Part shown: positions 1-44,459 of the stretch, piece by piece
How the letters are laid out: each line of letters begins with the position of its first letter
How positions within the stretch are numbered: the stretch's first letter is position 1
NCBI RefSeq assembly: GCF_014696345.1
Contig: NZ_JACJPY010000034.1
Location: 1-44,459 of the forward strand
Direction of reading: 5' to 3'
DNA: 44,459 bases
DNA from: Pseudanabaena cinerea FACHB-1277
GTDB lineage: Bacteria > Cyanobacteriota > Cyanobacteriia > Pseudanabaenales > Pseudanabaenaceae
Program-made: the position numbers and the translations under genes
The notes under the pieces: model-generated
What the model was told of the DNA's origin: nothing
What the model saw: the letters and a program-made list of their open reading frames with translations, nothing else
Database searches by the model: none

Positions 1-408
1 AGTACTAGCATAGATTTGTAAAATCTTATACTGTATACTGTAGCATAGATTAAGTAAAGCCGTGCTGGAAGCACGGGGTTTTAAACCCATTTTTTTGATA
101 ACTTGAGTCATAACGGAATCGGGAACCTTACTAATATCGCCATTGTTGCCAACACAGAGGCGATATTTTTCTTCTAGCAACTCACGGGCGGTTTTGACTG
201 GTTTGATAGTACGGATATCGATTTGCTTTTCCTTTCGGGATTCGGGCTTGACTTCAGGGTTTGGTTTTTCGGGTTGGGCGATCGCCTGTTGTGAATTAGC
301 GATCGCATTGCTTTGTAAATCCCACCTAGCCAAGTAGTAACCAATGATTGAACCAAATCCAAGCATTAATCCCATTGCAGCAATCAAAAGCTTACTCATT
401 GGTTTCAT
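1..408 (-). CDS. Membrane-anchored hypothetical protein, truncated by the window edge
   Basis: The frame stays open from an ATG at 408 to the left edge (136 codons, no stop). An AGGAGG six bases upstream supports this start; a second ATG at 399 is possible. The product begins with a short basic stretch and one hydrophobic helix (about residues 6-26, KLLIAAMGLMLGFGSIIGYY). A Pro/Lys/Glu-rich linker and a soluble domain with two Cys (LCVGNNGD and LNLCYS) follow. It is the third gene of a leftward run after the 40-aa and 91-aa genes. The last 50 or so codons run through short repeats, so the true 3' end may be altered. I do not recognise the family. Confidence 0.55.
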   Translation of the reverse strand, partial: MKPMSKLLIAAMGLMLGFGSIIGYYLARWDLQSNAIANSQQAIAQPEKPNPEVKPESRKEKQIDIRTIKPVKTARELLEEKYRLCVGNNGDISKVPDSVMTQVIKKMGLKPRASSTALLNLCYSIQYKILQIYAST

Positions 409-514
409 CGTCATCCTCCTCATCCTCATCATCGTTATTGCAATCCCACCAATCAGGGTTTGCATTCGTGAGGGCATCCCAAAAAGTCCAAATTTTGTCT
501 TCAGGCTCTGTCAT
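392..514 (-). CDS. Small acidic protein, 40 aa
   Basis: An ATG at 514 overlaps the stop of the upstream 91-aa gene (ATGA), and the stop overlaps the start of the next gene. It therefore sits inside a translationally coupled leftward operon. The product starts MTEPEDKIWTFWDALTNANP, has several Trp residues and ends in a run of Asp/Glu (DDEDEEDDDE). A very acidic small protein could be a DNA mimic or anti-repressor, but nothing in the sequence proves that. The overlap geometry on both sides is the main evidence that it is a real gene. Confidence 0.5.
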   Translation of the reverse strand: MTEPEDKIWTFWDALTNANPDWWDCNNDDEDEEDDDETNE

Positions 515-786
515 GCTGCTTTGCCCTCATCGTCACTACTTGGAAGTGCTGCCAATTCAGGGAAAGCCGAAATATTGATCGGGCTATCATTGCCGCGAGT
601 GAGCCAAGCAAAGAGCTTAGCGGGGGCTTTGCGAACGATCGCCTGTGTCACCTTTTGCCAGTCGATGCTATCTAAAAGTTGATCGGCTATTTCATCATTT
701 AGGCGATCGCTGATTGCCTCGATGCTTGGGGCTGTTTCTTCTGTGGGTAGTGGCTGTACTACCTCAAGCGGTTTCTTTACTGCCAT
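511..786 (-). CDS. Hypothetical protein of the element, 91 aa
   Basis: First gene of the leftward run at the left side of the element. The product (MAVKKPLEVVQPLPTEE...) has a flexible Pro/Glu-rich N-terminus. A helical core (about residues 22-66) contains QLLDSIDWQKVTQAIVRKAP, and the C-terminus is Ser/Asp-rich. There is no membrane segment or signal peptide. It is divergent from the RHH gene at 928 and shares a 141-bp control region with it. I do not recognise a family. Confidence 0.6.
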   Translation of the reverse strand: MAVKKPLEVVQPLPTEETAPSIEAISDRLNDEIADQLLDSIDWQKVTQAIVRKAPAKLFAWLTRGNDSPINISAFPELAALPSSDDEGKAA

Positions 787-812
787 AATGCTTGATACCT
801 AAGAGATTGGGT

Positions 813-850
813 AAGCGGTGCGTAAGCTGTCGAAATCTAGCGCACCGCTT
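813..850. promoter_or_regulatory. Perfect 10-bp inverted repeat upstream of the leftward genes
   Basis: AAGCGGTGCG (813-822) and CGCACCGCTT (841-850) are perfect inverted complements separated by 18 bases, with a short T run after the right arm. On the + strand this could act as a weak terminator, but no + strand gene lies upstream. On the - strand it falls in the leader of the 91-aa gene. An operator or leader hairpin is therefore equally likely. Confidence 0.4.
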
Positions 851-869
851 TTTAATGTTATACCTTAAA

Positions 870-889
870 TACTGTCAGAATGCACAGTA
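870..889 (+). promoter_or_regulatory. Candidate operator palindrome before the RHH gene
   Basis: TACTGT and ACAGTA form a perfect 6-bp inverted repeat with an 8-bp spacer, 38 bp before the ATG of the RHH protein. A second smaller symmetry (ACAC-A-GTGT, 904-912) lies between it and the gene. RHH repressors commonly bind such sites and regulate their own genes, so autoregulation of the two-gene operon is a reasonable inference. Confidence 0.35.
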
Positions 890-927
890 ACTAGATAGTA
901 TTTACACAGTGTTTATTATTTGATGTT

Positions 928-1125
928 ATGGCTAGAAATTCGCAAAAAGTCCAAGTTATGCTCCCTGACAATATTTATGAGGTTATTAAAGCCATGTCGG
1001 AATCTGGCGAAACAGCCTCAGAATATTGTGCAAGGGCGATCATCAATAAAGTTGAGCATGATCTGATGGTTAAGTTGCCCGAAAAATGGCAAGCATTCAC
1101 CGCAAAGGAGGCAAGAAAAGAATGA
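928..1125 (+). CDS. Ribbon-helix-helix (CopG/Arc-like) DNA-binding protein
   Basis: A 65-residue protein with the RHH pattern. A basic beta strand (KVQVMLPDNIYE, about residues 7-18) is followed by two helices (IKAMSESGET and ASEYCARAIINKVEHDL) ending in a short tail. RHH proteins dimerise and bind palindromic DNA through the strand. Its stop overlaps the start of the next gene (ATGA), giving a two-gene operon of DNA-binding proteins. It may be a repressor or copy/excision regulator of the element. It could instead be an antitoxin, but the partner is a winged-helix protein rather than a recognisable toxin. Confidence 0.75.
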   Translation: MARNSQKVQVMLPDNIYEVIKAMSESGETASEYCARAIINKVEHDLMVKLPEKWQAFTAKEARKE

Positions 1126-1364
1126 CGGATCGAGACGTTTTAGAGGTACTAGCCAAAGTATCACCCAGAGCCGCTAAAAGCCGATATATTCGCGAGACAT
1201 TGAATATACCCAAAAGCTCAAAGAATGCAAAAACTGTTTTGCAGTGCCTTGGGAGGTTACAAGCCAAAGGGCAGGCACAAGCATATAAACCCGATCCTTT
1301 GGGGGAGAAAAAATATTGGTTTATTACCGAACAAGGTAAGCAATCATTAAAAAATGAGCAATAA
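1122..1364 (+). CDS. Small winged-helix DNA-binding protein
   Basis: I start this at the ATG that overlaps the upstream stop, with AAGGAGG about ten bases before it. An in-frame ATG at 1086 is less likely. The 80-residue product (MTDRDVLEVLAKVSPRAAKS...) reads as helix, helix, recognition helix (SSKNAKTVLQCLGRLQAKGQ), then a beta wing (KKYWFITEQGKQSL). This is typical of PadR/MarR-like or phage wHTH regulators. It is cotranscribed with the RHH gene. The final codons lie inside the left 41-bp inverted repeat, so its end is shared sequence with the end of the convergent fibre gene. Confidence 0.65.
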   Translation: MTDRDVLEVLAKVSPRAAKSRYIRETLNIPKSSKNAKTVLQCLGRLQAKGQAQAYKPDPLGEKKYWFITEQGKQSLKNEQ

Positions 1365-1398
1365 AGAAGAGAGGCGATCGCTAAGTTAGCGATCGCCT
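1358..1398 (+). repeat. Left copy of a perfect 41-bp inverted repeat with terminator-like hairpin
   Basis: This copy is the exact reverse complement of 1505-1545. It contains its own near-perfect palindrome (AGGCGATCGCTAA / TTAGCGATCGCCT, one-base centre) built on two HIP1 octamers. It starts inside the last codons of the wHTH gene and covers its stop. The internal hairpin can terminate transcripts from either side. Confidence 0.85.
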
Positions 1399-1415
1399 TT
1401 GCTATAGTTAATATT

Positions 1416-1484
1416 CGCGGGGTGAGTAGTGGTTAGAGCGCACGCGGCAGTGTGTGAATGGCAGTTCGATTCTGTCCCCTGCGG
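1416..1484 (+). tRNA. tRNA-like sequence, anticodon not assignable, probably degenerate
   Basis: A cloverleaf can be drawn. The acceptor stem CGCGGGG/CCCTGCG has 7 pairs with one G-U. The T arm GGCAG-TTCGATT-CTGTC has a canonical TTCRA loop. A CACGC/GTGTG anticodon-like stem encloses GGCAGT. A D-loop-like AGTGGTTAGA is present. It is short (69 nt), the D stem is poor, the anticodon loop has six bases and no U33, and no anticodon can be read with confidence. CCA is not encoded. It may be a decayed phage tRNA or a tRNA-mimic. It lies between two convergent genes, inside the inverted repeats. Confidence 0.5.
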
Positions 1485-1504
1485 TTTAGATCACATAACA
1501 AGAG

Positions 1505-1545
1505 AGGCGATCGCTAACTTAGCGATCGCCTCTCTTCTTTATTGC
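1505..1545 (-). repeat. Right copy of the perfect 41-bp inverted repeat with terminator hairpin
   Basis: Exact reverse complement of 1358-1398. Here the hairpin stem is longer (AGAGAGGCGATCGCTAA pairing with its complement) and a T-rich run follows. It works as an intrinsic terminator on the + strand behind the tRNA-like sequence. The repeat covers the stop codon of the convergent fibre gene. Confidence 0.85.
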
Positions 1546-2441
1546 TGTAGGTATGCGCTAATTTCAATCTTGGCTCCTAATCTTCGATCTGGAGAGATAT
1601 AAAATCCTTTGGAGTGTTGCCCCAGTAAATAGGCTTGAGTCAAAGTAAAACAGGTTTCATCAGGGGATAAATCCGTACTCGATCCTTTTTTCATGAAGAA
1701 AATATTTGAAGAAATAGACCACGAAGGGACTTCATTGTTTGGATCGGTCATTTCATAAAACAGGGCATAGCATCCTGCCCCATACAGATCTAATGCTTGG
1801 CTGAAGTCCTGCCCTCCATCCTGCCAGCCAAAATTATTGAAATCAAGAAAAACATCCCCCACAGGGTGGTGATTGCAATATGCCCAAAAAAATCTCCCGT
1901 AAGCATCAGGATATTGAAAAAGCAAGCCCTGATCTTCAAGATAATTATTAGAAACCGTTATTGGCGGGATGGTGTTTCTCCAAATTAGGTTAGCACCGTC
2001 AGCGATCGCTACAAAAATATGCCCGTGCCTAGCGTCAAAATACTGCTCCCCTAATGCAATCGGGGCAGTTTGAGGGGGATTATTGCCTACAGCTATTGCA
2101 CTGCCTCCCCCAGTGCCTCCGCCATCAGCCCCAACGATCTCTAGCCAATCAGTAGGCAAAATCCCATTAGCGCGGTAGATGCGATTTTGATCCACGCGCA
2201 CTAAAAGCTGTGTTTGGCTCATTGGCTCAGGGAAAGTCTCGTCAAAGATGACGCGCTGCTCTGGCATTGGCGAAAGCTCTACTAGCTGCCCTTGGTTTGT
2301 GCCTGTAGCGCGGTAAACCTTGTTTGTGTCAGTAGCGGTCAGTATTTGATCGAAAAAGTCAGGCGTAATGGTTGCAGGATTGCCCGTAAAGGTTCGCAAT
2401 CTTGCATAGTGCAGATCGGTGGTTAGTTCACTGTGTCGCAT
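1539..2441 (-). CDS. Phage fibre or adhesin-like protein, 300 aa
   Basis: Last gene of the leftward structural operon, 2 bp after the previous stop. The N-terminal third has two similar beta-hairpin units, TNKVYRATGTNQGQLVEL (about residues 39-56) and QNRIYRANGILPTDWLEI (about 85-102). These resemble the head-binding or shaft repeats of phage fibres. A Gly-rich linker (GADGGGTGGGSA) follows, then a large C-terminal domain rich in aromatic residues and Gly (for example YCNHHPVGDVFLDFNNFGW), likely the receptor-binding tip. There is no signal peptide. The family call rests on motif style; the C-terminal domain is not recognised. Confidence 0.5.
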   Translation of the reverse strand: MRHSELTTDLHYARLRTFTGNPATITPDFFDQILTATDTNKVYRATGTNQGQLVELSPMPEQRVIFDETFPEPMSQTQLLVRVDQNRIYRANGILPTDWLEIVGADGGGTGGGSAIAVGNNPPQTAPIALGEQYFDARHGHIFVAIADGANLIWRNTIPPITVSNNYLEDQGLLFQYPDAYGRFFWAYCNHHPVGDVFLDFNNFGWQDGGQDFSQALDLYGAGCYALFYEMTDPNNEVPSWSISSNIFFMKKGSSTDLSPDETCFTLTQAYLLGQHSKGFYISPDRRLGAKIEISAYLQQ

Positions 2442-2443
2442 AT

Positions 2444-2725
2444 TTAATCCTCAAAAATTACATTAGAGCCATCGGTCACGACTGCGCCATTAGCAACCAC
2501 AATCGCGCCCAAAATGGCTTCGATATTGCCGCCATCGGCGCTAACCTGCGCCCAGTCGGTAACGTTGTTAGTCGCCTTGGCAACCCATAGGCGATCGCTA
2601 AGCGTATTTAGCCAAAAAGTCCCAATTGCATCTGGGGCAATATCAGGATCTTTGGGGTGCAGTATTGCCGAAGGCGGGGGCGCTTCGGCAACATTGATCG
2701 TCAGCATCGGATTTGAAATAGGCAT
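2444..2725 (-). CDS. Small fibre-like protein, 93 aa
   Basis: The product has a Pro-rich start and then one beta-hairpin unit, GTFWLNTLSDRLWVAKATNN followed by VTDWAQVSADGG. This closely echoes the repeat units of the downstream fibre gene, including the Trp-Asp/Glu ending and Gly-rich exit. Such units are common in tail-fibre head regions. It starts immediately at the stop of the 490-aa gene and ends 2 bp before the fibre gene, so the two are probably made together. It could be an adaptor or a split-off head domain. Confidence 0.5.
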   Translation of the reverse strand: MPISNPMLTINVAEAPPPSAILHPKDPDIAPDAIGTFWLNTLSDRLWVAKATNNVTDWAQVSADGGNIEAILGAIVVANGAVVTDGSNVIFED

Positions 2726-4198
2726 TTAATTAAAAGTCACTCCTTTTGGTTCTTGATCCATCCACAAATCTACCCTTACCAAGTCTTCGGCAAGCTTGGA
2801 GCCGTCTAGAAAATCTCGCCCCTCGCCTGTAGTTGTTCTACGGACTAGCAGGGTTGCGTATGCAGGGAAAACCTGCACAGGCTCTTTTTTGAGCGCAATA
2901 TTCTTCTTTTCGACTTCTTCAGTTACCGAAATACTTAGCGGCTTGGCAGTGCTAAGGGTGAGAAAGCGTTTAAGCACTCGCTCGGCTTCGCTCTTATTGC
3001 TGGCATAAATTGCCATTTGCCGCCCGTTATCTAGGTTAGCCGTAGCCCTAAATTTGCCCCAAGTATAGGGCTTGCAAGCATCCTTAATTCGCCGCCAAGA
3101 TAGCCCCACAACTACATCAGGGATAGTTACGGTGACATCTTTACAGTTTTTACTGCCAATGCGCCATGGTGGTTCTTTTTTGCCTTTTTTGAGAATAATC
3201 GTTAGCTGGCGGCGCAATGGCTTTGCGGTTAGGTAGTCTTCGGCAGGTTGCCCGACAATTTGCCCAACGTCACGATTGGCAATTAGGCGGTAATTGTTGA
3301 GGGCTGACAGGGTTTCTGTCTCAACATCAATTTGCGCCCCTGTGATGATCATCTCTTCTTTGATCTGTTTGTTTGGGCGTAGTCGTACAGTGCGTTTTTT
3401 ACCTTTAGTAGCCTCGTTTGCCGCTTTTGCTTGAACGTAAGCATCATCTATCTCCTGAGCGATGATCATTCCATTTTCCCAAAAAGTATCAACAAATTCA
3501 TCGCTTGCCGATTCTGAAAAAGCACGCCAATTTTGATCTTTTATTCCCTCAAGCTGTCGCTCAAATTGAGCGCTGAAGCTCATGTCTACCCCACCCTCAG
3601 TAGCTTTGCCTCCGTTTATAAATTTTCTAATGTTTATGTAACTACTAATTAAGGCTTGATTCCCTACAGAGCCGATAGTCTGAAGTAGCGCTGCCCCAAA
3701 ACTTTGTACGACTTCCCGCCCCCCTTCTTGAATTACTTTACTGGCGACAGCATTAGCTAAAGCGCCCCCCCCTACTACGGGAACAACTAAAGCAACTCCG
3801 TATCCTATCCCCAAAGTCACAATAAATCCAAATAGCCGCCCGAAAAAATTCCCGATGGCGCTAAAAGCTCTTGTTTGCTCTGATTTAATCATTGCCTCTA
3901 ATTCTTTGTCAGAGGCATTCCAGTTAAAAGCCGCGACTCGTTGAACCGTGCTAAAAAATCCTTGAACAATAGCCACAACAGCCCCTGCGCCAAAATTTAA
4001 GCTCTGAAATATTGGACCAGATATAAACCCCAAGAAGCCTTTAAACCCTTGAGTGATTTTTTCTAGGATGTTGCTCCTTTCAGATCGAATAATTGGATTT
4101 TTTAAGTCCAAATAGCGAATCTTCCCTTTTATATTCCCTACTTTTTCTCTGATTTTTCTTGAAGTAAGTAGGTTTTTTACTAATTTTAGTTGAGTCAT
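2726..4198 (-). CDS. Putative virion protein with large hydrophobic Gly/Ala-rich segment, 490 aa
   Basis: The N-terminus (residues 1-50) is strongly basic. Three hydrophobic, Gly-rich stretches follow: about 52-82 (GFLGFISGPIFQ), 112-150 (FGFIVTLGIGYGVALVVPVV, then GGGALANAVAS) and 164-190. The C-terminal half is soluble and rich in beta strands and Lys/Arg. No enzyme motif is visible. The layout recalls membrane-penetrating or pilot proteins of virions, or a minor coat protein, but this is inference only. The gene is 3 bp after the 635-aa gene and abuts the small fibre gene, so it belongs to the same transcript. Confidence 0.45.
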   Translation of the reverse strand: MTQLKLVKNLLTSRKIREKVGNIKGKIRYLDLKNPIIRSERSNILEKITQGFKGFLGFISGPIFQSLNFGAGAVVAIVQGFFSTVQRVAAFNWNASDKELEAMIKSEQTRAFSAIGNFFGRLFGFIVTLGIGYGVALVVPVVGGGALANAVASKVIQEGGREVVQSFGAALLQTIGSVGNQALISSYINIRKFINGGKATEGGVDMSFSAQFERQLEGIKDQNWRAFSESASDEFVDTFWENGMIIAQEIDDAYVQAKAANEATKGKKRTVRLRPNKQIKEEMIITGAQIDVETETLSALNNYRLIANRDVGQIVGQPAEDYLTAKPLRRQLTIILKKGKKEPPWRIGSKNCKDVTVTIPDVVVGLSWRRIKDACKPYTWGKFRATANLDNGRQMAIYASNKSEAERVLKRFLTLSTAKPLSISVTEEVEKKNIALKKEPVQVFPAYATLLVRRTTTGEGRDFLDGSKLAEDLVRVDLWMDQEPKGVTFN

Positions 4199-4201
4199 AA
4201 T

Positions 4202-6109
4202 TTATTTCTCTTCTTTGATATCTGGGGAAGATTCACCTCTATTAAAAGGGGAATTTGGATTGTTGATGTCCTTTAAAAATTGCTTCCAATCATCCTCCGA
4301 TTTGAGACGCTCTTTTACTTGCTCATCAGCCTTTTCAAGAACCTCTCTCATTTGTTTTTTGTTGCGAAAAAATACGGATTTAATAATCCCTGCGGCAAAC
4401 ATTAGTTTCATGAAGAAGTCGGCGGCTGTTTCCTTGTCTTCGTTTTGCCAGCCTTTGACGTGACCTTTGACTGTTTGTAAAATCTCGTCTATCCGAACCT
4501 CTTGATCTTTTTCTCCTAAAACTAATTTTGAGAAGTCAAATTGATACGTTAATTCTCTGTCGGCAGGATTGCCTTTGTAGCCCAAAAATTTCGCATTGGC
4601 TTTTGCATAGTCTTGAGTGATCGCAATCCCATTTTTTGCGGCAATTACTTCGGCTGCAATTCTCAAAAGCATTGCTTGATCTACTTCTTGGTTAACCGCG
4701 CCTTTAGCAACCAATCCATAGATTTCAGCGATCGCTTCGGCAAGGTTAGGCAATTGAATTTTTTGCTTTTGATCGCCCTTGGTTAAGGGGTCTATATCCT
4801 TTACCTCAATCTCAATAGGGAATTCGCCAATCAGCGAGTCCAGCTGATTGGTAAGCCAAAACATAAAGTCAGTTTGGCTTTGAAGTTTATCTACCTGATC
4901 GCCAGTTCCAGTTAGCAAACTCCTAGGAACCTCAATGGGATATTTCTCAATCCCTGCGGTTTTACCCAAAAGGTTTAGTAATCCTGTCAAGGATTGATCC
5001 GAAAGTTTAACCGCTTTTTGTACTTCACTAGGCAATTTCCCAGTTCCTAATATTTTTTTGATCTCTTTAAGCTCTTTTAGAAGATCATCAGCTTTCTTAT
5101 TCGCTTTGTCAGCGTTGTCATTTGCATCGCGGCAGCTATTACAACACATACGTTCCTCTGGATCTTTTTTCCTTTTGCGTTTATCATCCCTACCAAATGG
5201 TGGTGGTGGTGGGGGCGGTGGTGGTAGTGGGGCGCAATTCGCAGGGACTCCACAACATCTTCCCACAGTCCAACTGATGAAAGTGAAACTAGTTGTATGT
5301 TCAAAAATTGGGCTTTGCGGGGTTGCCTGCCGACTGATGCGGACCAAGACGGATTGATAAATATAGGTGTCTGCGAAAGTGTGATAAACCCAAGGCGCTC
5401 GATCCGTATCTGAGAAAGGAAAGGATAGATCCAGATGGCATTCAGGTGCAAGATCGCCATACCCTGGTATGGGTTCTGTCGCGCCTAGCCGTACAATTTT
5501 GGCTCCCGCCTCTACCTTGATCTCTTCCTTGAAAACTTCTTCTTGCTGTTCTTGCACGATAAAGCCTCTTATATTTCGCATCGTGCCACGATTCCAGCGA
5601 TTATGCCATCGATTGATAATCCCTTCCCTAGATGCACATTCTGGGGTTTTGCACTGGTTGGGTTGGGGATTTTCATCATAAGGGGGCGGCATTAAGGCAT
5701 TTATAATGTCTAGCCCCGATGGGGGCGGCGGGTTATCTTCCTTGCAATTAGGATCGCGGCGGCAAACTATCGTAGGAGTCAGCTTTACCCATCCCACAAC
5801 GGGATAGGTGTAGAGGCAGGTAGTACAGCCATTTGTGCGGACTTCGATCTCAAAGCCGATGGGTGGTCCCAATCGGATCGTATTTCCCTCGCAGTAGGGA
5901 GAGGCAGGATATTTTGAGCAATCACGCGGATCGACAGGCTCAAAAGGATCTGATATAGACCACTCATCATTGATAGGCGTAAGTGTGGGAGGGACTGGTA
6001 GCTCTCCAAAAAAAGGATTAGCTGTATTGCCGAAAAGATCAGGCTCTTCGGCTCTTTTTATCGGCCGGGGGCTAAAGTCGCGCCCACCAATTCTTCCTGC
6101 TCCCCTCAT
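4202..6109 (-). CDS. Large Cys/Pro-rich protein with coiled coil, 635 aa, unknown family
   Basis: Three parts can be seen. Residues 1-295 are beta-rich and Cys-rich with paired patterns (DCSKYPASPYCEG, NGCTTCLYTY, CRRDPNCKED, QCKTPEC), suggesting disulfides or metal sites. Residues about 296-325 hold nine consecutive prolines, a basic patch (DDKRKRKKD) and CCNSC. Residues about 325-360 form a Lys/Ala/Asp-rich coiled coil, followed by a long helical region ending in an acidic tail. There is no signal peptide. It overlaps the upstream gene by four bases. Position and size suggest a structural or host-interaction protein. I recognise no family. Confidence 0.5.
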   Translation of the reverse strand: MRGAGRIGGRDFSPRPIKRAEEPDLFGNTANPFFGELPVPPTLTPINDEWSISDPFEPVDPRDCSKYPASPYCEGNTIRLGPPIGFEIEVRTNGCTTCLYTYPVVGWVKLTPTIVCRRDPNCKEDNPPPPSGLDIINALMPPPYDENPQPNQCKTPECASREGIINRWHNRWNRGTMRNIRGFIVQEQQEEVFKEEIKVEAGAKIVRLGATEPIPGYGDLAPECHLDLSFPFSDTDRAPWVYHTFADTYIYQSVLVRISRQATPQSPIFEHTTSFTFISWTVGRCCGVPANCAPLPPPPPPPPPFGRDDKRKRKKDPEERMCCNSCRDANDNADKANKKADDLLKELKEIKKILGTGKLPSEVQKAVKLSDQSLTGLLNLLGKTAGIEKYPIEVPRSLLTGTGDQVDKLQSQTDFMFWLTNQLDSLIGEFPIEIEVKDIDPLTKGDQKQKIQLPNLAEAIAEIYGLVAKGAVNQEVDQAMLLRIAAEVIAAKNGIAITQDYAKANAKFLGYKGNPADRELTYQFDFSKLVLGEKDQEVRIDEILQTVKGHVKGWQNEDKETAADFFMKLMFAAGIIKSVFFRNKKQMREVLEKADEQVKERLKSEDDWKQFLKDINNPNSPFNRGESSPDIKEEK

Positions 6110-6297
6110 AGCAATAGTTTCCCCCCTTGCAATGGCTGAATAATGTCATACCGCGATGGCTTTTCATGGCTGACAAAGCGCCAATAAATCATTTCGGCTT
6201 CGATTTTGCCGCACTTGTACGGAAGCTCGATCGCTTGCACTTGCTTTGAGCGATCGCCCCGATTGTCTTCCATAAACCAGTTATCTAAGTCAAACAT
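6106..6297 (-). CDS. Hypothetical small protein, 63 aa
   Basis: Short protein (MFDLDNWFMEDNRGDRSKQVQ...) with Trp/Tyr/Phe-rich beta segments (KIEAEMIYWRFVSHEKPS). Its start shares one base with the stop of the 269-aa gene, and its stop overlaps the start of the 635-aa gene, so it is translationally coupled on both sides. That coupling is the best evidence that it is expressed. There is no membrane segment and no recognised family. Confidence 0.55.
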   Translation of the reverse strand: MFDLDNWFMEDNRGDRSKQVQAIELPYKCGKIEAEMIYWRFVSHEKPSRYDIIQPLQGGKLLL

Positions 6298-7106
6298 TAG
6301 ACCGCCTCAATCCCAGTTAGAGCGGCGTTACTAGCACTAATCGCACTAATTGCGCCGCGATAAATATTAGAAAAATTAATTTCGTAGCTACCACCACCAC
6401 GCATTAGGGTAATGCCCTTGTTTAGCTCTGCCATGCTCCCGTAATTGATAAATATTTCTTGGGTGAGTGACCTGTTAACTAGCGTCACCTGTTGCCGATT
6501 TGGGTTAGCTGGCAATATCACCTGTGAAGCGCTGCCAACAGTCCATTGATAGGGCTGTGCAAAGCTTATTTCTTTGCTATCAGTTGGTAATGTGGTTATT
6601 TCTTCCCTCACACTGCCAAAAATCAATACTCTATCTGTGCCTGATAGCTTGCCATAGCCCACATCGACAATTTGAGCACCTAATAGAAAATCGTTGCTAG
6701 TGTCAAAGCTTACGTTATCGGTCAGGTATGGCAATAAATTCACCTGATAGTAAGGCAATCGATTTAAAAGCGATACATCAAAAACGGGTTGCCAGCCTAG
6801 CCTAGAGGTTTTGATAAAAAAGCTTATTTGCTTTCGTGGTGACTTCCACTCCATATCACGTAGCGCTGTCAATCGCTCAGTACGGCTTGTGTCTGCGTCA
6901 AGGTTTGGTATGTCTGCCTCAACCATCGAATTTATGTCGACTCGCATTCTCAGTGAGGTAATAAATCCGTAAAATCGCAAGGTCTGCACGCGATCGTATG
7001 GCGAGATTGCAGATGGCTGATAAATAATCTGCATACTGTCACTGCCCTGCCCAAACGCTGACAGGATCTGCTGTGTACGGCTGAAGGTCTGCTGCAATTC
7101 GCTCAT
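6297..7106 (-). CDS. Putative structural protein of the element, 269 aa
   Basis: Soluble, beta-rich protein. It begins with a helix (MSELQQTFSRTQQILSAFGQ) and continues with alternating strands such as RVQTLRFYGFITSLRMRVDI and LPYYQVNLLPYLTDNVSF. Near the C-terminus is a segment on nucleotide-independent Ig-like lines (QQVTLVNRSLTQEIFINYG). Size, lack of enzyme motifs and position as the second gene of the leftward operon suggest a capsid or coat-related protein, without proof. It overlaps the upstream gene (ATGA). A phage structural role is inferred from the fibre genes downstream. Confidence 0.45.
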   Translation of the reverse strand: MSELQQTFSRTQQILSAFGQGSDSMQIIYQPSAISPYDRVQTLRFYGFITSLRMRVDINSMVEADIPNLDADTSRTERLTALRDMEWKSPRKQISFFIKTSRLGWQPVFDVSLLNRLPYYQVNLLPYLTDNVSFDTSNDFLLGAQIVDVGYGKLSGTDRVLIFGSVREEITTLPTDSKEISFAQPYQWTVGSASQVILPANPNRQQVTLVNRSLTQEIFINYGSMAELNKGITLMRGGGSYEINFSNIYRGAISAISASNAALTGIEAV

Positions 7107-7303
7107 TGTTGCCTCAATAAATATTCCCGTTCGGTCATCAGTTGGTCGTAAGCTTCGCTTTTGGATATGCGGAGAGCCGTAGCAATTCGGGCTATTAGGG
7201 GTTGTCTTGGGCTGTATTTCGCCCTTTTGCCAAATCGCCCAATCTTTCGGGCAATGGCTCGTTTACTGCAAGTCGACATCAAAGGATAGGCGCGTAATTG
7301 CAT
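7103..7303 (-). CDS. Small basic protein, first gene of the leftward operon
   Basis: I use the internal ATG at 7303 (MQLRAYPLMSTCSKRAIARK...). An in-frame ATG at 7378 would add 25 less convincing residues. The product is about 66 aa and very basic (KIGRFGKRAKYSPRQ). It ends in a helix-turn-helix-like pair (LIARIATALRISKSEAYDQL). It may bind nucleic acid, as a regulator or DNA-condensing protein. Its stop overlaps the start of the 269-aa gene (ATGA). Confidence 0.45.
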   Translation of the reverse strand: MQLRAYPLMSTCSKRAIARKIGRFGKRAKYSPRQPLIARIATALRISKSEAYDQLMTEREYLLRQQ

Positions 7304-7378
7304 ATTTACAAAAATTAATAATTGCGAGTAAAAGGTATGAGTATTCTTCCGTCTAATTAACGTCCCCATAGGGTTCAA

Positions 7379-7469
7379 GCTAAATTTCTGTGCTTAATCG
7401 TAGCACGTTTGGGAAGTTCGCACCCCTATATGTGGGGATTGACAAAGCTCAAAAAGCGTTAGATTAATA
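7379..7469. promoter_or_regulatory. Divergent promoter region between the two structural operons
   Basis: TTGACA lies at 7439-7444 and is followed 18 bp later by ATTAAT (7463-7468), a plausible sigma70-type promoter for the rightward operon. It would start transcription near 7475, which favours the ATG at 7500 over that at 7470 for the first gene. A small CCCC/GGGG hairpin (about 7422-7437) sits just upstream. The leftward promoter must lie here too, but I cannot fix its boxes. Confidence 0.45.
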
Positions 7470-7499
7470 ATGCAAACCCTAGATATGGTTTTTTCTATC

Positions 7500-7853
7500 A
7501 TGGCTGATTTAACTTTTGCTAACTTAAATACCGCGCTTGGCGGATCTGCTATTTCTGCTTCTGGGTCTTCGCTAACTATCGATTGCTCTATTTTGATGGG
7601 TGAATCTGCGATCGCTTTGACGGATCAGAAAGTTGCTGAATTTATTACTCGTTTACTTGACGCAACCGCAGAGGCTCAAGACACATATAACGACGATCCT
7701 GCAAATACCACCAAAATCTCTAGCTACCCTCAACCTGTTTCGGGCGTTCCCTTTGTAGATGCCGCTACGGGGGATTTCTATGTTTCTAGTACTTACAGCT
7801 TCCAATCTCGCGCCCCATTGAATAAGGCGGCAACTACTGCGGTAGTAGCTTAG
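7500..7853 (+). CDS. Small Ala/Ser/Thr-rich protein, candidate major coat protein
   Basis: I choose the ATG at 7500 (MADLTFANLNTALGGSAISA...), downstream of the likely transcription start. An in-frame ATG at 7470 would add ten residues. The roughly 117-aa product is rich in Ala, Ser and Thr, with strand-helix-strand character. It has no Cys apart from one near the start and no membrane helix. It is the first gene of the operon and is followed by a strong terminator hairpin. This is the arrangement used by many viruses to express a coat protein far above the genes behind it. No family is recognised; the coat role is inference. Confidence 0.5.
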   Translation: MADLTFANLNTALGGSAISASGSSLTIDCSILMGESAIALTDQKVAEFITRLLDATAEAQDTYNDDPANTTKISSYPQPVSGVPFVDAATGDFYVSSTYSFQSRAPLNKAATTAVVA

Positions 7854-7863
7854 ATTTGAGAGC

Positions 7864-7884
7864 GAGCGAGATTCTATCTCGCTC
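7864..7884 (+). terminator. Hairpin plus U-rich tail after the first operon gene
   Basis: A nine-pair stem (GAGCGAGAT/ATCTCGCTC) with a TCT loop is followed by a T-rich run (TTTATCTTCTTTTT). It is an intrinsic terminator located inside the operon. Partial read-through would give graded expression, with the first gene highest. Confidence 0.75.
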
Positions 7885-7925
7885 TTTATCTTCTTTTTGT
7901 TCACTTTTGAATAACAGTAACAACA

Positions 7926-8534
7926 ATGACATCTCGTTTAGTTTTTGTGGCTATGGCTGCGCCATACGCCGACATTAAGTATGGATTCCGTACTACGGTT
8001 AAAGAATCCACATCAACCATTCTCGGACATCAAGCCCTTGTAGTTGACACTCCTGTAACTGGTTTGATTTTCAAGGCAAATACGCCTAAACCTCGCCGCG
8101 CTTCTCGCCGTACTGCAACAGGTCTAGAATCTAGCTTTATCGCTCCCTCTGCTGTGGCTGCTGCTGTTGCGGCTGGCTTTGATATTACCAAGGCTCGTCC
8201 TAATGGTCGCAAATCTCGTACTCAGTTCCAAATCCCTGTATATGTAACCGTCAACGGTGTTAAGTATGCTTGGGGAATGCGTGTGGCGCAGAAAGCCAAG
8301 TTAGGCGCTAACTTTGCTGCTTTAGGCATCAAAGAAGCGACTGGAGCAGAACAGGATCTAGTTTTCGGCGCTTCTTTCCCAAAACCTCCAAGGGCTGAAA
8401 GCATCGTAACTAGCAAAAATGGCTCCGTATCTTCTAGCACTTTTTACGATCCTACGAATGAATCTCAAGTTGCTGGCAAATTCAGAACTGAAGCGGGTCA
8501 ATATACTGCGGCTGCTTGGGCTGACTTCGTATAA
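7926..8534 (+). CDS. Candidate coat or capsid protein, 202 aa
   Basis: Soluble protein rich in Ala, Lys, Arg and Ser, with a basic central segment (KANTPKPRRASRRTA, then ARPNGRKSRT). Beta strands surround it (FQIPVYVTVNGVKYAWGMRV). A Ser/Thr-rich C-terminal part follows. Basic patches would suit nucleic-acid contact inside a particle. It is the second gene of the operon, after an internal terminator, and its last base is shared with the next ATG. An alternative ATG at 7953 (MAAPYADIKYG) is possible. I cannot place it in a known capsid family. Confidence 0.45.
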   Translation: MTSRLVFVAMAAPYADIKYGFRTTVKESTSTILGHQALVVDTPVTGLIFKANTPKPRRASRRTATGLESSFIAPSAVAAAVAAGFDITKARPNGRKSRTQFQIPVYVTVNGVKYAWGMRVAQKAKLGANFAALGIKEATGAEQDLVFGASFPKPPRAESIVTSKNGSVSSSTFYDPTNESQVAGKFRTEAGQYTAAAWADFV

Positions 8535-8752
8535 TGACCGATCGCCTCATTATGACCCCTGACGATTTGGGCTTTTACGAGATCCTTAACGGCTCCCTGC
8601 CAATAGATTTCGATGGCTCTCAGTGTGTTATCCAAAGGGCTGGATCGGGGTTACTCGCATCTGTCTCTTTTAGTGAGGCGATCGAGTACGCCCTTGGTGG
8701 TGAATACGATTTAGTTGATGATGAATTTGATGGGGAACTATACGATGAGTGA
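8534..8752 (+). CDS. Hypothetical acidic protein, 72 aa
   Basis: Short acidic protein (MTDRLIMTPDDLGFYEILNG...) ending in an Asp/Glu-rich tail (DLVDDEFDGELYDE). Its start overlaps the stop of the 202-aa gene by one base, and its end overlaps the start of the next gene by eight bases. The tail is unlike anything else in the element. A scaffold or chaperone role next to a coat protein would be a guess. Confidence 0.55.
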   Translation: MTDRLIMTPDDLGFYEILNGSLPIDFDGSQCVIQRAGSGLLASVSFSEAIEYALGGEYDLVDDEFDGELYDE

Positions 8753-9113
8753 TTGGCAGTACGCAACTACCCAAACGTTTAATAGCGTTAGTGGCGCTGT
8801 CGATCTCTCATTTGTTTTCTCACAACCTTTCTTAATTATTGATTTGGGTTCTAATCAGAAAAAAGCTTCTTGGAATAAGGCTGGCGACATCCTGCAACTG
8901 GTAGATGTCGAGCTGGCTTTAGGGTTTCATACAAGGGTTGAGGTAGCTGATTCTTTTGCCTATCTGGGCTTTGAGCCAACCCTTTTAAATTTTAATGTTG
9001 GGGATTCCTATCGACTGCGATTTAAGCCTGTGCCTTGGCTTACCCAATTTACGCTCACTGTTTATCAAGGCAATATTGCCACCGCTCCAAACTCTTACAT
9101 TCTAGGTATATGA
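8745..9113 (+). CDS. Hypothetical beta-rich protein, 122 aa, possible structural protein
   Basis: Started at the ATG at 8745 (MSDWQYATTQTFNSVSGAVD...), which overlaps the previous stop. Two in-frame ATGs further upstream lie deep in the previous gene. The protein is almost all short strands (AVDLSFVFSQPFLIIDLGSN, YRLRFKPVPWLTQFTLTVYQ), as in beta-sandwich coat or decoration proteins. Its stop TGA overlaps the next ATG. No family recognised. Confidence 0.5.
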   Translation: MSDWQYATTQTFNSVSGAVDLSFVFSQPFLIIDLGSNQKKASWNKAGDILQLVDVELALGFHTRVEVADSFAYLGFEPTLLNFNVGDSYRLRFKPVPWLTQFTLTVYQGNIATAPNSYILGI

Positions 9114-9970
9114 GCCTGATTTACGCCCCTATTAACGAATTGCCATTTGCTCCAAATTTTGAGGGCAATGATTATTTATTGATTTGGGATATTTCGCAAC
9201 CCGCAAACCAAGCGCGGCGGCTCACCTTTACGGCTTTAGCTTCGTTTCTTGCCTATACCAGTAGGGAATTTGAGTGGGCGGACATCATCAATAAACCCGA
9301 CACTTTCCCCCCTGCAAGCCATACTCATATTCCTGCGGATATTCTGGGCTTTGATAGCGCTGTTGACGCAAGATTGGGGAATTTGCCCAATGGCGCGATC
9401 ATTGGTGGTGCTGCACATTTTACGGATGAGGTTCCCCCAGCTACGCGGCGCGATGGATCATTGATACAGATCGGCGATCGCTTGCTTAAGAATAATGGGC
9501 AAAGATATTTTTATGATGGATCTGACTGGGTAACGGAGCAAGCTGGAGGGATTGCGGGGCGATGGACGTTTGTGGGCGCTTCAGAACCTTTTTTGCTGGA
9601 AAACGCGACCTTAATTGGCTATCAAGATTTAAGCGCCTTGAAAATTGTTTCGCTGAATATCCGATATTTCTTGCTTACTCAAGGCGGTTTAGAAGATGCC
9701 AATAATTATTGGCGGTTTGCCTTCGTTTTTAGAGGCTCTCGAAATCAAAATCAATCGGGGTTTTTCAATTGGGAGATGAGCTTGCGATTAGATGGGATTG
9801 CTTTCCCCCTTCCCACACTAACACCACAGCATTTAATTTTATATCCGCCAAACCCCAAAACAGCCTTTTGCGATCTTGCCGCGATATCGGCGGCTGCGTT
9901 GAAATTTGGCAGTGTTACTAGTATTTTGCAGGCTAGTTTTGTTCTCGTTACCAGAGGAGTTCACCCATAA
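9110..9970 (+). CDS. Phage tail-fibre/adhesin-like protein
   Basis: Started at the ATG overlapping the previous stop (MSLIYAPINELPFAPNFEGN...). About residues 50-85 contain WADIINKPDTFPPASHTHIP and then a GFDSAVDARLGN stretch. This is a classic phage-fibre signature (W.DI..KP..FPP..H.H...). Around residues 115-150 is DGSLIQIGDRLLKNNGQRYF with YDGSDWVTE, another fibre hairpin. The C-terminal half is a beta-rich domain that is likely the tip. With the two fibre-type genes at the end of the opposite operon, it shows that the element makes a surface-recognition device. The exact receptor is unknown. Confidence 0.65.
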   Translation: MSLIYAPINELPFAPNFEGNDYLLIWDISQPANQARRLTFTALASFLAYTSREFEWADIINKPDTFPPASHTHIPADILGFDSAVDARLGNLPNGAIIGGAAHFTDEVPPATRRDGSLIQIGDRLLKNNGQRYFYDGSDWVTEQAGGIAGRWTFVGASEPFLLENATLIGYQDLSALKIVSLNIRYFLLTQGGLEDANNYWRFAFVFRGSRNQNQSGFFNWEMSLRLDGIAFPLPTLTPQHLILYPPNPKTAFCDLAAISAAALKFGSVTSILQASFVLVTRGVHP

Positions 9971-10386
9971 TGATCAAGATTTCATACGCAGACACAACAT
10001 ATGTACTAAATCCCCCCAATTTTGAAGGATTACCTGCAATTCTCAGAGAAAAATATGATCGGGGCGAGTACACGGAAATCCCAGATCTGCCCCATCCCTC
10101 ACTGCCTTCTGATTGGGAAGGCTTGCTTAATCGACTGCTCTCAGGTGACCTCTATGAGCTTTTCAAATCGATTACTAATGCAGCTTTTTCTAATCCCACT
10201 GTGCTAGTGGCCCGAAATGATATTTATGGCGCGATTAGCAATCCAAAGATTAGCGATCGCTTAGGGGCGCTTCGCGCTGGTTTAGATATGCTTGAAAATT
10301 CTGGTTTTGAATTGACTGAGCAGCATAAAACGCTGTGGAATCAGGCTGTTGACGAATTAAATTTTCCTGATGAGGTAAAACTATGA
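9970..10386 (+). CDS. Hypothetical protein after the fibre gene, 138 aa
   Basis: Soluble, mixed helix/strand protein (MIKISYADTTYVLNPPNFEG...) with a Pro-rich linker (EIPDLPHPSLPSDWEG) and a helical C-terminus. It starts on the last base of the fibre stop, with GAGGAG about ten bases before. Small acidic helical proteins directly after a fibre gene are often fibre-assembly chaperones, so that role is a reasonable guess. No family is recognised. The stop overlaps the next start (ATGA). Confidence 0.5.
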   Translation: MIKISYADTTYVLNPPNFEGLPAILREKYDRGEYTEIPDLPHPSLPSDWEGLLNRLLSGDLYELFKSITNAAFSNPTVLVARNDIYGAISNPKISDRLGALRAGLDMLENSGFELTEQHKTLWNQAVDELNFPDEVKL

Positions 10387-10637
10387 GTTTGCAAGATGCG
10401 ATCGCTATTTTTGGAGTGCTGACTACGATCATCACCATTGTCTATATGCTTGGGCAACAATCCCAAAAAATCGCCCAGTCCGCCAAAGATTTAGATGCAC
10501 TTTTTGACAATGTTCGGCTTAACAATGAACGCCTTTCAGATTTAGAAAAGGCATTTATCAGGACTGAGCAGCGCGTCACCTTCTTGGAGGATCGAGTCTA
10601 TGGCGATGAGACGATCGCTAGAGTTCGGGAGAGATAG
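10383..10637 (+). CDS. Small membrane protein with coiled coil, possibly holin-like
   Basis: One N-terminal membrane helix (about residues 7-24, IAIFGVLTTIITIVYMLG) is followed by a heptad-rich coiled coil (KIAQSAKDLDALFDNVRLNN, then ERLSDLEKAFIRTEQRVTFL). This resembles short phage proteins annotated as holin-like or haemolysin-XhlA-like. It is the last gene of the rightward operon and overlaps the end of the convergent integrase gene by 20 bp. A lysis role is inference because no endolysin is visible nearby. Confidence 0.5.
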   Translation: MSLQDAIAIFGVLTTIITIVYMLGQQSQKIAQSAKDLDALFDNVRLNNERLSDLEKAFIRTEQRVTFLEDRVYGDETIARVRER

Positions 10638-11727
10638 GGGGCTTAGGTCTATCGGCTCTTTGCATGAGTAGATCGTATGCTTTTTGATGATGGCGATCGC
10701 TAATCCAGTGGTGATACAAATCGCTGTGAACTTTGGCACTATGTCCCATCTGTTGCGCTGCCAGTGAAATATCAAGCCCAAACTCAAGGCTACGGACTGC
10801 CCAACAATGGCGTAAATCGTAAGGCTTGAAGGGGATAGAATATCTTTTAAATGCCTTTGATACTTTGGCTCCTAAATCAGCGTTGCTTTTGCCCTTTACC
10901 TGCGGCAAGGCAGCGCTTTTTAATTGAAATAAATCTACCCATTCGGGATAGCAAGCCCAAACGCGCCGCGCTCCTGTTTTGCCATCGGTCACGGTCAGGA
11001 TAGGCAGATCCTCAAGATTTAGATTAAATATTTCGTGCGGTCTAATCCCGTATGTGGCAAGCATCCCATATACCCATTGCCAAGCAGGGTTTGAGATTTT
11101 GTAATAGGTTTCTTGGATTTGTTCATCAGTTGGCAGATCGCGGGGGCTAACTTTTAATGGTGAGTGCTTGCCCGCATAGATGGAAAAATCAAAATTTAGA
11201 TCAGCAAATTTGGATAGGGCATTAGCAACCATGCAATAAATTTGTCGACTGCGAGTGTCAGGGTCAATCCTAAAAATAGTTTCTTTCAGGATTTCGACTG
11301 TGAGCGGTGCATCTGGTGGTAAACGCTTCAGTACTTCATAGTAATTTTTTCGCCATGTGGTGAGCGTTTTGGGGTTCTTGTCACGCTTTGAAAAATAATC
11401 TTTTTCAAACCTTTCTACCCACTCGCCGCAATTTTGGGCAATTTGGCGATCGCTCAAATAAGGTATCCACGAAAATTCTTTGCAATCCAACAGCGCCCCA
11501 ACTTTTCGGGCTTCGGCTTCGGCATTTTTTACGCCCAAAGGATTTGCATGAATGCCAAGCGCTAAGCGCTGCTGATATGGCGCTTTTTTATCGCTGTCTG
11601 GTTTCGGGGGAAAAGTACCGCGCAAATATAGGCGATCGCCTTGCCTTGTAATTGAGATTCCCACCTTTGCCGCTTTGAGCCGCCCGTTAGCTTGGGCGAT
11701 CCTTCCGTCTATGTCGATTTCTGCCAT
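10618..11727 (-). CDS. int: Tyrosine recombinase (phage integrase)
   Basis: 369-residue site-specific recombinase. The N-terminal part (about 1-80) looks like an arm-binding domain, and residues 85-180 match a core-binding SAM-like domain. The catalytic domain shows Arg229 (YGIRPHEIF), a Lys near 250 (DGKTG), DLRH around 303-307, GH at 328-329 and the nucleophile Tyr338 (DLYHHW). The usual first His of HxxR is Tyr303 here. It lies 130 bp from tRNA-Thr with its 5' end toward the tRNA. Three 10-bp repeats lie in the gap. It likely integrates the element at the tRNA 3' end. No excisionase is recognised. Confidence 0.9.
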   Translation of the reverse strand: MAEIDIDGRIAQANGRLKAAKVGISITRQGDRLYLRGTFPPKPDSDKKAPYQQRLALGIHANPLGVKNAEAEARKVGALLDCKEFSWIPYLSDRQIAQNCGEWVERFEKDYFSKRDKNPKTLTTWRKNYYEVLKRLPPDAPLTVEILKETIFRIDPDTRSRQIYCMVANALSKFADLNFDFSIYAGKHSPLKVSPRDLPTDEQIQETYYKISNPAWQWVYGMLATYGIRPHEIFNLNLEDLPILTVTDGKTGARRVWACYPEWVDLFQLKSAALPQVKGKSNADLGAKVSKAFKRYSIPFKPYDLRHCWAVRSLEFGLDISLAAQQMGHSAKVHSDLYHHWISDRHHQKAYDLLMQRADRPKPPISPEL

Positions 11728-11760
11728 GCCTAAAGTTAGCCTATTTTTTCCGTGTCTATT

Positions 11761-11790
11761 AGGTAGTATTGGGTAGTATTAGGTAGTATT
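11761..11790. repeat. Three tandem 10-bp repeats between integrase and tRNA
   Basis: AGGTAGTATT, GGGTAGTATT and AGGTAGTATT are head-to-tail with exact one-helical-turn spacing. The position, between the integrase start and the attachment tRNA, suits integrase arm-type sites or an integrase operator. Confidence 0.6.
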
Positions 11791-11809
11791 GCAAATTTCG
11801 GCATACTAA

Positions 11810-11834
11810 AAAAGCCTTGCATTGCAAGGCTTTT
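11810..11834 (-). terminator. Intrinsic terminator after tRNA-Thr
   Basis: A 12-pair perfect stem (AAAAGCCTTGCA and its complement) around a single base is followed, on the - strand, by TTTTTTA. It ends the tRNA transcript before the integrase promoter. Confidence 0.75.
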
Positions 11835-11859
11835 GAGTGATTTTTAGTCGCTGAAAAAG

Positions 11860-11931
11860 AGCCGATGAACAGATTTGAACTGTCGACCTGCCGATTACGA
11901 ATCGGCTGCACTACCCCTGTGCTACATCGGC
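11860..11931 (-). tRNA. tRNA-Thr(CGT)
   Basis: On the - strand the acceptor arms are GCCGATG and CATCGGC with discriminator T. The D arm contains AGGGGTAG. The anticodon arm GCCGA-TTCGTAA-TCGGC has anticodon CGT, and the T arm has TTCAAAT. CCA is not encoded. Its 3' end faces the integrase, so the 3' half is the probable att core. The tRNA is complete on this side, as expected when an element restores its target. Confidence 0.92.
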
Positions 11932-12070
11932 GCTAGAATTTAGCAATAAATTTAGCAATTAATACTATAGCACTGGAAACTACAAATTTTGTTTTGCCAC
12001 ACAAAAAATGGACTAGCCAAAGATGCGACTAGCCCATTTATTTCACAGTTAACTTGCAAAATTGCACACC

Positions 12071-12421
12071 TTACTGCACAGTGAGCTTAACATTAGCATT
12101 GCTCAATCCTGGGCGCTTGACTTCAGCCAAAGCCTTGTTTACAGCATACTTCTGATTGATTGAGTTGATTAACTCGGTCTGATTGTGCTTTTTGGCAACA
12201 CCCCAGAGATCAGCAATCAAATCAAAGGAGCCATCGGCATTACGAGACCAACCAAGATCGTAGTCACCTTCGAGAGTTGCTACGATGTCAGCGCGAATGC
12301 GTTGGCTGTTGTAACCACGCACATCTGCCTCAGCCTTGACGCTAATACCAAGATCGCGCAACGAAGACTTGAGGACTTCGGCATCAGTAATTTTTGTGCG
12401 AAGTGTGCTGAAATGAGACAT
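12071..12421 (-). CDS. ycf35: Ycf35 family protein (DUF1257)
   Basis: 116 residues starting MSHFSTLRTKITDAEVLKSS, with the family hallmarks DLGI.VK.EADVRGYN, ADIVATLEG.YDLGWSRN and a C-terminal VKLTVQ. Ycf35 is conserved in cyanobacteria and red-algal plastids. Its biochemical role is not settled. It lies downstream of ycf46 on the same strand with about 170 bp between them. The start is supported by the family's usual N-terminus. Confidence 0.92.
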   Translation of the reverse strand: MSHFSTLRTKITDAEVLKSSLRDLGISVKAEADVRGYNSQRIRADIVATLEGDYDLGWSRNADGSFDLIADLWGVAKKHNQTELINSINQKYAVNKALAEVKRPGLSNANVKLTVQ

Positions 12422-12594
12422 AATAGTATTGCTCCTGTAAATAAATGTGAACTCAACTGTTGACTCAAACGGGAGACATAAGAGCGCGATTGGTTACTAC
12501 TCCTATGTTAGCTGCTAGATCCAGAATATTTTGATAAGACATTCTGTAGAATCTAGCCTTAAACCTGCTGCCTACGAAACAGCAGGATAAGCTT

Positions 12595-14124
12595 TTAAAA
12601 CTCCATACGCTGATATTCAGCGACTGAAGTGGCGGCGGGTCTTGCCCGCATCCTTGCCCAATCTCGCAAAGCAGCCACCTGCTCTGTCATCGTGCGAGAT
12701 AGTGGGGTCGTGGACTTCACCGCCGAAATAATATCTAGCTGCGTGAACTCACGATCCTGAGCAAAAGCCTCATACATGGCGGCAATTACCGCCTGTTCGA
12801 TCTCCGCCCCCGAAAAGCCATCACTTACTTTAGATAGCTGCTCTAGATCAAATCTTTCCAATGTTTCTAAGCTAGGGCGGCGCTTACGCAGATGAATTTG
12901 GAAAATATCTCTGCGCTCTTCGGCATTGGGTAAATCCACAAAGAACAATTCATCAAAACGCCCTTTTCTTAAAAATTCCCCAGGCAACTTTTCGATACGA
13001 TTAGCTGTTGCCATCACAAAGACGGGGGATTTCTTTTCCTGCATCCATGTCAAGAATGTGCCGAAAATCCTTGATGAAGTGCCGCCATCGGAATCGGCTG
13101 AGCCTGCACCGCCTGCAAAAGCTTTATCTAGCTCATCGATAAATAGGATCATCGGTGAGATCGATTCGGCAACCCTAAGGGCATTGCGTAAATTAGCTTC
13201 CGACTTGCCAACGGTTGAGCCGTCATAGACGCGCCCCATATCAAGGCGAATTAATGGTAGTGACCATAGCCTAGCTGTTGTTTTGGCGATCAAAGATTTA
13301 CCGCAGCCAGGTACACCTAAAATTAACATCCCTTTTGGCTGAGGTAAGCCGTAGTTTCTGGCTCTTTGGCTAAAGGCATTAGAACGCTGTTGTAACCAAT
13401 GCTTTAGCTCTTCTAGTCCACCAACGGATTCGAGATCCTCTTCGTCTTCGATATATTCGAGGATGCCATTGCGACGAATTAGCTGTTGCTTTTCGGAAAG
13501 TACAATTTCCACTTCCTCTTCAGTCAACTTGCCATTGGTGACTTGGGCTTTGCGGTATACCTTTTCTGCCTCATCTTGAGTTAAGCCTAGGGTTGCTCTG
13601 ACCAATTTTTCGCGGGTTTCCGATGAGATCTTTTTGGTGCGAATCTGGCCAAGCTGCTGATCTAGTACTTCTTCGATCGCCTGCATATCTGGCAAGGGAA
13701 AGTCAAGAACAACTATTTCCTTTTCGAGTTCCACAGGGATAAATTGGATCGGCGACATCAAGATAATTGTTTTTTGAGTGCCTTTAAAGTTGGCGATCGC
13801 ATCACGCAAACAGCGAACTGTTACTGGATGATCTAAGAAAGGGTGCATATCTTTAAATACGAAGATAGCAGGATCTTTCTGATCGGCGCGAGTAACCCAC
13901 TTTAAGGCTGCCTCAGCAGATTCTGTATTATGCTGCGATGCACCTGTAGTTTGGCCATATTCAATGATGCCTTGGGTAACAGTCCATACAAACATCCGAC
14001 GCGCTGGCTTGAGTTGAGAGATTGTTGCGATCGCCCTTTCGGCTCTCTCTTCCTCAGGCGTATTGAGGTAGATCAAGGGATATTGGGCTTGAATTAAGAT
14101 GCTAAGTTGTTCTTGCATATACAT
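12595..14124 (-). CDS. ycf46: Ycf46 AAA+ ATPase
   Basis: The N-terminal half (residues 1-230) is the Ycf46-specific region, beginning MYMQEQLSILIQAQYPLIYL. A classical AAA+ module follows. It shows Walker A GVPGCGKS (about residue 270), Walker B MILFIDELDK (about 325), sensor 1 MATANR and an arginine-finger region FLRKGRFDE. The C-terminal lid follows. Ycf46 occurs in cyanobacteria and some plastids; work in Synechocystis linked it to inorganic-carbon use. The ATG three codons in is an equally possible start. The gene is complete with no disturbed motif. Confidence 0.93.
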   Translation of the reverse strand: MYMQEQLSILIQAQYPLIYLNTPEEERAERAIATISQLKPARRMFVWTVTQGIIEYGQTTGASQHNTESAEAALKWVTRADQKDPAIFVFKDMHPFLDHPVTVRCLRDAIANFKGTQKTIILMSPIQFIPVELEKEIVVLDFPLPDMQAIEEVLDQQLGQIRTKKISSETREKLVRATLGLTQDEAEKVYRKAQVTNGKLTEEEVEIVLSEKQQLIRRNGILEYIEDEEDLESVGGLEELKHWLQQRSNAFSQRARNYGLPQPKGMLILGVPGCGKSLIAKTTARLWSLPLIRLDMGRVYDGSTVGKSEANLRNALRVAESISPMILFIDELDKAFAGGAGSADSDGGTSSRIFGTFLTWMQEKKSPVFVMATANRIEKLPGEFLRKGRFDELFFVDLPNAEERRDIFQIHLRKRRPSLETLERFDLEQLSKVSDGFSGAEIEQAVIAAMYEAFAQDREFTQLDIISAVKSTTPLSRTMTEQVAALRDWARMRARPAATSVAEYQRMEF

Positions 14125-14188
14125 AATACGGAGGCAATAACCTCCATCCTCACCTTGATCTACAGAGTCTATGAAAGTTTAATCAAAA

Positions 14189-14521
14189 TCAGCCAATTGA
14201 TAGCAGTTCTTCCGAATCATGGCTATCGGTTTTACCGACAGTCACAGGGATAACAGAATTGCGATTTCCCCCGATCGCTAGTAACTCACCTTCACGGATT
14301 ACAACTGTTTGGGAACAAGATGGACAGTTATAGGTTTGATGAGTATGCCCAATGCCCGATGATTCAACAATGTCAGAGTGAGACAGGTAAAAACTGATTG
14401 CTTTTTCTGCTAATTCTGACATGGTGTCACCATCAATAGCAGAGCGGATCTTTAGCTGTTGATGCAGTTGTTCGGGGAGATAAAATGTTACTTTTTGCGT
14501 TACCTTTTGCTTGTCTTGCAT
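14189..14521 (-). CDS. Ribbon-helix-helix protein with CxxC tail, 110 aa
   Basis: Residues about 7-50 form an RHH fold: strand KVTFYLPEQLHQQL, helix 1 and helix 2 TMSELAEKAISFYL. A short loop leads to a knuckle-like segment YNCPSCSQTVVIREGELLAI with a single CxxC. The rest is Ser/Asp-rich. It may be a transcription factor or antitoxin-like protein; the single CxxC could bind metal only as a dimer. It lies just upstream of ycf46 on the same strand. Confidence 0.65.
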   Translation of the reverse strand: MQDKQKVTQKVTFYLPEQLHQQLKIRSAIDGDTMSELAEKAISFYLSHSDIVESSGIGHTHQTYNCPSCSQTVVIREGELLAIGGNRNSVIPVTVGKTDSHDSEELLSIG

Positions 14522-14684
14522 ATTGGTTAAGAACAGTGAATACCCGGGTATGTGATTAAGTTACAGGCATAATTTTATACTGTCAAGGCGCTAGACCATC
14601 ATGACAGCAATATCGTAACATTTCTTTACAAATACCTTGCGTGGGTAAAAATTTACGATAATTCTATGAAAATCGAATTAAAAA

Positions 14685-15428
14685 TCAAATAAATACCATC
14701 GGTTTATTTTTGAGTGGGGCAAAGGCTTCGGCATCAAAACGGTACAGACTGGCAGGACGACCAGCGCCCTTTGAGGTTTTGCTGCCAGTGTCACTTAAAA
14801 ATCCTAATTTCAATAATCTTGTACGGAAATTGGAATAGTCGGAAAAGTTTTCGCCAAGAACTGTGGTGTAGAGTTGGTAGAGATCGCTGAGGGTAAAGGC
14901 TTCGGGCAGAACATCAAAGGCAACGGGGCTATATTCTAATTTGTTGCGGAGGCGGCGATGTCCATATTCGAGAATACGATTGTGATCAAAGGCGAGTTGG
15001 GGAACCTGTTGGACAGGATACCAAGCGATGCCGCTTACACCATCGGCGATCAATTCAGCTTGAGAAAAGGGGACTAGGGCAAAATAGCTTACTGAGAGAT
15101 AGCGCACATTATATTGATCAGGGGCTTCGCGGGGATCGCGACCAATATCGCCAAAGGTATATAGCTGTTCGAGGTAAAGATTTTTAGCGCGGATCTTTTC
15201 AGAGAGAATACGATAGGCCGATTCTTCGAGGGATTCGCCTTGGCGGACGAGGGTTCCTGGTAAGCACCAATGATCGCGATAGGGTTCATGTTGACGCATG
15301 ACAAGTAATACTAGAAGGCGATTTTGGTCGGTATCTACGGAAAAGATCACGTTGTCAACGCCGACCTTAAAATCTGCCTTGAAATCTGCTAGGAGTTTGG
15401 AGGCTGTGGGGCGGGACTTGTCTGCCAT
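14685..15428 (-). CDS. nrtR: NrtR-type Nudix regulator of NAD metabolism
   Basis: Two domains are visible. Residues 1-150 form a Nudix fold; residues 160-247 form a winged helix (FTLSDLYQLYTTVLGENFSD, then a basic hairpin KTSKGAGRPASLYRF). The Nudix box is degenerate: PGTLVRQGESLEESAYRILS leads into EKIR. The catalytic RExxEExG is replaced by RILSEKIR, as in regulators that sense ADP-ribose or related ligands rather than hydrolyse them. Its first 40 bases overlap the end of nadD on the same strand, so both are probably made from one message. That context fits control of NAD synthesis. Confidence 0.82.
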   Translation of the reverse strand: MADKSRPTASKLLADFKADFKVGVDNVIFSVDTDQNRLLVLLVMRQHEPYRDHWCLPGTLVRQGESLEESAYRILSEKIRAKNLYLEQLYTFGDIGRDPREAPDQYNVRYLSVSYFALVPFSQAELIADGVSGIAWYPVQQVPQLAFDHNRILEYGHRRLRNKLEYSPVAFDVLPEAFTLSDLYQLYTTVLGENFSDYSNFRTRLLKLGFLSDTGSKTSKGAGRPASLYRFDAEAFAPLKNKPMVFI

Positions 15429-15991
15429 GCGTAAAGCGACTCTTGTTGGATATATGCTGCGACTGTGGGTATTATGACTGAACTATTACCTTTGTTGCGA
15501 TAGTCCGATGAAGAAACATTGGGAATTGATGTAGATGCTGGGGCGATCGCTACTTTTGTTCCCATGCTAATCAGGCGATCGATATCGGCTGAGACAATGG
15601 TTATTCCTTGACGTGGCACGATCAATAAACTCACCTGACTGAGTAATTCTTGAGCGCGATACCATGTGGGTAGTTGTGGCACGAGGTCGCCGCCAATCAC
15701 AAGGGTAAAATGGGCATGGGGTAAAATTTGTTGGGCTTGTTCAAGGGTGTGAATTGTGCGGGGATGGCTCAATTCAGGATGAATTGTAATGCTGTGGGGC
15801 GGTGGTTGGATCGCAGCGATGGTTAGCTCCATCATTTTTAGGCGATCGCTTAGGCTGGCTTGATGCACTTTAAAGGGGTTATCTGCTACCCAAACCAATA
15901 CGCGATCATAATGGTGATCTAGCCATTGCAATATTTGTTGGTGTCCAATACTGGGCGGGTCGGCACTAGTTCCAAAAAGAGCGATATTCAT
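15389..15991 (-). CDS. nadD: Nicotinate-nucleotide adenylyltransferase
   Basis: I start at the ATG giving MNIALFGTSADPPSIGHQQI; an upstream in-frame ATG at 16057 would put 22 unlikely residues before the Rossmann strand. The enzyme adenylylates NaMN to NaAD in NAD synthesis. The nucleotidyltransferase signature GTSADPPSIGH matches GTFDPPHxGH with changes, and SSSDYRNK corresponds to the ISSTxIR loop. FTLVIGGDLVPQLPTW is the central D-x-x-P-x-x-W region. Length is about 200 aa, normal for NadD. It overlaps the NrtR-type regulator and is divergent from mutS. Confidence 0.85.
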   Translation of the reverse strand: MNIALFGTSADPPSIGHQQILQWLDHHYDRVLVWVADNPFKVHQASLSDRLKMMELTIAAIQPPPHSITIHPELSHPRTIHTLEQAQQILPHAHFTLVIGGDLVPQLPTWYRAQELLSQVSLLIVPRQGITIVSADIDRLISMGTKVAIAPASTSIPNVSSSDYRNKGNSSVIIPTVAAYIQQESLYAWQTSPAPQPPNS

Positions 15992-16142
15992 TTTTCCTAC
16001 AAATAAACCATGACCGCGATCGCACCTTACAGCATCGATTATAAACCGATAAAACAAATTAGGATGACCGCAATGAAGATTTACCGCCTATTGAGATAGC
16101 GCTGTATAATAGAAGTCCCGTCGTTTTCTATTGGCAATTTGC

Positions 16143-18794
16143 ATGGCTGACTTGGTGGTGTCCTCAACCCAAATTAATCGCGCTGCCCTCACGCCGATGA
16201 TGCAGCACTATATCGAGATGAAAGAGCAGTACCCCCATGCGGTGATGCTGTATCGGTTGGGAGATTTTTTTGAGGCGTTTTTTGAGGATGCGGAACTAAT
16301 TGCCCGTGAATTGGAACTGGTACTAACGGGGCGCGATGGCGGCAAAGCGATCGGCAGGATTGCTATGGCTGGTATTCCCCACCATGCCCTCGATCGCTAC
16401 GCCAATCAATTAGTGGAAAAGGGCTATGCCATCGCTGTCTGTGACCAAATGGAATCGGCTGCGGAGGCGCAAGGACTAGTCCGCCGCGAAGTGACAAGGG
16501 TGATTACCCCAGGGACGGTGATTGAAGAGGGAATGTTGGCGGCGAAACAGAATAATTTCTTGGCAGCGATCGCCAATAGTGGCGATAATTGGGGCTTAGC
16601 CTGTACGGATATTTCCACAGGCGAGTTTATAGTGACGCAGTTAACCAGTGCCGAACATCTAATCCAAGAGCTATTGCGCTTGCAACCTGCGGAAATTCTT
16701 ATTCCCATTGATATTCCCAATCCCCAAATGTTTCGGGGTAGCAAGGCAGAGAAGTCTAGCACCCTTTGGGAAGGCATTGCATCTCAAAAAAAATCTAGTC
16801 TCCCTGCCCCTTACGATCGCCTCCCCGACAGTTTTTGTTATACGCCGCGATCGCAGTCTGCCTTTGCCCTTGCTGAAGCTAAACAACGCATATTTGACAC
16901 CTTTCGGGTGAAATCATTAGAAGGGTTTGGTTGTGCGGCGCTCCCTTTAGCGATTAGGGCGGCAGGGGGGATTTTGGAATATTTGGAGTCCACGCAAAAG
17001 AGCGTGAAAATGCCATTACAAGGGATCTCTACCTATGCGATCGCCGATTATTTAATTCTCGACAGTCAGACCCGTCGCAATCTAGAAATTACGCAAACCG
17101 TGCGCGATGGCACTTTTTATAGTTCGTTGCTATGGGCTTTGGATAAAACCTCCACAGGTATGGGCAGTCGGGCATTGCGACGCTGGCTGTTGCAACCCCT
17201 CAAAGATATTACTGCGATCAATGAACGTCTTGACACCATTAGCGAACTAGCTAAGAAACATTCACTGCGAAAGGAGCTTAGGCGGTGTCTCAGTCAGATC
17301 TATGACATAGAGAGGCTATGCAGTCGCATCGGTGCGGGTACTGCCAATGGGCGGGATCTGATTGCGGTGGCAATGTCTTTAGAAAGAATGCGCGATGTCT
17401 CGGATGTGGTGGTAGAGTCGCGATCAAGCCATTTACAGGCACTGCAATCCGTTCCTTCGGAATTGCTACAACTGGGTTCACAACTGCAAAACACCCTCAT
17501 CGAAGAACCACCAATTTACATTACCGAAGGGAACTTAATCCGTAATGGGGTCAATGCTCAACTCGATCAAATGCGCCAACAGAGTCGTGATGATGTGGAA
17601 TGGTTGGCATCCTTTGAGAAGCAGGAGAAGGAACGCACTGGCATTAACACCCTCAAGGTCGGATTTAATAAGGCTTTTGGCTATTACATCAGCATTTCGC
17701 GAGGCAAAAGCGAACAGGCTCCTGCGGACTATATTCGCAAACAAACCCTCACCAACGAAGAGCGCTATATTACGCCCGAATTAAAAGAACGGGAAACCAG
17801 AATTCTCAATGCCGATCAAGAATTGAAACAATTGGAATATGATCTGTTTGTGGAACTGCGATCGCTGGCGGCGAAACAAATCGAACCAATGCGAATTTTA
17901 GCCAATGCCCTTGCTGCTGCCGATGTGCTATGCAGCCTAGCGGAGGTGGCTGTTACTTATAACTATAGCCGTCCTGAGATCAAGGGCGATCGCACCCTTT
18001 CCATTACCAACGGTCGCCATCCTGTGGTCGAGCAATCGCTTCCCGCAGGGTTCTTTGTGCCCAACTCTGTCCATCTCGGCTATGAAGACGATCGCCAAAA
18101 TCCTGATTTAATCGTCTTAACAGGTCCAAATATGAGCGGCAAAAGTATCTACTTGCGGCAGGTGGGTCTAATTCAATTAATGGCGCAGGTGGGGAGCTTT
18201 GTCCCTGCGGAGGCGGCAACCTTGGGCATATGCGATCGCATCTTTACCCGTGTGGGCGCAGTTGACGATCTAGCCACAGGGCAGTCAACTTTTATGGTGG
18301 AAATGAATGAAACTGCCAATATTCTCAACCATGCTAAAGTTAATTCCCTAGTGCTGCTCGATGAAATCGGACGCGGCACTTCCACCTTTGACGGTATGGC
18401 GATCGCTTGGTCAGTTGCCGAATATCTCGCCCAGCAAATTAAAGCCAGAGCCATTTTTGCTACCCATTACCACGAACTAAATGAACTTGCCAGCCTCTTG
18501 CCAAATGTGGCAAATTTTCAAGTCACGGTCAAAGAGATGGAAGATGAAATTATTTTTTTGCATCAAGTGCAATCGGGAGGAGCCGATCGCTCTTACGGCA
18601 TTGAAGTCGGTCGTCTCGCGGGGTTGCCAACCACGGTGATCAATCGCGCTAAGCAAGTTCTTGAGCATATTGCTAGAAATAGCCATATTGCCACAGGGTT
18701 GAGATCGGGCAATGACTCGACAACCAAACCTAAGGATCAGCGATCGCCTGATAAATCCAAACCACCAAAAACACAAATGAATATCTTTGAGTAA
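16143..18794 (+). CDS. mutS: DNA mismatch repair protein MutS
   Basis: I use the ATG at 16143 ([20 protein letters not shown]); a TTG four codons earlier is less likely. MutS binds mismatches and recruits downstream repair. The mismatch-contact motif [11 protein letters not shown] is near residue 45. The connector, clamp and lever domains follow in the usual order. The ATPase has Walker [10 protein letters not shown] (about residue 660), Walker [15 protein letters not shown] (about 738) and ATHYHEL. The total of 883 aa is normal, with a short low-complexity C-terminal tail ([19 protein letters not shown]). No disruption is seen. Confidence 0.96.
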
Positions 18795-19006
18795 GCCCAA
18801 AACAATCGGCGTTGGTATAAATATTCAGTAATATCAGTAATATTAGATAGGTGCTAACTTGGCATCACTTACGAGCGAGGCAAAACAATAAGCTTGATTT
18901 CCCTTCTCAGTAAGCAATTTAGCGGAACCCACTCTACGCACCCCCCTTAAATGCGTTAGACTATTTTAATCTTTAGGGGAAACAACTACATAAGGCAGGC
19001 TAAAAA

Positions 19007-19501
19007 ATGGCTAAGCGCGTAAGAATCGAGCCTATTGCTCAAACGGCAGACATTGCTACAAATGGTGCATTGTTGTCTGGGCTAATGGGGGATGAGCTAA
19101 ATATTTTAAAAGAATGTGGTGGGCGTGGAATGTGTGCCACTTGCCACGTGTACATCCAAGAAGGAATGACATCTCTCAGCCAGATGGGAAAACGTGAGCA
19201 ACGCACTCTAGAAGTGATCACAACCTGCAAGCCCAACTCTAGGCTGGCTTGCCAAGCCAAAGTTATGGGCGAGGGGATTGTGGTCGAGCTGCCAGTCGGT
19301 ATGTATGTTCAGTCGATTCAAGATATCGCTGCCTTGATTGGCAGAAGATGCGAGAAGCCTTTACTCAGTCCGATTACAGGACAGACCTTAGTGGAGGTTG
19401 GACAGCTAATCACCCGATCAGTTGTGCGTCAACTAGAAAACACCAACTTCAGCGTTGGCGAACAACTGGCAAACACTAAACGGGTTGATGTTTTTGAATA
19501 A
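19007..19501 (+). CDS. 2Fe-2S ferredoxin with C-terminal extension, V4R cluster
   Basis: Residues 1-100 form a ferredoxin domain. Its cluster ligands are Cys37, Cys43, Cys46 and Cys82 (ECGGRGMCATCHVY ... RLACQAK), a spacing of the adrenodoxin/vertebrate-like class rather than plant-type PetF. The last 60 residues are an extra helical segment. It heads the run of V4R and phycobilisome-like genes. In Synechocystis the slr0144-slr0152 cluster also combines ferredoxins with V4R proteins and is linked to photosystem II assembly. A redox role in that process is inferred. A tandem 10-bp repeat follows directly. Confidence 0.85.
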   Translation: MAKRVRIEPIAQTADIATNGALLSGLMGDELNILKECGGRGMCATCHVYIQEGMTSLSQMGKREQRTLEVITTCKPNSRLACQAKVMGEGIVVELPVGMYVQSIQDIAALIGRRCEKPLLSPITGQTLVEVGQLITRSVVRQLENTNFSVGEQLANTKRVDVFE

Positions 19502-19530
19502 ATTTGCATAAATTTGCATAAATTTGCATG
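19501..19530. repeat. Three tandem 10-bp AT-rich repeats
   Basis: Three head-to-tail units of AATTTGCATA (the last ends in G) begin at the stop codon of the ferredoxin gene and precede the V4R gene. They could be a regulator site or slipped-strand product. No function can be read. Confidence 0.6.
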
Positions 19531-19576
19531 ATCTTTCTGCACACACATTTTGAATAAACTTAGGAGTACTGAAATT

Positions 19577-20257
19577 ATGGCCGTTGCTGCCGATCGCCCC
19601 AATATTGCCCCCAAGCATAAGAGAAAGAACAATCATTACAGTCTGCAAGATTTTTTTCAGCCCAATCTAGAGAAAGGAATCATCGAAGATTGGAATGGGC
19701 TGAGAAATATTTTCGCCAGTGAGGATTTTATCATTGGACTCCAAGAGGGGCTAGAGGATGAAGTCGGTGAAGCTTCGGCGGCGGTAATGTATTCCATCGG
19801 CTGCGAGTGGGGCTTACAGGATGCTTTATTTTTCACAACATGGTTTGAGCGCGACTTTGGGCGCAGTATTCGTCAAACCAACTTGCCATTTTTGTTAGAA
19901 ACTTGGTGGTGGCCCTTTACCTCTCAAGGTTGGGGACGCTGGCAGGTAGACATGAGCGATCGCAAGCAAGGATTTATGTTTATCAGTGTCTATGACTCAG
20001 CAGTGGCTCGCAGTCTTGGGGATGTGGGCAAACCTGTTTGTCACCTCTACGCAGGGCTATTTTCAGGATTCTTTACGCATCTCGTCAACAAAGAATTAGA
20101 TTGCATCGAGATCCAATGTTACTCTATGGGCGAAAATTACTGTAAGTTCCTGCTTGGTGGCAAAAACCGCATTGATGCTGCCGCATTCTGGCTCAATGAG
20201 GGAGCGACAACCCGCGACATCGAAGGACGTTTACGCAATGGAGAATTTCTAAAATGA
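19577..20257 (+). CDS. V4R-domain protein (Slr0144-like), photosystem assembly cluster
   Basis: I start at the ATG ten bases after AGGAG (MAVAADRPNIAPKHKRKNNH...); an upstream in-frame ATG at 19550 is poorer. After a basic N-terminus, residues 30-226 look like a V4R domain, a fold named after 4-vinyl reductase and used to bind small hydrophobic or tetrapyrrole-like ligands. The typical end CYSMGENYCKFLLG is present with two Cys. A Trp-rich segment (ETWWWPFTSQGWGRWQV) is distinctive. Its stop overlaps the next start. A role in photosystem II assembly is inferred from the conserved cluster in Synechocystis. Confidence 0.8.
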   Translation: MAVAADRPNIAPKHKRKNNHYSLQDFFQPNLEKGIIEDWNGLRNIFASEDFIIGLQEGLEDEVGEASAAVMYSIGCEWGLQDALFFTTWFERDFGRSIRQTNLPFLLETWWWPFTSQGWGRWQVDMSDRKQGFMFISVYDSAVARSLGDVGKPVCHLYAGLFSGFFTHLVNKELDCIEIQCYSMGENYCKFLLGGKNRIDAAAFWLNEGATTRDIEGRLRNGEFLK

Positions 20258-20541
20258 AAAACGACTCAGATTGGCGGGTACAGTCATTACGCAGCTTTTG
20301 GCAAGATGTCAATTGGGACAATCGCCCCCTAATTACCACCATTGACAATCGGCAACAGGTAGCTTCCAGCTTGAGCTTCACTATGTCCGTTAGAGAATAT
20401 TTTCGAGCGATCACCTGGACGGGGGTTCCAGCGATCGCCATGACTAACACTGCGGCAAAGGCAGAAGCGAAGGCAATCCCTGTCGATGAAACAAAAGAAA
20501 CCCTCGAAGATTTCCTGAACGACATTTCTAGCTTCTTTTGA
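20254..20541 (+). CDS. Small conserved protein of the V4R cluster (Slr0145-like)
   Basis: 95 residues beginning MKNDSDWRVQSLRSFWQDVN. The core FTMSVREYFRAITWTGVPAI is followed by an Ala/Lys stretch and an acidic C-terminal helix (ETLEDFLNDISSFF). It overlaps the preceding V4R gene (ATGA), so the two are coupled. There is no membrane segment or signal peptide. I recognise it by position and style as the small partner in slr0144-type clusters. Biochemical function is unknown. Confidence 0.65.
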   Translation: MKNDSDWRVQSLRSFWQDVNWDNRPLITTIDNRQQVASSLSFTMSVREYFRAITWTGVPAIAMTNTAAKAEAKAIPVDETKETLEDFLNDISSFF

Positions 20542-20686
20542 TTATCATTTGTCCAAATATTGAGACGCAACTTTTTTAGCTTTATTACCACCTCTTGCTG
20601 TCAGTTTACACAAGTGTCATCACCAGTATGATCACACCTACGTAAAAATAAAACCCCAACCCAGTAAAGATTTTCAAATTAAGAAT

Positions 20687-21145
20687 ATGATTCCCAAGAT
20701 TCAAGAACTAATCAATCAAGCCCAAGATCGCTATCTTGCCACCGATGAGCTTGAACTAATGGAGAGCTATGTCAGTTCTTTGCCCGATCGCCTCAAACTC
20801 TATAAATTTATCCGCGATCGCGAAATTGATTTGCTACAAGCGGTAGCCGATCAAGTACCTGCCGAAATTCCCAATATTGTCGAAGCCGACCTAGAGATGG
20901 GTATTAAAAACCTAATTTTAGTATTGCGTTACTGCTCAATGGCAATGCTATTGAATGATGAGAATTTTCTCAAAGAAAGATTGTTGAATTGGCTCGAAGG
21001 TATCATGTCCATGCGCGATACGCGCCGCCTCAATGAAACCCTCTATAAACTGCTCAATCAAGGACTGCGCCAAAGCCTCAACCCTAATCAGCTTGCTCTT
21101 ATCCAGCCCCTGATTACTTCAGCCCAAGTTACGCTAATTTACTAG
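20687..21145 (+). CDS. Phycobilisome-fold protein without chromophore site (Slr0146-like)
   Basis: 152 residues, all helical. LATDELELMESYVSSLPDRL matches helices A/B of phycobiliproteins, and IKNLILVLRYCSMAMLLNDE the central helix region with its conserved RY. The usual chromophore-attachment Cys motif near residue 84 (RCAAC-like) is missing. It is probably not a pigment carrier but a globin-like assembly or sensing protein. It lies between the two V4R genes, 145 bp after the small protein. Family membership is seen from the motif; function is inferred from the cluster. Confidence 0.7.
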   Translation: MIPKIQELINQAQDRYLATDELELMESYVSSLPDRLKLYKFIRDREIDLLQAVADQVPAEIPNIVEADLEMGIKNLILVLRYCSMAMLLNDENFLKERLLNWLEGIMSMRDTRRLNETLYKLLNQGLRQSLNPNQLALIQPLITSAQVTLIY

Positions 21146-21197
21146 CCCCTTGTCATCTTTAGTCTTAACACTGCCTATTTAAGGGAAAAATATCACC

Positions 21198-21854
21198 ATG
21201 ATCTCAGTTGCTGAACTCGTCAAAGAACATCGTATCCCTGCCAACTTTTTCGACTATTACGCCTATGTCAAGGGCGATTTAGAAATTGGACTATTGGAAA
21301 ACCGACGCGGCGATCGCCTCCTCGCCGTCCCCTTTACCCTCATCACCTCCCTATATGCGGGATTAGCCAAAGAAACAGGACAAGCCTCTAGACTCGTATT
21401 ATTCAACTGTGGCAAATGGTGGGGCAAGAACTTTTATATTCGCTTCACCGAATCCCTCGAAGAATATTATTCACAGACCCTTGCTGAAATGGACATGATC
21501 ACCTTTGTCCAGAGTCTCAAAGCTTGCTGGCTAACCCACGGCTGGGGCAAATTTGAGTTTGACCCTCAATATCAAGCCCAAGGATTTATCCTGATCAAAA
21601 CCTATAACTCCCCCTATGTACGTGAGATCCCAGACAATAAGTTGCCCACAGGGTACTTGGAAGCTGGTGTCCTTACCTCATTTTTTACAAAACTGACAGG
21701 GCGAGAGCTATTGGCAACCCAAACCACCTGCGAGTCTTTGGGGGCTGACTGCAATACCTACATCGTTGGGCTGCCCGAAAGACTAGAATCCGTGGAATCA
21801 CTTTTATTTGAAGGACTAACCCACGATACAATTTTGCAAAAGTTAATCAAATGA
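21198..21854 (+). CDS. Second V4R-domain protein (Slr0147-like)
   Basis: 218 residues. The N-terminal part MISVAELVKEHRIPANFFDY includes VKGDLEIGLLENRRGDRLLA, characteristic of these cyanobacterial V4R proteins. The V4R domain spans about 60-205 and ends with TTCESLGADCNTYIVGL, again with two Cys. An AGGG-like site lies before the ATG. It is the last gene of the cluster and is closed by a very strong hairpin. Having two different V4R proteins in one cluster matches the Synechocystis layout and suggests a heteromeric ligand-binding unit. Confidence 0.78.
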   Translation: MISVAELVKEHRIPANFFDYYAYVKGDLEIGLLENRRGDRLLAVPFTLITSLYAGLAKETGQASRLVLFNCGKWWGKNFYIRFTESLEEYYSQTLAEMDMITFVQSLKACWLTHGWGKFEFDPQYQAQGFILIKTYNSPYVREIPDNKLPTGYLEAGVLTSFFTKLTGRELLATQTTCESLGADCNTYIVGLPERLESVESLLFEGLTHDTILQKLIK

Positions 21855-21878
21855 ACAAGCGCTTTGCGCTTAAACAAG

Positions 21879-21927
21879 CCACAAAAAAAGGAAAGCCCTG
21901 CAAAGCAGGGCTTTCCTTTTTTTGTGG
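21879..21927. terminator. 23-bp perfect hairpin, bidirectional terminator
   Basis: A perfect 23-pair stem with an AAA loop has A7 on the left and T7 on the right, so it terminates transcription both ways. It separates the V4R cluster from the convergent PAM68 gene. Confidence 0.9.
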
Positions 21928-22007
21928 ATGAATGTCATTGATACAGCGCCTTGCGCTGACTTAAAACCCAGAGAAAACCTAAAGCCTCCATAGGTTGTAT
22001 AAATCAT

Positions 22008-22565
22008 CTACGGAGAATTTTTACCCTTAGCCATTTGCTGCTGCGATTTCCAAGCTTGGGTCAAATGACCAAAATTTGTCCGAAACTCGGCATAGCCCCA
22101 CCAACTTCCAACTCGTCCAACATCCCATGACGCAGATATTGCACCATAGCTCAGCCCCAACACACCCATCCCCAGAAATAGCATACTCAGTAAAACAACG
22201 GCTGAAGTTGGTAAATCCACAATATGCTTGCTTACCAAAAAATAGCTAATTACAAAGGTGCTTAGCCCTAGGGTTGTAGGAACACCACAAAACAAAGCGG
22301 CTCTACGAACAATCCGCCGATTAACTTCATCAGGAATCCCCAATGAATCACGTTTGGAGCTATTAGAGTTAACCTTATTATTTACCTTGGAGGCTGGCTT
22401 AACAGAAGTTGTATTTACAGGTTTGCCTTTAAAATTATCAACAGGTTTACTTGCTGATTTACCGTCGGTTGTTTTTGCCACGACAGACTCAGAGAGCTTC
22501 TTTGAGTCCTTGGACTTTTTGGCGCGACTATTTGGCTCAAAGGGAAGGCGGTCTGACTTACTCAT
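22008..22565 (-). CDS. PAM68 homologue, photosystem II assembly (DUF3464)
   Basis: The first 80 residues are low-complexity Lys/Ser/Asn. The conserved core then starts with IPDEVNRRIVRRAALFCGVP. Two membrane helices follow (about 88-112 and 118-142, the second containing GMGVLGLSYGAISASWD). The C-terminal motif EFRTNFGHLTQAW is typical of the family. PAM68 and its Synechocystis relative Sll0933 assist CP47/CP43 assembly in the thylakoid. Its position facing the V4R cluster and beside rpsO adds a second photosystem II assembly gene to this stretch. Confidence 0.85.
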   Translation of the reverse strand: MSKSDRLPFEPNSRAKKSKDSKKLSESVVAKTTDGKSASKPVDNFKGKPVNTTSVKPASKVNNKVNSNSSKRDSLGIPDEVNRRIVRRAALFCGVPTTLGLSTFVISYFLVSKHIVDLPTSAVVLLSMLFLGMGVLGLSYGAISASWDVGRVGSWWGYAEFRTNFGHLTQAWKSQQQMAKGKNSP

Positions 22566-22672
22566 GGTTAATTACAGACTGTTGAGATTTTGACTACTAA
22601 ACAAAAATTTAAGCAAAAACTAAATCAAAAAACAAATAAAAAACAATTAAAAAACAATTAAAAAACAATTAA

Positions 22673-22713
22673 AAATATATTTGATCGCCACACCGCGCCG
22701 ATCAAATATATTT
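22673..22713 (-). terminator. Intrinsic terminator downstream of rpsO
   Basis: A 15-bp perfect stem (AAATATATTTGATCG and its complement) with an 11-nt loop is followed on the - strand by T-rich sequence. That tail includes three 11-bp repeats of an ACAATTAAAAA type. A second small hairpin (CTGAGT-TGAA-ACTCAG) lies at about 22714-22729. Confidence 0.75.
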
Positions 22714-22758
22714 CTGAGTTGAAACTCAGCACTTAGCACTGTATTCAAGTGGCAGAGT

Positions 22759-23028
22759 TTAGCCTCTGACACCGAGACTTTGGATTAGTTGCTTGTAATG
22801 GGCGCGATCTGCGCTGCGGACATAGGCAAGTAAGCGCTTACGTTGACCAATAATTTTGAGTAAGCTACGGCGAGAAGAAAAATCCTTAGGGTGTAGCTTG
22901 AGGTGGGTGGTCAATTGGTTGACGCGCTCTGTCAACAAAGCCACCTGAACATCCGAGGAGCCAGTGTCGGTGGCGTGCTTTTGATATTCAGAAAATATTT
23001 CTAGTTTGCGTTCTTGCAGCAGTGCCAT
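22759..23028 (-). CDS. rpsO: 30S ribosomal protein S15
   Basis: 89 residues (MALLQERKLEIFSEYQKHAT...). The signature TGSSDVQVALLTERVNQLTT leads into HLKLHPKDFSSRRSLLKIIG and QRKRLLAYVR. S15 binds 16S rRNA in the platform and helps early 30S assembly. Full length, no oddity. It is transcribed alone toward the PAM68 gene and ended by a hairpin. Confidence 0.97.
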   Translation of the reverse strand: MALLQERKLEIFSEYQKHATDTGSSDVQVALLTERVNQLTTHLKLHPKDFSSRRSLLKIIGQRKRLLAYVRSADRAHYKQLIQSLGVRG

Positions 23029-23171
23029 GGTGAAAAATTAGTCTTGACTTGATGTGTACTTCAATTATTTTAGGACAATGGCGATCGCCATGCCTTCAAA
23101 AAGCGTTTTTAATATATAACAACTTTCAGATCGCCTAGTCTAACACGACTAAGCTAATATAGCAAAATAAA

Positions 23172-23190
23172 GGCGGCGCAATGCGCCGCC
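23172..23190 (-). terminator. GC-rich hairpin after the 41-aa membrane protein gene
   Basis: GGCGGCGCA/TGCGCCGCC is a perfect palindrome followed on the - strand by TTTATTTT. It is a strong intrinsic terminator just past the stop codon. Confidence 0.8.
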
Positions 23191-23196
23191 GCTTTT

Positions 23197-23322
23197 CTAA
23201 TGGGCTGAGCCATTGCCATGATACTTATCAGTATCGTAAAAGCCGTTGCGAGTACCAAAGAATAGGCAGCTAATCGTAAATAGGACGGTCAGCACAGGCA
23301 GAATAACTTTGAGATCTAACAT
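23197..23322 (-). CDS. Small single-helix membrane protein, 41 aa
   Basis: An ATG at 23322 opens a 41-codon frame, MLDLKVILPVLTVLFTISCL followed by FFGTRNGFYDTDKYHGNGSAH. One membrane helix (about residues 5-23) leads into a polar tail with the compact motif GFYDTDKYHGNGSAH. The stop is followed at once by a strong terminator. Size, topology and tail resemble the small thylakoid proteins of photosystem complexes. A Psb35-like accessory protein is one possibility I cannot confirm. It is easily missed because of its length. Confidence 0.65.
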   Translation of the reverse strand: MLDLKVILPVLTVLFTISCLFFGTRNGFYDTDKYHGNGSAH

Positions 23323-23431
23323 AGAGCTTAGTTTTTTATGTACGGTAATTGTGTGATTAGCAAGATGATAGCCTCAAGTCTTAACAGTTCTGATAATTAT
23401 TAAGAAATAATTTGAGATTAATTATTTGAGA

Positions 23432-24142
23432 TTAGTTGTTAGCATCAGTGGTGTCGTTAACTTCCGCATTGGGACGATAGCTCTGCTCAAAGGCATAGCG
23501 CACGATTTGCGAACGGTTTTCCAAGTTTAGCTTGGTCATGATGCTGCTGAGGTGGGTCTGTACGGTGCGCGGGCTAATCTGCAAGCGTTTACCGATTTCT
23601 TTGTTAGTGAAGCCTTGCACGACTTGCCAGAATACTCGTTCTTCGGAAGGGGTAAGATTGGTACGCGAGACGGGAGCCGTTGGTTGCTGGAAAAGACGCA
23701 TATGGTCAGGGGCAGATCTGTGAGGCTCGCGTTTGTGGGGCGAGAAAAAGTCAATATCGGTTTTGCCAATGGTCATGCGATCGCCGCTTTTGAGCAAGAT
23801 CGGGAAGGTAATCCTTTGTCCGCGCATAAATGAACCATTGCGACTACCAAAATCCACCAGATAAAAGCTACCTGATTCGTTGTTGTGGTTACGGGTTCGC
23901 AAGTCACCACGGGGTGCATCAAAGCCATCATGTTTTGACGCACCAACTATTTGGATGGTGGCGTGATAGCGGGAAACCCACTTATCGGTTAACACTATGG
24001 AGTTATCGTAGCCTCTGCCGATCGTCCAAAAATCTGCGCTCGTGAGAGGAACCATTTGCTGCCCTTCATCTGCATGGATGATCAGATATGGGTGTGGGTG
24101 TAGAAGAGTCACTGAACTATTAGACAACTTTGTTGTGTGCAT
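23432..24142 (-). CDS. FHA domain - LuxR-type transcription regulator
   Basis: I start at the ATG giving MHTTKLSNSSVTLL; an upstream in-frame ATG at 24232 adds 30 atypical residues. The FHA domain (about 35-150) has the phosphothreonine-binding pattern WTIGRGYDNSIVL, VSRYHA and DFGSRNGSF. The C-terminal LuxR/GerE helix-turn-helix reads LTPSEERVFWQVVQGFTNKE through SPRTVQTHLSSIM. The protein should link Ser/Thr kinase signalling to transcription. No kinase gene lies in the window. It is divergent from the small membrane-protein genes. Confidence 0.85.
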   Translation of the reverse strand: MHTTKLSNSSVTLLHPHPYLIIHADEGQQMVPLTSADFWTIGRGYDNSIVLTDKWVSRYHATIQIVGASKHDGFDAPRGDLRTRNHNNESGSFYLVDFGSRNGSFMRGQRITFPILLKSGDRMTIGKTDIDFFSPHKREPHRSAPDHMRLFQQPTAPVSRTNLTPSEERVFWQVVQGFTNKEIGKRLQISPRTVQTHLSSIMTKLNLENRSQIVRYAFEQSYRPNAEVNDTTDANN

Positions 24143-24435
24143 CTCAATTAATTGCCAATATAACCTATTTATATATTGTGAGACGAGTTTTAATAATTTT
24201 GAGTTCCTATATTGACAATGCAGTAGAACCACATAGATTTAATTGTCAAGGTTCAGCTTTTTTGTACCGCTAGGTACTGGGGCTTTTCTGTGGTTGATTA
24301 CCCTTGCCACAGAATATAATATAGCCTAGATAAGGCGGTTGAAACCGCCGTTCGCTTATATCTCAGCGCTAAAGCGTAGAGCTTTTCGCTTATCGTGTGT
24401 TTCTTTGTAAATCCACTCCCAAAAAAATTAAAGCC
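24143..24435. other. Intergenic region with small hairpins
   Basis: No gene is seen. Two short palindromic hairpins stand out, GGCGGTT-GA-AACCGCC near 24334 and a GTACC-GCTA-GGTAC type near 24274. Both are of the kind scattered in cyanobacterial intergenic DNA. Promoters for the flanking divergent genes must lie here but have no clear boxes. Confidence 0.4.
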
Positions 24436-24816
24436 ATGATTTGGATCGTGATCGCCACACACTTAATAATTAGTATTGGGCTGCTTTGGGCTACTTGGCA
24501 GGTGTGGCTCCTTCGCAATGCTTTAAAGGAGACTGTGGTAACTGTGGATAGTTGGACTGAGGCTTGTGAGAGTGGTTTACAATTCTCCACACCAAGTTTG
24601 GAAATATCGCGGCAGGGAGTTGGGGCGGTGAAGTCTCAGTATCAAGCTTTGCAAGAACAGCTAGAAAAGATTCGTAAGTTGTTGTCTGTGCTTGGGCGTG
24701 GTGTATCCTTTGTAGGAGGTCGTTGGCGTAAGTCTAATAATAAGTCTAATAATATGTCGGGCAAGTCAGTCGGTAGGTCGTCAGGGAGTAGAAGAAATGG
24801 CAAGGGGCGTTGGTAA
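24436..24816 (+). CDS. Membrane-anchored hypothetical protein
   Basis: Start chosen at MIWIVIATHLIISIGLLWAT; an in-frame upstream ATG at 24397 is possible. One N-terminal membrane helix is followed by a cytosolic helical region (LQFSTPSLEISRQGVGAVKS) and a Lys/Arg/Asn/Ser-rich tail. Its last 20 bp overlap the YtxH-type gene, so the two are cotranscribed. No family is recognised. Together with the next two genes it forms a set of three small membrane-anchored proteins. Confidence 0.6.
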   Translation: MIWIVIATHLIISIGLLWATWQVWLLRNALKETVVTVDSWTEACESGLQFSTPSLEISRQGVGAVKSQYQALQEQLEKIRKLLSVLGRGVSFVGGRWRKSNNKSNNMSGKSVGRSSGSRRNGKGRW

Positions 24817-25156
24817 GTTTTTTGGTGGTTTATTGCTTGGTACAGCGATTGGTGCTGCCGTAGGTATTTTGTTTGCCCCACGCTCTGGGCGCGAAACCCG
24901 TCAAGCGATCAAAAATTCGGTAAAGGATCTGCCCAAATTTGCGGAAGAGGTGGGTTCAACGGTGCAGTATCAGGCTGATCGCCTCACTGAACAAGCACAA
25001 CGCACCTTAGATGAAGCTATGATCCGTTTACAGGAGGCGATCGCTGCGGGGCAGGAGGCTAGCCGCAGGTTGCAGGATGAGCTAATCAGCAATGGCAATG
25101 TTACGGATAACTCCATAATTGACCTAGACGAGCGTTCGGTCATGGATGATGATTAG
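24797..25156 (+). CDS. YtxH-domain protein
   Basis: 119 residues with the YtxH pattern. A Gly-rich membrane helix (FFGGLLLGTAIGAAVGILFA) is followed at once by PRSGRETRQAIKNS, then a long amphipathic helix. Family members are small, often stress-induced, membrane-anchored proteins of unknown mechanism. The C-terminus is acidic (DLDERSVMDDD). It sits between two other single-helix proteins on the same strand. Confidence 0.8.
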   Translation: MARGVGKFFGGLLLGTAIGAAVGILFAPRSGRETRQAIKNSVKDLPKFAEEVGSTVQYQADRLTEQAQRTLDEAMIRLQEAIAAGQEASRRLQDELISNGNVTDNSIIDLDERSVMDDD

Positions 25157-25179
25157 GCAGTAAGCAGTTACAGGAAACT

Positions 25180-25674
25180 ATGTCAGAAGCGATTTTTCTG
25201 CTGGGTTTATCATTTTTATTAGTGGTGATTTGCCTGACGATTCTGTTATTGACGGCGATCCCCACTTTTCATGAATTGGCAAAAGCAGCTAACAGTGTGA
25301 CCCGTCTAGCCGATACTTTAACGCGGGAGTTGCCTGCGACCCTTGAGGCAATTCGGATGACGGGACTGGAGTTGAGTGAGCTGAGTGATGAGCTAAATCA
25401 AGGGGCAAAAAATGCAGGGGAAGCGGTGAAGCAGGTCAATGAAAGCATCAAGGGCGTGAAGCAGTCGGCATCTAGTGCTAAGATTGCCACTCAAAGCGCT
25501 TTTGCAGGAATCAGGGCGGGGCTGAAGTCCCTCGGTCGCCCACGCCGCAACCAGAGAGCTACTGAATCTATTGATGCTTACGATCAGGTTTACACCGATA
25601 GTCTCAGTGGCGATCGCACTGGTGATGCCAATCTGCTGAGCGATCAAGAGTTTGATGAACAAGATTTTAACTAA
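25180..25674 (+). CDS. DUF948-like membrane-anchored coiled-coil protein
   Basis: An N-terminal membrane helix (FLLGLSFLLVVICLTILLLT) leads into a coiled coil with repeating LxxLxxELxxx and Asn/Glu (LELSELSDELNQGAKNAGEA). This resembles DUF948 proteins, often found next to YtxH genes. The C-terminus is basic and then acidic (DANLLSDQEFDEQDFN). The 23-bp gap suggests one transcript with the YtxH gene. Function unknown; a membrane-scaffold or general-stress role is inferred from the pairing. Confidence 0.7.
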   Translation: MSEAIFLLGLSFLLVVICLTILLLTAIPTFHELAKAANSVTRLADTLTRELPATLEAIRMTGLELSELSDELNQGAKNAGEAVKQVNESIKGVKQSASSAKIATQSAFAGIRAGLKSLGRPRRNQRATESIDAYDQVYTDSLSGDRTGDANLLSDQEFDEQDFN

Positions 25675-25747
25675 TGTGAGTGGGAAGTCTCGCACTCTAT
25701 CCGTTTACAAGGATGAGTGGCGGGATGAAAACGAACCAGAGAATAAA

Positions 25748-25893
25748 TTGAGCAACAGTGAATCGATGATAAAATGGAACTAAGCGGGGTTATAAAGAGT
25801 AAGTCGTGATGAGCTAACTTTCCGTCTTAGAGACGGCTCTAACAAGGCTCTCCCAGCGAAAGAGGAAGCCCTTACTCTATATTTTTATTTACA
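25748..25893 (+). ncRNA. Candidate structured small RNA with its own promoter
   Basis: TTGAGC (25748-25753), a 16-bp spacer and TAAAAT (25770-25775) form a plausible promoter, giving a start near 25783. The predicted RNA closes with an 8-bp stem, AGAGTAAG (25796-25803) with CTTACTCT (25871-25878), directly followed by TATATTTTTATTT. Inside is a perfect hairpin CCGTCT-TAG-AGACGG (25822-25836) and a CTCTCCCAGCGAAAGAGG hairpin. There is no credible coding frame. It does not match 6S, SRP, tmRNA, RNase P or riboswitch cores that I know. Confidence 0.45.
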
Positions 25894-25964
25894 AAAAAAT
25901 GAGTGTCGGGTATGTCACTGAGCAGGATGCGATTAGGCGAACTAGCGATCGCCGTGAATGAGTG

Positions 25965-25993
25965 AAAAAGAGTAGCGCTGCTGCTCTTTTTTT
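25965..25993. terminator. Hairpin between the RNA candidate and perR
   Basis: AGAGTAGC pairs with GCTGCTCT (one G-U) around a GCT loop, extended by A4/T4 and a T run. It can terminate both the + strand RNA region and the - strand perR transcript. Confidence 0.7.
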
Positions 25994-26002
25994 AGTTTGT
26001 TG

Positions 26003-26425
26003 TTAATTTTGTTGGCAGCGATCGCATACACCACTGACGGTCACTTCGTAGTTATCAACCTTCAGACCCGAGCGAATCTGCTCAAAGCCAATGCCCTCAA
26101 AGGCATTCCAAGCAATATCCTCAATTTTGCCGCAGCACTTGCAGCGAAAATGGTGATGGGGCTGCACATTGGCATCGTAGCGGCAGACTCCCTGCTCTAA
26201 TAAAACTTCACGCACTAGACCTGCATCACGTAATGCTTGCAAGGTCAAATAAACAGTGGCTTGCGATGAGGTGGGAGCATCTTGGTTGAGGTCATGCAAA
26301 ATTGCCTCGGCGGTGGGGTGATCTTGGCGGCTCAGTAAATTTGCATAGACAGCAAAGCGCTGGGGAGTAACTCGTAATCCCTTCGACTTTAGTATTTGCA
26401 CTACCCGATCCGCTTGCTTTTGCAT
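26003..26425 (-). CDS. perR: Fur-family peroxide regulator, PerR-like
   Basis: 140 residues. The winged helix (RVTPQRFAVYANLLSRQDHP, then TSSQATVYLTLQALRDAGLV) precedes a metal-binding dimer domain with HHHFRCKCCGKIEDI and a C-terminal VCDRCQQN. The two CxxC pairs form the structural zinc site. Fur, Zur and PerR cannot be told apart by these motifs alone. The divergent partner is a peroxiredoxin, the same arrangement as slr1738/sll1621 in Synechocystis, and a PerR-type box lies between them. I therefore favour PerR. Confidence 0.85.
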   Translation of the reverse strand: MQKQADRVVQILKSKGLRVTPQRFAVYANLLSRQDHPTAEAILHDLNQDAPTSSQATVYLTLQALRDAGLVREVLLEQGVCRYDANVQPHHHFRCKCCGKIEDIAWNAFEGIGFEQIRSGLKVDNYEVTVSGVCDRCQQN

Positions 26426-26550
26426 AATGAGACTTTTAGGCTTTAACTAGATTTATGACTTGCTAGGTTGTCTATAGCACAATCATATCATTACCATTTA
26501 GGAACAACAAATATATTAAACTTTTTCTAATAATTAAGTTGCTCTAGCTA

Positions 26551-26581
26551 TTGACTAATTACTAAATAAGAATTATTCTTA
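26551..26581 (+). promoter_or_regulatory. Peroxiredoxin promoter with embedded PerR/Fur box
   Basis: TTGACT (26551-26556), a 17-bp spacer and TATTCT (26574-26579) make a good promoter. TAAGAATTATTCTTA (26567-26581) is a perfect 7-1-7 inverted repeat, the geometry of PerR boxes, and it covers the -10 element. Repressor binding would block polymerase, so peroxide-dependent derepression of the peroxiredoxin is expected. Confidence 0.75.
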
Positions 26582-26618
26582 GATACATAAACCTTAAATC
26601 ATTAACCCAAACAAAAAA

Positions 26619-27191
26619 ATGGCAGTTATCGAAACCGTACCCCATGTCGTCTTCAAAACCCGTGTGCGCGATGAATCCATAGAGGGGCCTAACCCTTACC
26701 GTTGGGAAGACAAGACCACCGCAGATTTGTTTGCTGGCAAAAAGGTAGTTGTATTCTCATTGCCTGGTGCATTTACCCCCACTTGCTCTTCTAATCACTT
26801 ACCTCGTTACGAAGAGCTATACTCAGAATTTCAATCCCTCGGTGTTGATGCCGTAATCTGTGTATCCGTTAACGATGCCTTTGTGATGTTTAAGTGGGGC
26901 AAAGAAATCGGTGCTAAGAATGTATTCTTGCTACCCGATGGTGCTGGCGAATTCACTCGCAAAATGGGAATGTTGGTAGATAAGTCTAATATTGGCTTTG
27001 GTCTTCGCTCTTGGCGCTATTCCATGTTGGTAAATGACTTGAAGATTGAGAAGATCTTCGTTGAGCCAGGTTTCGCGGATAACTGCCCTACCGATCCTTT
27101 TGAAGTTTCTGATGCCGATACCATGTTGGCTTACCTCAAGGGTACTGATCCTGCTGGCGTATCTGCCCCTCGTTTGGCTTTCGTTGGTTAG
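26619..27191 (+). CDS. Type II (PrxII/Prx5-like) peroxiredoxin
   Basis: 190 residues. The peroxidatic Cys56 is in [16 protein letters not shown], the diagnostic PxxxTxxC of the family, and [20 protein letters not shown] and [10 protein letters not shown] are typical. It reduces H2O2 and alkyl hydroperoxides using thiol donors in the cytoplasm. The length matches Sll1621 of Synechocystis; a C-terminal extension ends [11 protein letters not shown]. It is divergent from the PerR-like gene with a PerR box on its promoter. A hairpin closes the unit. Confidence 0.92.
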
Positions 27192-27223
27192 TAATTAAAA
27201 CGCTTTGCGTTTAGATAAAAAGC

Positions 27224-27260
27224 AAAAGAGAAACCGTTGCAAAGCAACGGTTTCTCTTTT
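27224..27260 (+). terminator. Terminator after the peroxiredoxin gene
   Basis: A 17-bp perfect stem (AAAAGAGAAACCGTTGC and complement) with an AAA loop ends in TTTT. It can work in both directions. Confidence 0.85.
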
Positions 27261-27323
27261 GAAGTGAGCGATCGCTTAAAGTAGAAAAGTAAATAAGTGA
27301 ATTAATTTCTGAGTGGGGTTGCC

Positions 27324-28328
27324 ATGAAACTCTCTAGCAAAAATCTTGATCAGCGCCTCGATACCATTTACGATGCGATCGTTGTTGGCGGTGGTATGGG
27401 CGGTTTATCGGCAGCAATTTACCTTGCTCGTTATGGTTTGAAATGCTTGATCGTAGAAAAAGGTAAAGGGCGATCGTTGTGGATGCAAGATTTACGTAAT
27501 TATGTGGGACTCGACCCCACCACCCCAGGACGCGATATTTTGAATCATGGCACTAAGACAGCCTTAGATTGGGGAGCCGATCATCTGCGGGGTTATGTGG
27601 AAGATGTCACCGATGAAGGCGAAACCTTTGCGGTCAAGGTCAAGGTTGGTAAAACCAATAGCATTTATCCAATATTTCGCAGTAAATATTTAGTTGCCGC
27701 TTCAGGCATCATCGACAATCTGCCTCAACTAGAAGATATGCAGAATGTCTTTGACTATGCAGGTTATACGCTTCATGTCTGCATGATCTGTGATGGCTTT
27801 GATATGTGGGATCAAAAGGCAGTGCTAATTGCCAATACAGAAGGACAAATTAATGCCGCCTTTGTATTGAACTGGTTTACACCTTATATTTCGGTATTGA
27901 CCCATGGTCTTTGTGAGGTCAGTGATACCATGAAACAGAAACTGGCTGAACATGGTTATCCGTTGTATGAAGCGCCGATCGCTAAGTTTCATGGCGAAAA
28001 TCACCATCTCAGACAGGTGGAACTTACCGATGGCACGATCATCGAAGCAACCACTGGCTTAGTGGGTATGGGTTCGATCTATCACAACCAATATCTCAAG
28101 GGGATTGCAGGTTTGGAATGGGATGGCGAAAATCTGATTACCAACGATATGTGTAAAACCAGTCACGATCGCATTTTTGCCCTTGGCGATCTCAAGAAAG
28201 GCTTAAATCAAGTATCGATCGCCGTTGCCGATGGCACATTAGCCGCCACCCAAATCTGGCGCAATATTCGCCGCGCTAGTCCAGCCCGCAAATGGGAAGA
28301 GAATATCAAGGTTGCCACAACGGTTTAA
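27324..28328 (+). CDS. Thioredoxin-reductase-like flavoprotein, DDOR type
   Basis: 334 residues with an N-terminal FAD site (AIVVGGGMGGLSAAIYLARY), a redox disulfide Cys153-Met-Ile-Cys156-Asp, and a C-terminal FAD motif (RIFALGDLKKGLNQVSIAVADG). The segment that in NADPH-dependent thioredoxin reductases carries GxGxxA reads LIANTEGQINAAF, so NADPH binding is probably lost. That matches the cyanobacterial diflavin-linked disulfide oxidoreductase (Slr0600-like). Its electron donor and target cannot be read from sequence. It stands next to the peroxiredoxin, suggesting a redox-defence role. Confidence 0.8.
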   Translation: MKLSSKNLDQRLDTIYDAIVVGGGMGGLSAAIYLARYGLKCLIVEKGKGRSLWMQDLRNYVGLDPTTPGRDILNHGTKTALDWGADHLRGYVEDVTDEGETFAVKVKVGKTNSIYPIFRSKYLVAASGIIDNLPQLEDMQNVFDYAGYTLHVCMICDGFDMWDQKAVLIANTEGQINAAFVLNWFTPYISVLTHGLCEVSDTMKQKLAEHGYPLYEAPIAKFHGENHHLRQVELTDGTIIEATTGLVGMGSIYHNQYLKGIAGLEWDGENLITNDMCKTSHDRIFALGDLKKGLNQVSIAVADGTLAATQIWRNIRRASPARKWEENIKVATTV

Positions 28329-28332
28329 CCCC

Positions 28333-28360
28333 AAAGCCTCGCGATGCGGGGCTTTTTTTA
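28333..28360 (+). terminator. Terminator after the DDOR-like gene
   Basis: A ten-pair stem (AAAGCCTCGC with GCGGGGCTTT, one G-U) with a GAT loop is followed by further T residues. Confidence 0.8.
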
Positions 28361-28467
28361 TGGGAATGCCAAGGCGGTTGAAATTAAAGCGATTGTAATT
28401 TGCTAGGCTAATATAAATTCATGAAAGCGTGACAACACTAAAGTTACTAATCAGGGCTAGATGCGCT

Positions 28468-29115
28468 ATGAATGTTGCGATCGCACAAACAAAGAATCAA
28501 TCTCTAAGCCTAGATGAGTTTGTCGCTCGTTATGGCAGTGATAACCGCTATGAACTGATCGATGGAGAGGTGTTTGATTTGGAACCAACGGGGCAACATG
28601 AGGAAGTTGCGGCTTTGATCACGGCTAAAATCTGTGTACGGATTGATCAATTAAACTTACCTTGGTTTGTGTTGCAAAGAGGCTTGTTTCGACCTGCTAA
28701 TGCAAGTATGGTGGCATTTCGTCCTGATGTGATGGTTATAGATCGCCTAGAGGTCGCCCAAGAACCACTCTGGCAAGAACAATCGATCATTACAAAGGGT
28801 AGCTCAATTAAGTTTGTGGCGGAAGTTGTGAGTAGTAATTGGCAAAATGATTATGCACGTAAGGTTGAGGACTATGCAGCATTAGATATTCCTGAATATT
28901 GGATTGCTGACTATTTAGGCTTGGGCGGGATTCGACATATCGGTAAGCCTAAACAGCCGACTCTCTCAATTTGCACGCTGGTAAATGGAGAGTATCAAAT
29001 TGATCTATTTAGAGGTAATGAGACGATCGCTTCACCCACATTTCCTAATTTAAATTTAACTGCTGAACAAGTTCTGAATAATCCAGTAGCGAAAAATAGC
29101 GTAACTACTTGTTGA
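28468..29115 (+). CDS. Uma2-family (DUF820) putative endonuclease
   Basis: I prefer the ATG at 28468 (MNVAIAQTKNQSLSLDEFVA); a GTG at 28429 would extend it by 13 residues. The DUF820 core is present: NRYELIDGEVFDLEPTGQHE, then FRPDVMVIDR, FVAEVVSSNWQNDYARKVED and YWIADY. The Asp and Glu in these segments fit a PD-(D/E)xK nuclease fold. Cyanobacteria carry many such genes, and they may derive from mobile elements; the cellular role is unclear. Length is normal, no disruption. Confidence 0.85.
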   Translation: MNVAIAQTKNQSLSLDEFVARYGSDNRYELIDGEVFDLEPTGQHEEVAALITAKICVRIDQLNLPWFVLQRGLFRPANASMVAFRPDVMVIDRLEVAQEPLWQEQSIITKGSSIKFVAEVVSSNWQNDYARKVEDYAALDIPEYWIADYLGLGGIRHIGKPKQPTLSICTLVNGEYQIDLFRGNETIASPTFPNLNLTAEQVLNNPVAKNSVTTC

Positions 29116-29341
29116 TTTAATTTTCGACTTAATTTTCGATTTGAAAATTCTTGCTGGACTTAGCTTGTAATTTTCGAGCATACTGTCATGCTTTCATGAA
29201 TTGTTCGGCTAAGTACATATACTTATTACTCATTATTTTGAATTTAAAGACCGCGATCGCGATATTGCGTCCCTAAATGACCATGTAGCAATGACGATCC
29301 TGACTTAATCATTGAGCCTAATCTTAATGATTAATTACAAA
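29116..29341. other. Long leader of the pst operon, no gene seen
   Basis: About 450 bp separate the Uma2 gene and pstS. This first half has no open frame of interest and no clear hairpin. A CTTAACC-like fragment also occurs near 29467, so further weak Pho sites are possible. Confidence 0.4.
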
Positions 29342-29371
29342 CTTAACTTTACCTTTAACAGTCCTTAACCT
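29342..29371 (+). promoter_or_regulatory. Pho box, three direct repeats upstream of pstS
   Basis: CTTAACTT, CTTTAACA and CTTAACCT are 8-bp direct repeats with exact 3-bp spacers (11-bp period). This fits the cyanobacterial PhoB/SphR box. It predicts induction of pstSCAB under phosphate limitation. The site lies about 190 bp before pstS, so the transcript would have a long leader. Confidence 0.8.
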
Positions 29372-29563
29372 TGTAATGACAGATGCGGTTTAGTATCGAT
29401 CTTGTCTAGTTTGATTGCTCATCTGCCTTTTCTATGTGGCTGCTCACCTTGATCGCCCAAATTTAGTTGCTTAACGCAGTTTTAACTGTGATGCGATCGC
29501 AGTTACTAACTGTAAATTAATCAATCAACCCTAACAGACTCCAATCTAAACAAGAATTATATG

Positions 29564-30676
29564 ATGTCCAAGAAGAATATCAATCGTAATGTCGCAGTGT
29601 TTGTAGCTGGCGTTACACTAACAGTCGCTCTCGCTTCCTGTGGCGGCGGTGAGACTCCTACCACACCTACTGCAACAGGCGCAGCAACAGGTGCAGCAAC
29701 TCCCGCAGCAACAGGCGCAGCAACCCCTGATGCTAAGCCCACTGCTGCCCCTGCTGCTTCTAACTTAACTGGCAACGTTACTATTGATGGCTCTAGCACC
29801 GTTGCTCCAGTCAGCAAGGCAGTTGCTGAAGACTTTGCTAAGGCAAACCCTGGTGTAAAGGTTCCTGTGGGTACTAGTGGTACTGGGGGCGGCTTCAAAA
29901 AGTTCTGTGCAGGTGACACTGATATCTCCAATGCTTCTCGTCCTATCAAAAAAGCTGAAGCCGAAGATTGCAAAAAAAATGGTGTGGAATTTGTTGAACT
30001 GCCCATTGCCATTGATGGTCTGACCGTAGTTGTTAACAAAGAAAATACTTGGGCAAAGTGTCTCACCGTTGCTGAACTCAACACCATGTGGTCTCCAGAT
30101 TCTGAAGGTAAGATTACCAACTGGAATCAAATTCGTCCAGACTTCCCCAGCGAGCCTCTAGCATTGTTTGGCGCTGGTGCTGACTCTGGTACCTTCGACT
30201 ACTTCACCGAAGCCATCAACAAGAAGTCCAAGGTTAGCCGCAAAGACTTCCAGCCTAGCGAAGATGACAACCTCACCATCAAGGGTGTACAGGGCAATAA
30301 GGGCGGTTTAGGCTTCTTCGGTGTTGCTTATTTTGAAGAAAATGCTAAGACCTTGACTGCTGTTGAAATTGATGGTGGTAAGGGCTGTGTAGCTCCAACT
30401 GCTGAAAACATCAACAACGGTACATATGCACCATTGTCTCGTCCTCTATTTATCTATGTGAGCAAGAAATCCCTTGCCCGTCCTGAAGTTAAAGCCTTCG
30501 TTGACTTCTACTTCAAAGACATCAAGGTTGTCAAGGAAGTTGGTTATATTCCTCTTCCCGAAGCTGCATTGCCTAAGATCTTGGAACGTGTAAGTGCAGT
30601 CAAGACTGGCAGTACATTTATGGATGCTCCTGCGGGCGTACCGATCGCTGAATTGTTAGCTAAGGACTTGAAATAG
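29564..30676 (+). CDS. pstS: Phosphate ABC transporter substrate-binding protein PstS
   Basis: A lipoprotein signal ([17 protein letters not shown], lipobox LASC, Cys about residue 26) is followed by a low-complexity Ala/Thr/Pro linker of about 40 residues. The PstS fold then shows [34 protein letters not shown] and [10 protein letters not shown], the phosphate-contact loops. It binds phosphate outside the membrane and feeds PstCA. The linker is encoded by tandem GCAGCAACAGG-type repeats (29678-29735) and could vary in length between strains. A methionine one codon upstream is an alternative start. Confidence 0.95.
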
Positions 30677-30707
30677 TCTCTTAAATAAATAAGCCCTTCT
30701 GAGTACA

Positions 30708-30748
30708 TTGAATGTTTTAACTAGCCCACTGCTAGCTAAAACATTCAA
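30708..30748 (+). promoter_or_regulatory. Long stem-loop between pstS and pstC
   Basis: TTGAATGTTTTA (30708-30719) pairs with TAAAACATTCAA (30737-30748), and inside them CTAGC pairs with GCTAG around CCACT. No T run follows. Such hairpins usually stabilise or attenuate messages so that the binding protein is made in excess over the permease. Confidence 0.7.
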
Positions 30749-30802
30749 GAAATTTGCTTGGAGGGGCTTAGATTATTTTGAAACTTGACTAGGAGATTAT
30801 TT

Positions 30803-31753
30803 ATGAGCAATCCCGAAGGCGATTCATTAGATATTTACCAACGCGCCGATCGCAACATTCGTGAAAGCTTGATCGGCTATGCGTTGCTTTTTTGTGCCTG
30901 TGTTTCTGTACTCACAACCATTGCAATTGTCTATGTCCTTGCCTCAGAGACAATTAACTTCTTTGGCAAAGTCAGTGTCGGCGAGTTTTTGTTTGGCAAA
31001 ACCCTAAACAACGGTCAATATACCTGCACTTGGTCTCCGCAATTTGCCGATAAAAACTTTTGCGTTTGGCCCACGGTTAATGGCACCTTTATTGTGGCAA
31101 TCCTAGCCATGTTAGTCGCAACCCCTTTAGGACTAGCGACCGCAATTTACTTGACCGAATATGCTTCACCAAGAATCAGCAAAATTTTACGACCAGCGAT
31201 CGAGCTTTTGGCAGGTGTGCCAACGGTTGTCTATGGCTATTTTGCTCTAACCTTTGTGACCCCAATTTTAGCAAAAATTATTCCAGGTTTGAGTGGTTTC
31301 AATGCTCTTAGTGCAGGCTTAGTCATGGGTGTGATGATCATCCCCACGATCGCCTCTGTCAGTACCGATGCCATGACTGCTGTACCCAGAGCCTTGCGTG
31401 AGGCAGCCTATGGGCTTGGTTCCACCAAAAAAGAAGTTGCTACCAATGTGGTTTTTCCTGCGGCACTCTCTGGCATTTGTGCAGCAATTATTTTAGGGAT
31501 CTCCCGCGCTGTCGGTGAGACGATGATTGTGGCGATCGCCGCAGGGCAAAGACCAGTATTAACCCTTGATCCTAGGCAAACCGTCGGCACAATGACTGCC
31601 TATATCGCCCAAGTTGCTAAGGGTGATTCACGGGTGGGTAGTGTGGAATATCAAGCCCTCTTTGCGGTTGGTATGACTCTATTTTTGATCACCCTCGCCC
31701 TCAACATTATCAGTAAGCAAATTAGCAAACGATTCCAAGAAACCTATGAATAA
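30803..31753 (+). CDS. pstC: Phosphate ABC transporter permease PstC
   Basis: I use the ATG six bases after AGGAGA ([18 protein letters not shown]...); a TTG at 30785 is possible. About six membrane helices are visible. The permease signature [20 protein letters not shown] has the EAA...G coupling loop, followed by [14 protein letters not shown]. The periplasmic loop with two Cys (YTCTW, NFCVWP) is typical of the long-loop PstC of cyanobacteria. The stop overlaps pstA by eight bases. Confidence 0.93.
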
Positions 31754-32720
31754 CCAAAATTTAGATGCACTAGGGCTGAGTGAGGGTCAATCTAGTGATT
31801 CCAAATTTGACCCAAAATTGGAGTCAAGGCAGATGTGGGGCAAAATATTTGCCTACTTCTGCGTTTTTGCCACCCTATTGGGCTTAATCGTCTTGGCTTT
31901 CTTGATTTTTGATGTGGTGGGCGATGGCTCTAGCCGACTCAATACCGCAATGCTAACCCAATACCCATCACGCCGTCCCCTCGAAGCTGGCTACCGTGCC
32001 GCTATTTTAGGTACGTTTTGGATGCTTGCCTATGTATTGTTATTAGTAGTCCCCCTTGGGGTTAGTTCTGCGATATATCTTGAAGAGTACGCGCCGAAAA
32101 ACTGGTTTACTGAATTAATTGAACTAAATATTTATAACCTTGCTGGTATTCCTTCAATTATTTACGGTTTGCTAGGTCTAGGACTGTTTGTACGCGGTCT
32201 ATACAGTGGACGCTCGGTAATTGTGACAGGGATTTTAACTATTACCTTGCTGATTTTGCCCCCTGTAATCGTGATTTCCCGCGAAGCAATTCGGGCAGTG
32301 CCGCAGTCGGTGCGCCAAGCTTCCTATGGTGTCGGTGCAACCAAGTGGCAGACTATTAGACACCATGTACTACCTGCCGCCCTACCAGGCATTTTGACAG
32401 CCGTAATTATCTCTAGTTCTAGAGGTATTGGCGAAACTGCTCCCATTGTGGTTTTGGGTGCTGGTACGGTTTTGTTTGACCCTAAAGCGTCGCCAATTAA
32501 TTTTGGGGCCTTATTTAGTGGTAGATTTGGAGATGTATTCACTGATACATTATGGTCGAACGATAACTTCTTTTCAGTGCTTCCTTACCAAATCTATGAA
32601 TGGGTGGGCGATGCTAAAGCCGATTTTCAAACCTTAGCTTCAGCAGGAATTGTCGTTCTCTTGGTGCTAGTTTTGGGCATGAATTTGATCGCCATCTTCC
32701 TGCGTAACAAGGTGAGTTAG
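31746..32720 (+). CDS. pstA: Phosphate ABC transporter permease PstA
   Basis: 324 residues with a hydrophilic N-terminus ([20 protein letters not shown]) and about six helices. The permease loop reads [20 protein letters not shown] and is followed by [14 protein letters not shown], the PstA hallmark. It pairs with PstC to form the membrane channel. It overlaps pstC and lies 72 bp before pstB. Confidence 0.93.
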
Positions 32721-32792
32721 TTCTGATTAGTCGCCTAAATTTAGCACCCTCTAATTTAACGAAGGATAAATAATTACAACTGGTCATTGACA

Positions 32793-33611
32793 ATGAATGC
32801 AAGTGATAGTCAATCTGCTGAAAAGCAATCTGTTTTAGTAGCTGAAAATGTTAACGTTTTTTATAGCTCTAATAGCCCTGCGGTTGCAGGTGTATCTTTA
32901 GAGATTCTAAAAAATCAGATTACAGCCTTTATTGGTCCATCAGGCTGTGGCAAAAGTACAATTTTAAGATGTTTCAATCGCCTCAATGATTTGATTGAGG
33001 GTTGTCGGGTTAAGGGTTCGATTACTTTTAATGGCATCGATCTATATGATCCTAAGGTTGATGCGGTGGCAGTGCGCCGTCATATTGGCATGGTGTTTCA
33101 GCGTCCTAATCCTTTCCCTAAGTCCATTTTTGAAAATATTGCCTTTGGTCCTCGCATTAATGGATTTAAGGGTTCCAAAAATGACATGGCTGACTTGGTG
33201 GAAAAGTCTTTACGGTCAGCAGCAATTTGGGATGAGGTAAAGGACAAGCTCAATGAGAGTGGCTTAGCTCTCTCTGGTGGTCAGCAACAGCGTTTATGTA
33301 TTGCAAGGGCGATCGCTGTGGAGCCACAGGTAATCTTGATGGATGAACCCTGCTCAGCCCTTGACCCCATCTCTACCCTCCGCATCGAAGAACTGATGCA
33401 AGAACTCAAGCAAAAATATACGCTGGTCATCGTGACTCACAATATGCAACAGGCATCGCGATCGGCAGATATGACTGCTTTCTTTAATACTGAGCTTTCT
33501 GATAGCGGTAAGCGCATGGGCAAACTAGTGGAAATTGATCGCACATCGGTGATTTTTAGCAGCCCCAAGCAAACCGCCACCGAAGAATATATTAGCGGTC
33601 GTTTCGGCTAA
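32793..33611 (+). CDS. pstB: Phosphate ABC transporter ATPase PstB
   Basis: I start at the ATG at 32793 ([16 protein letters not shown]); a TTG two codons earlier is possible. Walker [11 protein letters not shown]-loop [20 protein letters not shown] (the PstB-specific NPFP), signature [16 protein letters not shown], Walker [14 protein letters not shown] and switch His VTHN are all intact. It drives phosphate import through PstCA. Last gene of the Pho-box operon; a hairpin follows. No phoU is seen in the window. Confidence 0.95.
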
Positions 33612-33648
33612 ATGCGATTGTAGGTATATTCCAATTACATCAAAGTTA

Positions 33649-33689
33649 AAAGCCTGTTATTGTGGCGTTTCATCACAATAACAGGCTTT
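33649..33689. terminator. Hairpin terminator between pstB and the convergent ABC exporter
   Basis: A 16-bp perfect stem (AAAGCCTGTTATTGTG and complement) with a nine-base loop. T residues flank it on both strands, so it can serve both convergent genes. Confidence 0.75.
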
Positions 33690-33729
33690 ACTCTTAAGCA
33701 ACATTCAGTGTGTATAAGAATTGCTGTGC

Positions 33730-35484
33730 CTAGACAAGGGCAGATTCTAGTTTATGTTGATTCCAAAGATTTTGATAGATTGCTGACTCTGCCAATAGCT
33801 GAGCGTGGGTTCCTACCTGTACTACTTGACCTGCATCCATCAAAATAATGCGATCGCAAATAGAAGCTGCCGAAAGATTATGGGTAATAAATAGAACGGT
33901 TTTGTGTTGGGGGAAATTAGCGAGAATGCCCGTGGCGGTTTGGTTGTCGACACTAGAGAGCGCGTCATCTAGCACCAAAATGGGGGTATCCACCAGTAAT
34001 GCCCTTGCTAAAGCCGTGCGCTGCCGTTGTCCACCCGAAAGCGTGATTCCCCTTTCACCCACAAGGGTGTCATATTGCTTAGGAAATTTGAGGATCTCAG
34101 GTTCAATTTTGGCTTGACTGGCAAAATTTTCTACCTCATGATCGAAGGCTTGGGGTTTGCCATAGCGAATGTTGTCGCGTATAGTGGCGCTGAATAGAAA
34201 GCTATCCTGTGGCACGAAGGCAATCAGCGATCGCAGATCCTCAATTCGCATTGCGGTAATATCAATGCCATCAATAAATATTTGTTGCGAGCGCACATTG
34301 ATAAGACGCATCAAGGCATTTGCTAAGGTTGACTTACCAGAACCGACAGTTCCTAAAATTGCCACTGTTTCCCCTGGCTCCACGCGAAAATTCACCCGAT
34401 CAAGGGCTGGTACTATGGCGTCGGGGAAAGTAAAGGTAAGATTTTTAATCTCAATGCTGCCTTTGATTTGATCTTTATGAATGGCGATCGCTTGGTCGGG
34501 ATCGGCGATCGCGGGGGGCATATCAAGAATATTTTGAATCCTTTGCAGACTGACCACGCCGCGCTGATAAGTCACCATCACAAATCCCAAAATTGCTGTC
34601 GGGAAAATCAAGCGCTCCACATAGATAATTAGGGTAAGCAGATCGCCAATTTTAAAGGTTGTATTAGCAGGATTAGCTAGTTTCTCACCACCAAACCAAA
34701 TCAACACCAAAAAGCTAATACTGGCGATGCCCCCTAATAATGGAAATAAAATATTGCGGCTCTTCGCCATTCGCAAATTGGCATCTAGTAGGCGATCGTT
34801 GAGGCGAGCGAAAGCATCGCGTTCATTCTGCTCTTGGGCATAGGTTTTGATCAGTGCCATGCCATTGAGATCCTCTTGCAGTAATGAACTAACCTGTGAT
34901 AGTTCTTCCTGCACTTCCATCTGTTCATCACGCAATTGACCGCTAAAGCTCTGCACAATTACCAACATGATCGGATAAACCGATATTGATAAAACTGTGA
35001 GCATCGGATCGATGGAGAGCATTGCTGGCAAGGTCAGACTATAGACAAATACGGAGTTGATAATGCTCAGCAACGCAAATCCCATCAGCCTGCGGATATT
35101 TTCGACATCACTGGTGACAATGCTAATGGTTTCCCCTGCGGAATTATTAGAAAAGTAACTGGGTGGCAGCTTCAACAAATGCTCAAAAATCTGCTGCTTG
35201 AGGCTAAATTCCACTTTGCGCCCGATGCCAAATATCCAAACACGGGATGTCATTCTAATGATCCACATGATCGAAGATAGCCCCACGATCAGCCAGACAT
35301 AATTCATAATTTGGCTGGTGTCTATACTTTGAACTTTGCCTAGACCATCTACGGCGACTCTTATCAGTGAAGGTATATAAGTGCCAAGAATATTGGCGGC
35401 TAACAGAGCAGTCGTACCGATCGCCAGATCGAACCAGTAAGGACGGAGATAGTTTTGCAGATTTTGAAATTGCGATCGCGCCAT
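33730..35484 (-). CDS. ABC exporter, fused membrane and ATPase domains
   Basis: 584-residue half-transporter with six membrane helices (about 1-310) and an ATPase domain. Motifs are Walker A GTVGSGKST, Q-loop FVPQD, signature LSGGQRQRTALARAL, Walker B ILVLDDALSSVD and switch FITHN. The catalytic Glu after Walker B is Asp (LDDALSSVD). This is the mark of the degenerate subunit of heterodimeric exporters such as BmrC or MdlA. No partner gene lies adjacent, so the partner may be elsewhere or the protein may work as a homodimer. The substrate cannot be read. It is convergent with pstB. Confidence 0.85.
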   Translation of the reverse strand: MARSQFQNLQNYLRPYWFDLAIGTTALLAANILGTYIPSLIRVAVDGLGKVQSIDTSQIMNYVWLIVGLSSIMWIIRMTSRVWIFGIGRKVEFSLKQQIFEHLLKLPPSYFSNNSAGETISIVTSDVENIRRLMGFALLSIINSVFVYSLTLPAMLSIDPMLTVLSISVYPIMLVIVQSFSGQLRDEQMEVQEELSQVSSLLQEDLNGMALIKTYAQEQNERDAFARLNDRLLDANLRMAKSRNILFPLLGGIASISFLVLIWFGGEKLANPANTTFKIGDLLTLIIYVERLIFPTAILGFVMVTYQRGVVSLQRIQNILDMPPAIADPDQAIAIHKDQIKGSIEIKNLTFTFPDAIVPALDRVNFRVEPGETVAILGTVGSGKSTLANALMRLINVRSQQIFIDGIDITAMRIEDLRSLIAFVPQDSFLFSATIRDNIRYGKPQAFDHEVENFASQAKIEPEILKFPKQYDTLVGERGITLSGGQRQRTALARALLVDTPILVLDDALSSVDNQTATGILANFPQHKTVLFITHNLSAASICDRIILMDAGQVVQVGTHAQLLAESAIYQNLWNQHKLESALV

Positions 35485-35491
35485 ATTATTT

Positions 35492-35794
35492 TTACTTACT
35501 CAAGAAGAATTCGGTTAAGGCTTTGACTGCGGGAGACAAAATCACAACGGCGGCGGCAGCGCTGATTAAGCCAAAGGCTAGACTTACGATTTGGGTTGAA
35601 GCTTTTTGATAAGCCTCGCTGGTGATTTTCACCTCTTTGATGTTGGATTCAAGACTAATAAATCGCTTGTCCATACCATTTTCTAGACTAATAAACCGCT
35701 TGTCTATATCGTTTCCGAGTTGCTCAAGCCTGTCTAAGATGGTTTTTAAATTGTCATCACTCACGGGGGGGGGACTCCATATCTTTGATTGCAA
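35492..35794 (-). CDS. Small coiled-coil membrane protein with G/C9 tract at the N-terminus
   Basis: The product has a coiled coil with a duplicated unit (DKRFISLENGM, DKRFISLESNI) and one C-terminal membrane helix (IVSLAFGLISAAAAVVILSP). The frame from the ATG crosses a run of nine C (35765-35773 on the + strand as G). A GTG start just after the tract (VSDDNLKTILDRLE) would avoid it. Slippage in that tract could switch the longer form. It lies 7 bp before the ABC exporter gene on the same strand. Coiled-coil plus tail anchor suggests a scaffold; family unknown. Confidence 0.55.
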   Translation of the reverse strand: MQSKIWSPPPVSDDNLKTILDRLEQLGNDIDKRFISLENGMDKRFISLESNIKEVKITSEAYQKASTQIVSLAFGLISAAAAVVILSPAVKALTEFFLSK

Positions 35795-35810
35795 ACTAGC
35801 GATCGCTGTT

Positions 35811-35960
35811 AGAAACCATCTAAGAATTAGTTTCTAAGGTCAAAAACTCTAAGAGATCCCCCTCAATCCCCCTTGTAAAGGGGGAAGAAGATAAATATCA
35901 TATTCTCCCCCCTTGAGTAAGGCAGTCGGGGGGGATCTAGACAATTCTTAAATGGTTTCT
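35811..35960. repeat. 150-bp foldback repeat with 18-bp terminal inverted repeats
   Basis: AGAAACCATCTAAGAATT at the left and its complement at the right (one mismatch) bound a 150-bp unit. Inside are further inverted C/G runs (ATCCCCCT, CCCCCTTGTAAAGGGGG, GGGGGGGATCT), so the whole unit folds into a long hairpin. This looks like a non-autonomous MITE-like or foldback repeat common in cyanobacteria. No clear target-site duplication is seen. It covers the promoter area of the coiled-coil gene. Confidence 0.7.
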
Positions 35961-35967
35961 CAGAAGT

Positions 35968-35995
35968 AAAAAGCAAGTGCCAGCACTTGCTTTTT
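35968..35995 (-). terminator. Terminator after glyA
   Basis: AAAAAGCAAGTGC and its perfect complement around CA form a 13-bp stem with a T5 tail on the - strand (and A5/T5 symmetry). It lies 8 bp after the glyA stop. Confidence 0.9.
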
Positions 35996-36003
35996 CATTA
36001 ATA

Positions 36004-37302
36004 CTAAACTGCTAGAGCAGGTTCTTTAGTTGTAATGGTCGGATAGTCGAGTTCAGGATAGAGTGGGAAGCGATCGCATAATGTCTGCACTCTCGCTAGG
36101 CAATCCGCTTGCACTTGGTCATTATCTGGACTGAGTAGGCGATCGGCGATGATATTGGCAATCTCGCGGAAATCAGATTCTAAAAGTCCCCGTGAGGTCA
36201 TCGCAGGTGTGCCAAGGCGCAATCCACTAGTCACAAAAGGCGACTCTGGATCAAAGGGAACCGTGTTTTTGTTGGCGGTAATATTTACGCCGCTTACCAA
36301 TAAATCGGCAACCTTGCCAGTCATGCCAATGCAACGCAGATCCACCAATACCAAATGATTATCCGTGCCATTGGAAACTAGCTTGAAGCCGCGCTCCTGT
36401 AACTGCGCTGCCATTGCCTTAGCATTGGCGATTACCTGCCCCGCATAGGTCTTAAACTCTGGACGCAAAGCCTCACCAAATGCCACCGCCTTCGCAGCGA
36501 TTACGTGTTCCAGCGGTCCCCCCTGAGAGCCTGGGAATACCGACTTATCAAATTTTTTGCCTAGTGCCGCATCACGGGTCATGATCAATCCGCCACGGGG
36601 ACCTCTGAGAGTCTTGTGGGTGGTGGTGGTGACAACATCGCAATAGGGAATGGGGTTAGGGTGATGCCCCGAAGCGACTAGCCCCGCAATATGGGCGATA
36701 TCTGCCATCAAGTATGCCCCCACCTCATCGGCGATCGCTCGGAATTTGGCAAAATCAATGATGCGCGAATATGCTGAATAACCACAAATGATCAATTTGG
36801 GCTTATGCTGCAAAGCCAAATCGCGGATCAAATCAAAATCTAACTGCTCGGTTTCCTTATTTAGTCCGTAATGTACTTTGTTAAACCACAGTCCCGAAAC
36901 ATTCACAGGCGAACCGTGGGTCAAATGTCCACCGTGAGAAAGATCCATCCCCAAAAAAGTATCCCCTGGTTTGAGCAGGGTCAGGAATACGGCAAAGTTT
37001 GCCTGTGCGCCAGAGTGGGGCTGGACATTAGCATGGGCTGCGCCAAATAGCTCTTTGACACGCTCGATCGCGATCGACTCAATTTCATCGACAAACTCAC
37101 AGCCGCCGTAATAACGCTTCGATGGCAAACCTTCAGCATATTTATTAGTCAATACAGACCCCTGTGCCGCCATCACCGCAAGGGAAGTAAAGTTTTCACT
37201 GGCAATTAATTCAATATTGTGGCGTTGTCTTTCAATTTCCTTGCCAATAAAACCAGCAACAAGGGGATCGGCAGCATTGAGGAGAGAGAACAAATTAGTC
37301 AT
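36004..37302 (-). CDS. glyA: Serine hydroxymethyltransferase
   Basis: 432 residues. PLP enzyme that interconverts serine and glycine and charges tetrahydrofolate, also needed in photorespiration. The Schiff-base lysine is in [18 protein letters not shown] (about residue 231). The N-terminal [24 protein letters not shown] and HGGHLTHG loops are intact. The length is normal. It is downstream of the prenyltransferase gene on the same strand, separated by a 10-bp-stem hairpin. Confidence 0.96.
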
Positions 37303-37342
37303 TTTTCTAAAATATGGGACTGGATATACGGACTAAATCTAA

Positions 37343-37379
37343 TATTTATAGGGCATGGCGAAGCAGCACCCTATAAATA
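37343..37379 (-). terminator. Hairpin between the prenyltransferase gene and glyA
   Basis: TATTTATAGGG pairs perfectly with CCCTATAAATA around a 15-nt loop directly after the upstream stop codon. There is no long T run, so it is a weak terminator or a message-end stabiliser. Confidence 0.5.
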
Positions 37380-38363
37380 CTAATATAAACGCTCTAATAC
37401 ATACTCAGTCAGACCGATCAAGGAATGCTTAGGCGCAGAGGCAGGCAGCCATTCGATCGCTGTTAGTGCCGATCGCACATGGGTTTTAGCAAGCTCTCGT
37501 GATCGGGCAATACCATCACTGCCGTAAACCAATTCCAAAGCTCGCTCTAGATCCCCCACCTCACTAAATTCTCGCTCGATCAATCCGCGCAGGTGCGGAT
37601 GTTCTTCTAGGGCAAATAGTACAGGCGCGGTCAAATTGCCTTGCTTGAGGTCAGAACCCGCAGGCTTGCCAAGGGTTTCGGTGGAGCTAGTGAAATCGAG
37701 AATATCGTCAACAACTTGAAAGGCAATGCCAAAATGCTTGCCAAAGTTAAATAGCTGCTCCGCCTGCACTTGACTCACCCCACTCAATACCCCTGCTGCC
37801 TTAGCGCTGCCTGCCATCAAAGAAGCCGTTTTATAAAAACTCTTTTCCAGATAGTCCTCAAAGGTCAAGTCACTGTCAAAAGCGGTGAGACTCTGGCGGA
37901 TCTCTCCCTCGGCAAAGTCCGTAATTACCTTCGACAAGAGCTTGACCACTTCGAGATTATCCAAGTTGGCAAGATACCAAGAAGCTTGGGCAAACAAAAA
38001 ATCCCCCGCAAGTACTGCAATCCGATTGCCAAAGCTGCTATTGACCGTTGGCATTCCGCGCCGCAATTCTGCTAGATCGATCACGTCATCATGGACGAGG
38101 CTAGCGGTATGGATCATCTCAGTGATTTCTGCCAAGCGTCGATGACGAGCGGTAATGTCGCGATCGCTCATGGTGGCACGAGACACCAACAACACGAGGG
38201 CAGGGCGCATACTCTTACCCTTAGCCTCAAACAGATGCTCAGCAGCAGCATATAGGATCGGATGCCTTGCCCCTACCAACTGCTTCAAATTATCCGTGAG
38301 CGTGCGTAAGTCATCTTTGACTGGTGCAAAAAGTTCGGTGACAGATGCGGTAGGAAGGCTCAT
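37380..38363 (-). CDS. sds: Solanesyl-diphosphate-synthase type trans-prenyltransferase
   Basis: 327 residues. The first Asp-rich motif is HDDVID (Asp92, 93, 96) in TASLVHDDVIDLAELRRG and the second is FQVVDDILDF. The residues just upstream of the first motif are small (HTAS), as in long-chain prenyl synthases, allowing C45 product. VGARHPILYAAAEHLFEAKG is characteristic of the cyanobacterial plastoquinone-side-chain enzyme (Slr0611-like). The product would be the solanesyl tail of plastoquinone. It precedes glyA on the same strand. The chain length is inferred, not seen. Confidence 0.88.
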   Translation of the reverse strand: MSLPTASVTELFAPVKDDLRTLTDNLKQLVGARHPILYAAAEHLFEAKGKSMRPALVLLVSRATMSDRDITARHRRLAEITEMIHTASLVHDDVIDLAELRRGMPTVNSSFGNRIAVLAGDFLFAQASWYLANLDNLEVVKLLSKVITDFAEGEIRQSLTAFDSDLTFEDYLEKSFYKTASLMAGSAKAAGVLSGVSQVQAEQLFNFGKHFGIAFQVVDDILDFTSSTETLGKPAGSDLKQGNLTAPVLFALEEHPHLRGLIEREFSEVGDLERALELVYGSDGIARSRELAKTHVRSALTAIEWLPASAPKHSLIGLTEYVLERLY

Positions 38364-38713
38364 GCGAATAAACCAGATTTATATCAATTTTTACATATCT
38401 TCATATATTGTATGAGTAATGTTGAAAGAGTTAAAGACGTATGTCCATAGGTTTTCTGAATCAGCCACCAGTTGCAAGTCTCACAATGACCGTAAATGGC
38501 TGATAATCATCACCAACTACTCCTTTAGCCAGAAATTTCTGCTTACTGCCCTGATTGCTGTGGCGATCGCCACAAAATACCAGCACTAACTGATAATTAG
38601 CCGTATGTATTTAAGATCTATACCTTAGGGCTTGATTCTTAAACTTTATTTACGATTGCTATATTATTTAATAAATCGTATTAATCCAATCGTTATAGAT
38701 GGAAATTTGACTA
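38364..38713. other. 350-bp intergenic region upstream of rpaA
   Basis: No credible gene is seen. The region is AT-rich near rpaA (about 38640-38700) and must hold divergent promoters for sds and rpaA. I see no RNA structure or repeat I can support. Confidence 0.4.
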
Positions 38714-39454
38714 ATGATGCCTAGGCTACTCTTGATCGACGATGATCCAATCATCTCTGAAATGGTGACACTGAATCTTGAACATGCTGGATATCAAGTC
38801 AGCCAAGCAAGTGATGGTATTAAAGGACAAGCCCTTGCCATTCAGTTGATGCCAGACATGATCATCCTTGACTTGATGCTGCCCAGAGTTGATGGGTTTA
38901 CAGTTTGCCAAAGGCTACGCCGTGACGAACGCACTAGGGAAATTCCTGTCATGATGCTGACGGCAATGGGGCAAACTCAGGATAAAGTCGAGGGCTTTAA
39001 TGCAGGAGCAGATGATTATCTCACCAAGCCCTTTGAGTTAGAAGAAATGCTGGCTAGGGTACGAGCTTTATTGCGACGCACCAATCGCATTATTGATACA
39101 GCCAAACATGGCGAAATCTTGATCTTTGGCTCCCTCACCCTTGTGCCTGAGAGGTTTGAGGCAATTTGGTTTAATAAAACTATCAAGCTCACCCATTTAG
39201 AGTTTGAGTTGTTGCATTGCCTCCTGCAAAGGCATGGGCAGACCGTATCCCCTAGCGAAATCCTCAAGGAGGTTTGGGGTTATGAACCCGATGACGATAT
39301 TGAGACGATTCGGGTGCATATTCGGCATTTGCGTACCAAGCTAGAGCCTGACCCACGCCATCCCAAATATATCAAAACGGTTTATGGGGCAGGTTACTGT
39401 TTGGAGTTACCCCACGAAGCCGATACTTATCCTACCGAACAGGCGATCGCCTAA
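38714..39454 (+). CDS. rpaA: OmpR-family response regulator RpaA
   Basis: 246 residues with a receiver domain (Asp9-11 acidic pocket in [12 protein letters not shown], phospho-acceptor Asp53 in [12 protein letters not shown], Lys in [10 protein letters not shown]). A winged-helix output domain follows ([20 protein letters not shown], then [20 protein letters not shown]). [17 protein letters not shown] is typical of RpaA, the SasA-partnered circadian output regulator, and differs from RpaB. It is monocistronic with its own terminator. The second ATG is an alternative start. Confidence 0.85.
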
Positions 39455-39467
39455 TATTTATCAAATC

Positions 39468-39498
39468 AAAAAAGAACTTGCTATGCGAGTTCTTTTTT
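39468..39498 (+). terminator. Terminator after rpaA
   Basis: AAAAAAGAACTTGC pairs with GCGAGTTCTTTTTT around TAT (one G-U), with a T run. Strong and located 14 bp after the stop. Confidence 0.88.
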
Positions 39499-39567
39499 TG
39501 TAGACGATCGCGCTATGCCTGAAAATAGACCCATAACAAATATCAATAGCAAATTACTGAGCATTGC

Positions 39568-40944
39568 ATGAAAATTCTATTTGCGGCGGCTGAAGTTGCG
39601 CCCCTAGCCAAGGTTGGTGGTATGGCAGATGTAGTGGGCGCACTTCCCCCAATCTTGCGGAAAATGGGGCATGATGTGCGAATTATCATGCCTTATTACG
39701 GCGTAATCCCAGATAAGCTCAAGGAAAATCCTGAATGGAAATGGAAAGGTTATGCCATGTTTCAGGAATTCGATATTTTTGAAACGGTATTGCCTGGTAC
39801 GGATGTACCTTTGTACTTGATGGGGCATGGCTCATTTATTCCAGCCCGTGTTTATGGCGGCGAAGATGAAGATTGGCGGTTTACGATGTTTGCCAATGCC
39901 GTCGCCGAGTTTGCATGGAACTATTGGAAGCCCAATATTATTCATTGCCACGATTGGCATACGGGCATGATCCCTGTGTGGATGCACCAAGTTTCTGACA
40001 TTGGCACTGTATTCACGATTCATAATCTTGCTTACCAAGGTCCTTGGAAATGGTTTCTAGATCAGATTACATGGACACCTTGGTATATGGATGCTCATAA
40101 CACGATGGCAGGAGCGATCAAATATGCCGATCGCGTGAATACGGTATCGCCCACCTATGCTCAGCAAATCTGTACCCCTGCCTATGGTGAAGGGCTAGAG
40201 GGGCTACTCTCCTTCTTGAAACCTTGGGGGATTTTGAATGGCGTTGATACTGATGTCGAAAATCCTGCAACCGATGCGGCACTAGTCCAAAACTATTCCA
40301 TCGACACCCTAGACGATCGCCTCGCCAATAAACTTGCGCTGCAAAAGGAATTGGGACTAGGTGTTAACCCCCGCACATTTTTGATCGGCATGGTCAGCCG
40401 TCTAGTCGAGCAGAAGGGGGTGGATCTAATTTTGCAGATTTTAGAGCGCTATCTTGCCTATACCGATGCTCAATTTGTGGTGCTAGGTACAGGCGATCGC
40501 TACTACGAGTCCCAGCTATGGCAAATTGCCGCCCGTTATCCTGGACGGATGTCTGCCCAAATCCTCTTCAATTCGGCATTATCGCACCATATTTATGCAG
40601 GCTCCGATGCCTTTTTAATGCCTAGTCGTTTTGAACCCTGTGGCATTAGTCAATTAATCGCCCTCCGCTATGGCTCTATTCCCATTGTGCGGCGCACGGG
40701 GGGCTTAGTGGATACCGTCTCATTCCACGATCCGATCAATCAAGTGGGTACAGGCTTTAGCTTCGATCGCTATGAACCTTTGGATCTCTATACCTGCATG
40801 GTACGAGTATGGGAAAGCTATCGCTATGCCGATGCTTGGAAAGCCTTGCAACAACGCGGCATGAGCAGTAACTTCAGTTGGCAAGCCTCCGCCGATAAGT
40901 ATGTGCAGCTATATCGTTCTATCCCTGGTTTAGAGAACGCCTAA
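39568..40944 (+). CDS. glgA: Glycogen synthase (ADP-glucose, GT5)
   Basis: 458 residues. The ADP-glucose contact [13 protein letters not shown] is near the N-terminus, with [14 protein letters not shown] in the middle. The C-terminal domain has [16 protein letters not shown] and [20 protein letters not shown] with the catalytic Glu region. It extends alpha-1,4 glucan chains. The extended [11 protein letters not shown] loop and length of about 460 fit one of the two GlgA types of cyanobacteria. It is preceded by rpaA, whose family is known to influence glycogen metabolism. Confidence 0.94.
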
Positions 40945-40983
40945 AGTTAGTTTCATCTGCATAGCGGGTGACAATACATAAAA

Positions 40984-41034
40984 CTAGAAGGATGTTAAAA
41001 GTATGACTGAGCCTTACTTTTAGCATCCTTTCTA
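40984..41034 (+). terminator. Long hairpin after glgA
   Basis: AAGGATGTTAAAAGTA pairs with TACTTTTAGCATCCTT (one mismatch-type G-U), extended by CTAGA/TCTAG. The trailing T run is poor, so termination is probable but not certain. Confidence 0.6.
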
Positions 41035-41061
41035 GATTACTTCAAGCCTCAATAGATTACT

Positions 41062-41925
41062 ATGCGCCAGTTCCCAATTATTCTCATTCCGCCACCTGTG
41101 CAGCGAATCGCGCAGTCAAAACCTGATGCGCCAGCCTTCACGGGCAATTTACCGATCGCCCCTAGTCAAGCGCCACAACCCATCGAAACCCAAGAAGCAA
41201 TTCTACTTACCATTGGCTTAATTTTAGTGGTTGGTGTGGTCACGTTAATTGCTAAGGAATTGGGGATTGTGGTGCTGATTCTTGGCACGATCGCGATTAT
41301 TTTCAAAGTGCGTTATCAGTTCCAAACTTACCGAAATCGCTATCAAAAGTATCAAGATTCTTTGCAAGGTTATTTGCTGCAATTGGAAAGCTATTCCCGT
41401 GAGGAGTTGCAATATCAAAAGAAGTTGGCGATCGCCCATGGGTCTGAGCGTGTCCTTACTTTTCGGCAGCAGCAATATAAGAAGCTATTTGCGAAGTTAG
41501 CTTTGACCGATCAAGGCACTGCAATTAATGAATTGGATAATTCTATCCATTTAGCAACTAATGCCGTGCGATTTGGGAATGCGTTGCGAAATTATCTTTC
41601 AGGCAATCTCTATCAAAATGCCAAGCTGCATATTCCTAGTATTGATTATGAATGGTCGCCAGATTTGGTATATCGCGATCCTGAGCTAAATTGTCACATT
41701 GCGATCGAGATTGTGTCGTCGGTAGAAGATAGGGCAGCGATCGCCCAAAATGATTTGGCGGAAAGATTTTTGATCAATGCTAATTGGATCATCATTAAGT
41801 TTGCTGAAGCTCAAATCCAGCGAAAGACCCTAGAATGTTGTAAAGAATTTGCTAAATTGCTCGATCGCCTTAGCCTCGATCCTAAGCCAATTGACCAGTT
41901 AACTGATGTTGCCGATCTCAACTGA
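41062..41925 (+). CDS. Membrane-anchored protein with endonuclease-like C-terminal domain
   Basis: A Pro-rich N-terminus is followed by two close membrane helices (about 50-85, AILLTIGLILVVGVVTLIAK and GIVVLILGTIAIIF). A Tyr/Gln-rich coiled region (YQFQTYRNRYQKYQDSLQGY) follows. The C-terminal domain reads YEWSPDLVYRDPELNCHIAI, EIVSSVEDR and ANWIIIKFAEAQIQ. This resembles PD-(D/E)xK proteins of cyanobacteria that read DxAYID...IEIDEPY...GWIVIRFAE. Here the usual Asp/Pro residues after the Glu are replaced, so activity is doubtful. Function is unknown. Confidence 0.6.
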   Translation: MRQFPIILIPPPVQRIAQSKPDAPAFTGNLPIAPSQAPQPIETQEAILLTIGLILVVGVVTLIAKELGIVVLILGTIAIIFKVRYQFQTYRNRYQKYQDSLQGYLLQLESYSREELQYQKKLAIAHGSERVLTFRQQQYKKLFAKLALTDQGTAINELDNSIHLATNAVRFGNALRNYLSGNLYQNAKLHIPSIDYEWSPDLVYRDPELNCHIAIEIVSSVEDRAAIAQNDLAERFLINANWIIIKFAEAQIQRKTLECCKEFAKLLDRLSLDPKPIDQLTDVADLN

Positions 41926-41998
41926 ATTTGGGTAATTGCAGGTTTGTCGATCTTTCTGAAAACCTAACTTTATTATTTCGAGCTGTCATAGGTTGTAT

Positions 41999-43567
41999 AT
42001 GTCATTAAAATACTCGCAAACCATCGCTAAGTCTCTGCCGATCGCCATTATCTATTTATTCCTAGTCAGCCCCGCCGCGATCGCCCAAAATGTATTTGGT
42101 GATGTAGGAGAACGCGGACAGTCGGGGCGCGATGGACGTAGTGGCAGGGATGGACAAAGTATCAAAATCGTTGGCGATGGTAAACCTAGTAGCCATGACC
42201 TCACGGGAACAGATGGCGAAGATGGCGAAGATGCCACCGCAGGGCGATCGGCGAGTCGTTGTGAGCAACCCTTTCGCCCCGAATATTCCCTAATTGGCGC
42301 GGCAGGTGGCAATGGTGGCAATGGTGGCAATGGTGGCAGTGGCGGTAATGGTGGCAATGCTTTAATTTTTTATACAGATCTTGCCAATTTGCAGCAGATC
42401 GAAATCCGTAATCGTGGCGGCAGGGGGGGACGCAACGGCAGAGGTGCATCAGGTGGACAGGGCTGCGAATGTAAGGAGTCGGAATGGCGGATCAAATATT
42501 GTGACATTGAGACACAGCGCCGCCCTCACAATGATGCCAAGGCAGCTTGGGTATATCACAGTCGTGAAAGTCGCATCTGCGGACGATCGCGGGATGGATG
42601 GGGCTTTGATCTCGATTTTGAACGGGAATATAACAGAAATTCGGAATATCGCCGTGGTGATTGGCTCTATCGGCGCACCAATAAAGGGGTTACGCGCACT
42701 AACTATTACAGTTGCAGTGCAGGACGGGATGGCAGCAATGGCAATGATGGTCAAAATGGTGCAACGGGTAGTTATGGCAGAGTTACCCTCGTTCCGCGCC
42801 TTGATATTCCCACAGAGATCACTAGCGATCGCGCCCTATTAGGCGACGCTTTGAATAAAAAAGTCCCCCTGATTAAAAATATTTGGGTGGAGCGCAGTGG
42901 GCTATCGCGGTTATTGCGTTCTAGCTCTGATGTGGGCGATCGCTATACCTATCTCAAGGACACCGCAAGGCTATTTTATCGCTTTGAATGGGCGGCTCAA
43001 GCATCACCTAGCGCCCTAGGCGTGGATCGGGTTGCCATTGGCGCGACGATAAATGTTCGCAATGAAAATGCCGAAATCACTTACCAACTGCCAGGTACAC
43101 TCGAATATCAAGTCATGCCCGCCAATCCTGAAAACTTGCAAGTGGTCAAAATTACAGGCGGATTTAACCCCGATCGCGTCAGCACCTTTGAAATCACCAA
43201 AATATCGGGTGCTAGTACCGATAATCAAGTATCCTTGAGCGATCGCGGCAATGTACGCGAGCTATTGCAAGACACGCAAATTCAGGTGCAATGCTTCAGC
43301 AAAGAATCGGCAACGGGCATAATTAGCAACGACTATGTGGAACGCCGTGCCATCACCTTCAAGATTCCGCCCAAATTTACTCCTAGCAATGGGGCGATCG
43401 TCAATGGCAATAACTACAGCCTGCCCGTTGGTCGCTACTGCTCCCCTTGGCTCAGGCAAAATAACAATGTGCTTTACAAAATTAATATCAGCCAAACCAC
43501 CAAAAGCGGCGCGGTTTACGAGCAGAACCTAGAATCAGCCTTTTCAGCCTTTAATGTAAATCCATAA
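41999..43567 (+). CDS. Secreted collagen-like / Gly-rich repeat protein
   Basis: I use the ATG at 41999 (MSLKYSQTIAKSLPIAIIYL...); a TTG two codons earlier is possible. A signal peptide ends near AIAQ (about residue 30). A Gly-X-Y stretch (GERGQSGRDGRSGRDGQS) follows, then a Gly-Gly-Asn run (GGNGGNGGNGGSGGNGGN, about 103-120) and a Cys-containing domain (CECKESEWRIKYC). A second Gly-X-Y stretch (GRDGSNGNDGQNGATGS) precedes a beta-rich C-terminal domain of about 250 residues. It is probably an extracellular surface or matrix protein. The tandem 9-bp DNA repeats at 42305-42358 can vary in number. Confidence 0.7.
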   Translation: MSLKYSQTIAKSLPIAIIYLFLVSPAAIAQNVFGDVGERGQSGRDGRSGRDGQSIKIVGDGKPSSHDLTGTDGEDGEDATAGRSASRCEQPFRPEYSLIGAAGGNGGNGGNGGSGGNGGNALIFYTDLANLQQIEIRNRGGRGGRNGRGASGGQGCECKESEWRIKYCDIETQRRPHNDAKAAWVYHSRESRICGRSRDGWGFDLDFEREYNRNSEYRRGDWLYRRTNKGVTRTNYYSCSAGRDGSNGNDGQNGATGSYGRVTLVPRLDIPTEITSDRALLGDALNKKVPLIKNIWVERSGLSRLLRSSSDVGDRYTYLKDTARLFYRFEWAAQASPSALGVDRVAIGATINVRNENAEITYQLPGTLEYQVMPANPENLQVVKITGGFNPDRVSTFEITKISGASTDNQVSLSDRGNVRELLQDTQIQVQCFSKESATGIISNDYVERRAITFKIPPKFTPSNGAIVNGNNYSLPVGRYCSPWLRQNNNVLYKINISQTTKSGAVYEQNLESAFSAFNVNP

Positions 43568-43618
43568 TTGAGTAGCAACTGCCCAATCATCCCCCAAAAA
43601 CGCGATCGCCCAATAAAT

Positions 43619-44065
43619 CTATTTTCTCCATTCAATATGTCCATTAATATTAAAGTCTTCAAAAGTGTTCAAAATTTCTATGCAAAAGTCTTGTAGTTCC
43701 TGATGATTTTCTTTCTTAGCTAGTTCGTAGAGACGGATAAACATCTTTTTTCCTGTCTCAGTTTGCTTAAGATTTTTCTTGAGGAAGTTATGCTGACTGC
43801 ACAAAGTTTGGCCATTCTCAATGGTAGCTAAACCACCCATATCTTTAGGTTTAATATGATCGACATGAAGTTCTACTCCATTCTCTCGACCTGCTCCACA
43901 AATTACACATTTGTAGCCATCTCGCTTTAAAATCTCTTTTTTCTGAACAATTGTAAAATCTTGTTGTTGCTTATTTTGAGCATATTGAGGATCATATTTA
44001 TAAATACCTTTTGCTATTTTCTGTAAAAAGTCTCTTTGATATAAGGATCTAATGCCTCCAACGAA
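43619..44065 (-). pseudogene. HNH endonuclease fragment of a restriction system, no start codon
   Basis: The frame upstream of the stop reads IAKGIYKYDPQYAQNKQQQD, then KREGYKC-like KRDGYKCVICGAGRENGVEL, HVDHIKPKDMGG, ENGQTLCSQHNF and KQTETGKKMFIRLYELAK. It carries a complete zinc-type HNH motif (CxxC, HVDHI, CSQHN). It is open back to a TAA at about 44066 but has no ATG, GTG or TTG before the HNH core. It overlaps, in another frame, the methyltransferase fragment. The style resembles Eco31I/Alw26I-type HNH restriction enzymes. It is probably an inactivated gene. Confidence 0.65.
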
Positions 44066-44397
44066 TTATTTACAGCAAGAAAAATCCCCTGAGTCTTACG
44101 TTGACCGCGTTTGAGATCCTTATCCGTATATTCCTTACCTTCAACCTCAGTACGAATCTTTTCTAAAGCTGTCACCGACTGCTCAAAAATTCGCCCCAAT
44201 ACATCAACGGACACCTCCACATCAAAATCAAAATCCGTAATCTCTTTGAGATCGCGGCAAAGCTCATCGGGAACCCGTAAAACCTCGTCCAGCATAGGAT
44301 CATGTTTAAACAATCCCCCGTTATAGCCATGAATCGCCTGTTTTGGATTGCCAACATTAGACCTGTTGGGAAATAAAAGTAAAGTACAGAAAGGGTT
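44014..44397 (-). pseudogene. Fragment of a class I DNA methyltransferase / type IIG-like gene
   Basis: The frame reads NVGNPKQAIHGYNGGLFKHD, then LDEVLRVPDELCRDLKEI, DFDVEVSVDVLGRIFEQS and ending KTQGIF. In intact enzymes this block (GGLF...EVSVDILGHIFEQS...KRKTQGIFYTP) precedes the catalytic NPPY domain. Here the frame changes to an unrelated LAVNNSLEALDPYIKETF and stops. Upstream it meets a TAA at about 44398. The catalytic domain is absent, so this is a remnant. It is fused by deletion or frameshift to the HNH fragment downstream. Confidence 0.6.
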
Positions 44398-44459
44398 TTA
44401 CTTTTTCCATCCATTTTTAAGCAGAATCTAAATAGAAGTTCCATAAACCAGCAGCATTC

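What the first reader, a model, noticed from the sequence alone, without database searches (positions are those of the whole stretch)
1358..1545. tRNA-like sequence enclosed by perfect 41-bp inverted repeats that also form the ends of two convergent genes
The two 41-bp copies are identical in inverted orientation. Each contains a HIP1-based terminator hairpin, and each includes the final codons and stop of a different gene (wHTH on +, fibre on -). The 107-bp core holds a tRNA-like fold with good acceptor and T arms but a poor anticodon loop. Perfect identity implies recent duplication, gene conversion or active inversion. It may insulate or flip an RNA, or produce an isolated tRNA mimic.
Basis: seen in the sequence. 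Interest (0 to 1): 0.7.

Follow-up and report, generated by a model that had tools for sequence, protein, structure and literature searches.

The report
Prophage tRNA-like gene between twin terminators
In a prophage of a Pseudanabaena cyanobacterium, a small gene-like stretch that folds like a transfer RNA but has no usable anticodon sits between two copies of one transcription-stop hairpin, at a spot where a related prophage carries an intact tRNA gene.

Summary
Each arm is a 27-bp self-palindromic HIP1 hairpin plus 15 bp with a stop codon. The hairpins look like terminators, a type common in related prophages. The core is tRNA-like beyond chance: Rfam tRNA 23.1 bits, E=0.0031, below the gathering score of 29; ARAGORN reports none at default; a strict acceptor/T-arm scan finds it with no hit in 919 kb of shuffled sequence. 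No 7-nt anticodon loop is possible. An extended -10 box precedes it, and the predicted transcript folds best as tRNA-like domain plus terminator. The junction's regulator gene occurs in 4 of 38 family genomes. There the junction holds an intact tRNA (G010), a tRNA-shaped RNA between twin hairpins (G003, weak evidence), one hairpin only (G015), or this unit. I read it as a phage-carried, non-decoding, tRNA-derived RNA gene. Whether it works or is a decaying pseudogene is open. Active inversion is not supported.

The parts
928..1125 (+). small regulator-like ORF, 65 aa (ribbon-helix-helix is my recall, not a match)
   Evidence: ORF; only sub-cut-off matches (Pfam DUF7646 E=0.0042; NCBIfam E=0.045); relatives next to the same junction in 3 other genomes
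1122..1364 (+). wHTH-like regulator, 80 aa, overlapping the previous ORF
   Evidence: phrog_2440 transcriptional regulator E=0.00046; weak PadR match E=0.0083; no relative in 25 other genus genomes
1357..1398 (.). left arm of the inverted repeat, with the wHTH stop codon and HIP1 hairpin 1372-1398
1400..1408 (+). extended -10 element TGCTATAGT, predicted start about 1415
   Evidence: sequence; not listed by the sigma-70 scan, no -35
1416..1484 (+). tRNA-like domain: acceptor, T-arm, GC-rich hairpin in place of the anticodon arm
   Evidence: Rfam tRNA 23.1 bits; strict scan; fold of predicted transcript
1500..1536 (+). right HIP1 hairpin, terminator-like on + with T-rich tail
1505..1546 (.). 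right arm of the inverted repeat, with the stop of the fibre-like ORF
   Evidence: no PHROG, Pfam or NCBIfam match; relatives in 6 of 25 other genus genomes
10618..11727 (-). integrase of the prophage
   Evidence: phrog_1 integrase E=5.7e-14; Pfam Phage_integrase below cut-off
11859..11931 (-). intact tRNA-Thr(CGT), inferred attachment site; 48-nt 3' copy on contig C4:5367-5414

Best explanation
A small RNA gene carried by a temperate phage, derived from a tRNA and no longer able to decode, set as a self-contained unit between two convergent phage transcription units. Shown: tRNA-like acceptor/T-arm half, loss of a 7-nt anticodon loop, terminator-like hairpins on both sides, and tRNA or tRNA-like units at the same junction in relatives. 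Inferred: transcription starts at the extended -10 box just inside the left hairpin, about 1415, and stops at the right hairpin; the ancestral junction had one hairpin, as G015 has, and the second copy came with or after the RNA gene; the 42-bp identity arose by copying one terminator onto the other (template switching or gene conversion). Most likely activity, untested: the kept upper half (acceptor, T-arm, D-loop GG) is bound by tRNA-handling enzymes or factors of the host, so the RNA acts as a tRNA-body mimic and not as a decoder.
For: Rfam tRNA 23.1 bits, E=0.0031; strict scan: 3 hits in 183,896 bases (this core and two genuine tRNAs), 0 in 919,480 shuffled bases at T-loop 8 of 9 or better, 1 at 7 or better. 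Minimum-energy fold of 1415-1545 is the tRNA-like domain plus terminator, -57.0 kcal/mol. Extended -10 at 1400-1408. Same junction in G010 holds an intact tRNA (57.3 bits), in G003 a TATAAT and tRNA-shaped RNA between twin hairpins, in G015 a single hairpin. A second odd tRNA-like sequence in a related prophage of the same genome, C175:3627-3700, 26 bits, is absent at the matching gap in G012.
Against: Below Rfam's gathering score and missed by ARAGORN. Fold energy is ordinary: 21 of 200 shuffles of the 70 nt fold as well, 53 of 200 for the 106-nt core, whose own best fold is a different one. Acceptor/T-arm shape without T-loop letters occurs in 50 of 3000 shuffles of the core, and the G003 shape in 74 of 3000. 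The best fold of the C175 sequence keeps acceptor and D-stem but not the T-arm. No sequence relatives, so no covariation can be counted. No -35 and no hit by the promoter scan. No expression data.
Confidence: 0.45

Rival explanations
1. Decaying phage tRNA: the phage once carried an ordinary tRNA here; this copy lost bases in the D-arm and anticodon loop and now does nothing.
For: G010 has an intact tRNA at the same junction; scores are below standard cut-offs; D-stem and anticodon loop are broken; G010 also holds a short remnant resembling the window's D-region.
Against: 12 of 12 acceptor and T-stem pairs and all 9 T-loop consensus letters are kept; promoter-like and terminator-like signals are in place.
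Confidence: 0.37
2. Invertible RNA switch: recombination between the arms flips the core.
For: Perfect 42-bp arms; the unit's direction relative to the fibre-like gene differs from G003 and G010.
Against: The cores of the three genomes do not align as one element; 27 of 42 bp are palindrome; no recombinase but the integrase matched among the proteins scanned.
Confidence: 0.06
3. A MITE-like mobile element of 190 bp with 42-bp terminal inverted repeats.
For: Perfect terminal repeats.
Against: The core is single copy in the genome; no target-site duplication seen by eye.
Confidence: 0.04
4. Chance: two ordinary terminators and an unrelated spacer that happens to look like a tRNA.
For: ARAGORN default and Rfam gathering thresholds not met; fold energy ordinary; shape alone in 50 of 3000 shuffles.
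Against: Rfam E=0.0031; no shuffle hit in 919 kb for shape plus T-loop; an intact tRNA at the same junction in a relative.
Confidence: 0.04

Closest known systems
Phage-carried tRNA genes / moron-type accessory genes (moron as a term recalled; listing seen)
   Same: RNA gene between phage genes with its own promoter-like and terminator-like signals; an intact tRNA at the same junction in G010.
   Different: Cannot decode: no 7-nt anticodon loop, no D-stem.
tmRNA tRNA-like domain
   Same: Upper half of a tRNA without a decoding anticodon loop (tmRNA described so in the abstract start of PMC3985003, listing).
   Different: No tag reading frame found or tested; ARAGORN finds no tmRNA; only about 70 nt plus terminator.
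HIP1 (GCGATCGC) palindromes of cyanobacteria
   Same: GCGATCGC in both strands of each hairpin stem.
   Different: The passages of PMC3219970 that I saw tell of HIP1 enrichment at RNA polymerase peaks and call its function unknown; they do not describe it as a terminator stem.

Membership tests
Functional tRNA gene | 7-nt anticodon loop on a 5-bp stem | tested here: not met
   Loop of 4, 6 or 8 nt by register (sequence; fold)
Functional tRNA gene | 7-bp acceptor next to 5-bp T-arm with consensus T-loop | tested here: met
   7 of 7, 5 of 5, 9 of 9
Functional tRNA gene | Score over Rfam gathering cut-off / ARAGORN call | tested here: not met
   23.1 against 29 bits; none
Moron-type accessory unit of a prophage | Lies in a prophage, absent at the same junction in a relative | tested here: met
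   Integrase and tRNA-Thr copy; single hairpin only in G015
Moron-type accessory unit of a prophage | Own promoter and terminator | tested here: inconclusive
   Terminator-like hairpin, extended -10 by pattern only; no expression data
Invertible element | Both orientations present in a population | not testable with these tools
   No reads held
MITE | Several near-identical copies in the genome | tested here: not met
   One full-length match

The most novel reading that the evidence does not exclude
Temperate phages of Pseudanabaena carry, as insulated cassettes, small RNAs that keep the upper half of a tRNA but have given up decoding, and use them to occupy or divert host factors that recognise tRNA (maturation enzymes, elongation factor, or tRNA-targeting defence). 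Two related prophages of one genome each carry a different one.
Probability: 0.2. Interest if true: 0.75.

Novelty: new variant of a known kind. Interest (0 to 1): 0.45.

Why it matters
Phage tRNAs are usually explained by codon supply or by replacing tRNAs cut by host defence (recalled). Phage tRNA-like RNAs that cannot decode would need another role, and standard annotation passes over them: ARAGORN at default and Rfam at its gathering score both miss this one. The junction offers a natural series in one phage family (one hairpin only, intact tRNA, non-decoding form) in which function and decay can be told apart.

Tried and rejected
Other RNA families: at gathering score the only match in the window is the tRNA-Thr; weak STnc50, snoRNA and microRNA hits are under half of their gathering scores and were dropped.

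Recent copy of a host tRNA: not supported. Against 30 of the 38 above-cut-off host tRNAs (those with loci), the G010 tRNA and the C175 sequence, the best score is 44, to a host tRNA with anticodon CAT; 200 shuffles have a mean best of 25.4 and a maximum of 44; genuine tRNAs score 49-118 to each other.

Sequence relatives of the core: none found in phages or plasmids, viral contigs (patterns) or 57 related genomes, where the other matches are 15-27 nt at E 0.03 or worse. A covariance model of the window's sequence over 388 class genomes gave, besides the window, two matches at E<=0.01, both ordinary tRNAs by ARAGORN. Protein relatives of the flanking genes in viral contigs: none but one 42-residue match at E=1e-3 in a phage that looks unrelated (L068), dropped.

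Relaxed acceptor/T-arm scan: 12 hits against 34 in three times as much shuffled sequence, so no enrichment; with all 9 T-loop letters required, 8 hits against 9 in three times as much. Only strict hits and those also supported by Rfam are used. An Rfam scan of 33 kb that included C175 did not list the C175 tRNA-like sequence.

Model R1 had its brackets one column off and was never searched with; R2 replaced it. Alignments A1 and A2 hold one sequence twice. Paired HIP1 hairpins occur in 2 of 38 family genomes and 2 of 388 class genomes: the window, G003:C320 and G003:C619; the last lies in an array of five hairpins and was set aside. A D-region match in G016 lies inside an ORF and was dropped.

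Papers: searches listed nothing that I recognised as such a cassette. I saw passages of PMC3219970 and PMC5733544, and abstract starts of the others in listings.

Full report
What was checked. The inverted repeat is real: 1357-1398 and 1505-1546, 42 nt, perfect, 106 nt apart. Each arm is a 27-nt near-palindrome plus 15 outer nt with a stop codon. The repeat is thus two copies of one hairpin with 15 bp more identity than the hairpin itself requires. A wHTH-like ORF (1122-1364, +) and a fibre-like ORF (1539-2441, -) end inside the arms. The terminator scan lists the right hairpin on + (17 pairs, T-rich tail) and the left one on -.

The hairpin. GGCGATCGCTAAnTTAGCGATCGCC is at four places in the 4.77-Mb genome with up to two mismatches: two here, one on contig C4 and one on contig C90, both inside what I take to be prophages. 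In related genomes a HIP1 hairpin directly follows the stop of the fibre-like gene in 4 of 6 loci inspected (L021, L022, L025, L026); L023 has another hairpin there, and L024 has a HIP1 hairpin further on. The hairpin is ordinary for this group.

The prophage. The left 11.86 kb of the window is one end of a prophage with an integrase (phrog_1, E=5.7e-14) next to tRNA-Thr(CGT). An exact 48-nt copy of the 3' part of that tRNA lies at C4:5367-5414, beside a D5-type primase, so C4 most likely holds the other end (inferred). Contigs C90 and C175 hold a related prophage. Its integrase is 59% identical; two further proteins are 84% and 91% identical over the matched parts; other matches between the contigs range from 29% upwards. 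C175 has an intact tRNA-Leu(CAA) at 7045-7128 and C90 a fragment of the same tRNA at 11648-11712. That C90 and C175 belong together is inferred.

The core. Rfam's tRNA model matches 1416-1484 with 23.1 bits, E=0.0031 for 79 nt against 4227 families; the gathering score is 29. It was not listed at E up to 10 when 301 nt or the genome were searched, so it is near the limit. A scan for a 7-bp acceptor (at most one G-U) directly next to a 5-bp T-arm with at least 8 of 9 T-loop letters gave three hits in 183,896 bases (this core, tRNA-Thr, tRNA-Leu) and none in 919,480 shuffled bases; at 7 of 9 letters the shuffles gave one. The scan missed three genuine tRNAs with a mismatch or further G-U pairs, in L077, L079 and L080. 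Shape alone, without T-loop letters, is not rare: 50 of 3000 shuffles of this core. The case therefore rests on shape and letters together. The anticodon arm closes a loop of 4, 6 or 8 nt, never 7, and the D-stem is missing though the D-loop GG is there (by eye). PMC5733544 gives the anticodon loop of tRNA as always 7 nt (passages). It cannot work as a normal tRNA.

A gene? TGCTATAGT at 1400-1408 is an extended -10 element that would put the start at about 1415, one base before the tRNA-like domain. The predicted transcript 1415-1545 has the tRNA-like domain plus terminator hairpin as its minimum-energy fold, -57.0 kcal/mol. Against this, 21 of 200 shuffles of the 70 nt fold as well, the 106-nt core has another best fold with z = -0.58, there is no -35 element and the promoter scan lists nothing in the core.

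The same junction elsewhere. The regulator 928-1125 has relatives in 4 of 38 family genomes, this one included. G015: one HIP1 hairpin between regulator and fibre-like gene. G010: hairpin, an intact tRNA (ARAGORN Glu-TTC; 57.3 bits), hairpin, then a short stretch that begins like the window's D-region and a short ORF (ORF read by eye). The pattern of that D-region occurs in 3 distinct contexts in the 407 kb of partly redundant loci held: the window, G010 and a chance place in G016. G003: hairpin, TATAAT, a 63-nt stretch that can form acceptor, tetraloop hairpin and T-arm, ATAACAA, hairpin. The G003 shape is weak evidence (74 of 3000 shuffles) and Rfam did not list it. In G010 the unit is on the fibre's strand, and in G003 too if its TATAAT is the promoter; in the window it is on the other strand.

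A second one. C175:3627-3700, in the other prophage, has 6 of 7 acceptor pairs, 4 of 5 T-stem pairs, all T-loop letters, and by eye a 3-bp D-stem and a 9-nt anticodon loop; Rfam 26 bits, E=0.007 for the genome. Its best fold keeps acceptor and D-stem but not the T-arm; 5 of 200 shuffles fold as well. It lies between two genes on the same strand. In G012, whose downstream gene is 63% identical, the same gap is short and has no such sequence.

Interpretation. This junction is a place where the phage family carries tRNA or tRNA-like units between terminators. The window's unit is a non-decoding tRNA-like RNA gene with plausible signals of its own, insulated on both sides; the extra identity of the hairpins is best explained by copying. 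I give 0.45 to a working non-decoding RNA and 0.37 to a pseudogene; with no sequence relatives covariation cannot decide. Inversion, a MITE and chance are less likely for the reasons given under the rivals.

Limits. Contig breaks hide parts of the prophages. There are no expression or read data.

Noticed in passing
L067 (G000:C175) 3627-3700, - strand: Second tRNA-like sequence with a 9-nt anticodon loop between two genes of a related prophage; 26 bits by Rfam tRNA; absent at the matching gap in G012.
   Followed up: partly
L077 (G010:C29) 11128-11203, - strand: Intact tRNA called Glu(TTC) by ARAGORN in a prophage; its D-arm looks leucine-like to the eye.
   Followed up: partly
window 1-11859 with L065 (C4), L066 (C90), L067 (C175): Two related prophages at tRNA-Thr(CGT) and tRNA-Leu(CAA) in one genome, with several proteins that match no Pfam or PHROG family among those scanned.
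   Followed up: partly
L074 / L076 (G003:C619): Five HIP1 hairpins within about 700 bp, with no tRNA-like sequence seen.
   Followed up: no
L092 (G100:C104): Cluster of 11 tRNA genes within about 1.5 kb in another cyanobacterial-class genome.
   Followed up: no
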